In this document: in pieces, positions 1 through 37,082 of the stretch
Numbering within the stretch: the first letter of the stretch is position 1
How the letters are laid out: the number at the start of each line of letters is the position of its first letter
Source: a virus
Strand: one strand, 5' to 3'
Virus record (IMG/VR): IMGVR_UViG_3300013128_000014
Coordinates: 1 to 37,082 of that record
Length of the DNA: 37,082 nt
Translations under genes and position numbers: made by a program
The notes under the pieces: model-generated
Database searches by the model: none
Seen by the model: only the letters and a program-made list of their open reading frames with translations
Told to the model about the DNA's origin: nothing

Positions 1-254
1 CCGTTCAGAATGCGCATCGTAACGCGCTGGCCCATGACGGTTGCGACGGCAACTTGATGCCCCGGGTCGGCGCCAACCAATGCCACGCCGACAACGTCGT
101 CGCTGGCGATGGTCGTCGTGCGTTTGACACCGTTGTCAGAAGTCAGGTCTCGGACAAGGGTGTCGCCCGGCAAAAGCGGCGAAACATCCGTGTTGGTGAA
201 CGTCGCGCCAAGGTAAACCTGATCTTCTGTGGCCACACTGGCACAGTACACCAC
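1..254 (-). CDS. Partial minus-strand gene, possible virion surface/decoration-like protein
   Basis: An open frame on the minus strand runs from a stop at 306-308 down to the left edge, where it is cut off. The first usable start is GTG at 252-254 (a second GTG follows), with only a weak GAG ribosome site before it. The product is rich in Val, Thr, Ala and Gly. It contains PGDTLVRDLTSDNG, then VVGVALVGADPGHQVAVATV, a pattern of short beta strands resembling capsid-decoration or fibre domains; that resemblance is an inference. The plus-strand frame over the same bases gives an Arg/His/Cys-rich sequence typical of an antisense shadow, so the minus strand is judged to be coding. Beta-like sequence continues upstream of the GTG to the stop, so the true start is uncertain. 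It is divergent from every other gene in the window. Confidence 0.6.
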   Translation of the reverse strand, partial: MVYCASVATEDQVYLGATFTNTDVSPLLPGDTLVRDLTSDNGVKRTTTIASDDVVGVALVGADPGHQVAVATVMGQRVTMRILN

Positions 255-311
255 GGCGATCTCGTTGCCAACCGCGCCTACCGGGGATAGAGTGACGGGC
301 GGAGATCACCC

Positions 312-692
312 GTGCCTTCAAATCGCGTAGACCCACCTGGAAAGTTCTTCACACACCGAGACCTCACGGGTGCGCCTGCCGCCGAACCCGTCTTGTTGTC
401 GGACGCCAACTTCCCGCCATCCGGTGCACTGCACTGCACGGACCTTGCGACCATCCTGGTGTACTACAACGATTCGTCGGACGGTGTCGGCACCATTGAC
501 GTTGTTCCGCTGATTCGAGATGGCGTTAACGGTGTCTGGCTCCCGATGCCGGTCGTCCAACTTGCCGGACGCGCACCGCGGGTCATCCCAGTCTACGGTG
601 CCAATGAAGTTTTCCTCCGCATCAACGCTGTCGCAGGTGCGGGGAACAACGTGAAAATCCGCGCCGCTGCTGCTTCATTCACCTCGCGATAA
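312..692 (+). CDS. Small beta-rich protein upstream of portal, function unknown
   Basis: This is a 126-residue protein. The start is GTG at 312, chosen because a GGAG ribosome site lies at 301-304 with a seven-base gap. The sequence is rich in Val, Ala, Pro and Gly, with alternating hydrophobic stretches such as ATILVYYNDSS and IDVVPLIRDGVNGVWLPM that suggest beta sandwich structure. No family is recognised, and no signal peptide or membrane segment is seen. The gene ends four bases before the portal start, so translation is probably coupled. Its place at the head of the head operon suggests a virion or head-assembly part, but that rests on position alone. Confidence 0.75.
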   Translation: MPSNRVDPPGKFFTHRDLTGAPAAEPVLLSDANFPPSGALHCTDLATILVYYNDSSDGVGTIDVVPLIRDGVNGVWLPMPVVQLAGRAPRVIPVYGANEVFLRINAVAGAGNNVKIRAAAASFTSR

Positions 693-695
693 TCC

Positions 696-2480
696 ATGGC
701 GTCCACGAAGAACAAGACCCCGGTAGCCAAGGCCAAGGTGACGGAAGTCTCCGGCAGCACGGATGCGACTGAAAAGCTCCACGAGATCCTACAAAAGCAG
801 AAGGGTATCGACGGCATCCTCACCCCGCCGTACGACCCGACAAAGCTGGCAGGGCTGAGTGAGGGGTCGTCCATCCTGCCGCAGTACATCGAAGCTGTGA
901 CGACGAATGTGGACTCGTTCGGCCACGCCTACCTCCCCATCTTCGACCTCTCCGGGAAAGAGGCTACGCAGCGCATCAAAGATGCCATGGAGATCGAGGC
1001 GGTTGAGGGGTCCGCCCCGGATGTCATCCCGGAAATCGCGGACAACGTCGTGGATGGCAAGCTCCGACAGGTCCGCCTTCGCGCCAAGGTCGAGCTGAAC
1101 CTCCTGCGCCGGTTCTTCGGGTCCTGCTGCCCGGACTACAGCTTTGTCGAGCTGCGCATGCGAATGCGCCAAGACCAGTTGACCACCGGCAACGCATACT
1201 GGGAAGTCTTGCGGGACGCGCAGGGCCGCCCCTCCCGGTTCTTGCTCGCATCTTCAGTTTCCACTCGACTGGGCCCGCGCGACAAGTACCCGACCCAAGT
1301 CCAGGAGTGGACGCCGGTTTCCGACATTCGCTGGGTCCAGGTTCCCCAAGACCGGTACTTCCGGCGCTTCGTCGAAGTGAACCCGGTAAGCAACACGGTT
1401 GTCGTGTGGTTCAAGGAATACCAAGACCCTCGCGTTGTGTCGCGCATGACGGGCAGGGCGTACCCCGACCAAGCTGCGTTCGAGGCTGCAAAAAAAGCGG
1501 GCGAGTTGAAGCAAGAGGATAAACCCGCAACCGAGATCCTGCACTTCGTTATCCCCTCGTTGACCACACCCTACGGTGTGCCGCAGTGGATCGGCAACCT
1601 CACCGCTGTGCTCGGTTCACGCGAAGTGGACAGCGTAAATCTCTCGTATTTCGAGAACAAAACCGTACCCCCGCTGGCATTGCTGGTTTCGGGCGGACGT
1701 CTCGCGCGTGGTGTTGTGCCACGCTTGGAAGAGTTCATTGAATCGCAGGTGAAGGGTCGAAAGAACTTCCACAAGATTCTGATCGTGGAAGCCGAAGGCC
1801 AGAAAACTGCGGGCGGCACGAGCGGCATCGCGCCGACAATGAAGTTCGTTCCTCTGCGAGAAGCACAGCAGCAGGACGCTCAGTTCCAGGAGTATGACGA
1901 GCGGAACTGGGACAAGCTCGCGTCGAGCTTCCGCCTCCCCCGCATCTTGGTCGGGCGCGACCGCACATTGAACCGGGCAACGGCGCTCGCCGCCATTCGG
2001 TTTGCCGAAGAGCAGGTGTTCGAGCCGATCCGCAACCGGTTCGACGAGCTGATGAACCGGCGCATCTTGCCCGAACTGGGCATCTTCCACTGGCGCTTCC
2101 GCTCCAACACCCCGACGACCCGCGACCCGCAAATGTTGGCCGAGATCCTGGCGACCCTGTCGGAGACGGGCGCGTTCGTTGGGCGGGAAATCCGCCAGCT
2201 CGCGCAAGACGTGTTCAACCGGGAGTTCACGGACACCGACGCAGAGTGGGCAAACGAGCCGTTCGAACTGCACATGGCGAAGGTCCGCGGTGCGCAGGCC
2301 GCCGAGAAAAAGAAGAACGGTTCCGGGCGGTTGAAGGAAGCTGGCGATCGGCTGGAAGCCGAAGGTGCGCCCGCGACGGTGGATGATGGGCTGGACCCTG
2401 TCCACGGTGCGGGGAGGATCCAGGGGACCCCCTCGGGTACTGAGGACGACGACGGGATTGAAACCCCCGAGCTGGCATGA
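696..2480 (+). CDS. Portal protein
   Basis: The portal forms the dodecameric ring at the capsid vertex through which DNA is packaged and to which the neck attaches. The 594-residue length fits the larger portals of contractile-tailed phages. Near residues 58-80 is SILPQYIEAVTTNVDSFGH, the typical entry segment of the PBSX/XkdE-type portal fold. Residues about 411-455 carry FRLPRILVGRD followed by a long amphipathic helix (FAEEQVFEPIRNRFDELMN), the conserved portal stem region. The C-terminal 60 residues are charged and low in complexity. The start at 696 follows the previous stop by three bases with no clear ribosome site, suggesting coupling. The stop overlaps the next start as ATGA. The terminase genes usually next to the portal are not in the window. 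Confidence 0.93.
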   Translation: MASTKNKTPVAKAKVTEVSGSTDATEKLHEILQKQKGIDGILTPPYDPTKLAGLSEGSSILPQYIEAVTTNVDSFGHAYLPIFDLSGKEATQRIKDAMEIEAVEGSAPDVIPEIADNVVDGKLRQVRLRAKVELNLLRRFFGSCCPDYSFVELRMRMRQDQLTTGNAYWEVLRDAQGRPSRFLLASSVSTRLGPRDKYPTQVQEWTPVSDIRWVQVPQDRYFRRFVEVNPVSNTVVVWFKEYQDPRVVSRMTGRAYPDQAAFEAAKKAGELKQEDKPATEILHFVIPSLTTPYGVPQWIGNLTAVLGSREVDSVNLSYFENKTVPPLALLVSGGRLARGVVPRLEEFIESQVKGRKNFHKILIVEAEGQKTAGGTSGIAPTMKFVPLREAQQQDAQFQEYDERNWDKLASSFRLPRILVGRDRTLNRATALAAIRFAEEQVFEPIRNRFDELMNRRILPELGIFHWRFRSNTPTTRDPQMLAEILATLSETGAFVGREIRQLAQDVFNREFTDTDAEWANEPFELHMAKVRGAQAAEKKKNGSGRLKEAGDRLEAEGAPATVDDGLDPVHGAGRIQGTPSGTEDDDGIETPELA

Positions 2481-2749
2481 GCGACGCGGCCCTCGACAAA
2501 GCAGCGATGTTCCAAGCGCAGTTCTCGGAAGCCCAACGCCTCGGGCAAGACGGGAAGTTCCGGTGCCGCGCTGGGTGCAACCAGATTTTCGAGAACCAGT
2601 ACGGCATCCAAATCTGCCATGACAAGGCCGTCGCCATGACGATTTGCTTTCCGTGCCTGAACCGTTACGAGGTGATTCTCAGTCGCGGACCGACGGGCGT
2701 GGACATCAAATTGCGAGAACGCAGCATCGTCATCGTCGGCGGACGGTAG
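2477..2749 (+). CDS. Small cysteine-motif protein, possible zinc finger
   Basis: This is a 90-residue protein that starts inside the portal stop codon (ATGA). Cysteines are arranged as CRAGC near residues 30-34, then IC at about 47 and CFPC near 57-60. This C-x3-C ... C-x2-C pattern could bind one zinc ion. The rest is basic and ends in a hydrophobic strand (SIVIVGG). No family is recognised. Its position between portal and protease is one where head-assembly phages often carry small accessory proteins. A DNA- or protein-binding role is possible but unproven. Confidence 0.8.
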   Translation: MSDAALDKAAMFQAQFSEAQRLGQDGKFRCRAGCNQIFENQYGIQICHDKAVAMTICFPCLNRYEVILSRGPTGVDIKLRERSIVIVGGR

Positions 2750-2775
2750 ACATTGAGCGTGCGCATCTGTAGCAT
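2747..2775 (+). promoter_or_regulatory. Candidate sigma70-type promoter, near-leaderless
   Basis: TAGACA at 2747-2752 matches the -35 consensus at five of six bases. A 17-base spacer and TAGCAT at 2770-2775 (four of six) follow. The expected transcript start, about 2782, lies next to the ATG at 2784, and no ribosome site precedes that ATG. Found by eye only. Confidence 0.4.
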
Positions 2776-2783
2776 CCAACGAA

Positions 2784-3134
2784 ATGGAGCAGCTGCGTAA
2801 CGTCGATCACGAAAAGTTCATCCCACTCGTCCGCTCAATCGCTGATGTGAAGCTGTTGCAGCACAAGCTGAGCGAAACCGTGAAGGAATCGTTTACGCTC
2901 GACGCCATTCGGAACCCCGGCAGGCCGGTCGTGGGCACCCAGGCCGAGGTGAAACGCCGGGCCGAAATCTGTTTGAAGTGGTTCCGCGTGATGCGGGCCG
3001 ACATGGGGTACAGCACCGAGCGCGCCCTCGACTTCTTGGCTGCCGCCTTGCGCACCGAGTTGGACGGCGGCAAGTGGGAGCCGCCCGTGCAGGTCACCGC
3101 CTGGGGTCCCGATGCTTTGAAGCCGAAGGAATAA
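2784..3134 (+). CDS. Hypothetical helical protein between portal and protease
   Basis: This is a 116-residue protein of mixed charge, mostly helical in appearance, with segments such as DVKLLQHKLSETVKES and EVKRRAEICLKWFRVMRAD. No family is recognised. The start codon at 2784 lacks a ribosome site, but a promoter-like pair sits just upstream at 2747-2775, so it may be read from a leaderless message. It ends four bases before the protease start and is therefore in the same unit. A small capsid-assembly or packaging accessory is the most natural guess from position only. Confidence 0.8.
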   Translation: MEQLRNVDHEKFIPLVRSIADVKLLQHKLSETVKESFTLDAIRNPGRPVVGTQAEVKRRAEICLKWFRVMRADMGYSTERALDFLAAALRTELDGGKWEPPVQVTAWGPDALKPKE

Positions 3135-3138
3135 CGTA

Positions 3139-4098
3139 ATGAGCACCAAGGAATTGATCGAACGTGCCCGCCAGGTAACCGCGGAGATCCGCAAGTTCAC
3201 CCTGGTCGCTGACCCGCTCCCGACCGTCCGGGTTGCGAACCCCAGCAAAGCAACAGAGGCTCTTCGCAAAGGCGAGTCTGTTGCTGTGATTTCCCCAATC
3301 GATCGGCGGTCGCGCGTGGGGAAACATCAGTTCCTCGTGGGTGAAGTCGATGGTGGGGCGCACGTTTTCGCGGTTGTCACCACCGAGAAAGCCCTGCGTT
3401 TTGAGTGTGTGGACGACATCCCCGAAGATGTCTGTGCTACGATTGACCCTGCCACACTCGCAGCACACGGCGATGCGACACCAGTACATGTCGTCCCCCT
3501 CACGATGGTCGCGGGCTTCGCGACGCCTGTCGCAATCAACGCGCCGTTTGGCGACAGTGTCTTTGGTCCGGCGATCGACATGGCGCGGGCGGCGATGCCT
3601 GAGCCCACGACTCCAGTGGCGAAGCAGGAGACCCCGCTTCCTGTCGCGGCGCATCAAGATGCGGTCGCGTTTTACAAGAGCCTGGGCGTCAACAGCCAGG
3701 AAGTGCGCCTCATCAAACGGGACGTGCTTGAAGAGCGGTTCGTCCTGGGCGTCGTCCTCGAACCGGAGACAATCGACTCACAAGGTCACGTCTACAACGC
3801 AGAGGAAGTTCGCAAGGCGGCCCACAATTTTCTGGAGATTCACGCCCGAATGGGCCTGATGCACAAGCAGGACGTGACCGGGAAGATCAAGATCCTGGAA
3901 TCTTTCCTCGCCCCTGCCGACATGTTCATCGACGGGGTCACTGTGAAGAAGGGCACCTGGTTGTTGGGCGCCCGGATTCTGGACAATGAGCTGTGGGACG
4001 GGGTGAAGAATGGGAAATTCAACGGATGGTCAATCGGGGGAACTGCGATTGAGAGCGTTGAAGAGTTCGACCAAATGCTTGCATCGTTGACGATCTGA
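3139..4098 (+). CDS. XkdF-type prohead serine protease with extra N-terminal domain
   Basis: The protease matures the capsid by cleaving scaffold and head proteins. The last 140 residues match the XkdF-like family: LGVVLEPETIDSQGHVYNAE, then GLMHKQ with a candidate catalytic His at about 242, then KGTWLLGARI and GKFNGWSIGG with a candidate Ser at about 298. The first 180 residues form an extra region of unknown fold, not typical of the family. The protein ends (LASLTI) soon after the Ser motif, before the EVSLVDRPANK segment that normally follows; that segment begins the next gene at 4133. The start ATG 3139 lies four bases after the previous stop. Family assignment is from motifs and context, so the catalytic residues are proposals. 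Confidence 0.87.
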   Translation: MSTKELIERARQVTAEIRKFTLVADPLPTVRVANPSKATEALRKGESVAVISPIDRRSRVGKHQFLVGEVDGGAHVFAVVTTEKALRFECVDDIPEDVCATIDPATLAAHGDATPVHVVPLTMVAGFATPVAINAPFGDSVFGPAIDMARAAMPEPTTPVAKQETPLPVAAHQDAVAFYKSLGVNSQEVRLIKRDVLEERFVLGVVLEPETIDSQGHVYNAEEVRKAAHNFLEIHARMGLMHKQDVTGKIKILESFLAPADMFIDGVTVKKGTWLLGARILDNELWDGVKNGKFNGWSIGGTAIESVEEFDQMLASLTI

Positions 4099-4132
4099 CG
4101 TTTAAGCTGTAGTTCTATACGGGACCACACCA

Positions 4133-5548
4133 ATGGCAACTCAACTTCGTGAACGAGTCCAGCGAGCTTTGCAGAAAGCAAAGGTCGTTGTTGCTCGTCT
4201 CAGCGATTTCGACATTGAAGAAGTCTCACTGGTTGACCGCCCCGCAAACAAACGACCTTTCATCATACGGAAAAGGGAGGATGCCCTCATGGCCCGGAAT
4301 AACAGCGTCTCGATTTTGAAGGGACTCGCGTCCCCCTTGGAAGTTCTCGCCACTGTCGTCACCAAGCTCGACGCGGGCGTCAACGCTGAGCAGTTGGCCG
4401 CTTTGCAGGACCGTGCTCGTGGGTTGGCTTCCGACCTTCGCGACCTGGTTCCTGGCGCAACGGGCGAGACTCCGAAGGCGACCGTCCTTCTGACCGAGAT
4501 CGCAACCAAGGCTCTCGAAGACCTGACCGGTCTGGCCGAGAAGTTGAAGGGTGGCACGCTTCCCGAGGAAGAGTTGGCCGCTCTTGAGAAGCAGATCGCT
4601 TCCATCGCAGAATCCCTCTCGGCTTTGGGCGAGAAGGTTGCAGCTGTCCAGGCTGCTGGTGCTGATGACGGCGCTGCCGCTCCCACCGGAACGGAGTCCA
4701 CCGAACCGCCTGCAACCGAGCCTGCCGCCGAGCCTGCCGCTGACCCGGCACCGGCTGGTGAGCCTGCCGCTGACCCGGCACCGGCTGGTGAGCCCGCAGT
4801 GTCCGAGCCTGCCGCGGAGCCAACAGCTTCGGCTGCGCCCCTCCCGCCGCTCGATGTCTCGGAAGTTCTCACGGTTTCCGAGGAACTTGCCGGGATGGTT
4901 GACGCCATGACCGGTGGCGCCATGACGCAGGAAGCTGCCGTCGCGCTCCAGAAGCGTTTCGACGACACGTTCCTCCGGGGCGGTGTGACCATCGACACGG
5001 GTGACATGGAGACGCTGGAGAAGGTCGTCGCCATGCTCGCCAAGATCATGGGCACGGACAAGTCGGCAGTTGAGAAGCGTGCCGAGGTGGTGAAGGCCGC
5101 ATTGACCGAGATCGCCGCAGACCTGCGCGACATCGGCCACTCGGTCAAGGGTGCCGAGAAGGTGGCAACTGCCGTCTTCAAGCGAGCCGCTGGTCTCCAG
5201 TTGGCCGTGGCGCACCTCGCCAAGAACCTCGACCCAGCTCAGCCTGCACAGCCTGCTCCCGCTGCTGGCGTGGACGTGGCAGCCATCACCGCCGCTGTCA
5301 CCGCGGCAGTCGCCAAGGATTTTGATGAGAAGTTCGTGATCCCGCTTTCAAAGCGGGTCGCTGACCTCGAAGTCAAAAACAAGAATCTTGTGGACGAGAA
5401 CGCCGACCTCCGCGCGAAAGTGCAGAAGTTCGACAACGCGCCCGCAGGATCTCGCGCATCCACCCCGGCAGGAAATTCTCAAATCGACGATGCTGCTGAC
5501 ACCAGCACGTTGTTTCCGATGAACTACAACGCCGAACGGATGAGCTAA
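4133..5548 (+). CDS. Probable capsid scaffold protein with XkdF-like N-terminal segment
   Basis: This is a 471-residue protein between protease and capsid, the usual scaffold position. Residues about 23-45 hold FDIEEVSLVDRPANKRPF, the segment that closes XkdF-type protease domains in related phages. The rest is acidic and helical with long Ala/Glu/Leu runs (TEIATKALEDLTGLAEKLKG) as expected for scaffold coiled coils. The middle, about residues 180-240, is a Pro/Ala/Glu linker containing two perfect ten-residue repeats (EPAADPAPAG). The C-terminal part has a second coiled coil (KRVADLEVKNKNLVDENADL). The start at 4133 has no clear ribosome site; TATAC at 4116-4120 could be part of a weak promoter. 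A protease-substrate or delta-domain role is inferred. Confidence 0.8.
   Translation: MATQLRERVQRALQKAKVVVARLSDFDIEEVSLVDRPANKRPFIIRKREDALMARNNSVSILKGLASPLEVLATVVTKLDAGVNAEQLAALQDRARGLASDLRDLVPGATGETPKATVLLTEIATKALEDLTGLAEKLKGGTLPEEELAALEKQIASIAESLSALGEKVAAVQAAGADDGAAAPTGTESTEPPATEPAAEPAADPAPAGEPAADPAPAGEPAVSEPAAEPTASAAPLPPLDVSEVLTVSEELAGMVDAMTGGAMTQEAAVALQKRFDDTFLRGGVTIDTGDMETLEKVVAMLAKIMGTDKSAVEKRAEVVKAALTEIAADLRDIGHSVKGAEKVATAVFKRAAGLQLAVAHLAKNLDPAQPAQPAPAAGVDVAAITAAVTAAVAKDFDEKFVIPLSKRVADLEVKNKNLVDENADLRAKVQKFDNAPAGSRASTPAGNSQIDDAADTSTLFPMNYNAERMS
4731..4790 (+). repeat. Two perfect 30-bp tandem repeats in scaffold linker
   Basis: Bases 4731-4760 and 4761-4790 are identical. They keep the frame and encode EPAADPAPAG twice within the flexible linker. 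Partial copies of the same Pro/Ala/Glu pattern flank them, consistent with slippage expansion. Confidence 0.9.
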
Positions 5549-5666
5549 TCTCAAATTCCCCTTGGTGACTTTATCGACAAACGTCGGTACAGTCGCCAAG
5601 GCAAGGTCAACAAACTCAGATTCACTGACCAAGTCAACAAGACGAAACGTACAAGGAGCACAATCA
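5549..5666 (+). promoter_or_regulatory. Capsid gene leader with weak promoter candidate
   Basis: This 118-base gap precedes the capsid gene. GTGACT at 5565-5570 and TACAGT at 5588-5593 are 17 bases apart and could form a sigma70 promoter. A ribosome site AGGAG lies at 5654-5658, eight bases before the ATG. An in-frame TTG at 5562 would extend the capsid by 35 residues but has no ribosome site. The promoter call is weak; the ribosome site is clear. Confidence 0.3.
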
Positions 5667-6602
5667 ATGGCTATGGATAACCGCAAACTCCTGGCAAAAG
5701 CGGACCTGGATACCGCGGGTCTGGCCGCTGGTGGTCTGTTGCAGCCTCAGCAAGCAGACCGATTCTTCCGCGTGATGGTGAAATCTGCTGTCCTCATGCA
5801 GCAGATCAATGTCACCCCCATGCGTGGCCCCAAGGAACGCCGCGACAAGACCCGCTTCGGGTCGCGCGTTCTCAAGCCGGGCGTGGAATCGCAGGCGCTG
5901 GCCCTCAACGACCGCTCCAGGCCGGATCTCAGCTTCATCGAGCTGGATGCCAAGCTGGTCAAGGCCGAAGTCCGCATGTCGGACGAGGTCCTTGAAGACC
6001 AGATCGAGCGTGGCGCATATCAGCAGACCATCATCGAGACGCTGGCTCAGGCCGTCGCTCGCGATGTGGACTTCCTGATCTCGCAGGGCGACACAACGTC
6101 GGCCAACCCGCTCCTGGCTGTGCTCGACGGCTTCATCCGGCAGGCGACTTCAAACGTCGTCGTTGCTGGTGGCGTCGCCCTCACCCGCCCGGTCCTCCGC
6201 GACATGTTGAAGACCCTGCCCGACGAGTTCGTCTCGGATCGTCTGGCGTACTTCACCAATCGCCAGGCACTCGCGGACTACAACGATTCGTTGGCTGTCC
6301 GTGAAACGGCCCTGGGCGATACTCGCATCGTTCAGAACCCCGGCCCGGCTGGTGTGTACCAGGGCTTCCCGATCGTCCAGGTCCCGGAGTTCCCGAACAA
6401 CCTGGGTGGTGGCACCAACCAGACTGTCGCGCTCTTGACCGAGCGTGAGAACATGCTGCTCGGCATCCACCGTGAAATCCGCGTCCGCATGGGCGAGGAC
6501 ATCTCGGCAGGCCAGGTCATCATTGTGGTGACGATGCGTCTCGACGCGCGTTACATGCACGAACCCGCAGTTGTGAAAGCAACTGGCGTTCTCGGCGTCT
6601 AA
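5667..6602 (+). CDS. Major capsid protein (HK97 fold)
   Basis: This protein forms the icosahedral shell. The start at ATG 5667 is chosen over the upstream TTG at 5562 because AGGAG lies eight bases before it, giving 311 residues. The N-terminus GLAAGGLLQPQQADRFFRVM and the following FGSRVLKPG, then AEVRMSDEVLEDQIERG, match the capsid family found in contractile Bacillus- and actinobacterial-type phages, where 'adopts a GGLLxPxQAxxFI' opening is typical. The helix around AQAVARDVDFLISQGD is the expected spine helix, and NLGGGTNQTVALLTERENML belongs to the peripheral domain. No delta domain is present in the protein itself, fitting a separate scaffold upstream. Confidence 0.92.
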   Translation: MAMDNRKLLAKADLDTAGLAAGGLLQPQQADRFFRVMVKSAVLMQQINVTPMRGPKERRDKTRFGSRVLKPGVESQALALNDRSRPDLSFIELDAKLVKAEVRMSDEVLEDQIERGAYQQTIIETLAQAVARDVDFLISQGDTTSANPLLAVLDGFIRQATSNVVVAGGVALTRPVLRDMLKTLPDEFVSDRLAYFTNRQALADYNDSLAVRETALGDTRIVQNPGPAGVYQGFPIVQVPEFPNNLGGGTNQTVALLTERENMLLGIHREIRVRMGEDISAGQVIIVVTMRLDARYMHEPAVVKATGVLGV

Positions 6603-6653
6603 TCCACGCTGAACGACAACACCATTCGCTGACCCAAAACAGGAGCAACACAG

Positions 6654-6980
6654 ATGCCAATTACCGTAACGACCCACAGCATTGGCGGGGCTTCCCCCTC
6701 GGCACCGCTGTACCACACTCGCCTGAACGTGGTGCTGGACAACTCGTATCCCACTGGTGGGTACTTGCTTGGTCTCCAGGACCGCATCGGCGCAGGCAAG
6801 GCCATCATCTCGGTCCAGTGCCGAGGTGTGGTGACTTCGTCCGGCGCCCCCGACACACGCAGCTACGAGTACAACGCAACCACCGACAGGCTGGTTGGGT
6901 TGACTTCCTCGCGTGCAGAGGTTGCGGCTGCTGTGGATCTCTCCACGGTCACCGTGGAAGTTCTCGTCACCGCGAACTAA
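6654..6980 (+). CDS. Small beta-rich protein after capsid, possible decoration protein
   Basis: This is a 108-residue protein immediately after the capsid gene, started by ATG 6654 with an AGGAG ribosome site about ten bases upstream. It is rich in Thr, Ser, Val and Gly with alternating hydrophobics (LNVVLDNSY, AIISVQCRGVV, STVTVEVLVTAN), which suggests a compact beta barrel. The size and place fit head decoration or stabilisation proteins, but no specific family is recognised. A strong hairpin terminator follows within 35 bases, so this gene probably closes the highly expressed capsid unit. Confidence 0.82.
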   Translation: MPITVTTHSIGGASPSAPLYHTRLNVVLDNSYPTGGYLLGLQDRIGAGKAIISVQCRGVVTSSGAPDTRSYEYNATTDRLVGLTSSRAEVAAAVDLSTVTVEVLVTAN

Positions 6981-7012
6981 GCAATCACGCGCAAGCGTGA
7001 CGGTGGGAAAAG

Positions 7013-7047
7013 CGCCCGGCTGGTTGACCAGTCGGGCGTTTTCTTTT
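7013..7047 (+). terminator. Rho-independent terminator after capsid unit
   Basis: An 11-base-pair stem, bases 7013-7023 with 7028-7038, contains a single G-T pair and closes a TTGA loop. It is followed by TTTTCTTTT. The shape is that of a classic intrinsic terminator. It lies between the decoration candidate and the neck genes, so it would reduce expression of the downstream structural genes. Confidence 0.88.
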
Positions 7048-7100
7048 ACGCTCCAGTCTTCCATGCGGACTGTTCCGCACAAAGCAACAAGAGGTCACAC

Positions 7101-7595
7101 ATGTCGAATGTCCTGTTTGCCCGAGTCGAGCCGTTGGACCCCAAGCGGGGCCGTACCACACAGAACGTCCACTTCGCAGGAACCTTGTTCCGCGGGGGTG
7201 CGCAACCGATCTGGTACAAAGTCACAGCCGAGCTTGCCGCCAAGCTCACGCAGGAGGAACAGCCGAGCGGCGCTCCCATGTTCCAAGTTGTGACCGAGGA
7301 CGAGAAGATCGCGCGTGACCAGGCTGAACAAGCCCGCCGCTTGGTTGCGATGGGCATGATTTCCGAAACGATTCAGCAGACCGCCACCGGTCGCCGCCAG
7401 GAGATCGACTTGACTCCGGCCACGGCAGCCCCAGCGCCCGCTGCCGCAACCGGCAAGCAGCCACGCCGACCGCGCGCAGGTGCCGTGCCCACGGCGGAAG
7501 AGCAAAGTGCCGCAGCGGCAGTTGCTAGTGGTGGGGGTGGTGGCGACCTGACAACGGCTTCGTTGCCCGGCGCTTCTGTTTTGTCGGACGAGTAA
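7101..7595 (+). CDS. Hypothetical protein with Ala/Gly-rich C-terminus, neck region
   Basis: This is a 164-residue protein, started by ATG 7101 with a GAGG ribosome site near 7090. The first 95 residues contain a possible small beta domain (NVHFAGTLFRGGAQPIWYKV) followed by a helix (DEKIARDQAEQARRLVAMGM). The last 60 residues are low in complexity, rich in Ala, Pro and Gly, with a run of five Gly near residue 148. It lies between the capsid unit and the head-tail connector. No family is recognised; a head or neck accessory is the best guess from position. Confidence 0.82.
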   Translation: MSNVLFARVEPLDPKRGRTTQNVHFAGTLFRGGAQPIWYKVTAELAAKLTQEEQPSGAPMFQVVTEDEKIARDQAEQARRLVAMGMISETIQQTATGRRQEIDLTPATAAPAPAAATGKQPRRPRAGAVPTAEEQSAAAAVASGGGGGDLTTASLPGASVLSDE

Positions 7596-7606
7596 GCGCG
7601 GTCCAC

Positions 7607-7945
7607 TTGGCTGGCCCCCCTTACACCAATGGGAACGGTGTGCCGCGCGTAGACCGCGGACGTGCGTACCGTGTCCTTGAGAACGGCGAAGTCGAAATTT
7701 ACGACCTCGACTTAGCTGCGTATCTCTCCATGCGAAACGTGCCACTGGCGTCGGCGGAGAGTTTCGGGCGTGAGTTCCTGTTCCACTTCGCGGATCCGGG
7801 TAACCAAATTCCGCAGCTCACGGTAGAATACGTGAACTCAGAAGCAGCGAAGTTCGCTGACGCGCAACGCCGGTTGCGCAAGGTACTCATCTCACGCCCG
7901 AGAAAACAACCATGGCATCAGCCGTCGCAGTCGGAGAAACCGTAG
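7607..7945 (+). CDS. Hypothetical small protein overlapping the connector gene
   Basis: This is a 112-residue reading frame that begins with TTG at 7607. There is no good ribosome site, and an in-frame GTG at 7640 is an alternative start. The core (YRVLENGEVEIYDLDLAAYL, then FHFADPGNQIPQLTVEYVNS) looks like a real mixed alpha/beta protein. The last 11 codons overlap the next gene, which begins at 7912. A short basic helix (AKFADAQRRLRKVLISRPRK) ends it. No family is recognised. The even codon pattern and tight packing support coding, while the start is uncertain. Confidence 0.7.
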   Translation: MAGPPYTNGNGVPRVDRGRAYRVLENGEVEIYDLDLAAYLSMRNVPLASAESFGREFLFHFADPGNQIPQLTVEYVNSEAAKFADAQRRLRKVLISRPRKQPWHQPSQSEKP

Positions 7946-9006
7946 ACCGAATCAAACCGTTGCTGTTCTTCGCCCATCAGCGAGATGGGAAGTTGGCGGA
8001 CGTGTTTGAGTTGCGACGCATGGTCCGCACTGTCCCGGTGGGTGGCGCCAGTGTCGTCGTCGTGGCTGACGCGGCTTTGGACATCACCGACACCGGCATG
8101 CGGGTGGACACGGGCGTCTACGCTGCGGGCTTCACCGCCACTGGTATGACCCCGGGCACCCACGAGATCGTGTGGAGTTTCCGGCGCACCGCTGTCACGG
8201 ATCCGTTGGAGACGGTGTACCAGCGGTTTGAGGTTCTTGACCCAGCGAAGTTCGCCAGTGGCGCGCAGTACGTCGGGTACGGCGATTCAGTTTTCTACCG
8301 AACCAAGTCCGAGTTTGCATCGTGCCCGGTGGGCGACATGCAGATGGCGATCAACAACGCCTCGCGCGAAATCGAGCGACTGACCGGACGATTCTTCGGC
8401 CCGCGGTACGCAACGCTCAAGCTCGACACCAAGCAGACGCGCACCATCTTCCTGCAAGAACCCATCATCGGTGTCAGCCATGTTGCGGTCGAATCGGGCG
8501 TGAATGGCGTGAACGTCAGCACCTCGGAAATCTCCCTCGACGGTCTGCGCGTCTACGCACGGCACCTCAACGGAGGACCCATGGACCCGGACGATCGCGA
8601 CGACCCGCGCATCGAGGTGGAACGCTTCGAGGGGATCACCTTCCAATCAATCTCTGCGTTCCCCGAAGGTCCGCAAGTCACGCACGTCACAGGTGTGTTC
8701 GGCTACACCGACGCCGATGGTTCCCCGTTCGGGCGCGTGCCCCTCCCTCTCGTGCGCGCTGTTGGCATCATGGCCTTGCGTGAGACCGGCGACTTCTTCG
8801 CGACCAACCCGACCATCTCCGAGCCGGGCTCCATCACCATGATGAAGACCCGTGACCAGGCGATCGCCTTCCGCAACAGCGGAGGCGGCAGTGGCGGTGG
8901 TGGCGGACGCACCGGACGTGCTGCGTATGGCGGCCTGACGGGCGACGACATCCTCGACGGCATCCTCATGAGCTACGTGCGGCCCCCACACATGCGAGCG
9001 GTGTAA
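7912..9006 (+). CDS. Head-tail connector / neck adaptor protein
   Basis: This is a 364-residue protein. The N-terminal 110 residues look like an immunoglobulin-type beta domain (DTGVYAAGFTATGMTPGTHE). From about residue 140, MAINNASREIERLTGRFFG opens a helical segment typical of head-tail adaptor (gp6-like) proteins that seat on the portal. It is followed by a beta hairpin region around TIFLQEPIIGVSHVAVESG, also usual in those adaptors. Near residue 325 is a Gly-rich run (SGGGSGGGGG), then GDDILDGILMSYVRP, a common adaptor C-terminus. The stop overlaps the next start (TAATG). The N-terminal fused beta domain is not typical. The adaptor call rests on pattern and position. Confidence 0.72.
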   Translation: MASAVAVGETVDRIKPLLFFAHQRDGKLADVFELRRMVRTVPVGGASVVVVADAALDITDTGMRVDTGVYAAGFTATGMTPGTHEIVWSFRRTAVTDPLETVYQRFEVLDPAKFASGAQYVGYGDSVFYRTKSEFASCPVGDMQMAINNASREIERLTGRFFGPRYATLKLDTKQTRTIFLQEPIIGVSHVAVESGVNGVNVSTSEISLDGLRVYARHLNGGPMDPDDRDDPRIEVERFEGITFQSISAFPEGPQVTHVTGVFGYTDADGSPFGRVPLPLVRAVGIMALRETGDFFATNPTISEPGSITMMKTRDQAIAFRNSGGGSGGGGGRTGRAAYGGLTGDDILDGILMSYVRPPHMRAV

Positions 9007-9539
9007 TGAACATCAGCGTCCCTCTGTTGCTGAGCTTGGTTGACGTTGTGATTCTGCGCCGAAATGCGCCGGGGACACGTGCGCTCAATCCGCCCGGTGC
9101 TGCATCTAGTGGCATGGACGACATCTTCCGTGAGCCGGTTGTGTACGACACACAGAGCGGCGCGCAAACAGAGGGCCGCGAAGATGCAATGCAGTACCAA
9201 CCCCCGATTCGGGTGCAGTGCCAAGTTGAAACCACCATGTACAACCTGCTTAACACGGTGGCGAGCGGCAACATCCCGGATAGCCAAGTTATTTTCGTCA
9301 CGCATCGCAAGCAGCTTCGAGAGTTGGGCTTGATTGATCCAGTCACCGGCAACGCGTTGATTCGCACAGGTGACTTGGTGACATCGTTGGAGCGCACGAA
9401 CCAGGGTGTAACTGTGTTGACGTTCCCCGGCAAAGGACTCTACATCACCGAGGTGCGCCCCGCGTCTTGGGGCTTCGGCATCGACGGCCACGATCTTCAT
9501 CTGATCATTGCAGAACCGCGAGACCAAGGCAGCAGATAA
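9006..9539 (+). CDS. Neck / head-completion protein candidate
   Basis: This is a 177-residue protein translated through TAATG overlaps at both ends. It contains VQCQVETTMYNLLNTVASGN, then QVIFVTHRKQLRELGLIDP and GDLVTSLERTNQGVTVLTFP, a beta-rich pattern. It sits between the connector and a gp10-like tail-completion protein, where contractile phages encode a stopper or head-completion protein (XkdH-type). The sequence does not allow a named family with confidence. The short hydrophobic N-terminus (SVPLLLSLVDVVIL) is most likely a buried strand rather than a signal peptide, given the phage context. Confidence 0.7.
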   Translation: MNISVPLLLSLVDVVILRRNAPGTRALNPPGAASSGMDDIFREPVVYDTQSGAQTEGREDAMQYQPPIRVQCQVETTMYNLLNTVASGNIPDSQVIFVTHRKQLRELGLIDPVTGNALIRTGDLVTSLERTNQGVTVLTFPGKGLYITEVRPASWGFGIDGHDLHLIIAEPRDQGSR

Positions 9540-10219
9540 TGGGCCGGAAGCAGACGTACTTCGTCGTCACCGATCCCAAAGAACTTGTCTCCGAATTTAA
9601 GGTCCTGGGCGGTGTCGCGCACACCGTTGTGGTGCGCGCTCTCAAGGACATCGCCAAACAAGCAGCGAAAATCTATTACGAGAACATCCGAAAAAACAGT
9701 TTTGGGCTGAAAGCACTGAGCCCACACACAATCACGTTTCGGCGTAAAGGAAAACTTGCCGGGGACACACCAGCAAGATCGCGAGTGAATCGTGTAACAC
9801 CGCTGTACTACGGTGGGCAGTCGATGAAAGCTGTGACGACTCACCGTACCGGTAAGGCTGCGTTCACTGTGAAGATCCAAGAAGGTGTAATAATCCGGTA
9901 CTCCGGTCGGTCTGCTGCCAAGAACGCAGAATTGCACGAGAACGGTGGTACAATTACCGGCAAGCGGTATACACGAAAGCAGTTGGCATACTTGCACATC
10001 GTGTATCGCAACAGCGGTGCTCGCGGCAAGTCACGCGACGACAATACACGAAAAGCTCGAACACGTGCTCGGGTTGGTCTGGGGTACAAACGTCAAATCC
10101 CAGCCCGCCCTGCGATCGCGAAAACCCGGGCGATGTTGAAGCCGTTTACGAAAGAACGCATCAAAGCTGCGCAAGAGCAACTGAAGAGTTTGACGAAAGT
10201 CCGTATTCAATTGAGGTAA
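9539..10219 (+). CDS. Tail-completion protein, HK97 gp10 / XkdI-like
   Basis: This is a strongly basic 226-residue protein. The start at ATG 9539 is chosen because it overlaps the previous stop (TAATG); the longer frame from 9467 is shadow sequence. The pattern of an N-terminal helix (VRALKDIAKQAAKIYYENIR) followed by LSPHTITFRRKG and LYYGGQSMKA, then strands and a C-terminal RPAIAKTRAMLKPFTKERI, fits the HK97-gp10/Mu-gpG-type minor tail proteins that join tube and neck. The family is named from sequence pattern and from its place just before the tail terminator candidate. Arg/Lys content is high throughout. Confidence 0.72.
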   Translation: MGRKQTYFVVTDPKELVSEFKVLGGVAHTVVVRALKDIAKQAAKIYYENIRKNSFGLKALSPHTITFRRKGKLAGDTPARSRVNRVTPLYYGGQSMKAVTTHRTGKAAFTVKIQEGVIIRYSGRSAAKNAELHENGGTITGKRYTRKQLAYLHIVYRNSGARGKSRDDNTRKARTRARVGLGYKRQIPARPAIAKTRAMLKPFTKERIKAAQEQLKSLTKVRIQLR

Positions 10220-10222
10220 CCC

Positions 10223-11215
10223 ATGCCTGTACCTACCATCACGACCATCACCCCGGCTGTTGGCCCAACTTCGGGCGACAATGTGGTGCGTATCATCGGC
10301 ACCAATTTCCAACTGCCACCACCCGTGCCCCCCGCGGGTCCGACCCCGGTCGTTCCGCCAAGTGTGCGCGTGTTGTTCGGCGGGGAATCTGCACTCAAAG
10401 TGGAGGTGGATTCCAGCACGTTGTTGCGGGTCTGTGTCCCCCCTTACCGGGGACCTGCGGTCGATGGCGCCCTTCTTCCGGTGACCATCGTTGTCGAGAA
10501 CATCGACGCCAACGGGGTGCTCATCCCCACCGAGACAGTCACAGCAACAGACGCTTACACCTACGAACGCCCGGTGTTGCACAGCACGTCGGCGCGTCCG
10601 AGCGAAGGTCCAGCTCCTGCGACTTTGGTCGCCGCCGCTTTGGTCAACGCGCTTCGTCGGCAGGTCTTGGCGAACACCGTACTCACCACGCACGTCGATT
10701 ATTCCGAGGACGGCAACATGGAGGTTCAGGTTTCCAAGCTGCCGGTGCTGATCCTCCAAGGCCCGAACGTGTCGCGAGACTTGGAGTACTGGCACAATGA
10801 GTCAAAAACAGTGCTGAACCCTGACGGCACGTTTAACGTGCTGCGTCCGCCGTACGTTGAACGACACGCTTACACGATTGTTGGCGTGTCGGACAACGAG
10901 CAGGAAAGCCTGAACATGCAGAACGCCCTCATGCGCATGTTCAACGTGGCCAAATACTTGGGCGTGGACTTGGACCCAGCTGTGCCGGACCCAGACACGC
11001 GCGTACACTTGGTGCTTCAACTGACATCGCCAGCGACCACGACAACCGCCCCCAGCGACGACAACATTCGCACTTTCAACATGACCTGCGAAGTCCGCGG
11101 AATTGAGATTTACGACACGGATCCTGCACAATTGGTGTACCCCGCAGACACGGCGGTGCTCGAAGCTCAGAACCAAGACGGTGGCGTTCCCGAGACAATC
11201 CCAGTCTTCCCCTGA
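10223..11215 (+). CDS. TIG/IPT-domain protein, tail terminator candidate
   Basis: This is a 330-residue protein in two parts. Residues about 5-115 form an IPT/TIG (immunoglobulin-like) domain: TITTITPAVGPTSGDNVVRI, then VRVLFGGESALKVEV and TLLRVCVPP are the hallmarks. From about 130, ATLVAAALVNALRRQVLANT begins a region resembling tail-terminator proteins that cap the tail at the neck, with DLEYWHNESKTV and HAYTIVGVSDNEQESLNMQN. The fusion is unusual because tail terminators are normally single small domains. The TIG domain may be exposed on the virion neck as a collar decoration. The gene is followed by an inverted repeat and promoter candidate, so it probably ends a unit. Confidence 0.7.
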   Translation: MPVPTITTITPAVGPTSGDNVVRIIGTNFQLPPPVPPAGPTPVVPPSVRVLFGGESALKVEVDSSTLLRVCVPPYRGPAVDGALLPVTIVVENIDANGVLIPTETVTATDAYTYERPVLHSTSARPSEGPAPATLVAAALVNALRRQVLANTVLTTHVDYSEDGNMEVQVSKLPVLILQGPNVSRDLEYWHNESKTVLNPDGTFNVLRPPYVERHAYTIVGVSDNEQESLNMQNALMRMFNVAKYLGVDLDPAVPDPDTRVHLVLQLTSPATTTTAPSDDNIRTFNMTCEVRGIEIYDTDPAQLVYPADTAVLEAQNQDGGVPETIPVFP

Positions 11216-11231
11216 CTGGTCCCGCAACAAA

Positions 11232-11262
11232 GTCAACATCCGGCTGTAGTCCGGTTGTTGAC
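11232..11262 (+). promoter_or_regulatory. Inverted repeat overlapping promoter -35
   Basis: Bases 11232-11243 and 11251-11262 form a 12-base stem with one T-T mismatch around a seven-base loop. No strong T-tract follows, so it is not a classic terminator. It overlaps the -35 box at 11258-11263 and could be an operator or weak terminator. Confidence 0.4.
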
Positions 11263-11286
11263 CCCGTTGTTCCGATGGCATACTGT
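11258..11286 (+). promoter_or_regulatory. Candidate sigma70-type promoter before tail operon
   Basis: TTGACC at 11258-11263 matches the -35 consensus at five of six bases. A 17-base spacer leads to TACTGT at 11281-11286, a weak -10. Transcription would start near 11293, only about nine bases before the ATG at 11302. It would serve the small gene at 11302 and the sheath and tube genes. Confidence 0.45.
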
Positions 11287-11301
11287 GTGGCAGAGACCTA
11301 A

Positions 11302-11676
11302 ATGTCAGAGGTTGAAGTCACAAACAAAAGCTCGGCAACGATCGCCTTCGATCTTTACCACTCGCTGTATTGCGAGGTTTCACGTGACTGTCAGTGCGTA
11401 GCGCAAGAAGTGCTACGTCCTGTGCCTCAAGCAGACGGGTCCGTCAAATCCCAATATCAACGGGTCGTTTCACCGCGAGCCATTTACCTGGCTCCCGGTG
11501 AATCTGTCCGTCTACACCCCGCAGTTCTGCGTTTGCCTCTTGTGAAGCAGGCGCAGGCTGAGCGGCGTATCGAGGTCATTCCGGTAGAACCCGCAGTCGT
11601 GCCCACGCCCGTCGTGGAGCCCAAGCCAACGAGCCCCGCGTCCCCGCGGAAAAGCTCGACAACCCCCAAAGACTGA
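11302..11676 (+). CDS. Small protein upstream of sheath, unknown function
   Basis: This is a 124-residue protein, with ATG at 11302 and no clear ribosome site but a promoter candidate close upstream. The first 90 residues look like a small beta domain: ATIAFDLYHSLYCEV, then AIYLAPGESVRLHPAVLRLP, where the ordered 'PGESV' turn resembles neck or tail-associated small domains. Three cysteines occur near residues 29-37. The C-terminal 35 residues form a Pro/Val/Ser-rich disordered tail (PVVEPKPTSPASPRKS). It sits 22 bases before the sheath gene. No family is recognised. Confidence 0.78.
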   Translation: MSEVEVTNKSSATIAFDLYHSLYCEVSRDCQCVAQEVLRPVPQADGSVKSQYQRVVSPRAIYLAPGESVRLHPAVLRLPLVKQAQAERRIEVIPVEPAVVPTPVVEPKPTSPASPRKSSTTPKD

Positions 11677-11698
11677 CCCGTAACGGAGGACCTTTCAA

Positions 11699-13882
11699 AT
11701 GGCCGGTGAACTTCTCTCTTCCAAGATTGTTGTCCAGGAAGTCGCGCCCCGCATCGCAGCTCTGCCGGTTGTGCAGACCGCCGTGTTGGGTGCCGTTGGA
11801 CAAGCAGTCCGCGGACCGCTGAACAGCGCAACCCTCGTGACCTCGTTCGAGGAATACGCGCGCATCTTCGGTGAGTACCGCAGCGGCTTCGAGCTTCCGC
11901 TTGGCGTGCGCCAGTTCTTCCTCCAGGGGGGTCGCACGGCGCACATCGTGCGTGCAGGAACCGGTGGTGCTGCCAGCTCCGGGATCGCCCTGAGCGGGTC
12001 GGATGCCTCGGGCACCGTGCTCAGCGCAAACAGCGCCCCGTTCGACCTTGAACCGGGACAGAACCTGGTCGTCTCCGTCGATGGCGGCGGAGATCAGACA
12101 GCGACCTTCGACGCCGCAGCTGCGTTCGTGACGGCGGGCAACACCGGCCCGTACGCTTTGGCCGACAACGACACGTTGACGCTTCGCATCAATGGTGGCA
12201 GCGTCCAGACCATCACGTTCAACGCGTCCGAGTTTGCGAACATTGCCGCAGCAACGGCGGCAGAAGTCGCTGCGGTCGTCAACGCAGAGGGGTCCGGTCT
12301 TTCCGCAACGGTGAACGCAAACGCTGTCCGCATCACGTCGGACCGTCGTGGCACCAGCTCGATCGTCGAGATCACGGGCGGCACCGGCAACACGATCGGC
12401 AAGCTCAACTTCTCCACCACGCCGGTCAACGGCACGGGCGATGTGGCCAACATCGACTCGGTCACGGCTTCGGAAGTTGCCGCGGTGCTGACGGCGGACG
12501 TGACCGGCGCAACCAGCGTCGTCTCAGGTTCGCAGGTTCGCATCACGTCCAACACCTCGGGCCTGTCCTCCAGCGTCCAGGTGAAAGGCACCTCGACGGC
12601 CATCGCCATCGGGTTCGACAACGCCGTTCACAGCGGGTCGGCTTCGGGCCTCACCTCGTCGTTCACGGCAACGGCATCCTCGGTCGGCACGTGGGGCAAC
12701 ACCGTTGTGCTGTTGGTCCGCCCCGCTTCGTCGGGTGTCGCTTCCGAGTTCAACCTGGAGATCCAGGTCAACGGTGCGGTTGCGGAGCGATTCGCCAACC
12801 TGACGACCCTCACGCCTTCGGCAGCGAACTACGTCTCGACCGTGGTCAACGCGTCGCAGACGGGCTCGTTGTACATCACCGTCGCCGTGAACAACGCTGT
12901 TCGCCCGAACGACAACACGGCTCCGGGCGTCGCGCTCACGGGCGGTGCTGAGCCCACGGTCACGGACACGCAGCTCATCGGCGGAACCTCTCCGTCGCTG
13001 ACCGGTATCCGGGCGCTCGACACGGTGGAGGACGTTACCCTCTTGATTGTGCCGGACGGCGCGACGGTCGGCGTACAGAACGCCATGATCACCTACGCCG
13101 AACTCACTCGTAGTCGCCGCATCTTCGCGGTCCTCGACAGCCCCGTCGGTGCAACAGCAGCCGTGATGCTTACGCACATGGCGTCGCTCACCGCCACCGA
13201 GAACGCGGCTATGTACTGGCCGCGCATTCGCATCCCGAACCCGGACCGCACCGTCTACGGCGCGGACGTTGAGAACATCGTGCAGTCGCACTCCGGTGCG
13301 CTTGCTGGTGTCATGGCCCGCAATGACGCTGGCGTGCCCATCGGCCCGTTCACCAACCCGGCGAACGTGGAAGACGGGCGTCTGTTCGGTGTTGTCGGGC
13401 TTGAGACCTCGGAAGTTCTCGAAGAGGCAAAGCGAGACTTGGTGTTCCCGAAGCGTGTGAACCCGATCGTTCGCGTGAACGGTCAGGGCTTCTTCGCGGA
13501 CGGTGCGCGCACCATGCTCGGCACCAGCAACTTCCCCTCGGTTGGCGAGCGCCGCGGCGTTTCGACCATCGAGATTCAGGCGGTCGCTGCTTTGCAGTTC
13601 GCAAAGAACAAGCCGAACACTCCTGAGTTGCGTGAGCGGGTGGAAAACACGCTCATCCAAATCATCCTCCCCTACGTCCAGGTGGGCGCACTGGCATCGC
13701 GAGATCCCAGCAAGGCGTTCTTCGTGGACGTGTCGGACCAGCTGAACAACGCAGCTGTCCAGGCAGCCGGACAGTTGAAAGCCCGCATCGGCCTCGCCAC
13801 AGCAAAGCCAGCAGAGTTCATCGTGCTGCTCGTCACCCAGGACACTCGCGCACTTGAGGAACTTCTCCAGTCGCAGGGATAA
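11699..13882 (+). CDS. Tail sheath protein with repeated inserted domain
   Basis: The sheath surrounds the tail tube and contracts to drive it into the host. The 727-residue protein has the sheath N-terminus ([20 protein letters not shown], then [17 protein letters not shown]). The conserved C-terminal half has [11 protein letters not shown], a variant [20 protein letters not shown] and [20 protein letters not shown]. Between about residues 100 and 330 is an inserted region, absent from minimal sheaths, that holds two related copies of a beta module near 184-227 and 254-297 ([17 protein letters not shown] versus [17 protein letters not shown], each followed by VRITS). These probably protrude from the sheath surface. 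A GGAGG ribosome site lies eight to ten bases before ATG 11699. Confidence 0.94.
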
Positions 13883-13922
13883 TTCGTAATCGCGCTCACA
13901 CAAAATCGGAGGAACGTAGACA

Positions 13923-14429
13923 ATGCCATCTCTTGCAAGTGCTCGTCCGCTACACGAGAAATTCAATTTCACCGTGTTGATCAAAGGTGCGGACTCCCTT
14001 CACTTTCAGAAGGCGTCCGAACTCTCCCAGGAAGTCGCGAAGATCGATTACTGGGAAGGTGGGGCCTTGGTTCCAATCAAGCACCCAGGCCGGGTGACGC
14101 TGTCCGACATCACGTTGGAGCGCGGCGTCGGCACGGACCAGGGGCTGCACGACTGGATGCACCAAGTCGCGGACGTGAAGCTCGCGGGCGGAATCGGCGC
14201 AGGCTTGCCTGTTGCGGATTTCACCCGTGAGGTTTCGATCCTGCAACACAACCGCCCCAAGACGGCGTACATCCGAAAGTACAAGTTGTTCGGCGCCTGG
14301 CCGACCAACTACGTCGCGGGTGACTGGGACAACAGCGTGGACGAGGTCATCATCGAGACGGTGACGATCACCTACGACCAGTTCCGCATGGAGAACCCGA
14401 CGGCCAGCAAGGGTCTTTCGAGCGTCTAA
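13923..14429 (+). CDS. Tail tube protein 1 (T4 gp19 family)
   Basis: This is a 168-residue tube subunit that stacks into the inner channel beneath the sheath. The family signature is clear: [20 protein letters not shown], then [20 protein letters not shown] and [15 protein letters not shown], ending with [17 protein letters not shown] and a strand [13 protein letters not shown]. It starts at ATG 13923 with a GGAGG ribosome site. It follows the sheath directly, the standard order in contractile tails. A second, diverged copy follows at 14444; this first copy is the more likely main tube subunit because it sits next to the sheath and has the stronger ribosome site. Confidence 0.9.
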
Positions 14430-14443
14430 AAAACGGCCTGAGC

Positions 14444-14953
14444 ATGCCAGCTCGCGAACTCTTTGAAGCGTTCAACTTCACCGTTTCGGTTGAAGGTTTC
14501 CCCGAAGAAGGGTTCCACTTTGCGTCATGCAGCGAGTTGGCGTTCTCTCAGGAGCGTATCGGTTTTCGGGAAGCCGGTGCGATCGTCCCCGTCAACGACC
14601 CGGGCTTTGTCGAGTATGACCCAGTCACGCTGACCCGGGGCGCGTCGCGAAACCGGATGCTGTACGACTGGGCCATTGGTGCCGCGTTGGCAGGCCCGGT
14701 GTTCAACTCCGCGGGCTACGTTCGGCGTGAGGTCCAGGTTATCCAGCGTGGACGCGCCCTGGCGTCCAACGGACGTAGCCGCGAGATCATTCAGGTGTAC
14801 ACCCTGCACCGCGCATTCCCGACCAAGTTCGTCGCCGGGGAGTGGGACAACAACAGCGACGCTGTTGTCATCCAGTCCATGACTCTGGCCTACGACTACT
14901 TCACCCTGAAAGTGCGAAAGCACGCAGATCAGCGTCTCGCAACTGGGTTGTAG
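14444..14953 (+). CDS. Tail tube protein 2 (T4 gp19 family paralogue)
   Basis: This 169-residue protein is aligned with the previous one along its full length: FNFTVSVEGF, EAGAIVPVNDPGFVEYDPVT, LTRGASRNRMLYDW, YTLHRAFPTKFVAGEWD and a final VIQSMTLAYDYF. Identity is low by eye, so the duplication is old. Contractile injection systems of the Afp/PVC type also encode a second tube protein that forms the initiator layer between baseplate hub and main tube; the same role is inferred here. It starts 14 bases after the first tube gene without a strong ribosome site, implying lower output. A promoter candidate and paired hairpins follow it. Confidence 0.87.
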   Translation: MPARELFEAFNFTVSVEGFPEEGFHFASCSELAFSQERIGFREAGAIVPVNDPGFVEYDPVTLTRGASRNRMLYDWAIGAALAGPVFNSAGYVRREVQVIQRGRALASNGRSREIIQVYTLHRAFPTKFVAGEWDNNSDAVVIQSMTLAYDYFTLKVRKHADQRLATGL

Positions 14954-14971
14954 CGCAGTACACCTCACCGC

Positions 14972-14980
14972 TGGTATAGT
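14972..14980 (+). promoter_or_regulatory. Candidate extended -10 promoter before tail chaperone
   Basis: TGGTATAGT at 14972-14980 matches an extended -10 (TG-n-TATAGT). No good -35 is found at 17 bases; TTGTAG at 14948 is 21 bases away. The expected start is near 14987, giving a leader of about 53 bases with two hairpins before the ATG at 15040. Confidence 0.45.
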
Positions 14981-14991
14981 GACCCCCAACA

Positions 14992-15028
14992 CCTGCTTTG
15001 CAGGCTTTGGGCATTTCGCCCACGGAGG
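14992..15028 (+). promoter_or_regulatory. Two short hairpins and ribosome site in chaperone leader
   Basis: CCTGC-TTT-GCAGG forms a five-pair hairpin at 14992-15004, and TGGGC-ATTTC-GCCCA a second at 15008-15022. The GGAGG ribosome site at 15024-15028 abuts the second hairpin and lies 11 bases before ATG 15040. The hairpins could tune translation of the chaperone. Neither has a T-tract. Confidence 0.4.
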
Positions 15029-15039
15029 TCACAATACGA

Positions 15040-15900
15040 ATGCGCGTTCAGGAAACATCAAGAGTCGTTTGTCCATCGGGGTTGGTTGGTGAAGTGCGGG
15101 CATTGAGGGTTGCCGAGATCATGGCCATGCAGGACCCGAAAGCCCTGCGGCAAGGCAAGGTCTTCAACCAACTGGTGCAGAGTTGCTGGGTCTCCACGCT
15201 CGAACCCGGCCCATACCACTTCGACATGACGAAGCCGCCGCCTTGGCCGCACATGTTGCACTGTGACAAGATTGTTGCGTTGCGAGAAATTCGCGCGCTG
15301 ACGGGTGGCAGTGACTACGAGTTCGAGATGAAGTGCAGCAGTTGCGAGCATCGCTACATGTGGGTCCAGCCACTGCGCGAGATGCAAACCAAGCCGTTGC
15401 CGCGCGAGACCATCGAGCACGTGCGACAGCAGCAGCTTTTCAAACTCAACATTGGGGACGACTTGGTGGAGTTCCGCCAATTGCTCAACTCCGATGACGA
15501 GCAACTGGTGCGCCTCACACGTGACGGCGTGAACCCCACGACCGCAGGGTTCATTTGCCGCATCGTCAAAGTCACAGGCGGTGACGGCACGCAGTACACG
15601 GACAACCAGGAACTTTCGACGTGGATCGACAACCTGGGTCCGATCGAGTACGACGAATTGGAAATCGGCCTCGACAAGACTGATGGCGGATTGATTCTGG
15701 AAGTCACAGCTGAGTGTCCCAAGTGCGGGTTCTCAGAAGGTGTCGTCGTCCCTTTGCTCCTGTCCATCTCGCGCTCGTCTATCAGGCAATCGAACGTGCT
15801 CGCCAAAGCGAAGATGGAAAAACAGGCGATACCTGGGCACAGCTCAACGATGCCGACACCGACCCAGAATCTCCTAACGGGAGGCTCTGGGGGGACCTAG
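15040..15900 (+). CDS. T4 gp26-like baseplate/tail chaperone, short form
   Basis: This is the 286-residue short form of a protein encoded just before the tape measure, where tail assembly chaperones lie. ATG 15040 is chosen because GGAGG precedes it; the in-frame TTG at 14998 lies inside a hairpin. Motifs are two CxxC pairs, KCSSCEHRYMWVQPL at about residue 107-121 and CPKCGFSEGVVVPL at about 227-240, a zinc-binding pattern typical of the T4 gp26-like family. The middle is helical (LFKLNIGDDLVEFRQLLNS). After VVVPL the reading frame contains a slippery heptamer, and the last 48 residues differ from the -1 frame product. In short form it ends in a Ser/Thr/Gly-rich tail. Confidence 0.78.
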   Translation: MRVQETSRVVCPSGLVGEVRALRVAEIMAMQDPKALRQGKVFNQLVQSCWVSTLEPGPYHFDMTKPPPWPHMLHCDKIVALREIRALTGGSDYEFEMKCSSCEHRYMWVQPLREMQTKPLPRETIEHVRQQQLFKLNIGDDLVEFRQLLNSDDEQLVRLTRDGVNPTTAGFICRIVKVTGGDGTQYTDNQELSTWIDNLGPIEYDELEIGLDKTDGGLILEVTAECPKCGFSEGVVVPLLLSISRSSIRQSNVLAKAKMEKQAIPGHSSTMPTPTQNLLTGGSGGT

Positions 15901-16052
15901 TAAGTCTCACCTGGCAGTACGGGGAAACGGGTGGACCCACCATTACGATTCCCGAACTGTTAGAATTACCACTGGCAGATTACCGGGCTGTGCGAGCAGC
16001 CATCAACCACCATCGAGACGCATTGGCGAAAGCACTAAGAAAGAAAGGGTGA
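15714..16052 (+). CDS. Frameshifted C-terminal extension of tail chaperone (-1 frame)
   Basis: This open frame overlaps the chaperone gene in the -1 frame and ends two bases before the tape measure. The reading frame is open from 15714, but the part expected to be translated after a slip at 15750-15756 begins at 15756. That part encodes 98 residues: APVHLALVYQAIERARQSED, then TWAQLNDADTDPESPNGRLW and a helical C-terminus (ADYRAVRAAINHHRDALAKA). It has no ATG or ribosome site of its own; only a poor GTG at 15714 is available. The joined product would be about 337 residues, equivalent to the G/GT pair of lambda. An independent gene from the GTG is the alternative. Confidence 0.66.
   Translation: MSQVRVLRRCRRPFAPVHLALVYQAIERARQSEDGKTGDTWAQLNDADTDPESPNGRLWGDLVSLTWQYGETGGPTITIPELLELPLADYRAVRAAINHHRDALAKALRKKG
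15750..15756 (+). promoter_or_regulatory. Slippery heptamer for programmed -1 frameshift
   Basis: C-CCT-TTG reads as X-XXY-YYZ in the chaperone frame. Slipping back one base pairs the two tRNAs with CCC and TTT. An AGAAGG Shine-Dalgarno-like sequence at 15735-15740 lies nine bases upstream, the arrangement that stimulates dnaX-type -1 shifts. No clear downstream stem was found. Confidence 0.62.
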
Positions 16053-16053
16053 G

Positions 16054-18645
16054 ATGGCAACCGGCGGCACGGGCGGTGGCAACACCAACAACATAATCAT
16101 CAACACAGAGGTCACGGGTACACAAGCCACGACCGCAAAGTTGAAAGCTACTGCCCAAGCCATTGGGCAAGTTGGTGATGCCGCCCAGGCTTCTGCCCCA
16201 AAAGTGGACCAGGCGAAAAACGCCTACGTGAACATCGCAGGCGCATTCGTTTCGTTGGGCTTGGCACGCAAAGCCATGGACATCATGAAGGGTGTGGTAG
16301 GCGCGGCGACAGAGATTGAGCGTGGCATGGCTAACGTTCAATCTGTTGCGAGGCTGTCCAACGTACAACTTAGTGCGTTGGAAGAGCACTTGATCAATGT
16401 ATCGAACAGCACGGGTCGTACGTTCGAGCAAGTCTCAAGCACAGCCCGTGCGTTGTTCGCCCAGAACTTCAAGCAAGCCGAAGTCGATATGTTGCTTGAG
16501 CCGTTGAGCAAGTTGCAACGGGTTGGCGAAGTCACAGAAAAGCAGTCCACGGATCTCGTTGTCGCGCTCGGTACGATGGGCGTTGCAACCAGCGACGTTA
16601 CGCTGGCATTGGACCACATGAAGCACTTGTCCGACGCATCGTCGTTGGACATGAAGGACTTCATCGAAGTGCTAACCAAGGCAGGCCCGGCTGCGCGTTT
16701 GTCTGGTCAGTCCTTCGGAGAAATGGCGCGTACGGCCACGTTGCTTCGTCGTGGTTTCAAATCCGGTGCGGTCGAAGGCACAGGTTTGAACACCGCGCTG
16801 GTTGCCTTGGGTAACCCGAAGCGTGTCAAGTTCCTCAAGGAAACTTTCAACGTCAACGTCATGGACGAGGCGACAGGCGTGATGCGCCCGTTCACCGACC
16901 TCATGTACGATTTGTCACTCGCCGTGCCCAACGTGAGCAATGGCGTCGGCAGGCTGTTCAAGGAGTTTGGTCCACGTGCAGGTGCGGGCGTTATGGGTGC
17001 TGGTATCCAAGCCTTCCTCGAAGGCATGAAGCTCGCCAATGGTGAAACACTCAAAGGCGCGGATCTACTTCGACAGCTCAAGAAAGAAACCGAGGGCGCT
17101 GGTGGCGAGGTTAATGAATCGTTCAATATCGCAACCAACAACCTACCTGAGCAGTGGCAGCGTCTAACCAACACCATGACGAACCTCTTCGGCATCGTGG
17201 GTCAGCCGCTTATCCACCAAATTACCAAAGTCGTAAAGTTGGTTGCTGATGCCGCGGAAACGTTCTCGAATTGGATCGATAAAGGTGGACACACTTTCAA
17301 GTACGTCGGCGCAACTGTGCTTGGGTTTGGGTTGGTTATCGGCGGTTTGGTTACAAGCATCACTGCCGCTGTCACCATGTTCCAGCTTTTCCGTGCGTCG
17401 ATCACATTCGTGAAGACAGCTACAAACGCGCTGACAACAGAGGTACTTAAACTCGTCAGCGCACAAAGTTTGTTGAAGGGAGGCATTTGGGGCATTGGGG
17501 GTCGCGCTGGCGCCGCGGCGGCTGTGGCAGGTGCGGCAACACAATCAACGTTGACGATGGGACCTGGTGGACGAATGGCTCAGTCCGGCGTCATCAACAC
17601 AGCGGCGAACGTGCCCAGCAAAGTTCTTGGTGCAGGTGCAACTGCCGCAGCACTCACCGGAGGCAGCAGGTTGGCGAAACTTGGTGGGCTCGCATCCAAG
17701 GTGGGTGGCAAACTGCTGAGAAGTTTACCCGTCGTCGGGACCATTGTGACCTTGGGTTCTCTCGCCTACGATCTGTACCAAGACTTCGGGAAGAAGGATG
17801 AGGCGAAGGCAGCGGACGATGCGCAAAAGAAAGCTGGCGAGTCGCTTGAGAAAGGGGCCAAGGGCATCCAGTCCGCAGCACAAGCACTTGAAGCGTCCGC
17901 CACGTTAATGGGCACCGTTGCCAACGGTTTCGACAAGAGCTTACAGGAAGCCGCGCCCACGCTCGTCATTGACGATGTGCTCAAACAAATCCGTGATGCT
18001 GGTCAGTTGATGATCAAGCACAACGCCCCTGACCAACGGTTGATCAAAGACGCAACCGATCGGTTTATGGAAGTGTTGAAGTACTCCAAAGCGGGTGTTG
18101 AGATTACACCCGAGCAGCGCATCAACATGCAGAACGCCATGATGGCGCTGCAAGTGAGAGCGTCGCAGTATGCAGGCGCAGGTGACAAGGAAGCATTGCG
18201 TGTTTCCAAAGGGTTGATTGGGACCTTCAAAACTTTGGGTGCGGCGTTTGCCGAACCGAACCTTATCGCAACACGCATGACCGAAGCCATGACCGCTTCG
18301 GGTTCTTTCTACGATTTGAAAAATGTGCCCGAAGGCGATCTCGCTAAGATCGAGGATCGCATTGAGAACAAACGACGCATGTTTCAGTCGATGGTTCAGA
18401 CGCTCCCCCCCGACGTGCCGTTCGAGCAACGTGTTGCCATCGCAAAGAAAGCAGGGCGCATTTACGGGTCGTCGATGGAGCAACGAGACAAAGAGTTGCA
18501 AATGATCATGTTGCTCACAGACATCGCGAAGACTAACCGTGAAAAAGGGAAGGTAACTTTGACTGTCGGTGGCCAAGACATCGAAGCTGTTATTACAGAC
18601 GCTGTCGCACGCGTAGCCGCTGGTGGTGGAGGTACAAGTCAGTAA
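16054..18645 (+). CDS. Tail tape measure protein
   Basis: The tape measure fills the tube lumen, sets tail length and enters the cell on injection. The 863-residue protein starts at ATG 16054, two bases after the frameshifted chaperone. Residues about 80-300 carry the TP901-type minor-tail core: GAATEIERGMANVQSVARLS, then LALDHMKHLSDASSLDMKDF, and an opening helix KAMDIMKGVV. A hydrophobic segment at about 417-449 (YVGATVLGFGLVIGGLVTSI) and another near 558-575 could cross the host inner membrane. Between them is an Ala/Gly-rich stretch. The C-terminal third is helical and charged. No peptidase or lysozyme motif was seen. The 863 residues would correspond to a tail of very roughly 130 nm at 1.5 angstrom per residue. 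Confidence 0.9.
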   Translation: MATGGTGGGNTNNIIINTEVTGTQATTAKLKATAQAIGQVGDAAQASAPKVDQAKNAYVNIAGAFVSLGLARKAMDIMKGVVGAATEIERGMANVQSVARLSNVQLSALEEHLINVSNSTGRTFEQVSSTARALFAQNFKQAEVDMLLEPLSKLQRVGEVTEKQSTDLVVALGTMGVATSDVTLALDHMKHLSDASSLDMKDFIEVLTKAGPAARLSGQSFGEMARTATLLRRGFKSGAVEGTGLNTALVALGNPKRVKFLKETFNVNVMDEATGVMRPFTDLMYDLSLAVPNVSNGVGRLFKEFGPRAGAGVMGAGIQAFLEGMKLANGETLKGADLLRQLKKETEGAGGEVNESFNIATNNLPEQWQRLTNTMTNLFGIVGQPLIHQITKVVKLVADAAETFSNWIDKGGHTFKYVGATVLGFGLVIGGLVTSITAAVTMFQLFRASITFVKTATNALTTEVLKLVSAQSLLKGGIWGIGGRAGAAAAVAGAATQSTLTMGPGGRMAQSGVINTAANVPSKVLGAGATAAALTGGSRLAKLGGLASKVGGKLLRSLPVVGTIVTLGSLAYDLYQDFGKKDEAKAADDAQKKAGESLEKGAKGIQSAAQALEASATLMGTVANGFDKSLQEAAPTLVIDDVLKQIRDAGQLMIKHNAPDQRLIKDATDRFMEVLKYSKAGVEITPEQRINMQNAMMALQVRASQYAGAGDKEALRVSKGLIGTFKTLGAAFAEPNLIATRMTEAMTASGSFYDLKNVPEGDLAKIEDRIENKRRMFQSMVQTLPPDVPFEQRVAIAKKAGRIYGSSMEQRDKELQMIMLLTDIAKTNREKGKVTLTVGGQDIEAVITDAVARVAAGGGGTSQ

Positions 18646-19259
18646 TGCCAAACATCATTGCAATCGACGAAGCTCTCGACGAGTACATGGACGTGAACCC
18701 CCAACGTGTCACGTTGGTGCGCAGTCCAGGGCTCGACACAGAAACTGTATTTCCGGTGCTGTTCAACCCCGAAACGCTGAATGAGGAAATCAGCGTGCAA
18801 TGGTCGAAGCTCCAGGTAATCGGACTCGACCACGAAGTTCCGCATTACACCAACACACGCAGCTTGTCGTACAACCTTGAGTTTTACTGGTCGGAGTTCC
18901 AGTACTACCTGCGCCAACGCACACAACCCCGTCCACCCACGAATAACACACTCAACAGCGTACCGACCAAACCGCAAGACGCACAAGCGTTCATGAATTT
19001 CCTACGTTCATGTGCTTTCCCGACACGTACCGGTTTGCGCCCACCCACCTTGAAGGTCATTTGGCCCGGCATGTTTGAATTGTTGGGCGTCGTGGAACGC
19101 ATCACGTTTGCGTTCACACGTTTTGACACCAACCTCGCACCCATCGTGTACCGTGCCACGGTCGGCTTTCTTGAGACACGTGTTACACGTCGTTTTTCGG
19201 AAGACGTAGACCAAGTTGGTTTAACGTACGACGGGTACTCCGCAACAGGCCAAGGCTAA
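18645..19259 (+). CDS. CIS-tube / LysM-type adaptor protein (Afp7-like)
   Basis: This is a 204-residue protein whose ATG overlaps the tape measure stop (TAATG). It shows the contractile-injection-system tube-adaptor pattern: FPVLFNPETLNEEISVQWSK, then YTNTRSLSYNLEFYWSEF, DAQAFMNFLRSCAFP, LKVIWPGMFELLGVVERI, and FTRFDTNLAPIVYRATVGFL. In eCIS and several phages this domain forms the ring between hub and tube and is fused to a C-terminal LysM. Here it ends with no LysM, and a separate LysM-like gene follows at 19301. It probably links the hub to the first tube ring. Family call from motifs; location agrees. Confidence 0.85.
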   Translation: MPNIIAIDEALDEYMDVNPQRVTLVRSPGLDTETVFPVLFNPETLNEEISVQWSKLQVIGLDHEVPHYTNTRSLSYNLEFYWSEFQYYLRQRTQPRPPTNNTLNSVPTKPQDAQAFMNFLRSCAFPTRTGLRPPTLKVIWPGMFELLGVVERITFAFTRFDTNLAPIVYRATVGFLETRVTRRFSEDVDQVGLTYDGYSATGQG

Positions 19260-19300
19260 AGTAACAACCGTTCCAACCTCAGACAGCAGAAGGAGATTTC

Positions 19301-19648
19301 ATGGCGCCCGGACGAAGCTCGCGACATCTTTCCGTACCGCTGATCGCTGACCTCGACGACGGGCTGACCTATCTGCTGGACCGTGAGCCCCTGCGGTTCG
19401 CGGCTCGATCAGACAACCTTCGTGTTGTGTCCCAGGAAGGTGACACGTGGCACTCACTGGCTGCAAGACACCTGCGTCCGTTGCCGCGACCCCAAGATTT
19501 TTGGTGGGTATTGTGTGACTTCCAACCTGTTCCCGTCGCGGACCCGACCGTGGAAATCACACCCGGAACGGTCGTATTCATCCCGTCGGCTGAGTTCGTA
19601 ACAGGTCGTGCGCTCACTGAGACGCAGGCTGAGGATACGGTGATCTGA
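19301..19648 (+). CDS. LysM-like baseplate protein (T4 gp53-type role)
   Basis: This is a 115-residue protein with an AAGGAG ribosome site before ATG 19301. It has a single LysM-like motif: LRVVSQEGDTWHSLAARHL, then DFWWVLCDFQPVPVADPTVE and ITPGTVVFIPSAEF; the 'GDTWHSLA...L' turn and 'PGTVVFIP' strand are the fold's landmarks. In injection systems and P2/T4-type tails, LysM proteins sit at the baseplate hub or wedge and need not bind peptidoglycan. Its stop overlaps the hub gene (TGATG), so the two are made together. Splitting it from the adaptor gene upstream is unusual and could matter for assembly. Confidence 0.8.
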   Translation: MAPGRSSRHLSVPLIADLDDGLTYLLDREPLRFAARSDNLRVVSQEGDTWHSLAARHLRPLPRPQDFWWVLCDFQPVPVADPTVEITPGTVVFIPSAEFVTGRALTETQAEDTVI

Positions 19649-21156
19649 TGCCTGATCTCTCTGCACTTGACGGCGTTGCCTTGAACTCCGCGTTGCAATC
19701 CGGGGAAGAGGATCCGCTTGCGCCAGTCATCGTGATGACGCCTATTGCGGGGTTTCCGAAGACTGTGGCTGTTGAGGACGCACTCGGTCAACCGATCACG
19801 CTGTTTGCCCGTGACCGTTTGACTCGATTCGTTGCGACCGATAACGATCACAAACTGGACAACGTTTCGATTACGTTCATCGACGAAGAGGGGTTCTTCT
19901 CTTCGCCTGACAACCTTGCACACGGCGCCATCATCGACGTTGCTTACGGGTACAAAGGCAACATGAGTGGCGAGCGTCGGTTGATCATTCGCCGGGTACA
20001 GCTCGAAGCGATGCAAGGCAAAGCCGCTGCGAAACGTCGCAAAGGATTCATCGTCACAATCGAGGGTCAAGCTCCCGGGCTTGTTGGCTTGTTCGATGAC
20101 GGTGCCGATGTGGAACTGTTTGAGAATGCACGTGTGTCCACAATTGTGCGCGTGTTGGCGGCACGCATGGGGTATCACGAAACGGGACGAGGTGCGAAGC
20201 GCCTGGAGATCAACATTGCTGCCGAGGACGACTTGATCGAAAAGGCGTTGACGAAACCAGCGGCGATGAAAGTTCCGCAGTTCTTGAAGCACATCGCAGA
20301 TCGGTACGGTTTCATCTGGCGCACGGGTAAGTCCGGCATGTACTTCGGGATGCGCGATTACACACAAGCGCCTAGTGCGATTATCGACGCTCAAGGGTCT
20401 ACGCTCATCAGCTACAAGTTAGACGGTGACATGAACCTACCCACGCCGAAAGGACTCACGTTGAGTGGCGTAGAAAAAGGTTCCTTTGTGGAAGTCGTTC
20501 TGCAAAACACGCCATCGAATACGCCTCCGAACGGCCCTGGGGAGTACAACCCCACAGCCGAAGATGCGGAGGCGGCTGGACAATCGCAGTCGTCGGGTCT
20601 CGTAGAGCCTCCGCCTAACCAATCCACAAACAACTTTTCGGCAGCGGCGAGCGGGAACCCAAACGCGAGGGCACGCTTGCAAGTGATCAAGCGGGCCACC
20701 ACAATCTCCCAAGCCATTCGTAAAACCAACACAGTCCTACGCGATTACCGCCCGGTTACTGGCAGTAAAGCTGAGATTGCTTGGGTCAGGCGGTTCAAGC
20801 AGCGGTTGGAGAAATTGTGGAAGTTGCGTGTCACTGTTGTTGGTACGCCGCGACTGCTCGCCAACACAGTCGTCACGCTCAAGAATTTCGACACAGCCCT
20901 GTTGGATGGCGAATGGTATGTCACCGAAGCCAAGCACTCTTTCGACCAGGGGTACACCACAGAACTTTCGATGCACCGTCGAAGGATCAAGACCAAAGGC
21001 AAAGCCAAGGAAGTTACCGTTGGCGTGTTCACTGGCGCTACGGAGCTCAAAGCGACAAATACCAAAGGTGGAAAGAACGTTGAAAAAGTTCCCCTCGACC
21101 GTGGTCAGGTGCGATTTATAGGCAGCGTACCAGTGGACATACCAGGACAACCATGA
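19648..21156 (+). CDS. Baseplate hub protein (late control gpD / gp27-like)
   Basis: The hub forms the trimeric ring to which the spike binds. The 502-residue protein starts inside the LysM gene stop (TGATG). Signature segments of the phage late control D family are present: ITLFARDRLTRFVATDNDHK, then VSITFIDEEGFFSSPDN, and IIDVAYGYKG. A central ADRYGFIWRTGKSGMYFGMR and AIRKTNTVLRDYRPVTG also fit. The region around 290-350 is a Pro/Gly/Asn-rich loop (TPPNGPGEYNPTAEDAEAAG). C-terminal strands include LLANTVVTLKNFDTALLDGE. The stop overlaps the spike start (ATGA). No lysozyme domain was seen. Confidence 0.86.
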   Translation: MPDLSALDGVALNSALQSGEEDPLAPVIVMTPIAGFPKTVAVEDALGQPITLFARDRLTRFVATDNDHKLDNVSITFIDEEGFFSSPDNLAHGAIIDVAYGYKGNMSGERRLIIRRVQLEAMQGKAAAKRRKGFIVTIEGQAPGLVGLFDDGADVELFENARVSTIVRVLAARMGYHETGRGAKRLEINIAAEDDLIEKALTKPAAMKVPQFLKHIADRYGFIWRTGKSGMYFGMRDYTQAPSAIIDAQGSTLISYKLDGDMNLPTPKGLTLSGVEKGSFVEVVLQNTPSNTPPNGPGEYNPTAEDAEAAGQSQSSGLVEPPPNQSTNNFSAAASGNPNARARLQVIKRATTISQAIRKTNTVLRDYRPVTGSKAEIAWVRRFKQRLEKLWKLRVTVVGTPRLLANTVVTLKNFDTALLDGEWYVTEAKHSFDQGYTTELSMHRRRIKTKGKAKEVTVGVFTGATELKATNTKGGKNVEKVPLDRGQVRFIGSVPVDIPGQP

Positions 21157-21779
21157 GCGGCGAATTTGGTAAATCAGCTTTCTTCGACAACCAAAATGAT
21201 CCACAAGAACCCAGGGTCTTTGGATTCTATTGGGGTATCGTCAAGAACAACACAGACCCGGACAACCGGGGACGTGTGCGCGTCCAAATCCCGGGACTCA
21301 TCGCAGTCGAGAGTACGTGGGCGGAACCGGTTGGTGCGCCCGGAGGCGGAACACGGCACGGCATGTTTGCTGTGCCGAAGGTCAACGCGCCTGTTGTTGT
21401 CGGGTTCATTCAAGGTGACATTGACGAACCGTTCTACATGGCAGGACCGCAGCGTGACACGGAGGAAGTGGACGACGCGCACCCGGACAACATCATCATC
21501 CAGTCCAAGAACTTCCGCATCCTTATGGATAATCGGGACGGTCAACGTGTGCTGCGAATCGAAAACTTGCAGCCACAAATCACAGACCAGGCCACAAAGG
21601 ACCTCGTTCAGTCCTACATTGAAATCGACATGAACGCCGGGGACAACGGTGGGTCGCAAGGAATCCGAATCCACAGCGCAACTGGCACAACCATCAGCTC
21701 AGCTGGGGGCATTGCGCTGGATGCGCCCGTGGTGACCATCAAAGGTCGGGCTGTCGTAACAACCCCGAGGGACATCTAA
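21153..21779 (+). CDS. Baseplate spike protein (gp5/VgrG OB-fold type)
   Basis: The spike sits on the hub and punctures the outer surface of the host. In the 208-residue protein, residues about 22-110 match the OB-fold of phage base plate V proteins: YWGIVKNNTDPDNRGRVRVQ, TWAEPVGAPGGGTRHGMF, VPKVNAPVVVGFIQGD and IDEPFYMAGP. The remaining 90 residues carry repeated short strands (IRIHSATGTTISSAGGIALD) consistent with a small beta-helix or prism. It lacks the lysozyme domain found in T4 gp5, and no PAAR tip gene follows. The start overlaps the hub stop and the stop overlaps the next start (TAATG). Confidence 0.88.
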   Translation: MSGEFGKSAFFDNQNDPQEPRVFGFYWGIVKNNTDPDNRGRVRVQIPGLIAVESTWAEPVGAPGGGTRHGMFAVPKVNAPVVVGFIQGDIDEPFYMAGPQRDTEEVDDAHPDNIIIQSKNFRILMDNRDGQRVLRIENLQPQITDQATKDLVQSYIEIDMNAGDNGGSQGIRIHSATGTTISSAGGIALDAPVVTIKGRAVVTTPRDI

Positions 21780-22594
21780 TGGCATTCGTACCATGCCCCA
21801 TAATTTTTCCCGGTGCGACCGAACCACCACAGGTCACCATCCCGGGCTTGGGCACTCTTCGCGCAATGAAGAGTCAACTCGATCACGCCCCACGTTCGTA
21901 TGACTTGGCGGCGATGCTGCTCGCACAATTGAACCCGCTCATGGCGCCGTTCAACTTTGTTTTGAAGATCGTTGAAGTCGTCTTCTCGATTTTCAAAGCA
22001 GTGAAGGCAGCGGGCAACCCATACAAGCTGGCCAAACAGATTATCAAAACCGCAAAACTCATGGCGTTGCTCACGCTCTTCGCGCCCAACATTGCATGGG
22101 TTCGGCTTGTGCGCGACATGATCGATTTGTGTGTTGCGATTCTGAATGGCTTCGTCGCAATTATCGCTGCGTGGGTCCGCGACATACAAGCGATGCGCAA
22201 TGCGTTTGTGGTTCGAGAAAGTCTGCCCGAGGACTTCGAGATCGTCTCGATGATTCGTTGCACGAAAGGTCTGTTCACGGTGAACATTGACGGCGTGAAC
22301 GACACCCTCGCAGCATTCGCAACTGCATTGTTCCTCATCGGCCAACTGATGGAAATCTTGAGCACTTTCTTGCCAGGCAAGATCGTTGAGAATTTTGTGA
22401 ACGCCATCAAAACCATCGTTACATTGCCAGTAGCGTTCACGGGGCTCGGTGCGGCTGTCGAGGCTGCGGACAATGCTGTAGACCTGGATGCAATTTTGGT
22501 CCAGATGACGGACCTATCCCTTACAATTTCCAACGCAGCTGGTGGGTTGGCTACCATCTCGCAGGCCATCACTGACGTCATCGGGGACGACTAA
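21779..22594 (+). CDS. Hydrophobic helical protein between spike and gp25, unknown
   Basis: This is a 271-residue protein of no recognised family, but it sits in a fixed inner-baseplate position. It opens with a short Pro/Gly-rich arm (PCPIIFPGATEPPQVTIPGL) and then becomes almost wholly helical. Several long hydrophobic helices occur: NFVLKIVEVVFSIFKAVKA at about residue 58-76, LMALLTLFAPNIAWVRLV near 92-110, AILNGFVAIIAAWV near 119-132, and AFATALFLIGQLMEIL near 179-195. These could be membrane-active helices or the core of a pre-injection capsule. The gene is linked to spike by TAATG and to gp25 by an abutting TAA-ATG, so dosage is likely matched. A delivered membrane-penetration effector is possible but unproven. 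Confidence 0.85.
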   Translation: MAFVPCPIIFPGATEPPQVTIPGLGTLRAMKSQLDHAPRSYDLAAMLLAQLNPLMAPFNFVLKIVEVVFSIFKAVKAAGNPYKLAKQIIKTAKLMALLTLFAPNIAWVRLVRDMIDLCVAILNGFVAIIAAWVRDIQAMRNAFVVRESLPEDFEIVSMIRCTKGLFTVNIDGVNDTLAAFATALFLIGQLMEILSTFLPGKIVENFVNAIKTIVTLPVAFTGLGAAVEAADNAVDLDAILVQMTDLSLTISNAAGGLATISQAITDVIGDD

Positions 22595-23002
22595 ATGAAA
22601 AAGGTTGCGTACCAAAGAGACTTCCTGGGCCGAGGCGTGGCGCTACCCGTTGCACGGCGTGGCGGGACAGACTACGTCCGGGCGCAGGGTGGGCAACTCA
22701 TCAACATGGCGATTCGCCAGATCCTCAACACGGACCGGTACGAGCTGCCGTGGAATCCTGAGTTTGGAACCAATCTCAGACGGCAGAAGAACAAGCTGCT
22801 GAATGAGGACTTCAAGACGTACGTGGTCAGCGAGCTGACCCGGGCGCTTACGACTTTCGAGCCCCGGATTCAGGTCGTTCAAATCTCGGTGCAGGTCCGC
22901 GACACGACCGCAACCGTTCGTGTAGAATGGCAAGTCATCGATCGTAACGTGCCCGGAAACCAGGTTCTTGTTGGCCCAGATGCCGTAGAGGTCTCGATTT
23001 AA
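22595..23002 (+). CDS. Baseplate wedge gp25-like protein
   Basis: This is a 135-residue gp25/GPW-family protein, the small wedge part that binds sheath and hub in all contractile tails. Landmarks are GGTDYVRAQGGQLINMAIRQ, ILNTDRYELPWNPEFGTNL (the family's R-x-WNP-x-FG-like motif), and NEDFKTYVVSELTRALTTFE, with C-terminal strands VVQISVQVRDTTATVRVEWQ. The start ATG 22595 follows the previous stop directly, and the stop overlaps the baseplate J start (TAATG). The N-terminal extension before the gp25 core is about 25 residues. Confidence 0.92.
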   Translation: MKKVAYQRDFLGRGVALPVARRGGTDYVRAQGGQLINMAIRQILNTDRYELPWNPEFGTNLRRQKNKLLNEDFKTYVVSELTRALTTFEPRIQVVQISVQVRDTTATVRVEWQVIDRNVPGNQVLVGPDAVEVSI

Positions 23003-24573
23003 TGGCACTCATCCCACAGCCAATTCTCGATTTCAGCGACAAAGACTTCGCGTCATTGCGATTGCGCTTGCAGGGTCTTGCGCGATCTCTCCATCCCGAA
23101 TGGACGGACTTCAATGACGCCAACTTCGGCAACATCCTGCTGGAGTTGATGGCATTTACCGGTGACGTGATGACGTTCTACCAGGACGCCCAGGCCCGGG
23201 AACAGTTCTGGCCGACCGTAACGCGCCGCATCTCGGCAATACGCCTGGGGCGGCTCATCAACTTCACCATGCCAGGACCGACTCCGGCGACGGGCGAAGT
23301 CCGCTTCCAGCTGCGGGCCGCCCAGGCGACGGACGTGCTCATCCCGGTTGGCACCCGGTTGCGGTCGAGCGACCCGTTGAACCCCCGGCCCTACATCACG
23401 ACCAACACCGATGTCGTGAAGATCCTCGCCGGTAACACGTCGGTCATGGTTCCGGTGGAGCAATCCGAGCGCGTGTCAGGCGAGATGTTCGACTCATCGG
23501 GTGGACCAAACCAGGAGTTCGTGCTGGAACGCCTCCCCTACATGGATGGGTCTGCGGTTGTCACGGCGTCCAACGGTCCGTACACCGTCATCCAGTCATT
23601 CATCGACGTGCTGTCTGCCAATCCCCGCCGTTTTGTTGAGCTGGTGGACCAGGACGATCGCGCCCACATCCGATTTGGCAACGGCATCCTGGGGGAGATT
23701 CCACTCGGTGCAGTGTCCATCGACTACAAGGTCACGCAGGGTTCCGAGGGAAGCGTGGAAATTGGGCAGTTGAACCGCATCTCGGACCCCATCCTCGACT
23801 CCGTTGGTGCCACCGTCTCTGGCCTCACAGTCACCAACCTCACAGCGATTGCAGGCGGCGCTGACCGCATGACCGTCAGTCAGGCCCGCAGCTTGGCACC
23901 CGCGTCGCTGCGTGCCCTCAACCGCTCTGTCACCCGCCCGGATTTCCAGACCCACGCTGCCGAAGTCTCCGGTGTGGGCCGCGTCGTGATGCTGACCTCC
24001 AACGAGGACGGCGCCGTCCAAGAGAACTCTGGCCTGTTGCTGGTCGTCGCCCGCGGCGCTCGCTTGGATTCGGGGCTGTTCAAACCTGCCGCGCCATCGC
24101 AGCAGTTGTTGGCCGCAGTGATCAACCAAGTCACGGTCGTGAAGCCCGCGACAATCACGTTCCGTGTGGATGCGATCGGTGCGCCGTTTCTCGATGTGAA
24201 CCTTTCGACGTACGTCCACTTCTCGAATGGCGCCGACAAGGCTGCCACCGCAGAAGAAATCGTCAACGCGCTCGAAGACTTCTTCGCCAGCAACTTGGCG
24301 AACGGCACCGACAATCCCGCCGTGGATTTCGGCGCCAACATCCTCAACGACCAAGCAGTTCCTGTTGCCGAGATTGCGTGGAGCGACGTCCTCAACGCCA
24401 TCCGTGACGTGAACGGTGTGCGTCGAATTGATGACGGTGACAATGGTTTGCGCCTGAACGGTTTGCGCCAGAGCTTGGTGCTTGGACTGCGTGAGTTCCC
24501 CCGTTTGCGCCAGGTTCAAATCTACGACGCAGCCAACAACACCATCCTTCTCAGCGTGGACGTGGGCGTTTAA
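23002..24573 (+). CDS. Baseplate J / gp6-like wedge protein
   Basis: This is a 523-residue wedge protein that forms the iris ring of the baseplate with gp25. Typical features are an N-terminal FASLRLRLQGLARSLHPEWT and then FGNILLELMAFTGDVMTFYQ near residue 36-55. GNGILGEIPLGAVSIDYKV at about 230 is a central family signature, followed by RSLAPASLRALNRSVTRPDF (residues about 295-315), which resembles the J-like 'AP..lr...R.vTr.Dy' motif. The C-terminus includes IRDVNGVRRI. The start overlaps gp25 and the stop overlaps the next gene (TAATG). The conserved gene order gp25-gp6 agrees. Confidence 0.92.
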   Translation: MALIPQPILDFSDKDFASLRLRLQGLARSLHPEWTDFNDANFGNILLELMAFTGDVMTFYQDAQAREQFWPTVTRRISAIRLGRLINFTMPGPTPATGEVRFQLRAAQATDVLIPVGTRLRSSDPLNPRPYITTNTDVVKILAGNTSVMVPVEQSERVSGEMFDSSGGPNQEFVLERLPYMDGSAVVTASNGPYTVIQSFIDVLSANPRRFVELVDQDDRAHIRFGNGILGEIPLGAVSIDYKVTQGSEGSVEIGQLNRISDPILDSVGATVSGLTVTNLTAIAGGADRMTVSQARSLAPASLRALNRSVTRPDFQTHAAEVSGVGRVVMLTSNEDGAVQENSGLLLVVARGARLDSGLFKPAAPSQQLLAAVINQVTVVKPATITFRVDAIGAPFLDVNLSTYVHFSNGADKAATAEEIVNALEDFFASNLANGTDNPAVDFGANILNDQAVPVAEIAWSDVLNAIRDVNGVRRIDDGDNGLRLNGLRQSLVLGLREFPRLRQVQIYDAANNTILLSVDVGV

Positions 24574-25628
24574 TGCCGCAGAATTTCCAAAACCCTTCGT
24601 ACGAAATTCCGGGCCTTGACGTTGGCGTGGCCCTGGATTGGGGCGTGACCATCCTGAACTCGTTTGTGGAGTTCTCGCGGTTCACCCGTGGCGACGCCGT
24701 GGGAATCATCTCGGTCTTCAACGCGATCATTCCCTTGGGTGTCAGCGTCATCGACAACGAGGACGGCACGCTCACCTTGACTTCGGCGGTCGGAACGACC
24801 GAAGCTGTTGAATCCTTTGCTTTCGGCTGGAAGGGCAACCAGTTCTACCTGTTTGCGTTCCCGCCCAACTTCCTTCTTGGTGCGCTGATCTCAGGTGCCA
24901 AGCGAGTTGAGGACCTGGAAGATGGGTTCGGCGTAGACCTGAACTTCATCACGGATGTTGGCGCCACGACAACTGTGATACCAATCAAAGACGGCACACT
25001 GGTGCCGAATGCTTACGTGGGTGTGCCCCTTGAGGTGAACGGCTTGCGGCGCATCGTCGTGTCCAACACCGCTACGGCATTCACAGTTTCTGTGGCGCTG
25101 CCGATCGCGCCCAATGCGAACAAGGCTGTGCGTGTGCAGTACGGGCCGACCAACGACGTTGGGTTTCTGTCGTCCTTCACGGGCTTGGCGGGTAACGATG
25201 GTTTCAACGAAACCTTCAATGGCGGCTGGCCCGCAGGTGCGCCGCCCACATTCCAAGAGGCGTTCGACCCGGCCTTGTTGTTGGGCTCCAACCTCAACAA
25301 CGTCTTCCTCAACGGCTCGGCGCTGCCGTCTGGCCAATTCGCAAACGACGTACGCTTCCGCGTGTTCCAAGTCGGTCCGACCGGATCACCCAACGGACTG
25401 GTGATGAGCTACCGCAATCGGTTCGGCTCCCTCATCAACTCGTTCCCCATCACCTTCACTGTTCCCCTGGGCACAGCCATCCCACCCGAAGGTATCGACG
25501 TACCCCTTCAAGCCTTCAACTTCGACGGCATCCAGGATCTTGTTGCCATGTCCGAAAGTTCCCCGCCGTACAGCACCTACGCCATGGTTGCCAACCCCGG
25601 CCTTGACTTGGAAAGGGCGGACTTCTGA
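24573..25628 (+). CDS. Baseplate-associated protein, beta-rich, unknown family
   Basis: This is a 351-residue protein, first of a set of seven between baseplate J and the gpI-like gene. The N-terminus (EIPGLDVGVALDWGVTILNS) looks like a beta-rich or short-helix cap. The middle contains repeated short strands and aromatic-rich turns (SFAFGWKGNQFYLFAFPPNF, FNETFNGGWPAGAPP). Near residue 120-180, TDVGATTTVIPIKDGT and FTVSVALPIAPNANKAVRV suggest a beta sandwich. No enzyme motif is visible. The start is TAATG-coupled to baseplate J, so it is probably made at baseplate stoichiometry. A tail fibre connector or peripheral baseplate role is inferred. Confidence 0.82.
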   Translation: MPQNFQNPSYEIPGLDVGVALDWGVTILNSFVEFSRFTRGDAVGIISVFNAIIPLGVSVIDNEDGTLTLTSAVGTTEAVESFAFGWKGNQFYLFAFPPNFLLGALISGAKRVEDLEDGFGVDLNFITDVGATTTVIPIKDGTLVPNAYVGVPLEVNGLRRIVVSNTATAFTVSVALPIAPNANKAVRVQYGPTNDVGFLSSFTGLAGNDGFNETFNGGWPAGAPPTFQEAFDPALLLGSNLNNVFLNGSALPSGQFANDVRFRVFQVGPTGSPNGLVMSYRNRFGSLINSFPITFTVPLGTAIPPEGIDVPLQAFNFDGIQDLVAMSESSPPYSTYAMVANPGLDLERADF

Positions 25629-26095
25629 TGGGCAACGAAACGTTTGAATCTAATTGGAGCAACAACCAGACCGCCCAGTTCGCATTCGTGGATGCGAACT
25701 TGGAGCGTTCTGAGTTCGATGAAGTCCTTGCGGCAAGACTTGACCTGACAACCAACACGTACACGCACATTGCCAACGTGGTGGGCGGCGGGCGTCGTTT
25801 GTCCATTCGTGTGACCGAACCAACGGGTACAGTCGCCAACTCGCCCGCTGACATCTCGGTGGATTGGGTGGATTTCAATTCCGGCCCTGCGGCCAACGTG
25901 ATACAAATTCCGCAGAATACCGCGCAAAACACGCAATACATCATTGCGACCCCGCCCGCGAATGCGCCGTTCAGCATTCTGCTTCTGTCTACTTCCGATA
26001 ACTTTTCCGCAGGTGAAGCGGAAGCATATATCTCTCGTGCAAATGTCGAGTCGTTTGAAGTTGAATGGCCCGCACCCACCCCAGGTTTGGAGTAA
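25628..26095 (+). CDS. Small beta-rich baseplate-region protein, unknown
   Basis: This is a 155-residue protein starting inside the previous stop (TGATG). It is rich in Asn, Thr, Ser and Ala with alternating hydrophobics (GGRRLSIRVTEPTGTVANSP, VIQIPQNTAQNTQYIIATPP), a pattern expected for a single beta-sandwich domain. The pattern of a repeated domain with neighbours at 24573 and 26101 is plausible, since all three carry phrases such as 'N..TF' and 'GW', but no alignment was possible by eye. No cysteine and no membrane segment are seen. Function unknown. Confidence 0.8.
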   Translation: MGNETFESNWSNNQTAQFAFVDANLERSEFDEVLAARLDLTTNTYTHIANVVGGGRRLSIRVTEPTGTVANSPADISVDWVDFNSGPAANVIQIPQNTAQNTQYIIATPPANAPFSILLLSTSDNFSAGEAEAYISRANVESFEVEWPAPTPGLE

Positions 26096-26100
26096 AGATC

Positions 26101-26811
26101 ATGGCAGCTGTAGATTGGATTGAGATGGCGAACAGCTTGGATGCCAACACCCTCGCCCGAGGTGTGACGGCAGGTACGACCAAGCCGCAAAGCAACCCGG
26201 GCAACAACTTCGTTTACGGTTGGAACTCGTTGCTCTCCACGGTGGGCGCGCACGGGCTCTACGTGGACAAGCCGTCATTCAACCCACTGCGCAACGATGC
26301 GAACAACCCGACGGGCGGTTCCATTCGCGCAGCCATGAAGCGGGGTGTTGGTGGCGGCGGCACGTTGAACGTCGGATTCACACCGATGATCTGCATCAAC
26401 ATGCAGGGCGCCGATGTTGTGTCGTCGGGCTATCTGCTCGGCCTTGAGGACGCGGACCCCGCACGCATCGTGCTCGTGAAAGGTGCACCGGTTTCGGGCC
26501 TGCCTTCGAGCACGGCACTCCGGGTGTCATCACAAGCAGTGCAAGCCAACACGTGGGTGCACTTGCGCCTGGACGCCATCTTCAACGCCAACGGTGACGT
26601 GGTGTTGAACGTGTTCCAGAGCACCGGCAACAACGTCGAGACGCCGAACTGGCAACCCGTCCCTGGCATGGACTCGTTCATCGACGATGCCATCGCCGTG
26701 AACACCGGGTCGCTTCCGTTCGCTGGCGGATTTGCGGGCTTTGCTTTCTACACGAAGGACTTGCAAAAGCGCGCCTACGTTGATCACATCGAAGTCTTGC
26801 GGCAGAAGTAA
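26101..26811 (+). CDS. Concanavalin-like beta-sandwich protein candidate
   Basis: This is a 236-residue protein, started at ATG 26101 with GGAG eight bases upstream; the earlier ATG at 26065 lies inside the previous gene and has none. The second half reads NTWVHLRLDAIFNANGDVVL and then FAGFAFYTKDLQKRAYVDHI near the end, a pattern of strands separated by short turns that resembles LamG/ConA-like jelly-roll domains often used for carbohydrate binding. That family call is a guess from the W-x-H-x-R-L and Y-V-D-x-I landmarks. It may be a receptor-binding or structural protein on the baseplate rim. Confidence 0.78.
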   Translation: MAAVDWIEMANSLDANTLARGVTAGTTKPQSNPGNNFVYGWNSLLSTVGAHGLYVDKPSFNPLRNDANNPTGGSIRAAMKRGVGGGGTLNVGFTPMICINMQGADVVSSGYLLGLEDADPARIVLVKGAPVSGLPSSTALRVSSQAVQANTWVHLRLDAIFNANGDVVLNVFQSTGNNVETPNWQPVPGMDSFIDDAIAVNTGSLPFAGGFAGFAFYTKDLQKRAYVDHIEVLRQK

Positions 26812-26840
26812 ACAATCACGGCCAGCAGAAGCTCTCCATC

Positions 26841-27791
26841 ATGCCCGCGCTACGCAACACCCCGTTCGACAATCTCCTTGGTGCCTACCAGGGCAGGTTG
26901 CGTCCGGGCGTTGCGCCCGCAGCTGACGGGTCACATGTCTGGTGTATGGGCATGGACCTCACCCCCCGGGCAGAGGCGCTTCGCCATGGGGATTACATCC
27001 AGATCGACCAGCAGATTGATGTCACGGACATCACGTACCTGCGGGCACAGGTCTGGATGCGGCAGTCGGTCAACCTCGACCGGCGCACGTTCCCCAATAC
27101 GGTTGAGTTCGTCGCCCTGAACTCGTCCACCATCACCAACGTGGTGAGTGGCAGCCCGGGCATCCCGGCGCGGGTGACGACGGCAGGGAAACACTACCTC
27201 GTCACGGGCGAGACGGTCGTCATCCGAAATGTGGTGGGCGTCCTCTTTGTGAATGGGCGGTTCACAGTGACCCGCATCAACGACTTCCAATTCGACCTGG
27301 ACGGCGTTGAAGGATCAGGGACCTACGTTTCCGGGGGTAGCCTCGGGCGGGGCGAGCGCATCTACACCCCGGCTGGCTGGACCAAGGAAGAGTACCAACG
27401 GACGCTCGACGTGTCGGGATCAAACTTCGCCAACAATAACGGTCAGTACCGCGTCCTCGGGTTCCAGACGCAGCCGGGCGTTGACCCGCCGCGCCTGGCC
27501 TACGTCGAGCGCCCCACCGGCACCCCCATCACGGCAGACGACATCGCGACTTCCCCGAGCCTGGCTGTCACCGGGCGCGGCAACCGGTGGAAGATTTCGC
27601 TGATGGTCGATACGGGCGGCGGGTTCGTCGAGCGATCCCGCGTCGTCCAGAACATCTCCCAGGGTGGGTTCTTCCGAACGGACTTGGGCGCCTACGTTCG
27701 CCGCCTGACAGGTCCCCAGAATTTCGCGATTCGATGTACACTGGTGCAGCACGAATCGAACAATGTGTACAACCTTCCACCCCAACCGTAA
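26841..27791 (+). CDS. Baseplate-region protein with E1-FCCH-like beta module
   Basis: This is a 316-residue protein. Residues about 90-170 contain a small beta-barrel module resembling the repeat often annotated as a ubiquitin-activating-E1 FCCH-like domain in phage tail and fibre proteins: HYLVTGETVVIRNVVGV, NGRFTVTRINDFQFDLDGV and GSGTYVSGGS. It is a structural fold name; nothing suggests ubiquitin chemistry. The N-terminal part (DYIQIDQQIDVTDITYLRAQ) and C-terminal part (WKISLMVDTGGGFVERSRVV) resemble strands of a ConA-like sandwich into which the module may be inserted. No clear ribosome site precedes ATG 26841; the gap upstream is 29 bases. Confidence 0.76.
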   Translation: MPALRNTPFDNLLGAYQGRLRPGVAPAADGSHVWCMGMDLTPRAEALRHGDYIQIDQQIDVTDITYLRAQVWMRQSVNLDRRTFPNTVEFVALNSSTITNVVSGSPGIPARVTTAGKHYLVTGETVVIRNVVGVLFVNGRFTVTRINDFQFDLDGVEGSGTYVSGGSLGRGERIYTPAGWTKEEYQRTLDVSGSNFANNNGQYRVLGFQTQPGVDPPRLAYVERPTGTPITADDIATSPSLAVTGRGNRWKISLMVDTGGGFVERSRVVQNISQGGFFRTDLGAYVRRLTGPQNFAIRCTLVQHESNNVYNLPPQP

Positions 27792-27800
27792 GTTGTAGCC

Positions 27801-28055
27801 ATGCTTCACACAGGAAAGTCAGTTGTCGAGTTCTCCGCGCAGGGTGCAACCCACTCGCGCGTCAAGCTCGTGAATCCTGAGACGGGGGTGGGCATGGCTG
27901 TGATTGAGTTCGAGAACGCCGAACCCGTCATTGAGCTGGACGACATCATCGAGATGGAGTCCCCGATCCGCCATTACCTCGTGAAGTCGAACTGTATCAA
28001 GACCGCTGCCGGGTTGATTGCAATGGTTCACGCAACCCCGACAAACTACCCCTAG
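27801..28055 (+). CDS. Small beta-rich protein, unknown
   Basis: This is an 84-residue protein with ATG 27801 and no obvious ribosome site. It consists of short strands and turns (SVVEFSAQGATHSRVKLVNP, MAVIEFENAEPVIELDDIIE) with no long helix. It sits between a baseplate-region protein and a 378-residue gene. No family is recognised. A plug, cap or chaperone role in baseplate assembly is possible only from position. Codon usage appears like that of its neighbours, supporting coding. Confidence 0.74.
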   Translation: MLHTGKSVVEFSAQGATHSRVKLVNPETGVGMAVIEFENAEPVIELDDIIEMESPIRHYLVKSNCIKTAAGLIAMVHATPTNYP

Positions 28056-28066
28056 AGGAGAACACC

Positions 28067-29203
28067 ATGCCGCTTCCCGTACTGGTAAAAACTTGGCGCT
28101 TCAACTCGCAGCAAATCGCTGCACCTGGAAGCGCGCACGACACCCATAGGCTGGCTTGGTGGGCTGTTTACAATGCGCTGCGTGGCCAAACGTACAACAA
28201 CACTGGTGCGCTTTCGTGGACGAACTCTTCGGGTGTTGGTGCTGCTGCACCGTCAGTGTTGTGGACCACTGACCGAAGTTGCAACTCGCTGGTTGCAGGG
28301 ACAGCTGGTGACAACGTGAATCGTCTTCTTACGTTCGCTGACATTGTTCATGCCAGCGATGGCGCGAGTGCGCACAGTTGGGGTGCGTTGAAAAACACAG
28401 CGATCGGTGCAGAACTCTGCATGGATTTTATGTCCGACAATTTTAACCCTAGCGCTTTACACAGCAATGGTTTCATGACCAGCATGTTGGCTTTTCCAAC
28501 AGGCGGAACCACAACCGCCAGGCCGACAGCAACTGACGAGAATCGTATCTTCTCCGCCACCACGCAGGGGTACGATGCAGCTTCCAAGATCTGGTTGGGC
28601 GACTCTCCCAATTCCGCCCACGTCGTCCATACCTGGGCGTCCACTGACGGCGAGTGCTGGCGAATCGTCATTATGCGCGCAGGTTACTCTGTGTTCCAGC
28701 TTCTTATTGAGAAGCCTCAATCGCCTGTTGTCCTTCTTGGTACTCCAAATCATACGTGGAATGGTTTGGATCAACCTTATGTGGCGTATGCGCACGGTGC
28801 TGCAACCGATGGCCCGGCGTTTCGTGTTTCGCAGTACCCCTACTGGCACCTTGCGCAAGAAAGACTTGGCACCCATATGGGGAACTTCGTTGACACGACC
28901 CAGTCTGTCGCAAAGCGTGCGCGCCTCAGCACTGAGTTCGACATGTACGCTCCAGCTGTGCCGCTGACCCGAACAGGTAGATCCGACTTCACGAACAAGT
29001 TCCCTGCCAGTCCTTTGGCGATCATCAGCCAGGAAACTGGATTCAAAGGTCGCATGGGTGTGATGACTGATTTGTGGGCCGGTACAGATACCGATCAGGG
29101 TGTTGCTGAGGGGGACAACTACCCAGATGATCTCACACGCCAGTTTGTTGCCCTGGGTGCGTTCATCTATCCCTGGAACTCAACGGTCATGCTGACCAGC
29201 TAG
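28067..29203 (+). CDS. Structural protein, receptor-binding candidate
   Basis: This is a 378-residue protein with a strong AGGAG ribosome site before ATG 28067. Aromatic-rich segments near the N-terminus include RLAWWAVYNALRGQTYNN. A middle region, CWRIVIMRAGYSVFQLLIEK and then PVVLLGTPNHTWNGLDQPYV, is a beta-strand pattern. It also contains a repeated aromatic phrase (FRVSQYPYWHL). No enzymatic motif was recognised. It is unlike its neighbours in having more cysteine and histidine. Position among rim-type baseplate genes, before the gpI-like protein, makes a receptor-binding or peripheral baseplate part plausible but uncertain. Confidence 0.77.
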   Translation: MPLPVLVKTWRFNSQQIAAPGSAHDTHRLAWWAVYNALRGQTYNNTGALSWTNSSGVGAAAPSVLWTTDRSCNSLVAGTAGDNVNRLLTFADIVHASDGASAHSWGALKNTAIGAELCMDFMSDNFNPSALHSNGFMTSMLAFPTGGTTTARPTATDENRIFSATTQGYDAASKIWLGDSPNSAHVVHTWASTDGECWRIVIMRAGYSVFQLLIEKPQSPVVLLGTPNHTWNGLDQPYVAYAHGAATDGPAFRVSQYPYWHLAQERLGTHMGNFVDTTQSVAKRARLSTEFDMYAPAVPLTRTGRSDFTNKFPASPLAIISQETGFKGRMGVMTDLWAGTDTDQGVAEGDNYPDDLTRQFVALGAFIYPWNSTVMLTS

Positions 29204-29211
29204 GAGGTCGC

Positions 29212-29811
29212 ATGGCCGACGAACCCCTAGACGAATACCCAGAAGTCATCACCGGCTTCTGGGAATCACCAAAGCGTCTCGACCCCAGAGCCGTTGAGTT
29301 TTACCCAGAAGTCATCACCGGCTTCTGGGAATCACCGAAACGGCTTGACCCCAGGGCCGTTGAGTTTTATTTGGACGTCGTCCCGGGGTTCTTTGAGACA
29401 GGGAAGTTGTTTGGTCCTCAACCAATCGAGTTCTTCGCCTTGCCCGTCCTTGAAGCGGCACCCACGCCACCTGATGGTGTGCCGCCTGTGGTTACGTACG
29501 ACCCGCCATCGGGAACCGTACTGTCCGCACCTGGCCGTGTAATCTCGATTCACGCCACAGACGAAACTGAAATTCTGCGGTTCATGATCAGCGTGGAACT
29601 CGCGCCTGACCCTGATACCGGAGAACGCGTTTGGGAAGTGGTGTACAACGGCGCACGCTTCTCTGACAAGTATGCCGCGTCCTTCTTCGTCACGAACACG
29701 CTCACCTCCAAGCTCGCACGCATCGTTCGCAATGGTGGCTTCGGTGTTGGAGAGAATCCCCGATTTGAAGTCATACTGTTCGACAAAGCTGGCAACATCG
29801 CTACGTCATGA
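29212..29811 (+). CDS. Protein with tandem repeats and C-terminal Ig-like domain
   Basis: This is a 199-residue protein with an AGGAGG ribosome site before ATG 29212. Residues 9-30 and 31-52 are near-identical copies, each YPEVITGFWES followed by PKRLDPRAVEF, and residues 53-74 are a diverged third copy (YLDVVPGFFETGKLFGPQPI). After a Pro-rich linker (PTPPDGVPPVV), residues 95-199 look like an immunoglobulin-like beta sandwich with TYDPPSGTVLSAPGRVISIH and NPRFEVILFDKAGNIA. The repeats may be binding arms for another baseplate protein, with the number of copies flexible. The stop overlaps the next start (ATGA). Confidence 0.82.
   Translation: MADEPLDEYPEVITGFWESPKRLDPRAVEFYPEVITGFWESPKRLDPRAVEFYLDVVPGFFETGKLFGPQPIEFFALPVLEAAPTPPDGVPPVVTYDPPSGTVLSAPGRVISIHATDETEILRFMISVELAPDPDTGERVWEVVYNGARFSDKYAASFFVTNTLTSKLARIVRNGGFGVGENPRFEVILFDKAGNIATS
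29236..29433 (+). repeat. 66-bp tandem coding repeats, two near-identical plus one diverged
   Basis: The first two 66-base units (29236-29301 and 29302-29367) are almost identical at DNA level. A third (29368-29433) is clearly related only at protein level. The recent first duplication with an older third copy shows repeated expansion in frame. Confidence 0.88.
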
Positions 29812-31469
29812 GTTCACAAGCGCAATACACCGTCGTCCCACCCGTACCGCCGCTGGTCCCACCAGAGCAGTTGGCGCAGGACACGATTGCGTTTTTGAAC
29901 GTGAAGCTGCCCACCATCTACATCGACGTTGCCAACGAAGTAGACGACGCAGACCTCAGCGGCCAGGTCTTCCTCAACAACCGCATCCCGCAACCGGCTG
30001 AGACTGACGTTCCGATCAGCGCGCCCATCGAACTGATGGCGAACGTCATCAACGACACGGGCCTGAGTGCGGGCACCATCACCATCACCGACAAAGGTGG
30101 GACGGTGATGGCTTGGACGCTGAGCGGGGGGTTCCACGGAACGTACTCAGCCTCTGTCCAGAATGGCATCATCAGCCAAGGTGCCGTTGGCGCAGACGAG
30201 TTCCGTTGGCAATTGATTCGGGCGACGCCTTGGACGTCCCAAGACCGGGTTGTCGTGCGCGTTCAACTGACGCCCACCGTCGGTGCTGCGATCGACGTGA
30301 CCTACTTCTTCTTCATCGAAGATGTGACGGTCCCTGCCCTCATCCGGGCCGAGACGCGGGGCCTTCGTCGGTTGCGCCTGACGTTCAATGAACCCGTCGT
30401 CATGTCTGCCGACGAAGGTGGGGCGTTACGCGTGCGCGACCTGTCCGGGCGACTGACGTTTGTCACCCCCAACGTCATCGAAGTCGAGACCCGCAACTTC
30501 CCCGCCGACCTCACCGGAGAGTTCATCTGTGTGTCAGCTGCGGTCGAAGCGGTCAACAACCGGTACTACCTGGTGGACAGCTCCACGCAGGGGACGCCCA
30601 ACGAGATCACCACGGTCGAGGACACGGTCGTGACCGAAGGCCCGAACGTCGCGCACCGGTTGTTCTCCAGCCCGTACCATCTCCAGGCGATCATCGCGCC
30701 CGAGCGCATTTACCCTGCGTTCACCCCCTGTGTGATCGGGGCCGTTCAAATCAACGACAGCACAGTCGAGCTGTTGCTTGACCAGCAACTGACGCCAAAC
30801 CACACGTACCAGATCACAGCCAACGGCATCGGGGACGCGGCCAACCCGACCAACATCCGGGACACGACGTCGCTGACCTTCACGTCAGAGGGCCTGCCCC
30901 GCGTCGCCGGTCGCGAGTTCTCGCTGTGGAACTTCATCCCTCAAGGGAGCAAACGGGACGACACCACGCGCGACATGGAGCGCCTGATCCGCATTCTCGA
31001 CGAGCCCGTGCAGCTCATGCTCGCGGACATCGATCGGTACGACCGTGTCTACGATTTCGACACGGCAGAAGAAGCGTTCGTGGACGCCATGCTTCTGCAC
31101 CTCGGCAACCCCTACACGTTCTTCCGCAGCGACCTGGAAAAACGGAAGGTCGCCAGCCATCTCGTCGAGACCTACAAAGTCTCCGGCGCCGAAGCTGCCA
31201 TCGAGCAAGCCATCCTCCAGATCCTCGGGTTCACCGCGGAGGTCCAGCCGTTCAATGACCTGGAAGGGCAGTGGATTCTGGGCGAAGGCGAACTTGGAGA
31301 CGACACGTACCTCGGGCCGAGCAGCCAGTTTCTGCTTTACAGCTTCGAGATCGATGTGTTCGTGGACAGCCTCACGGATACCGAACGTGCGATCATCCAG
31401 GAGATCGGACACGCATGGCGACCGGCGCACACCCACCTCATCCGAATCAACGAAGTCGGTCCTCCGTAA
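29808..31469 (+). CDS. gpI-like baseplate wedge protein with N-terminal Ig-like domains
   Basis: This is a 553-residue protein. Residues about 380-553 match a P2 gpI-type tail protein: MERLIRILDEPVQLMLADID, then EEAFVDAMLLHLGNPYTFF, KVASHLVETYKVSGAEAAIE, QAILQILGFTAEVQPFND, and the final IIQEIGHAWRPAHTHLIRIN. Residues about 40-370 hold three beta domains; the third carries RRLRLTFNEPVVMSADEGG and then TVELLLDQQLTPNHTYQITA, typical of Big_5/SbsA-like Ig domains. In P2 the I gene directly follows J, but here seven genes intervene. Role: anchors tail fibres or spikes to the wedge. Start overlaps the previous stop (ATGA). The N-terminal Ig array is an extra. Confidence 0.85.
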   Translation: MSSQAQYTVVPPVPPLVPPEQLAQDTIAFLNVKLPTIYIDVANEVDDADLSGQVFLNNRIPQPAETDVPISAPIELMANVINDTGLSAGTITITDKGGTVMAWTLSGGFHGTYSASVQNGIISQGAVGADEFRWQLIRATPWTSQDRVVVRVQLTPTVGAAIDVTYFFFIEDVTVPALIRAETRGLRRLRLTFNEPVVMSADEGGALRVRDLSGRLTFVTPNVIEVETRNFPADLTGEFICVSAAVEAVNNRYYLVDSSTQGTPNEITTVEDTVVTEGPNVAHRLFSSPYHLQAIIAPERIYPAFTPCVIGAVQINDSTVELLLDQQLTPNHTYQITANGIGDAANPTNIRDTTSLTFTSEGLPRVAGREFSLWNFIPQGSKRDDTTRDMERLIRILDEPVQLMLADIDRYDRVYDFDTAEEAFVDAMLLHLGNPYTFFRSDLEKRKVASHLVETYKVSGAEAAIEQAILQILGFTAEVQPFNDLEGQWILGEGELGDDTYLGPSSQFLLYSFEIDVFVDSLTDTERAIIQEIGHAWRPAHTHLIRINEVGPP

Positions 31470-31497
31470 ATCGTGAAACACAGCAGAAGTTTGTGTG

Positions 31498-31513
31498 ACA
31501 AATCATGATTTGT
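31498..31513. promoter_or_regulatory. Perfect 16-bp palindrome, operator-like
   Basis: ACAAATCATGATTTGT reads the same on both strands. It lies in an AT-rich 151-base gap before the beta-helix spike gene. It could be a regulator site. No binding partner is known, and chance cannot be ruled out. Confidence 0.45.
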
Positions 31514-31558
31514 TGAAGGAACCCCTGCATCAAAATTTGAAAAGAAAAACAAACATCT

Positions 31559-31583
31559 GCGGTTAACAACCGCTTGGTTTTCT
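31559..31583 (+). terminator. Candidate terminator before beta-helix spike gene
   Basis: GCGGTT at 31559-31564 pairs with AACCGC at 31568-31573 around an AAC loop, and TTGGTTTTCT follows. The stem is short but GC-rich and the T-tract is imperfect. It would separate the gpI-like operon from the spike gene. Confidence 0.5.
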
Positions 31584-31620
31584 AGCACAATACGTTCCAA
31601 CAACTGAGGTCACCTACCCC

Positions 31621-34600
31621 ATGGCAAATCGAAAAGACTTCTACTTCCGTCAACGCGTTCTCGAAGGTGAGATGGACGACGCCTTCGATGATGTTGAGAA
31701 CGCAGACCGTCAGCTTGCGCGCGACATCGGTTCGCAGCAAACGGCAGACACCGCGGGAGTTCCGATTTCCGACATCGTCACCGAGCCTGACGACTTCAAT
31801 GCGATTCGCGGCGGCATCAACTCCGGGTTCATCATCTCCTTCGCGGGTGGCATCCCCTCGGGCGGCAACCCCCAACCCATCATAGGCGTCCGCGTATCTG
31901 CTGGCTCTGCCACGGACTGGCAAGGCCGACGCGTCTCGACACCGACTGACCTCATCGTAGATGTGACGTCCGAAGGCGACGCACCCGTTGGCGAAGGTGG
32001 GTCCACGGTGGGCGGTGCGGTTGTCACCCCGCCCGCGGGGCAAACCCGCATCGTGACTTTGATGGTTCTCTTCGATCGCGTGCTCACCGACGAGCGCGTG
32101 GACGGCAACGCTGGGACGGTGCTCTACAACCAGGCCGAGTCCTTTGTCTTCCGCGCGAAGGCGGGCAACGCCAGCGTTGGAACCCCAACGCCGCCACAGG
32201 GTGACGCCGACGGAATCATCCTGGTGGACCTCCGTGTGACGGAGTTCAACACGGTCACCTCTTGGGACTTCTCCCGTCGTGGCGACTGGATTCGTACCTC
32301 GGTTGGTGTCGTAGGCGACATTGCTTCCACGAGTCAGATGCAGACCGGGACGCTCAACAACACGGGCACGGACTTCATCGTGCCCAACGCACGTCAAGCC
32401 ATCCTGCGCTTGCTGCGTTCGTACGCTGCCACGGTTACGGACATCTCGGCGCACGTCGATAACGTCAACCCGTCTTCCACGCACACAGCCGCCAACATCG
32501 ACTTCAAAGTTCCGGGCAGCAACTGGCTCGACGGTTCTTCGTTGGCTGCCCGTTTGCCGGGCGGCGGTAACACCGACGGTGTGCAAGGTGCTTTCCGTGA
32601 ACTCATCGACGACCTTGCCGCGTCTGCGCTCAATAGCGACGGCGCCGGTCGCATGGGTGCGATGGCACAAATCGCAGGCCCAGTCGCGTACGCAGGCAAC
32701 GCTCGATACAACGTCTCGGCAGGTTCGATTCGTTCGCAGATCAAGACCTTGCTCGACTCGATCGAGCAACAGGTCATGGATGTCACCGTTGGCGACGGTG
32801 TTGCCACGTACGGCATGTTCAACACCTCGGACTTCGCTGGGGACTGGGGCGCCACTTTGCAGGCGGCGATCACCAGCGTCCCGTCTGGCGGCAGCGTGCG
32901 CGTCTACATTCTGAATCCAGGAACACTCAACGGCAGCACAGCCTGTGTCACGGGTAATCGCAATGTGTTCCTTCACGCACGGCCCGGCACGATCCTCAAC
33001 ATCACGGCCAACGTGATTGGCTTCCGCGCAACGGGTGCCAGTGCTTTCGTGCACGTCGAGAACCTGACGATTCGCAACTTGACGACTCCGACCCAGACCA
33101 GCGTCGAGTTCGCGGGCTTGTTCTCTGCCCGTAAGTGCAACTTCGCCAACGGCGTTCTGGGTACTACTGCGGCAAGCCGTAGTGTTTTTGAGGATTGCAC
33201 ACTCGGAGGACGCACAAACATTTTGCGAGGTGCGTTCATCAACGCCTCGTTCTTGAACTGCGATTTCGAGTTGTCAGGTCCAAACAACAACGACGCACTG
33301 TGGGATGGATCCGATGGGGCCGCAGACGTCCTGATAAATGCGCAATTCACGCGCTGCCAGTTCAGTGCCAAGAACGACGTGACACCCACGTTCTTCACCT
33401 ACTTCCGTTTCTCTGATTTTGACGAGAACATTACGTTCGACAGTTGCTCGTTCAACGATGCCGCTAATGCAACAACCGCAGGTGCATCTGAGCGCAACTT
33501 TGCAGGAACAGCACCACGCAACATCACGTACCGTGGTTGCCGAATAGATACACGCGGCGGCGTGTTCAACGCTGCGGGTGGTGGTGTGAAGGTCACCATC
33601 GCTGATTGCGACATCACGCTCGCAGGTAGTGGTTCGCAAACGGTGTTCTTGTTGCCCGCTTCGCAAACCGCAACGGACATTGACATCAAGGACAACCGCG
33701 TCCTGCAAACAGATTTCAACAACACCAAGCGGTTGGTGTACACGCTCGTGAACGCTACGATCGAACGCCTGTCGATTACGGGCAACAAATGCGTGGACCT
33801 CGACACGTTCTTTGAGTTCACCAAAGCCATGGAGGTGAACATCTCCCGCAACGTGATGGTCAACACGACCACAGGGCGCGGCAAGAATTTCATCAAGACA
33901 CACAGCACGTGGGCTGTCCGCAATTTCAGTGTCACGGACAACACCGTCAAGGGGCTCCAGTTCAACAGCACCAACCAACGTGCCATCGACATGCAGTCGG
34001 GCACTTTCGAGGATCTGTCGCTTCGACAGAACGTGCACATCGCCAACAACCGCTTCGAGGATATTGGTACGGCGCTTGGCGGCGGAACCACCGACAACGC
34101 GTACGCAATCGACATCAACGCGTCGCTGTCACACCTTCAAATTACCGGCAATACGATTCGCACTGTCCAGTCGAACAACGAGGCAGTTGGTATCCGGGTG
34201 ATCATTGCGGGCAACGTTGTCATCCACGGCAACACAATCACCAGTGTTGGCGACGAGTTTAACTGCGCAGCAACCATCCCGGCTGCCATTGTGCTCTTTG
34301 GCTGCTTACGGGTGCGGTGCACCGACAACATTGGCTACAGCATTGGCCATGCTGGAACACTCGCTGCTACCGGGCTGTACTGGGCCGGTGATGCCACCAG
34401 CACCGACGTGGTGGTGCACGGCAACTCCTTCACAAATTTGAGTGGTGTGGGGCCTTACGGCATCTACGCAGCGGGCAGCACCAAGCGCCTCAATATCCAA
34501 GGCAACACGATTGGCGTGCTCCCTGAACTCGGGACCGGTATTGACCTGACTGACTCCAGCACCGACGGTACGTCCCAGGTCAACATCTCCCAGAACAACA

Positions 34601-35271
34601 TCACTGGGGGTGACACTGGGATCGCTGTCTTCGTGGGTAACGGTGCCGCACCTGCGAACAGTTACGGACGTTACACCATCAACAGCAACACCATCTCCAC
34701 GTTCAAAATCAACGGCATCGCGCTCACCGGGGGCGCCAGCTCCCCCACGTGGACGGTTCAAGGTAACACGATCTACACGCACCTCTCTGGTTCCGGCATG
34801 CGCGGAATCGTGGGTACAACGTTGCATAGGGCAGTGATCAGCGGCAACACGATTGAGTTCACGACAGGTGGCACAACAACCAATTTGATGGGCATCCGAC
34901 TCACAGGTACCGGCTCCGAAATAAACGTTAACGGAAACACGATTGCGCTGACCGGAAGTAGTACTGGGCGTAAAGGCGTCTACGTGCACGCAGATTCGCA
35001 GATGGTGATTGTCACCGGCAACCTAGTTTTCAGCCTGTCTCCCCTTGGCGTAGTCGGCATCCATCTCCACGATGGTTTCAGCGGCGGTGGCACCCTCCAG
35101 TGGGCTGCGTCAAACATGATCAACGTAGACCTCTCAGGTGTCGCGTTTCAAGATGACGCCGTTGGGAACAATTCAAGTTCTCCAATGGACATAGCTGGCG
35201 CAAATCCAGGTGTACCACCTGCGGCACTCAATAGCATCGACCTGAACTGGCGCAGAGGCACGCACGTATGA
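31621..35271 (+). CDS. Tail spike with right-handed beta-helix, possible depolymerase
   Basis: The 1216-residue protein is the largest in the window and the likely receptor-binding spike. Residues 1-60 (FYFRQRVLEGEMDDAFDDVE) look like an N-terminal baseplate anchor. Residues about 400-440 have DWGATLQAAITSVPSGGSVR, the opening of pectate-lyase-3 type beta-helices. From about 460 to 1180 are many short turns with VSG-, IHG-, IQG- or ISG-NTI units (HGNTITSV, QGNTIGVL, SGNTIEFT, NGNTIALT), the rungs of a parallel beta-helix. Such spikes often cut or bind surface polysaccharide; no catalytic residues can be named here. The C-terminus is short, with no chaperone domain. A GAGGT ribosome site lies about ten bases before ATG 31621. 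Confidence 0.88.
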   Translation: MANRKDFYFRQRVLEGEMDDAFDDVENADRQLARDIGSQQTADTAGVPISDIVTEPDDFNAIRGGINSGFIISFAGGIPSGGNPQPIIGVRVSAGSATDWQGRRVSTPTDLIVDVTSEGDAPVGEGGSTVGGAVVTPPAGQTRIVTLMVLFDRVLTDERVDGNAGTVLYNQAESFVFRAKAGNASVGTPTPPQGDADGIILVDLRVTEFNTVTSWDFSRRGDWIRTSVGVVGDIASTSQMQTGTLNNTGTDFIVPNARQAILRLLRSYAATVTDISAHVDNVNPSSTHTAANIDFKVPGSNWLDGSSLAARLPGGGNTDGVQGAFRELIDDLAASALNSDGAGRMGAMAQIAGPVAYAGNARYNVSAGSIRSQIKTLLDSIEQQVMDVTVGDGVATYGMFNTSDFAGDWGATLQAAITSVPSGGSVRVYILNPGTLNGSTACVTGNRNVFLHARPGTILNITANVIGFRATGASAFVHVENLTIRNLTTPTQTSVEFAGLFSARKCNFANGVLGTTAASRSVFEDCTLGGRTNILRGAFINASFLNCDFELSGPNNNDALWDGSDGAADVLINAQFTRCQFSAKNDVTPTFFTYFRFSDFDENITFDSCSFNDAANATTAGASERNFAGTAPRNITYRGCRIDTRGGVFNAAGGGVKVTIADCDITLAGSGSQTVFLLPASQTATDIDIKDNRVLQTDFNNTKRLVYTLVNATIERLSITGNKCVDLDTFFEFTKAMEVNISRNVMVNTTTGRGKNFIKTHSTWAVRNFSVTDNTVKGLQFNSTNQRAIDMQSGTFEDLSLRQNVHIANNRFEDIGTALGGGTTDNAYAIDINASLSHLQITGNTIRTVQSNNEAVGIRVIIAGNVVIHGNTITSVGDEFNCAATIPAAIVLFGCLRVRCTDNIGYSIGHAGTLAATGLYWAGDATSTDVVVHGNSFTNLSGVGPYGIYAAGSTKRLNIQGNTIGVLPELGTGIDLTDSSTDGTSQVNISQNNITGGDTGIAVFVGNGAAPANSYGRYTINSNTISTFKINGIALTGGASSPTWTVQGNTIYTHLSGSGMRGIVGTTLHRAVISGNTIEFTTGGTTTNLMGIRLTGTGSEINVNGNTIALTGSSTGRKGVYVHADSQMVIVTGNLVFSLSPLGVVGIHLHDGFSGGGTLQWAASNMINVDLSGVAFQDDAVGNNSSSPMDIAGANPGVPPAALNSIDLNWRRGTHV

Positions 35272-35600
35272 CGATGGAAGAACTCTTGGAGCAGTGCCTC
35301 AACTGTCAAGTCCCGACAGTTAAGGCACTGGCCAAGAAGGTCAAGACCAATTGGGACCAAGGTGTCGCCCCCAGCTCGAAGCAGATCAATGAACTCGCAA
35401 GCATGCTGGAGGACTTCAACTCGCCATGCACACGCGTGATGGAGGATGGACGGTGTAACGGTTGGTTGGCCAAGTACGGGCAGGAGTGCCAAATCCCATC
35501 ACAGCCGCCACACTTCTGCCCCTTCAGCGCACGTGAGAACACACCCTCGACCTTCCCGCAGTGCCCGGGTTACCGTACAGTGGAGAGGAACCGAACATGA
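35268..35600 (+). CDS. Small cysteine-rich protein after tail spike
   Basis: This is a 110-residue protein starting within the spike stop codon (ATGA). It has seven cysteines: CLNC near residues 10-13 and single Cys at about 54, 63, 74, 84 and 98 within CTRVMEDGRCNGW, ECQ, FCPF and QCPGY. The spacing could support zinc binding or a structural iron site, but it matches no family I recognise. It begins with a helix (TVKALAKKVKTNWDQGVA) and is coupled to the spike upstream and to the next gene (ATGA). It might be a spike chaperone, or the first of the accessory genes. Confidence 0.76.
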   Translation: MTMEELLEQCLNCQVPTVKALAKKVKTNWDQGVAPSSKQINELASMLEDFNSPCTRVMEDGRCNGWLAKYGQECQIPSQPPHFCPFSARENTPSTFPQCPGYRTVERNRT

Positions 35601-35875
35601 CCGAGCCCGCACAAACCCTTCGCGTCTTCATTGTCCATCCGAAGAATCCGAATCACCCGCCCCGCCCGCTGGCGTCTGACTTTCAACTCGGCGGACGACG
35701 GACTGTCGAACGACGTGCAGAAGCCAAGAACCTGATCGCCAGCATGGGGTACGCGTTGCGCACGCTCAACGTGACGGCATCGGGGCTCGTCGCCTACGTG
35801 TACCCGACCGAGCGCGTGCCCGGACAGACAGGCCGACTGCCCGGGTGGGTGCACCGCAAGCCCCCTACATCATAA
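35597..35875 (+). CDS. Small basic protein, unknown
   Basis: This is a 92-residue protein. ATG 35597 is chosen over an in-frame start at 35561 because it overlaps the previous stop (ATGA) and a GAGAGGA ribosome site lies 7-13 bases upstream. It is basic and Pro-rich: LRVFIVHPKNPNHPPRPLA, RRTVERRAEAKNLIASMGY and a C-terminal VYPTERVPGQTGRLPGWV. A strand-helix-strand order is likely (LRVFIVHP, then the helix, then LVAYVYPT). No family is recognised. It closes the spike unit; the gene after it has its own promoter candidate. Confidence 0.74.
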   Translation: MTEPAQTLRVFIVHPKNPNHPPRPLASDFQLGGRRTVERRAEAKNLIASMGYALRTLNVTASGLVAYVYPTERVPGQTGRLPGWVHRKPPTS

Positions 35876-35884
35876 CCAAAGTGC

Positions 35885-35913
35885 TTGAATCGCTGTAGTT
35901 GTTCTGATATACA
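35885..35913 (+). promoter_or_regulatory. Promoter for RHH gene, probably leaderless
   Basis: TTGAAT at 35885-35890 matches the -35 at five of six bases. A 17-base spacer ends in TGA and runs into TATACA at 35908-35913, an extended -10. Transcription should begin near 35920, at or next to the ATG at 35921, so the message would have almost no leader. Confidence 0.6.
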
Positions 35914-35920
35914 TGGATGT

Positions 35921-36103
35921 ATGCCTGACCCGAGCGCCAACGCCCCTTACGCCGCCCCGCGCAGCTTTCGTCTTGATGACGATTCGCTGGTGATTCTCCG
36001 GCAGCTTTCCCAGAAGCTATCCATCTCTCAAGCCGATGTCGTGCGTTTGGCCCTTCGCCGGTTGGGCGAGGCCGAAAAGTTGAAAAAGCTCAAGTCTTCG
36101 TGA
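35921..36103 (+). CDS. Ribbon-helix-helix DNA-binding protein (CopG/Arc-like)
   Basis: This is a 60-residue protein with ATG 35921; the TTG at 35885 is inside the promoter and is not used. The body RSFRLDDDSLVILRQLSQKL, then SISQADVVRLALRRLGEAEK, is the classic ribbon-helix-helix fold: a short N-terminal strand, helix 1, a turn and helix 2. Such proteins bind DNA as dimers through the strand. They repress their own or neighbouring promoters, or act as antitoxins. The N-terminal 10 residues form a short disordered arm. It has its own near-leaderless promoter and a small terminator after it, so it is a single-gene unit. No toxin gene is seen next to it. Confidence 0.82.
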   Translation: MPDPSANAPYAAPRSFRLDDDSLVILRQLSQKLSISQADVVRLALRRLGEAEKLKKLKSS

Positions 36104-36127
36104 CACGAAACGCATCTCGTAAATCCG

Positions 36128-36145
36128 CGCCAACCCTGGCGTTTT
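36128..36145 (+). terminator. Weak terminator after RHH gene
   Basis: CGCCA at 36128-36132 pairs with TGGCG at 36137-36141 around ACCC, followed by TTTT. The five-pair stem is short but GC-rich. It separates the RHH gene from the next promoter at 36156. Confidence 0.5.
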
Positions 36146-36155
36146 CAGTTTGTTC

Positions 36156-36184
36156 TTGCCGCCAGCTTTGTAGCGCGGTATGAT
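36156..36184 (+). promoter_or_regulatory. Promoter for SspB-like gene, probably leaderless
   Basis: TTGCCG at 36156-36161, a 17-base spacer and TATGAT at 36179-36184 form a good sigma70 match (-10 five of six). The start site would be about 36191, the A of the ATG itself. A second -10-like TATACA at 36184-36189 overlaps but is too close to the ATG. Confidence 0.6.
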
Positions 36185-36190
36185 ATACAA

Positions 36191-36628
36191 ATGAAAAATA
36201 GCCGAACCGTCACGGTCCTTTCCAAAGCTGCCTACATCAAGGAGCTGATCGCCCGAGATAAGATGGCCATTGTTTTCGGGCGCACCGACTACCCCGGTGT
36301 TGTGTTGCCGCCTCACTTGCACGGCAAGCCCTTCGCCGTGTTTGGATTCGACACCGCGGGATCCCCGCCCCTGTACAACTTCGTCATCGACGAGAACGGC
36401 ATCGGGGCCGACATGACCTTCAACCCTTCGGTGGTTGAGAAGCCCGAGGACGTGATCTCCCGGTGCTACTTCCCCTGGTCGGCGGTTTACGCCGTGCTGG
36501 AAACCCGGCAGCGGAAGGGGCTCATGTGGCACGAGGACGCCCCGCCCGCTGGCGTCGCGCACGGTGTGCCGCTGGACATCATGGAAGCGCCTGACAACGT
36601 CGAGTTGCCCATCGTGATGAGCGCCTAA
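36191..36628 (+). CDS. SspB-like protein, ClpXP adaptor candidate
   Basis: This is a 145-residue protein. The core KAAYIKELIARDKMAIVFGR, then PGVVLPPHLHGKPFAVFGFD, IDENGIGADMTFNP and CYFPWSAVYAVLE, follows the stringent starvation protein B pattern (hydrophobic helix, VP-x-HL, strand series, and FPWSAVYA close). In bacteria SspB tethers ssrA-tagged proteins to ClpXP for degradation. The C-terminus (PPAGVAHGVPLDIMEAP, then ELPIVMSA) has no obvious LRVVK-type ClpX-binding tail, so it might bind tags without delivery, or deliver by another end. It is predicted leaderless. The alternative is an unrelated family with a chance pattern match. Confidence 0.68.
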   Translation: MKNSRTVTVLSKAAYIKELIARDKMAIVFGRTDYPGVVLPPHLHGKPFAVFGFDTAGSPPLYNFVIDENGIGADMTFNPSVVEKPEDVISRCYFPWSAVYAVLETRQRKGLMWHEDAPPAGVAHGVPLDIMEAPDNVELPIVMSA

Positions 36629-36649
36629 CCCCAACCCCCCGGAGACAAC

Positions 36650-37063
36650 ATGCCTTCGCTATTCGTCGGGAACCTTCCCTACGCCGCAACCAACCACGAC
36701 TTGGAAGCCCTTTTCCTCCAATACCAGTTCCAGCCCAAGTCGGTCCGCATCATCCTCGACCGGGAGACCAACCGGTCCCGGGGGTTCGGGTTTGTGGAGT
36801 TGGCGACTGCTGACGAGTGCGCACGAGCGAAGCTCCAACTCGACGGGGGTTACTTCATGGACCGCCAAATGAACCTGCGCGACGCGGACTCGCACCCGCC
36901 GCGCTCAAACAACGGCCCGGGTGCCCGCCCAGCCCGGTCGTTCACCCCTCCAGCAAATGCCAAGAACGGCGCACCACGCTTCGATGACCGCAGCTCGAAA
37001 CGCGATTCGCGACGACAGTCCCGCAAAGATCGCGAACGTGACCGAGACGACGATCGCTGGTAA
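36650..37063 (+). CDS. RRM RNA-binding protein with basic/acidic RD-rich tail
   Basis: This is a 137-residue protein with GGAG before ATG 36650. Residues about 3-80 form one RNA recognition motif: RNP2 LFVGNL near 4-9 and RNP1 RGFGFVEL near 44-51, with helix NHDLEALFLQYQFQPKSVRI between. The layout matches the small single-RRM proteins of bacteria such as cyanobacterial Rbp types. After a Pro/Asn-rich linker, the last 30 residues are nearly all Arg, Asp, Ser and Lys (RQSRKDRERDRDDDRW), a disordered tail of the RS/RD kind. It may bind phage or host messages. It lies 21 bases after the SspB-like gene. A five-pair hairpin (CTGGA, TCCAG) begins right after the stop at the window edge. Confidence 0.87.
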   Translation: MPSLFVGNLPYAATNHDLEALFLQYQFQPKSVRIILDRETNRSRGFGFVELATADECARAKLQLDGGYFMDRQMNLRDADSHPPRSNNGPGARPARSFTPPANAKNGAPRFDDRSSKRDSRRQSRKDRERDRDDDRW

Positions 37064-37082
37064 CTGGAAAGTCCAGACCTGC

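Follow-up and report, generated by a model that had tools for sequence, protein, structure and literature searches.

The DNA analysed here, hereafter the window, is an IMG/VR virus record of 37,082 bases that represents a genome fragment and encodes a contractile-tail module in the gene order sheath, tube, chaperone and tape measure. The relevant features are as follows:

11699–13882, + strand: tail sheath (phrog_15814, 2.6e-145), used as the bait for relatives and independent of the heptamer
14444–14953, + strand: gp19-like tail tube protein, the second of a tandem two (PF06841)
15040–15900, + strand: gp26-like gene (PF12322, 25.0 bits against a cut-off of 24.5), whose zero frame gives the proposed short form, TAC-N, of 286 amino acids
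15735–15740, + strand: AGAAGG, a possible but weak Shine-Dalgarno-like stimulator nine bases before the heptamer (about -2.1 kcal/mol)
15750–15756, + strand: slippery heptamer C CCT TTG, the proposed -1 slip site, from phase and conservation
15750–16052, + strand: -1 frame extension, which is proposed to encode the C-terminal domain of TAC-NC, the long form, over 100 codons counted from the heptamer
15757–15900, + strand: overlap in which both frames would be read, as the zero-frame tail of TAC-N and the start of the -1 extension (both open over 15757–15897)
16054–18645, + strand: tape measure protein (PF10145, 9e-15), which starts directly behind the -1 stop

The gene at 15040–16052 is thus placed as a frameshifted chaperone would be, between the tube gene and the tape measure gene. 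GGAGG at 15024–15028 lies ahead of its start, and the gp26-like protein contains two CxxC pairs. The tube gene itself is duplicated, with tandem gp19-like copies at 13923–14429 and 14444–14953 that are about 36% identical, and the same tandem pair occurs in locus L006. A search of the phage collection gave no relative of the chaperone in the window, nor of its tape measure.

The gp26-like identity proposed in the original prediction, which was made from the letters alone, is supported by Pfam, profile and fold comparisons. The window's protein scores above the curated cut-off of PF12322 (T4_baseplate, the gp26 family), and this entry is matched at E ≤ 0.01 by 58 of 61 family members, with a best E value of 1.4e-15. 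When nine sequences were searched with a family profile, T4 gp26 was recovered with an E value of 3.5e-4, and T4 gp51 weakly (E 0.1). The AlphaFold2 model of the N-domain (pLDDT 91.5) matches T4-like baseplate hub assembly proteins and gp26 in BFVD, with a best E value of 1.3e-12. In the PDB, its best match is the HK97 tail assembly chaperone 2ob9, with a Z score of 5.2, which is under 8, and an rmsd of 2.7 over 66 aligned residues; the next row has a Z score of 2.7.

Through 15750–15756, the zero frame reads GTC CCT TTG, so that the heptamer has the X XXY YYZ phase claimed for it, and CCCTTTG is the sole in-phase XXXYYYZ within the gp26-like ORF 15040–15900. Elsewhere in the window, 24 ORFs with 9,441 codons contain 20 in-phase XXXYYYZ sites, none of which is CCCTTT. 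The -1 frame had been predicted to run openly to the tape measure, and it does so from 15714 to a stop at 16050–16052, one base short of the tape measure ATG at 16054. It had also been said to lack a start of its own: this holds for ATG, which is absent from this frame, but two GTG codons are present at 15714 and 15723, both upstream of the heptamer. These two codons exist because of the cysteine codons of the CxxC pair. From the heptamer to the last 60 codons of the -1 ORF, GTG and TTG are absent as well.

The frame arrangement could in principle be a sequencing or assembly indel, or a decayed gene, in which case the two frames would really be one ORF, given that the window comes from one metagenomic contig, without reads. 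In another contig the frame arrangement is identical and free of indels, and it must therefore be real; furthermore, the -1 arrangement recurs in all 62 non-redundant loci described below, which leaves this explanation a next to negligible chance.

Relatives were first collected by means of the sheath protein (93 sources), so the heptamer had no role in their choice; a few near-copies of the window that were found otherwise fall into the window's own cluster. A gp26-like ORF is present in 86 of the 93 sources. Seven sources without a chaperone ORF were left out (L031, L033, L061, L065, L066, L079 and L090), and for the first six of these the locus ends at most about 700 bases from the sheath match. 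L090 extends 2.6 kb beyond the sheath without a chaperone match and, after 8686, shows an unrelated long ORF behind the sheath and tube; it is perhaps a broken prophage with an inserted element. Six of the 86 are cut ahead of the site and were also left out (L002, L005, L015, L057, L068 and L080). The site could be placed in the remaining 80, which form 62 clusters below 95% identity, the window's cluster included. L101 and L102 gave no match, and the plasmid collection gave no match to a family member.

Comparison of these 62 non-redundant loci reveals CCCTTT in phase at the codon aligned to P238 of the window in 56, where each gene's codon usage would predict 2.5. The codon preceding the proline ends in C in 57 of 62 and the proline codon is CCT in 57 of 62, while the codon next to it is TTC in 40, TTT in 9, TTG in 5, TTA in 5 and another in 3. 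By comparison, these genes have 575 other proline codons, 68 of them CCT, and not one of the 575 is part of a CCCTTT. The six exceptions carry an in-phase T TTT TTC, T TTT TTT or A AAT TTT four to five codons downstream, from which the -1 frame is open. A second set, obtained by a chaperone-protein search with degenerate codons together with three further loci, added 29 new clusters. Two of these are not assessable (L143, with a broken frame, and L150, truncated), and all 27 others are slippery, comprising 23 with CCCTTTN and 4 with T TTT TT(C/G). Over both sets, a slippery heptamer is found in 89 of 91 clusters, the other two being those not assessable; it is CCCTTTN in 79 of the 89, and the remaining 10 have another in-phase slippery heptamer close downstream. 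Conservation in relatives, a check named in the original prediction, is therefore borne out, and the family has the conserved in-phase slippery sequence expected of a frameshifted tail assembly chaperone. A quick tree of 89 rows gives five changes of site type on the best topology, and its well-supported branches force only one. In addition, L104 (LR756511.1), an uncultured phage of 595 kb, has GGT TTT TTC in phase at the end of its gp26-like gene, followed by a -1 extension, which implies that the frameshift scheme extends to very large phage genomes.

The same comparison bears on where and how the frame would change. A slip elsewhere in the overlap had been raised in the form of a run of five A near 15820; the stretch GGAAAAAC is A-rich, and both frames are open around it. 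This run is not an in-phase XXXYYYZ, whereas 56 of the 62 non-redundant loci retain CCCTTT at its position, making a slip elsewhere extremely unlikely. Slippage by RNA polymerase, which would yield a fraction of frame-shifted mRNAs, would suit the T runs of six or more at the site in some relatives. However, the CCCTTT of 79 of 89 loci, the window among them, consists mostly of runs of three and is held in a fixed codon phase, and we regard polymerase slippage as very improbable.

The -1 products of all 62 loci of the first set belong to one domain family, and an overlapping -1 ORF directed toward the tape measure is present in each of the 62 (3 cut by a contig end). The alignment of this C-domain contains 59 members, the 3 at contig ends being left out, and its consensus comprises LFP, a QHGGSGL motif, LEL and a basic, alanine-rich helical end. 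Forty of the 59 C-domains match phrog_20255, an unnamed PHROG, and the window's own C-domain falls below a match. This PHROG is apparently a frameshift-encoded chaperone C-domain and may be mis-split in databases. Pfam has no family for the C-domain, with stray matches of single members among the 59 searched; one of the 59 matches P2 GpE with an E value of 0.03, which amounts to a hint at most. As modelled by AlphaFold2, the C-domain is helical (pLDDT 80.3), in agreement with the helix-rich product foreseen for the -1 frame, and has no significant fold match in the PDB or BFVD. Two low-ranking BFVD matches of the C-domain have accessions that adjoin those of N-domain matches (A0A343LED6/7 and G4KKH9/G4KKI0).

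Substitutions in 18 pairs of relatives, not all of them independent, total 330/191/751 at zero-frame codon positions 1/2/3 upstream of the heptamer and 209/135/481 at -1-frame codon positions 1/2/3 past the zero-frame stop. The overlap gives 105/61/64, with substitutions at 230 of 1,238 sites, a lower rate than the 1,272 of 5,391 upstream and the 825 of 3,415 past the stop. The pattern is that of one coding frame upstream, another past the stop, and both at once in the overlap.

A coding -1 frame could also be a separate protein with its own start, for example at GTG 15714 or 15723, coupled to the upstream gene. Besides these two codons of the window, at least one ATG, GTG or TTG precedes the last 60 codons of the -1 ORF in 50 of 62 loci, and PHROGs holds the C-domain as a stand-alone family, phrog_20255. 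Yet this region of the -1 ORF is free of all three start codons in 12 of 62 loci, free of ATG in 46 of 62, and contains no start with a Shine-Dalgarno-like tetramer in 49 of 62. On the basis of these counts, internal initiation is unlikely as a general explanation. Furthermore, the frequent GTG codons at -12 and -9 codons derive from Cys codons after G, and a separate start leaves the synonymous conservation of CCCTTT unexplained. We therefore consider a separately initiated protein quite unlikely.

Taken as a whole, the data comprise an in-phase site, its conservation, a coding and homologous -1 extension, and synteny, and we assign a probability of about 0.88 to the reading, made from sequence, that the gene at 15040–16052 is a T4 gp26-type tail assembly chaperone produced in a short and a long form by programmed -1 frameshifting. 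What we infer is that ribosomes slip, how efficiently they do so, and how the two forms share the work. In the proposed mechanism, the majority of ribosomes would stay in the zero frame and make TAC-N, 286 amino acids long, up to the stop at 15898–15900. A minority would move back one base at C CCT TTG, with the P-site tRNA-Pro re-pairing from CCU to CCC and the A-site tRNA-Leu from UUG to UUU, and would continue to 16052, making TAC-NC. The predicted junction in TAC-NC is VVVPL-APVHLALV, and the shift would add the helical C-terminal domain. If lambda gpG/gpGT is taken as a model, the N-domain may coat the tape measure protein, and the rare long form may recruit tail tube subunits through its C-domain. 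The tRNA-Leu of the window would be mismatched on UUU in the A site, making the Leu codon probably the less favoured form; most relatives have UUC or UUU in the A site, so that tRNA-Phe would re-pair on UUU without mismatch.

One natural variant bears directly on how much of the site would be required. A single IMG/VR contig, recovered as L001, L003, L007 and L018, matches the window over 8,063 bases with seven mismatches and no gap (99.9% identical). One of the seven is T to C at 15754, which turns the heptamer into CCCTCTG (C CCT CTG); the change is silent in the zero frame (Leu) and replaces F by S in the -1 frame. CCCTCTG breaks the A-site half and, of all the observations, weighs most against the idea that this phage strictly requires the complete heptamer. 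The base change may reflect genuine variation or a choice made in assembly. The copies of this contig sit in the window's cluster, and the variant is therefore invisible in the count of 62.

Across the 56 CCCTTT loci, Shine-Dalgarno pairing at spacings 4–8 is stronger than in at least 198 of 200 synonymous resamplings (reached by 0–2 of 200). The AGAAGG that the original prediction called SD-like is indeed positioned nine bases ahead of the heptamer, but it is a weaker Shine-Dalgarno match than the family average, and the claim made for it was too strong. No stable structure was detected downstream of the heptamer in the window (z 0.12), while the family shows a slight downstream excess (mean z -0.5 to -0.65, against about 0 upstream). 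A search of Rfam with 15600–16200 gave a single match, far below its gathering score. According to PMC5009743, some tailed phages seem able to shift at low efficiency with no stimulatory signals.

Frameshifted chaperones of this general kind have precedents. PMC5009743 describes lambda-type G-T frameshifting as widely conserved in long-tailed phages except T4, with P2 and its relatives among the users, and gives the direction of the shift as -1, -2 or +1, varying by phage. The present gene resembles lambda gpG/gpGT in its location before the tape measure gene (PMC5009743); it differs in belonging to another sequence family, PF12322 with two CxxC pairs, in its C CCT TTN site, and in coming from a contractile phage. 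A frameshifted chaperone in a contractile phage is not in itself new, and the notability that the original prediction attached to it was too strong. The tail of P2 is contractile, and its chaperone frameshift genes are E and E'. P2 is one such precedent, and the Pseudomonas phage Adele, with the Vandenendeviridae, is another: according to PMC12846349, these are contractile, their -1 shift is predicted by comparative genomics, and the -1 ORF, upstream of the tape measure, is annotated as hypothetical. The predicted site there is GTTTTT, whereas the present family has mostly C CCT TTN and a few T TTT TTY; the same source mentions T-rich signals in T4-like TAC-N genes (PMC12846349).

Our comparison with T4 reveals likeness in the N-domain, which is gp26-like by profile and by BFVD folds, and a difference in arrangement: in T4, genes 26 and 51 are separate and lie on opposite strands, while here there is one gene and a frameshift. 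According to PMC10885494, which cites Vladimirov 2022, some T4-like phages have a short gene and a long fused gene instead of a frameshift; from this source and the sequences, we read T4 gp51 as the long form. The tail of T4 gp51 scores 14.3 against the C-domain profile, where the best of 20 shuffled controls reaches 11.0, but it stays well short of significance at an HH-suite probability of 1.7%; the likeness is suggestive. The 37 kb window holds one PF12322-like ORF and no separate full-length gene for the long form in the T4 style, and its long form is reachable solely by a change of frame.

In four further loci from cultured phages (L093, L096, L095 and L103), sequence resembling the C-domain lies in the +1 frame behind a gp26-like gene. 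The phages are the Streptomyces phages LuckySocke and BRock, Microcystis phage Mel-JY01 and Streptococcus phage vB_SagM-GXN1. With nine frames searched, LuckySocke matches the profile weakly (0.013), the match of BRock is fair (2.7e-4) and that of Mel-JY01 is better (2.2e-6); the likeness in vB_SagM-GXN1 was seen by eye only. These pieces are annotated as hypothetical proteins or unannotated, and the arrangement suggests +1 (or -2) shifts in these four phages.

No description of C CCT TTN in a gp26-type chaperone was recognised in the open-licence literature, judged from titles and the starts of abstracts. The kind of system is already known, and the new variant appears to be the combination of a gp26-type protein, C CCT TTN and a large, mostly uncultured family. 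The finding corrects an annotation, in that phrog_20255, listed as an unknown family, appears to be a chaperone C-domain. Slippage on C CCU UUN is readily testable with a reporter, and the natural CCCTCTG variant would indicate what part of the heptamer is required. A large gp26-type family with a nearly fixed heptamer links the frameshift and two-gene arrangements. We tentatively suggest, at somewhat less than even odds, that frameshifting was ancestral for the two chaperone forms in the T4 gp26 family, and that T4 genes 26 and 51 arose by duplication followed by in-frame fusion of the -1 extension. On this reading, the slip site would have shifted inside the family from C CCT TTN to T-runs, and some cultured phages would have their C-domain in the +1 frame. 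If true, it would explain why T4 is without the frameshift.

Follow-up and report, generated by a model that had tools for sequence, protein, structure and literature searches.

SspB-type proteins of tailed phages have been described on several occasions. The 2017 report on pf16 (PMC5587285) describes a phage SspB, and an SspB-like ClpXP adaptor was named in phage RAY (PMC10299810). A tblastn search with E. coli SspB gives matches in 79 phage records, including that of phiKZ, although some of these are mislabelled bacterial contigs. The known phage proteins (pf16 gp18, Erwinia phage RAY gp039 and PHIKZ232 of phiKZ) are recognizable by sequence, and in the neighbourhoods looked at, no annotated RHH or RRM genes adjoin theirs. 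Phage repressors of the Arc/CopG kind (PHROGs 3887 and 3180) are small RHH proteins with a dyad overlapping their own promoter. Bacterial single-RRM proteins of the Rbp family (NF058537; e.g., cyanobacterial Rbp1 and the Acinetobacter RRM protein) combine one RRM and intact RNP1 and RNP2 motifs with a charged tail. RRM proteins are rare in phages, and no relevant paper on phage RRM proteins was found in the literature. Here we describe a phage locus in which an RHH gene, a gene for a highly diverged SspB-like protein and an RRM gene are adjacent.

The window analysed here is the entire virus record IMGVR_UViG_3300013128_000014 (37,082 nt); the record itself is incomplete and ends 19 bases past the RRM gene. 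It encodes components of a contractile-tailed phage, namely portal, head protease, major head, tail sheath, tape measure, baseplate and fibre-type proteins. On the + strand, the gene for a 1216-aa fibre-type protein is followed by two small genes and then by the RHH, SspB-like and RRM genes. All three ORFs of this trio are intact, and their side-by-side placement after the tail genes, as well as the domain calls made in the initial annotation, hold. A tail-sheath search identified a distinct relative, IMGVR_UViG_3300037264_003406 (G003; its contig is denoted L018), with a 79% identical sheath and the same gene order (fibre, 110-aa, 92-aa, RHH, SspB-like, RRM, HExxH-type and coiled-coil-type genes). 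A more distant phage, G005, has a 48% identical sheath. The features of the region are the following.

35268..35600, + strand: gene for a 110-aa protein of unknown function, upstream neighbour of the cassette; homologue 53% identical in G003, another in G005
35597..35875 (annotated start about 35597), + strand: gene for a 92-aa protein of unknown function, overlapping the 110-aa gene; homologues in G003 (45%) and G005 (32%)
35894..35913, + strand: dyad TGTAGTTGTTCTGATATACA over the RHH promoter, candidate RHH operator; one of the two matches in the window; in the relative at L018 10354-10373
35921..36103, + strand: RHH (Arc/CopG-type) DNA-binding protein, 60 aa; PHROG 3887, E 3.8e-5
36127..36142, + strand: terminator-like hairpin after the RHH gene, then TTTTCAGTTTG; from a pattern scan with 4 found and 2.4 expected, thus common by chance
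36156..36184, + strand: sigma-70-like promoter TTGCCG-N17-TATGAT of the SspB-like gene; TTGCGT-N17-TACGAT at the same distance in the relative
36169..36189, + strand: dyad TGTAGCGCGGTATGATATACA, overlapping the -10 element of the SspB-like promoter; from the pattern search, kept in the relative
36191..36628, + strand: SspB-like protein, 145 aa; identified by Foldseek/VIA-align, profile comparison and the homologue in the relative
36650..37063, + strand: protein with a single RRM and a basic/acidic tail, 137 aa, with its own Shine-Dalgarno sequence; RRM_1, E 8.7e-16

The trio is not the end of the phage: contig IMGVR_UViG_3300013127_000029 (L002), 99.9% identical to the window over the same region, runs about 9 kb beyond its last base. 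Past the RRM gene, this contig encodes a small HExxH-motif protein and a 223-aa protein, followed by genes on the opposite strand. In both phages, the gene directly 3' of the RRM gene encodes such a small HExxH protein (HEFVH at L002 10950-11387, HELVH at L018 11583-12086), which is apparently membrane-associated, belongs to no Pfam family and is possibly a small metalloprotease or a lysis protein. No tRNA or tmRNA genes are present in the window or in L002; in the relative, eight tRNA genes, for Leu (four), Glu (two), Tyr and Met, lie at L018 13320-16675, near an HNH gene. Two further observations concern the tail region of the window. The protein encoded at 29212-29811 has a stretch of about 22 residues repeated in tandem almost perfectly (EVITGFWESPKRLDPRAVEFYP), and the adjacent genes after the sheath, at 13923-14429 and 14444-14953, look like diverged duplicates of a tail-tube-type gene because both match one and the same place in relatives.

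Between the window and the relative, the encoded proteins are 77% (RHH), 34% (SspB-like) and 48% (RRM) identical, the third codon positions of the trio are just 36-42% identical and dN is lower than dS for each gene; thus, the gene order and the proteins have been kept while the silent sites turned over. Co-occurrence of the three genes in relatives, on which the initial annotation had staked its proposal, is accordingly seen in a diverged phage and in the same order. In G005, homologues of the 110-aa and 92-aa genes are adjacent (ORFs read), with no trio in the bases read; in a phage with a 39% identical sheath (G009), neither the trio nor these homologues were found in the bases read. The contigs of the remaining relatives end before the cassette region and are not informative on the trio. 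The trio is known from two phage lineages only and looks like a clade-specific accessory cassette located after the tail genes and ahead of the next block. Given that a distant sister phage keeps this cassette with the same two promoters, it probably represents a real host-control module.

The middle protein of the trio shows no significant sequence match in Pfam, PHROGs, NCBIfam, PDB, INPHARED, PLSDB or IMG/VR beyond the same clade, and no relative in two scans of species genomes. With respect to the curated cut-off of PF04386 (27 bits), the window protein gives no match and the protein of the relative scores 12.1 bits, a weak similarity (E 0.21) that is its sole Pfam match; the protein is denoted SspB-like because both fall short of this cut-off. 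The AlphaFold2 models of the two proteins, built from two-sequence alignments, are of low confidence (mean pLDDT 56-58), that of the window protein, for which the relative supplied the sole alignment partner, having a mean of 56 and core blocks up to 81. In a Foldseek search of the PDB with the window-protein model, the first 18 matches are all SspB with probability 1.00, after which the probability drops to 0.13, and VIA-align gives Z 10.7 for SspB and Z 5.1 for the next fold. The first 19 PDB matches of the modelled protein from the relative are likewise all SspB, and among the viral models of BFVD, the named SspB proteins of phages Noxifer, Rebecca and phiA8-29 are near the top of the matches. 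Independently of any structure prediction, comparison by hhalign with a profile derived from 12 aligned SspB proteins of bacteria, plasmids and phages yields a probability of 93% and a score of 46.5 over residues 15-118, whereas 200 column-shuffled versions score no higher than 21; the E-value applies to one comparison with the SspB family picked beforehand. In this alignment, SspB positions are kept, e.g., P86, G101 and an aromatic residue at 104. Judging from the two models and the profile comparison, the middle protein very likely adopts the SspB fold and is likely homologous to SspB; the fold prediction, which the initial annotation had singled out as decisive, is supported by Foldseek on both models, by VIA-align on that of the window protein and by the profile score.

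The resemblance to SspB (PF04386; 1ou8, 1ox9 and 8et3, and the alphaproteobacterial 2qas and 2nys) encompasses the predicted fold of residues 8-116, the order of motifs, the proline before the last strands and an acidic stretch followed by a short tail with a hydrophobic patch. The phage protein differs from SspB in its identity of about 15-18%, below the cut-off of Pfam, in its short tail without an LxVVK end and in the RRM gene that adjoins its own gene; it is also much more diverged than the SspB homologues of pf16, RAY and phiKZ and, unlike these, is encoded in a putatively dyad-controlled setting. Hfq and WYL domains appear among the structure matches at Z 4-5, so that the middle protein might have just the Sm-like barrel in common with SspB, being a small protein that binds RNA or other nucleic acids alongside the RRM protein. 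This is very unlikely considering that SspB scores far higher and tops both Foldseek lists, and that the SspB positions listed above are kept in the profile alignment.

At the C-terminus of E. coli SspB, the LxVVK-type end is the ClpX-binding peptide. Most of the 12 SspB proteins compared end in LxVVK or near it, whereas the two phage proteins end in NVELPIVMSA and NVKLAVIIGNDPTPSDA, with no end of this type and no lysine. A protein of this kind might retain the peptide-binding fold while having lost the ClpX tether, and serve as a decoy that shields phage or ssrA-tagged proteins or competes with the host SspB; competition of this kind has been put forward for the SspB of pf16 on the basis of docking (PMC5587285). 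However, the hydrophobic patch NVxLx[IV][VI] is kept in the otherwise diverged tails of both phages, and one plasmid SspB, which ends in ALSVVVSN, also lacks the lysine; the decoy reading is plausible but rather unlikely. A tail that has the patch and no lysine is compatible with both the adaptor and the decoy readings, and binding of the predicted SspB-like protein to ClpX is possible.

The RRM protein contains both RNP motifs (LFVGNLP and RGFGFVEL) and scores 70.4 bits against the bacterial Rbp model NF058537, below the cut-off of 100. Unlike the bacterial Rbp genes, the RRM gene here is phage-borne and probably co-transcribed with the SspB-like gene. It has no PHROG match and no convincing match among isolate phages; its cellular relatives were sampled through plasmids only. 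A single strict RNP1 pattern matches 144 IMG/VR stretches, some of which are perhaps host DNA, and among the best 80 of these 144, an SspB-like gene or this RHH gene is found within about 4 kb in this clade only. Two groups of RRM matches in records labelled as phages were set aside: those in 'Acinetobacter phage MD-2021a' (CAKLQH020000005.1, L048), where rep and ybaL on the contigs give a chromosomal look, and that in Microcystis phage MaAM05 (MW495066.1, L042), where zur and mggB adjoin the RRM gene. The phage labels of these records, with chromosomal-looking genes inside, may mislead surveys of phage genes.

The SspB-like and RRM genes probably form one operon, as suggested by the gene arrangement: the RRM gene follows with a Shine-Dalgarno sequence, and in the relative, its ATG abuts or overlaps the stop codon of the SspB-like gene. 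The ATG of the SspB-like gene itself lies 6 bases past the -10 hexamer, with no Shine-Dalgarno sequence, such that the expected transcription start is the A of the ATG. By consensus score alone, this promoter is unremarkable (1 found, 0.5 expected), and the claim rests on conservation. Both the RHH and the SspB-like gene have starts of the leaderless type, with the ATG directly after the -10 element, as proposed in the initial annotation, and both the spacing and the lack of a Shine-Dalgarno sequence are kept in the relative.

Both starts, that of the RHH gene and that of the SspB-like/RRM pair, carry a 20-21 bp dyad, TGTAG-N6/7-YGATRTACA. Within the window, the pattern TGTAG-N5..8-YGATRTACA matches exactly twice against an expectation of 0, and the relative has it at the corresponding two gene starts; the other genes of the window, the approximately 9 kb beyond and the other phage loci included in this search lack it. 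A four-sequence alignment of both promoters aligned the dyads poorly, and pairwise alignment combined with the pattern search was used instead. The arms TGTA..TACA form the dyad; in both phages, those at the SspB-like gene are longer, TTTGTA..TACAAA. With a looser form of the dyad, these two sites are again the only ones in the window (0.09 expected), and the relative has two more loose matches. A loose TGTA..TACA dyad at L018 14116-14135, just upstream of an opposite-strand HNH-nuclease gene (13573-14100), may be due to chance or may serve this regulator as a third site.

The RHH protein matches the 'transcriptional regulator' family PHROG 3887, and the domain is recognizable as RHH; RHH_3 and RHH_1 of Pfam both have E near 0.009 and are under their cut-offs. 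The initial annotation had suggested an effect on host transcription, but because the candidate operator is limited to the two promoters of the cassette, the RHH protein is better read as a putative local regulator of its own cassette. It differs from the phage repressors of the Arc/CopG kind in that the same candidate dyad is repeated at the neighbouring SspB-like/RRM operon. Toxin-antitoxin-like or superinfection-immunity units, too, typically have a small RHH gene whose promoter carries a dyad; in such a unit, the RHH protein would act as antitoxin or repressor and the toxic component would be encoded by a neighbour. A weak match to the ParD family (E 0.097) points in the same direction; with no toxin-family match in the neighbours and with separate RHH and SspB-like promoters, such a unit is quite unlikely. 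The dyad could also be read by a regulator other than RHH. Its overlap with the -10 region would further be compatible with a mere promoter element used by a host or phage factor, the cassette then consisting of three unrelated accessory genes that travel together and whose co-inheritance, known from two lineages only, could be neutral. This combination is quite improbable in view of the lack of the dyad at any other gene in the window or in the 9 kb beyond, and of the gene order kept despite saturated third codon positions.

The preferred reading, to which we assign a probability of roughly one in two, is that of an RHH repressor that regulates its own gene together with an SspB-like/RRM operon, whose products redirect host proteolysis and bind RNA. 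Under this scheme, RHH dimers would bind the TGTA..TACA dyads overlapping the -10 regions and repress both their own promoter and that of the SspB-RRM pair. On release, the SspB-like and RRM proteins would be made together from the same mRNA; the former would present selected or ssrA-tagged proteins to the host ClpXP, or else protect its targets from ClpXP, and the latter would bind RNA and alter its stability or translation. The timing of this switch, like the binding and delivery steps, is part of the model. A tighter coupling, with the RRM protein and the SspB-like adaptor acting as one unit that joins RNA recognition and proteolysis under the RHH repressor and its leaderless promoters, e.g., to remove proteins or stalled products of particular RNAs, seems unlikely.

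The initial annotation considered the trio unfamiliar from phages. This stands for the RHH/SspB-like/RRM combination, which was found in this clade only, and not for phage SspB itself, which was already known from pf16, RAY and phiKZ-like phages. What is new here is the combination of the SspB-like and RRM genes and the shared dyad at both cassette promoters. The locus appears to pair a ClpXP-adaptor fold overlooked by sequence annotation with an RRM protein under one small candidate regulator. If the proposed scheme is true, this cassette would give a small and testable example of joint control over host protein turnover and RNA by a phage, and would suggest that phage SspB-like proteins are under-counted.
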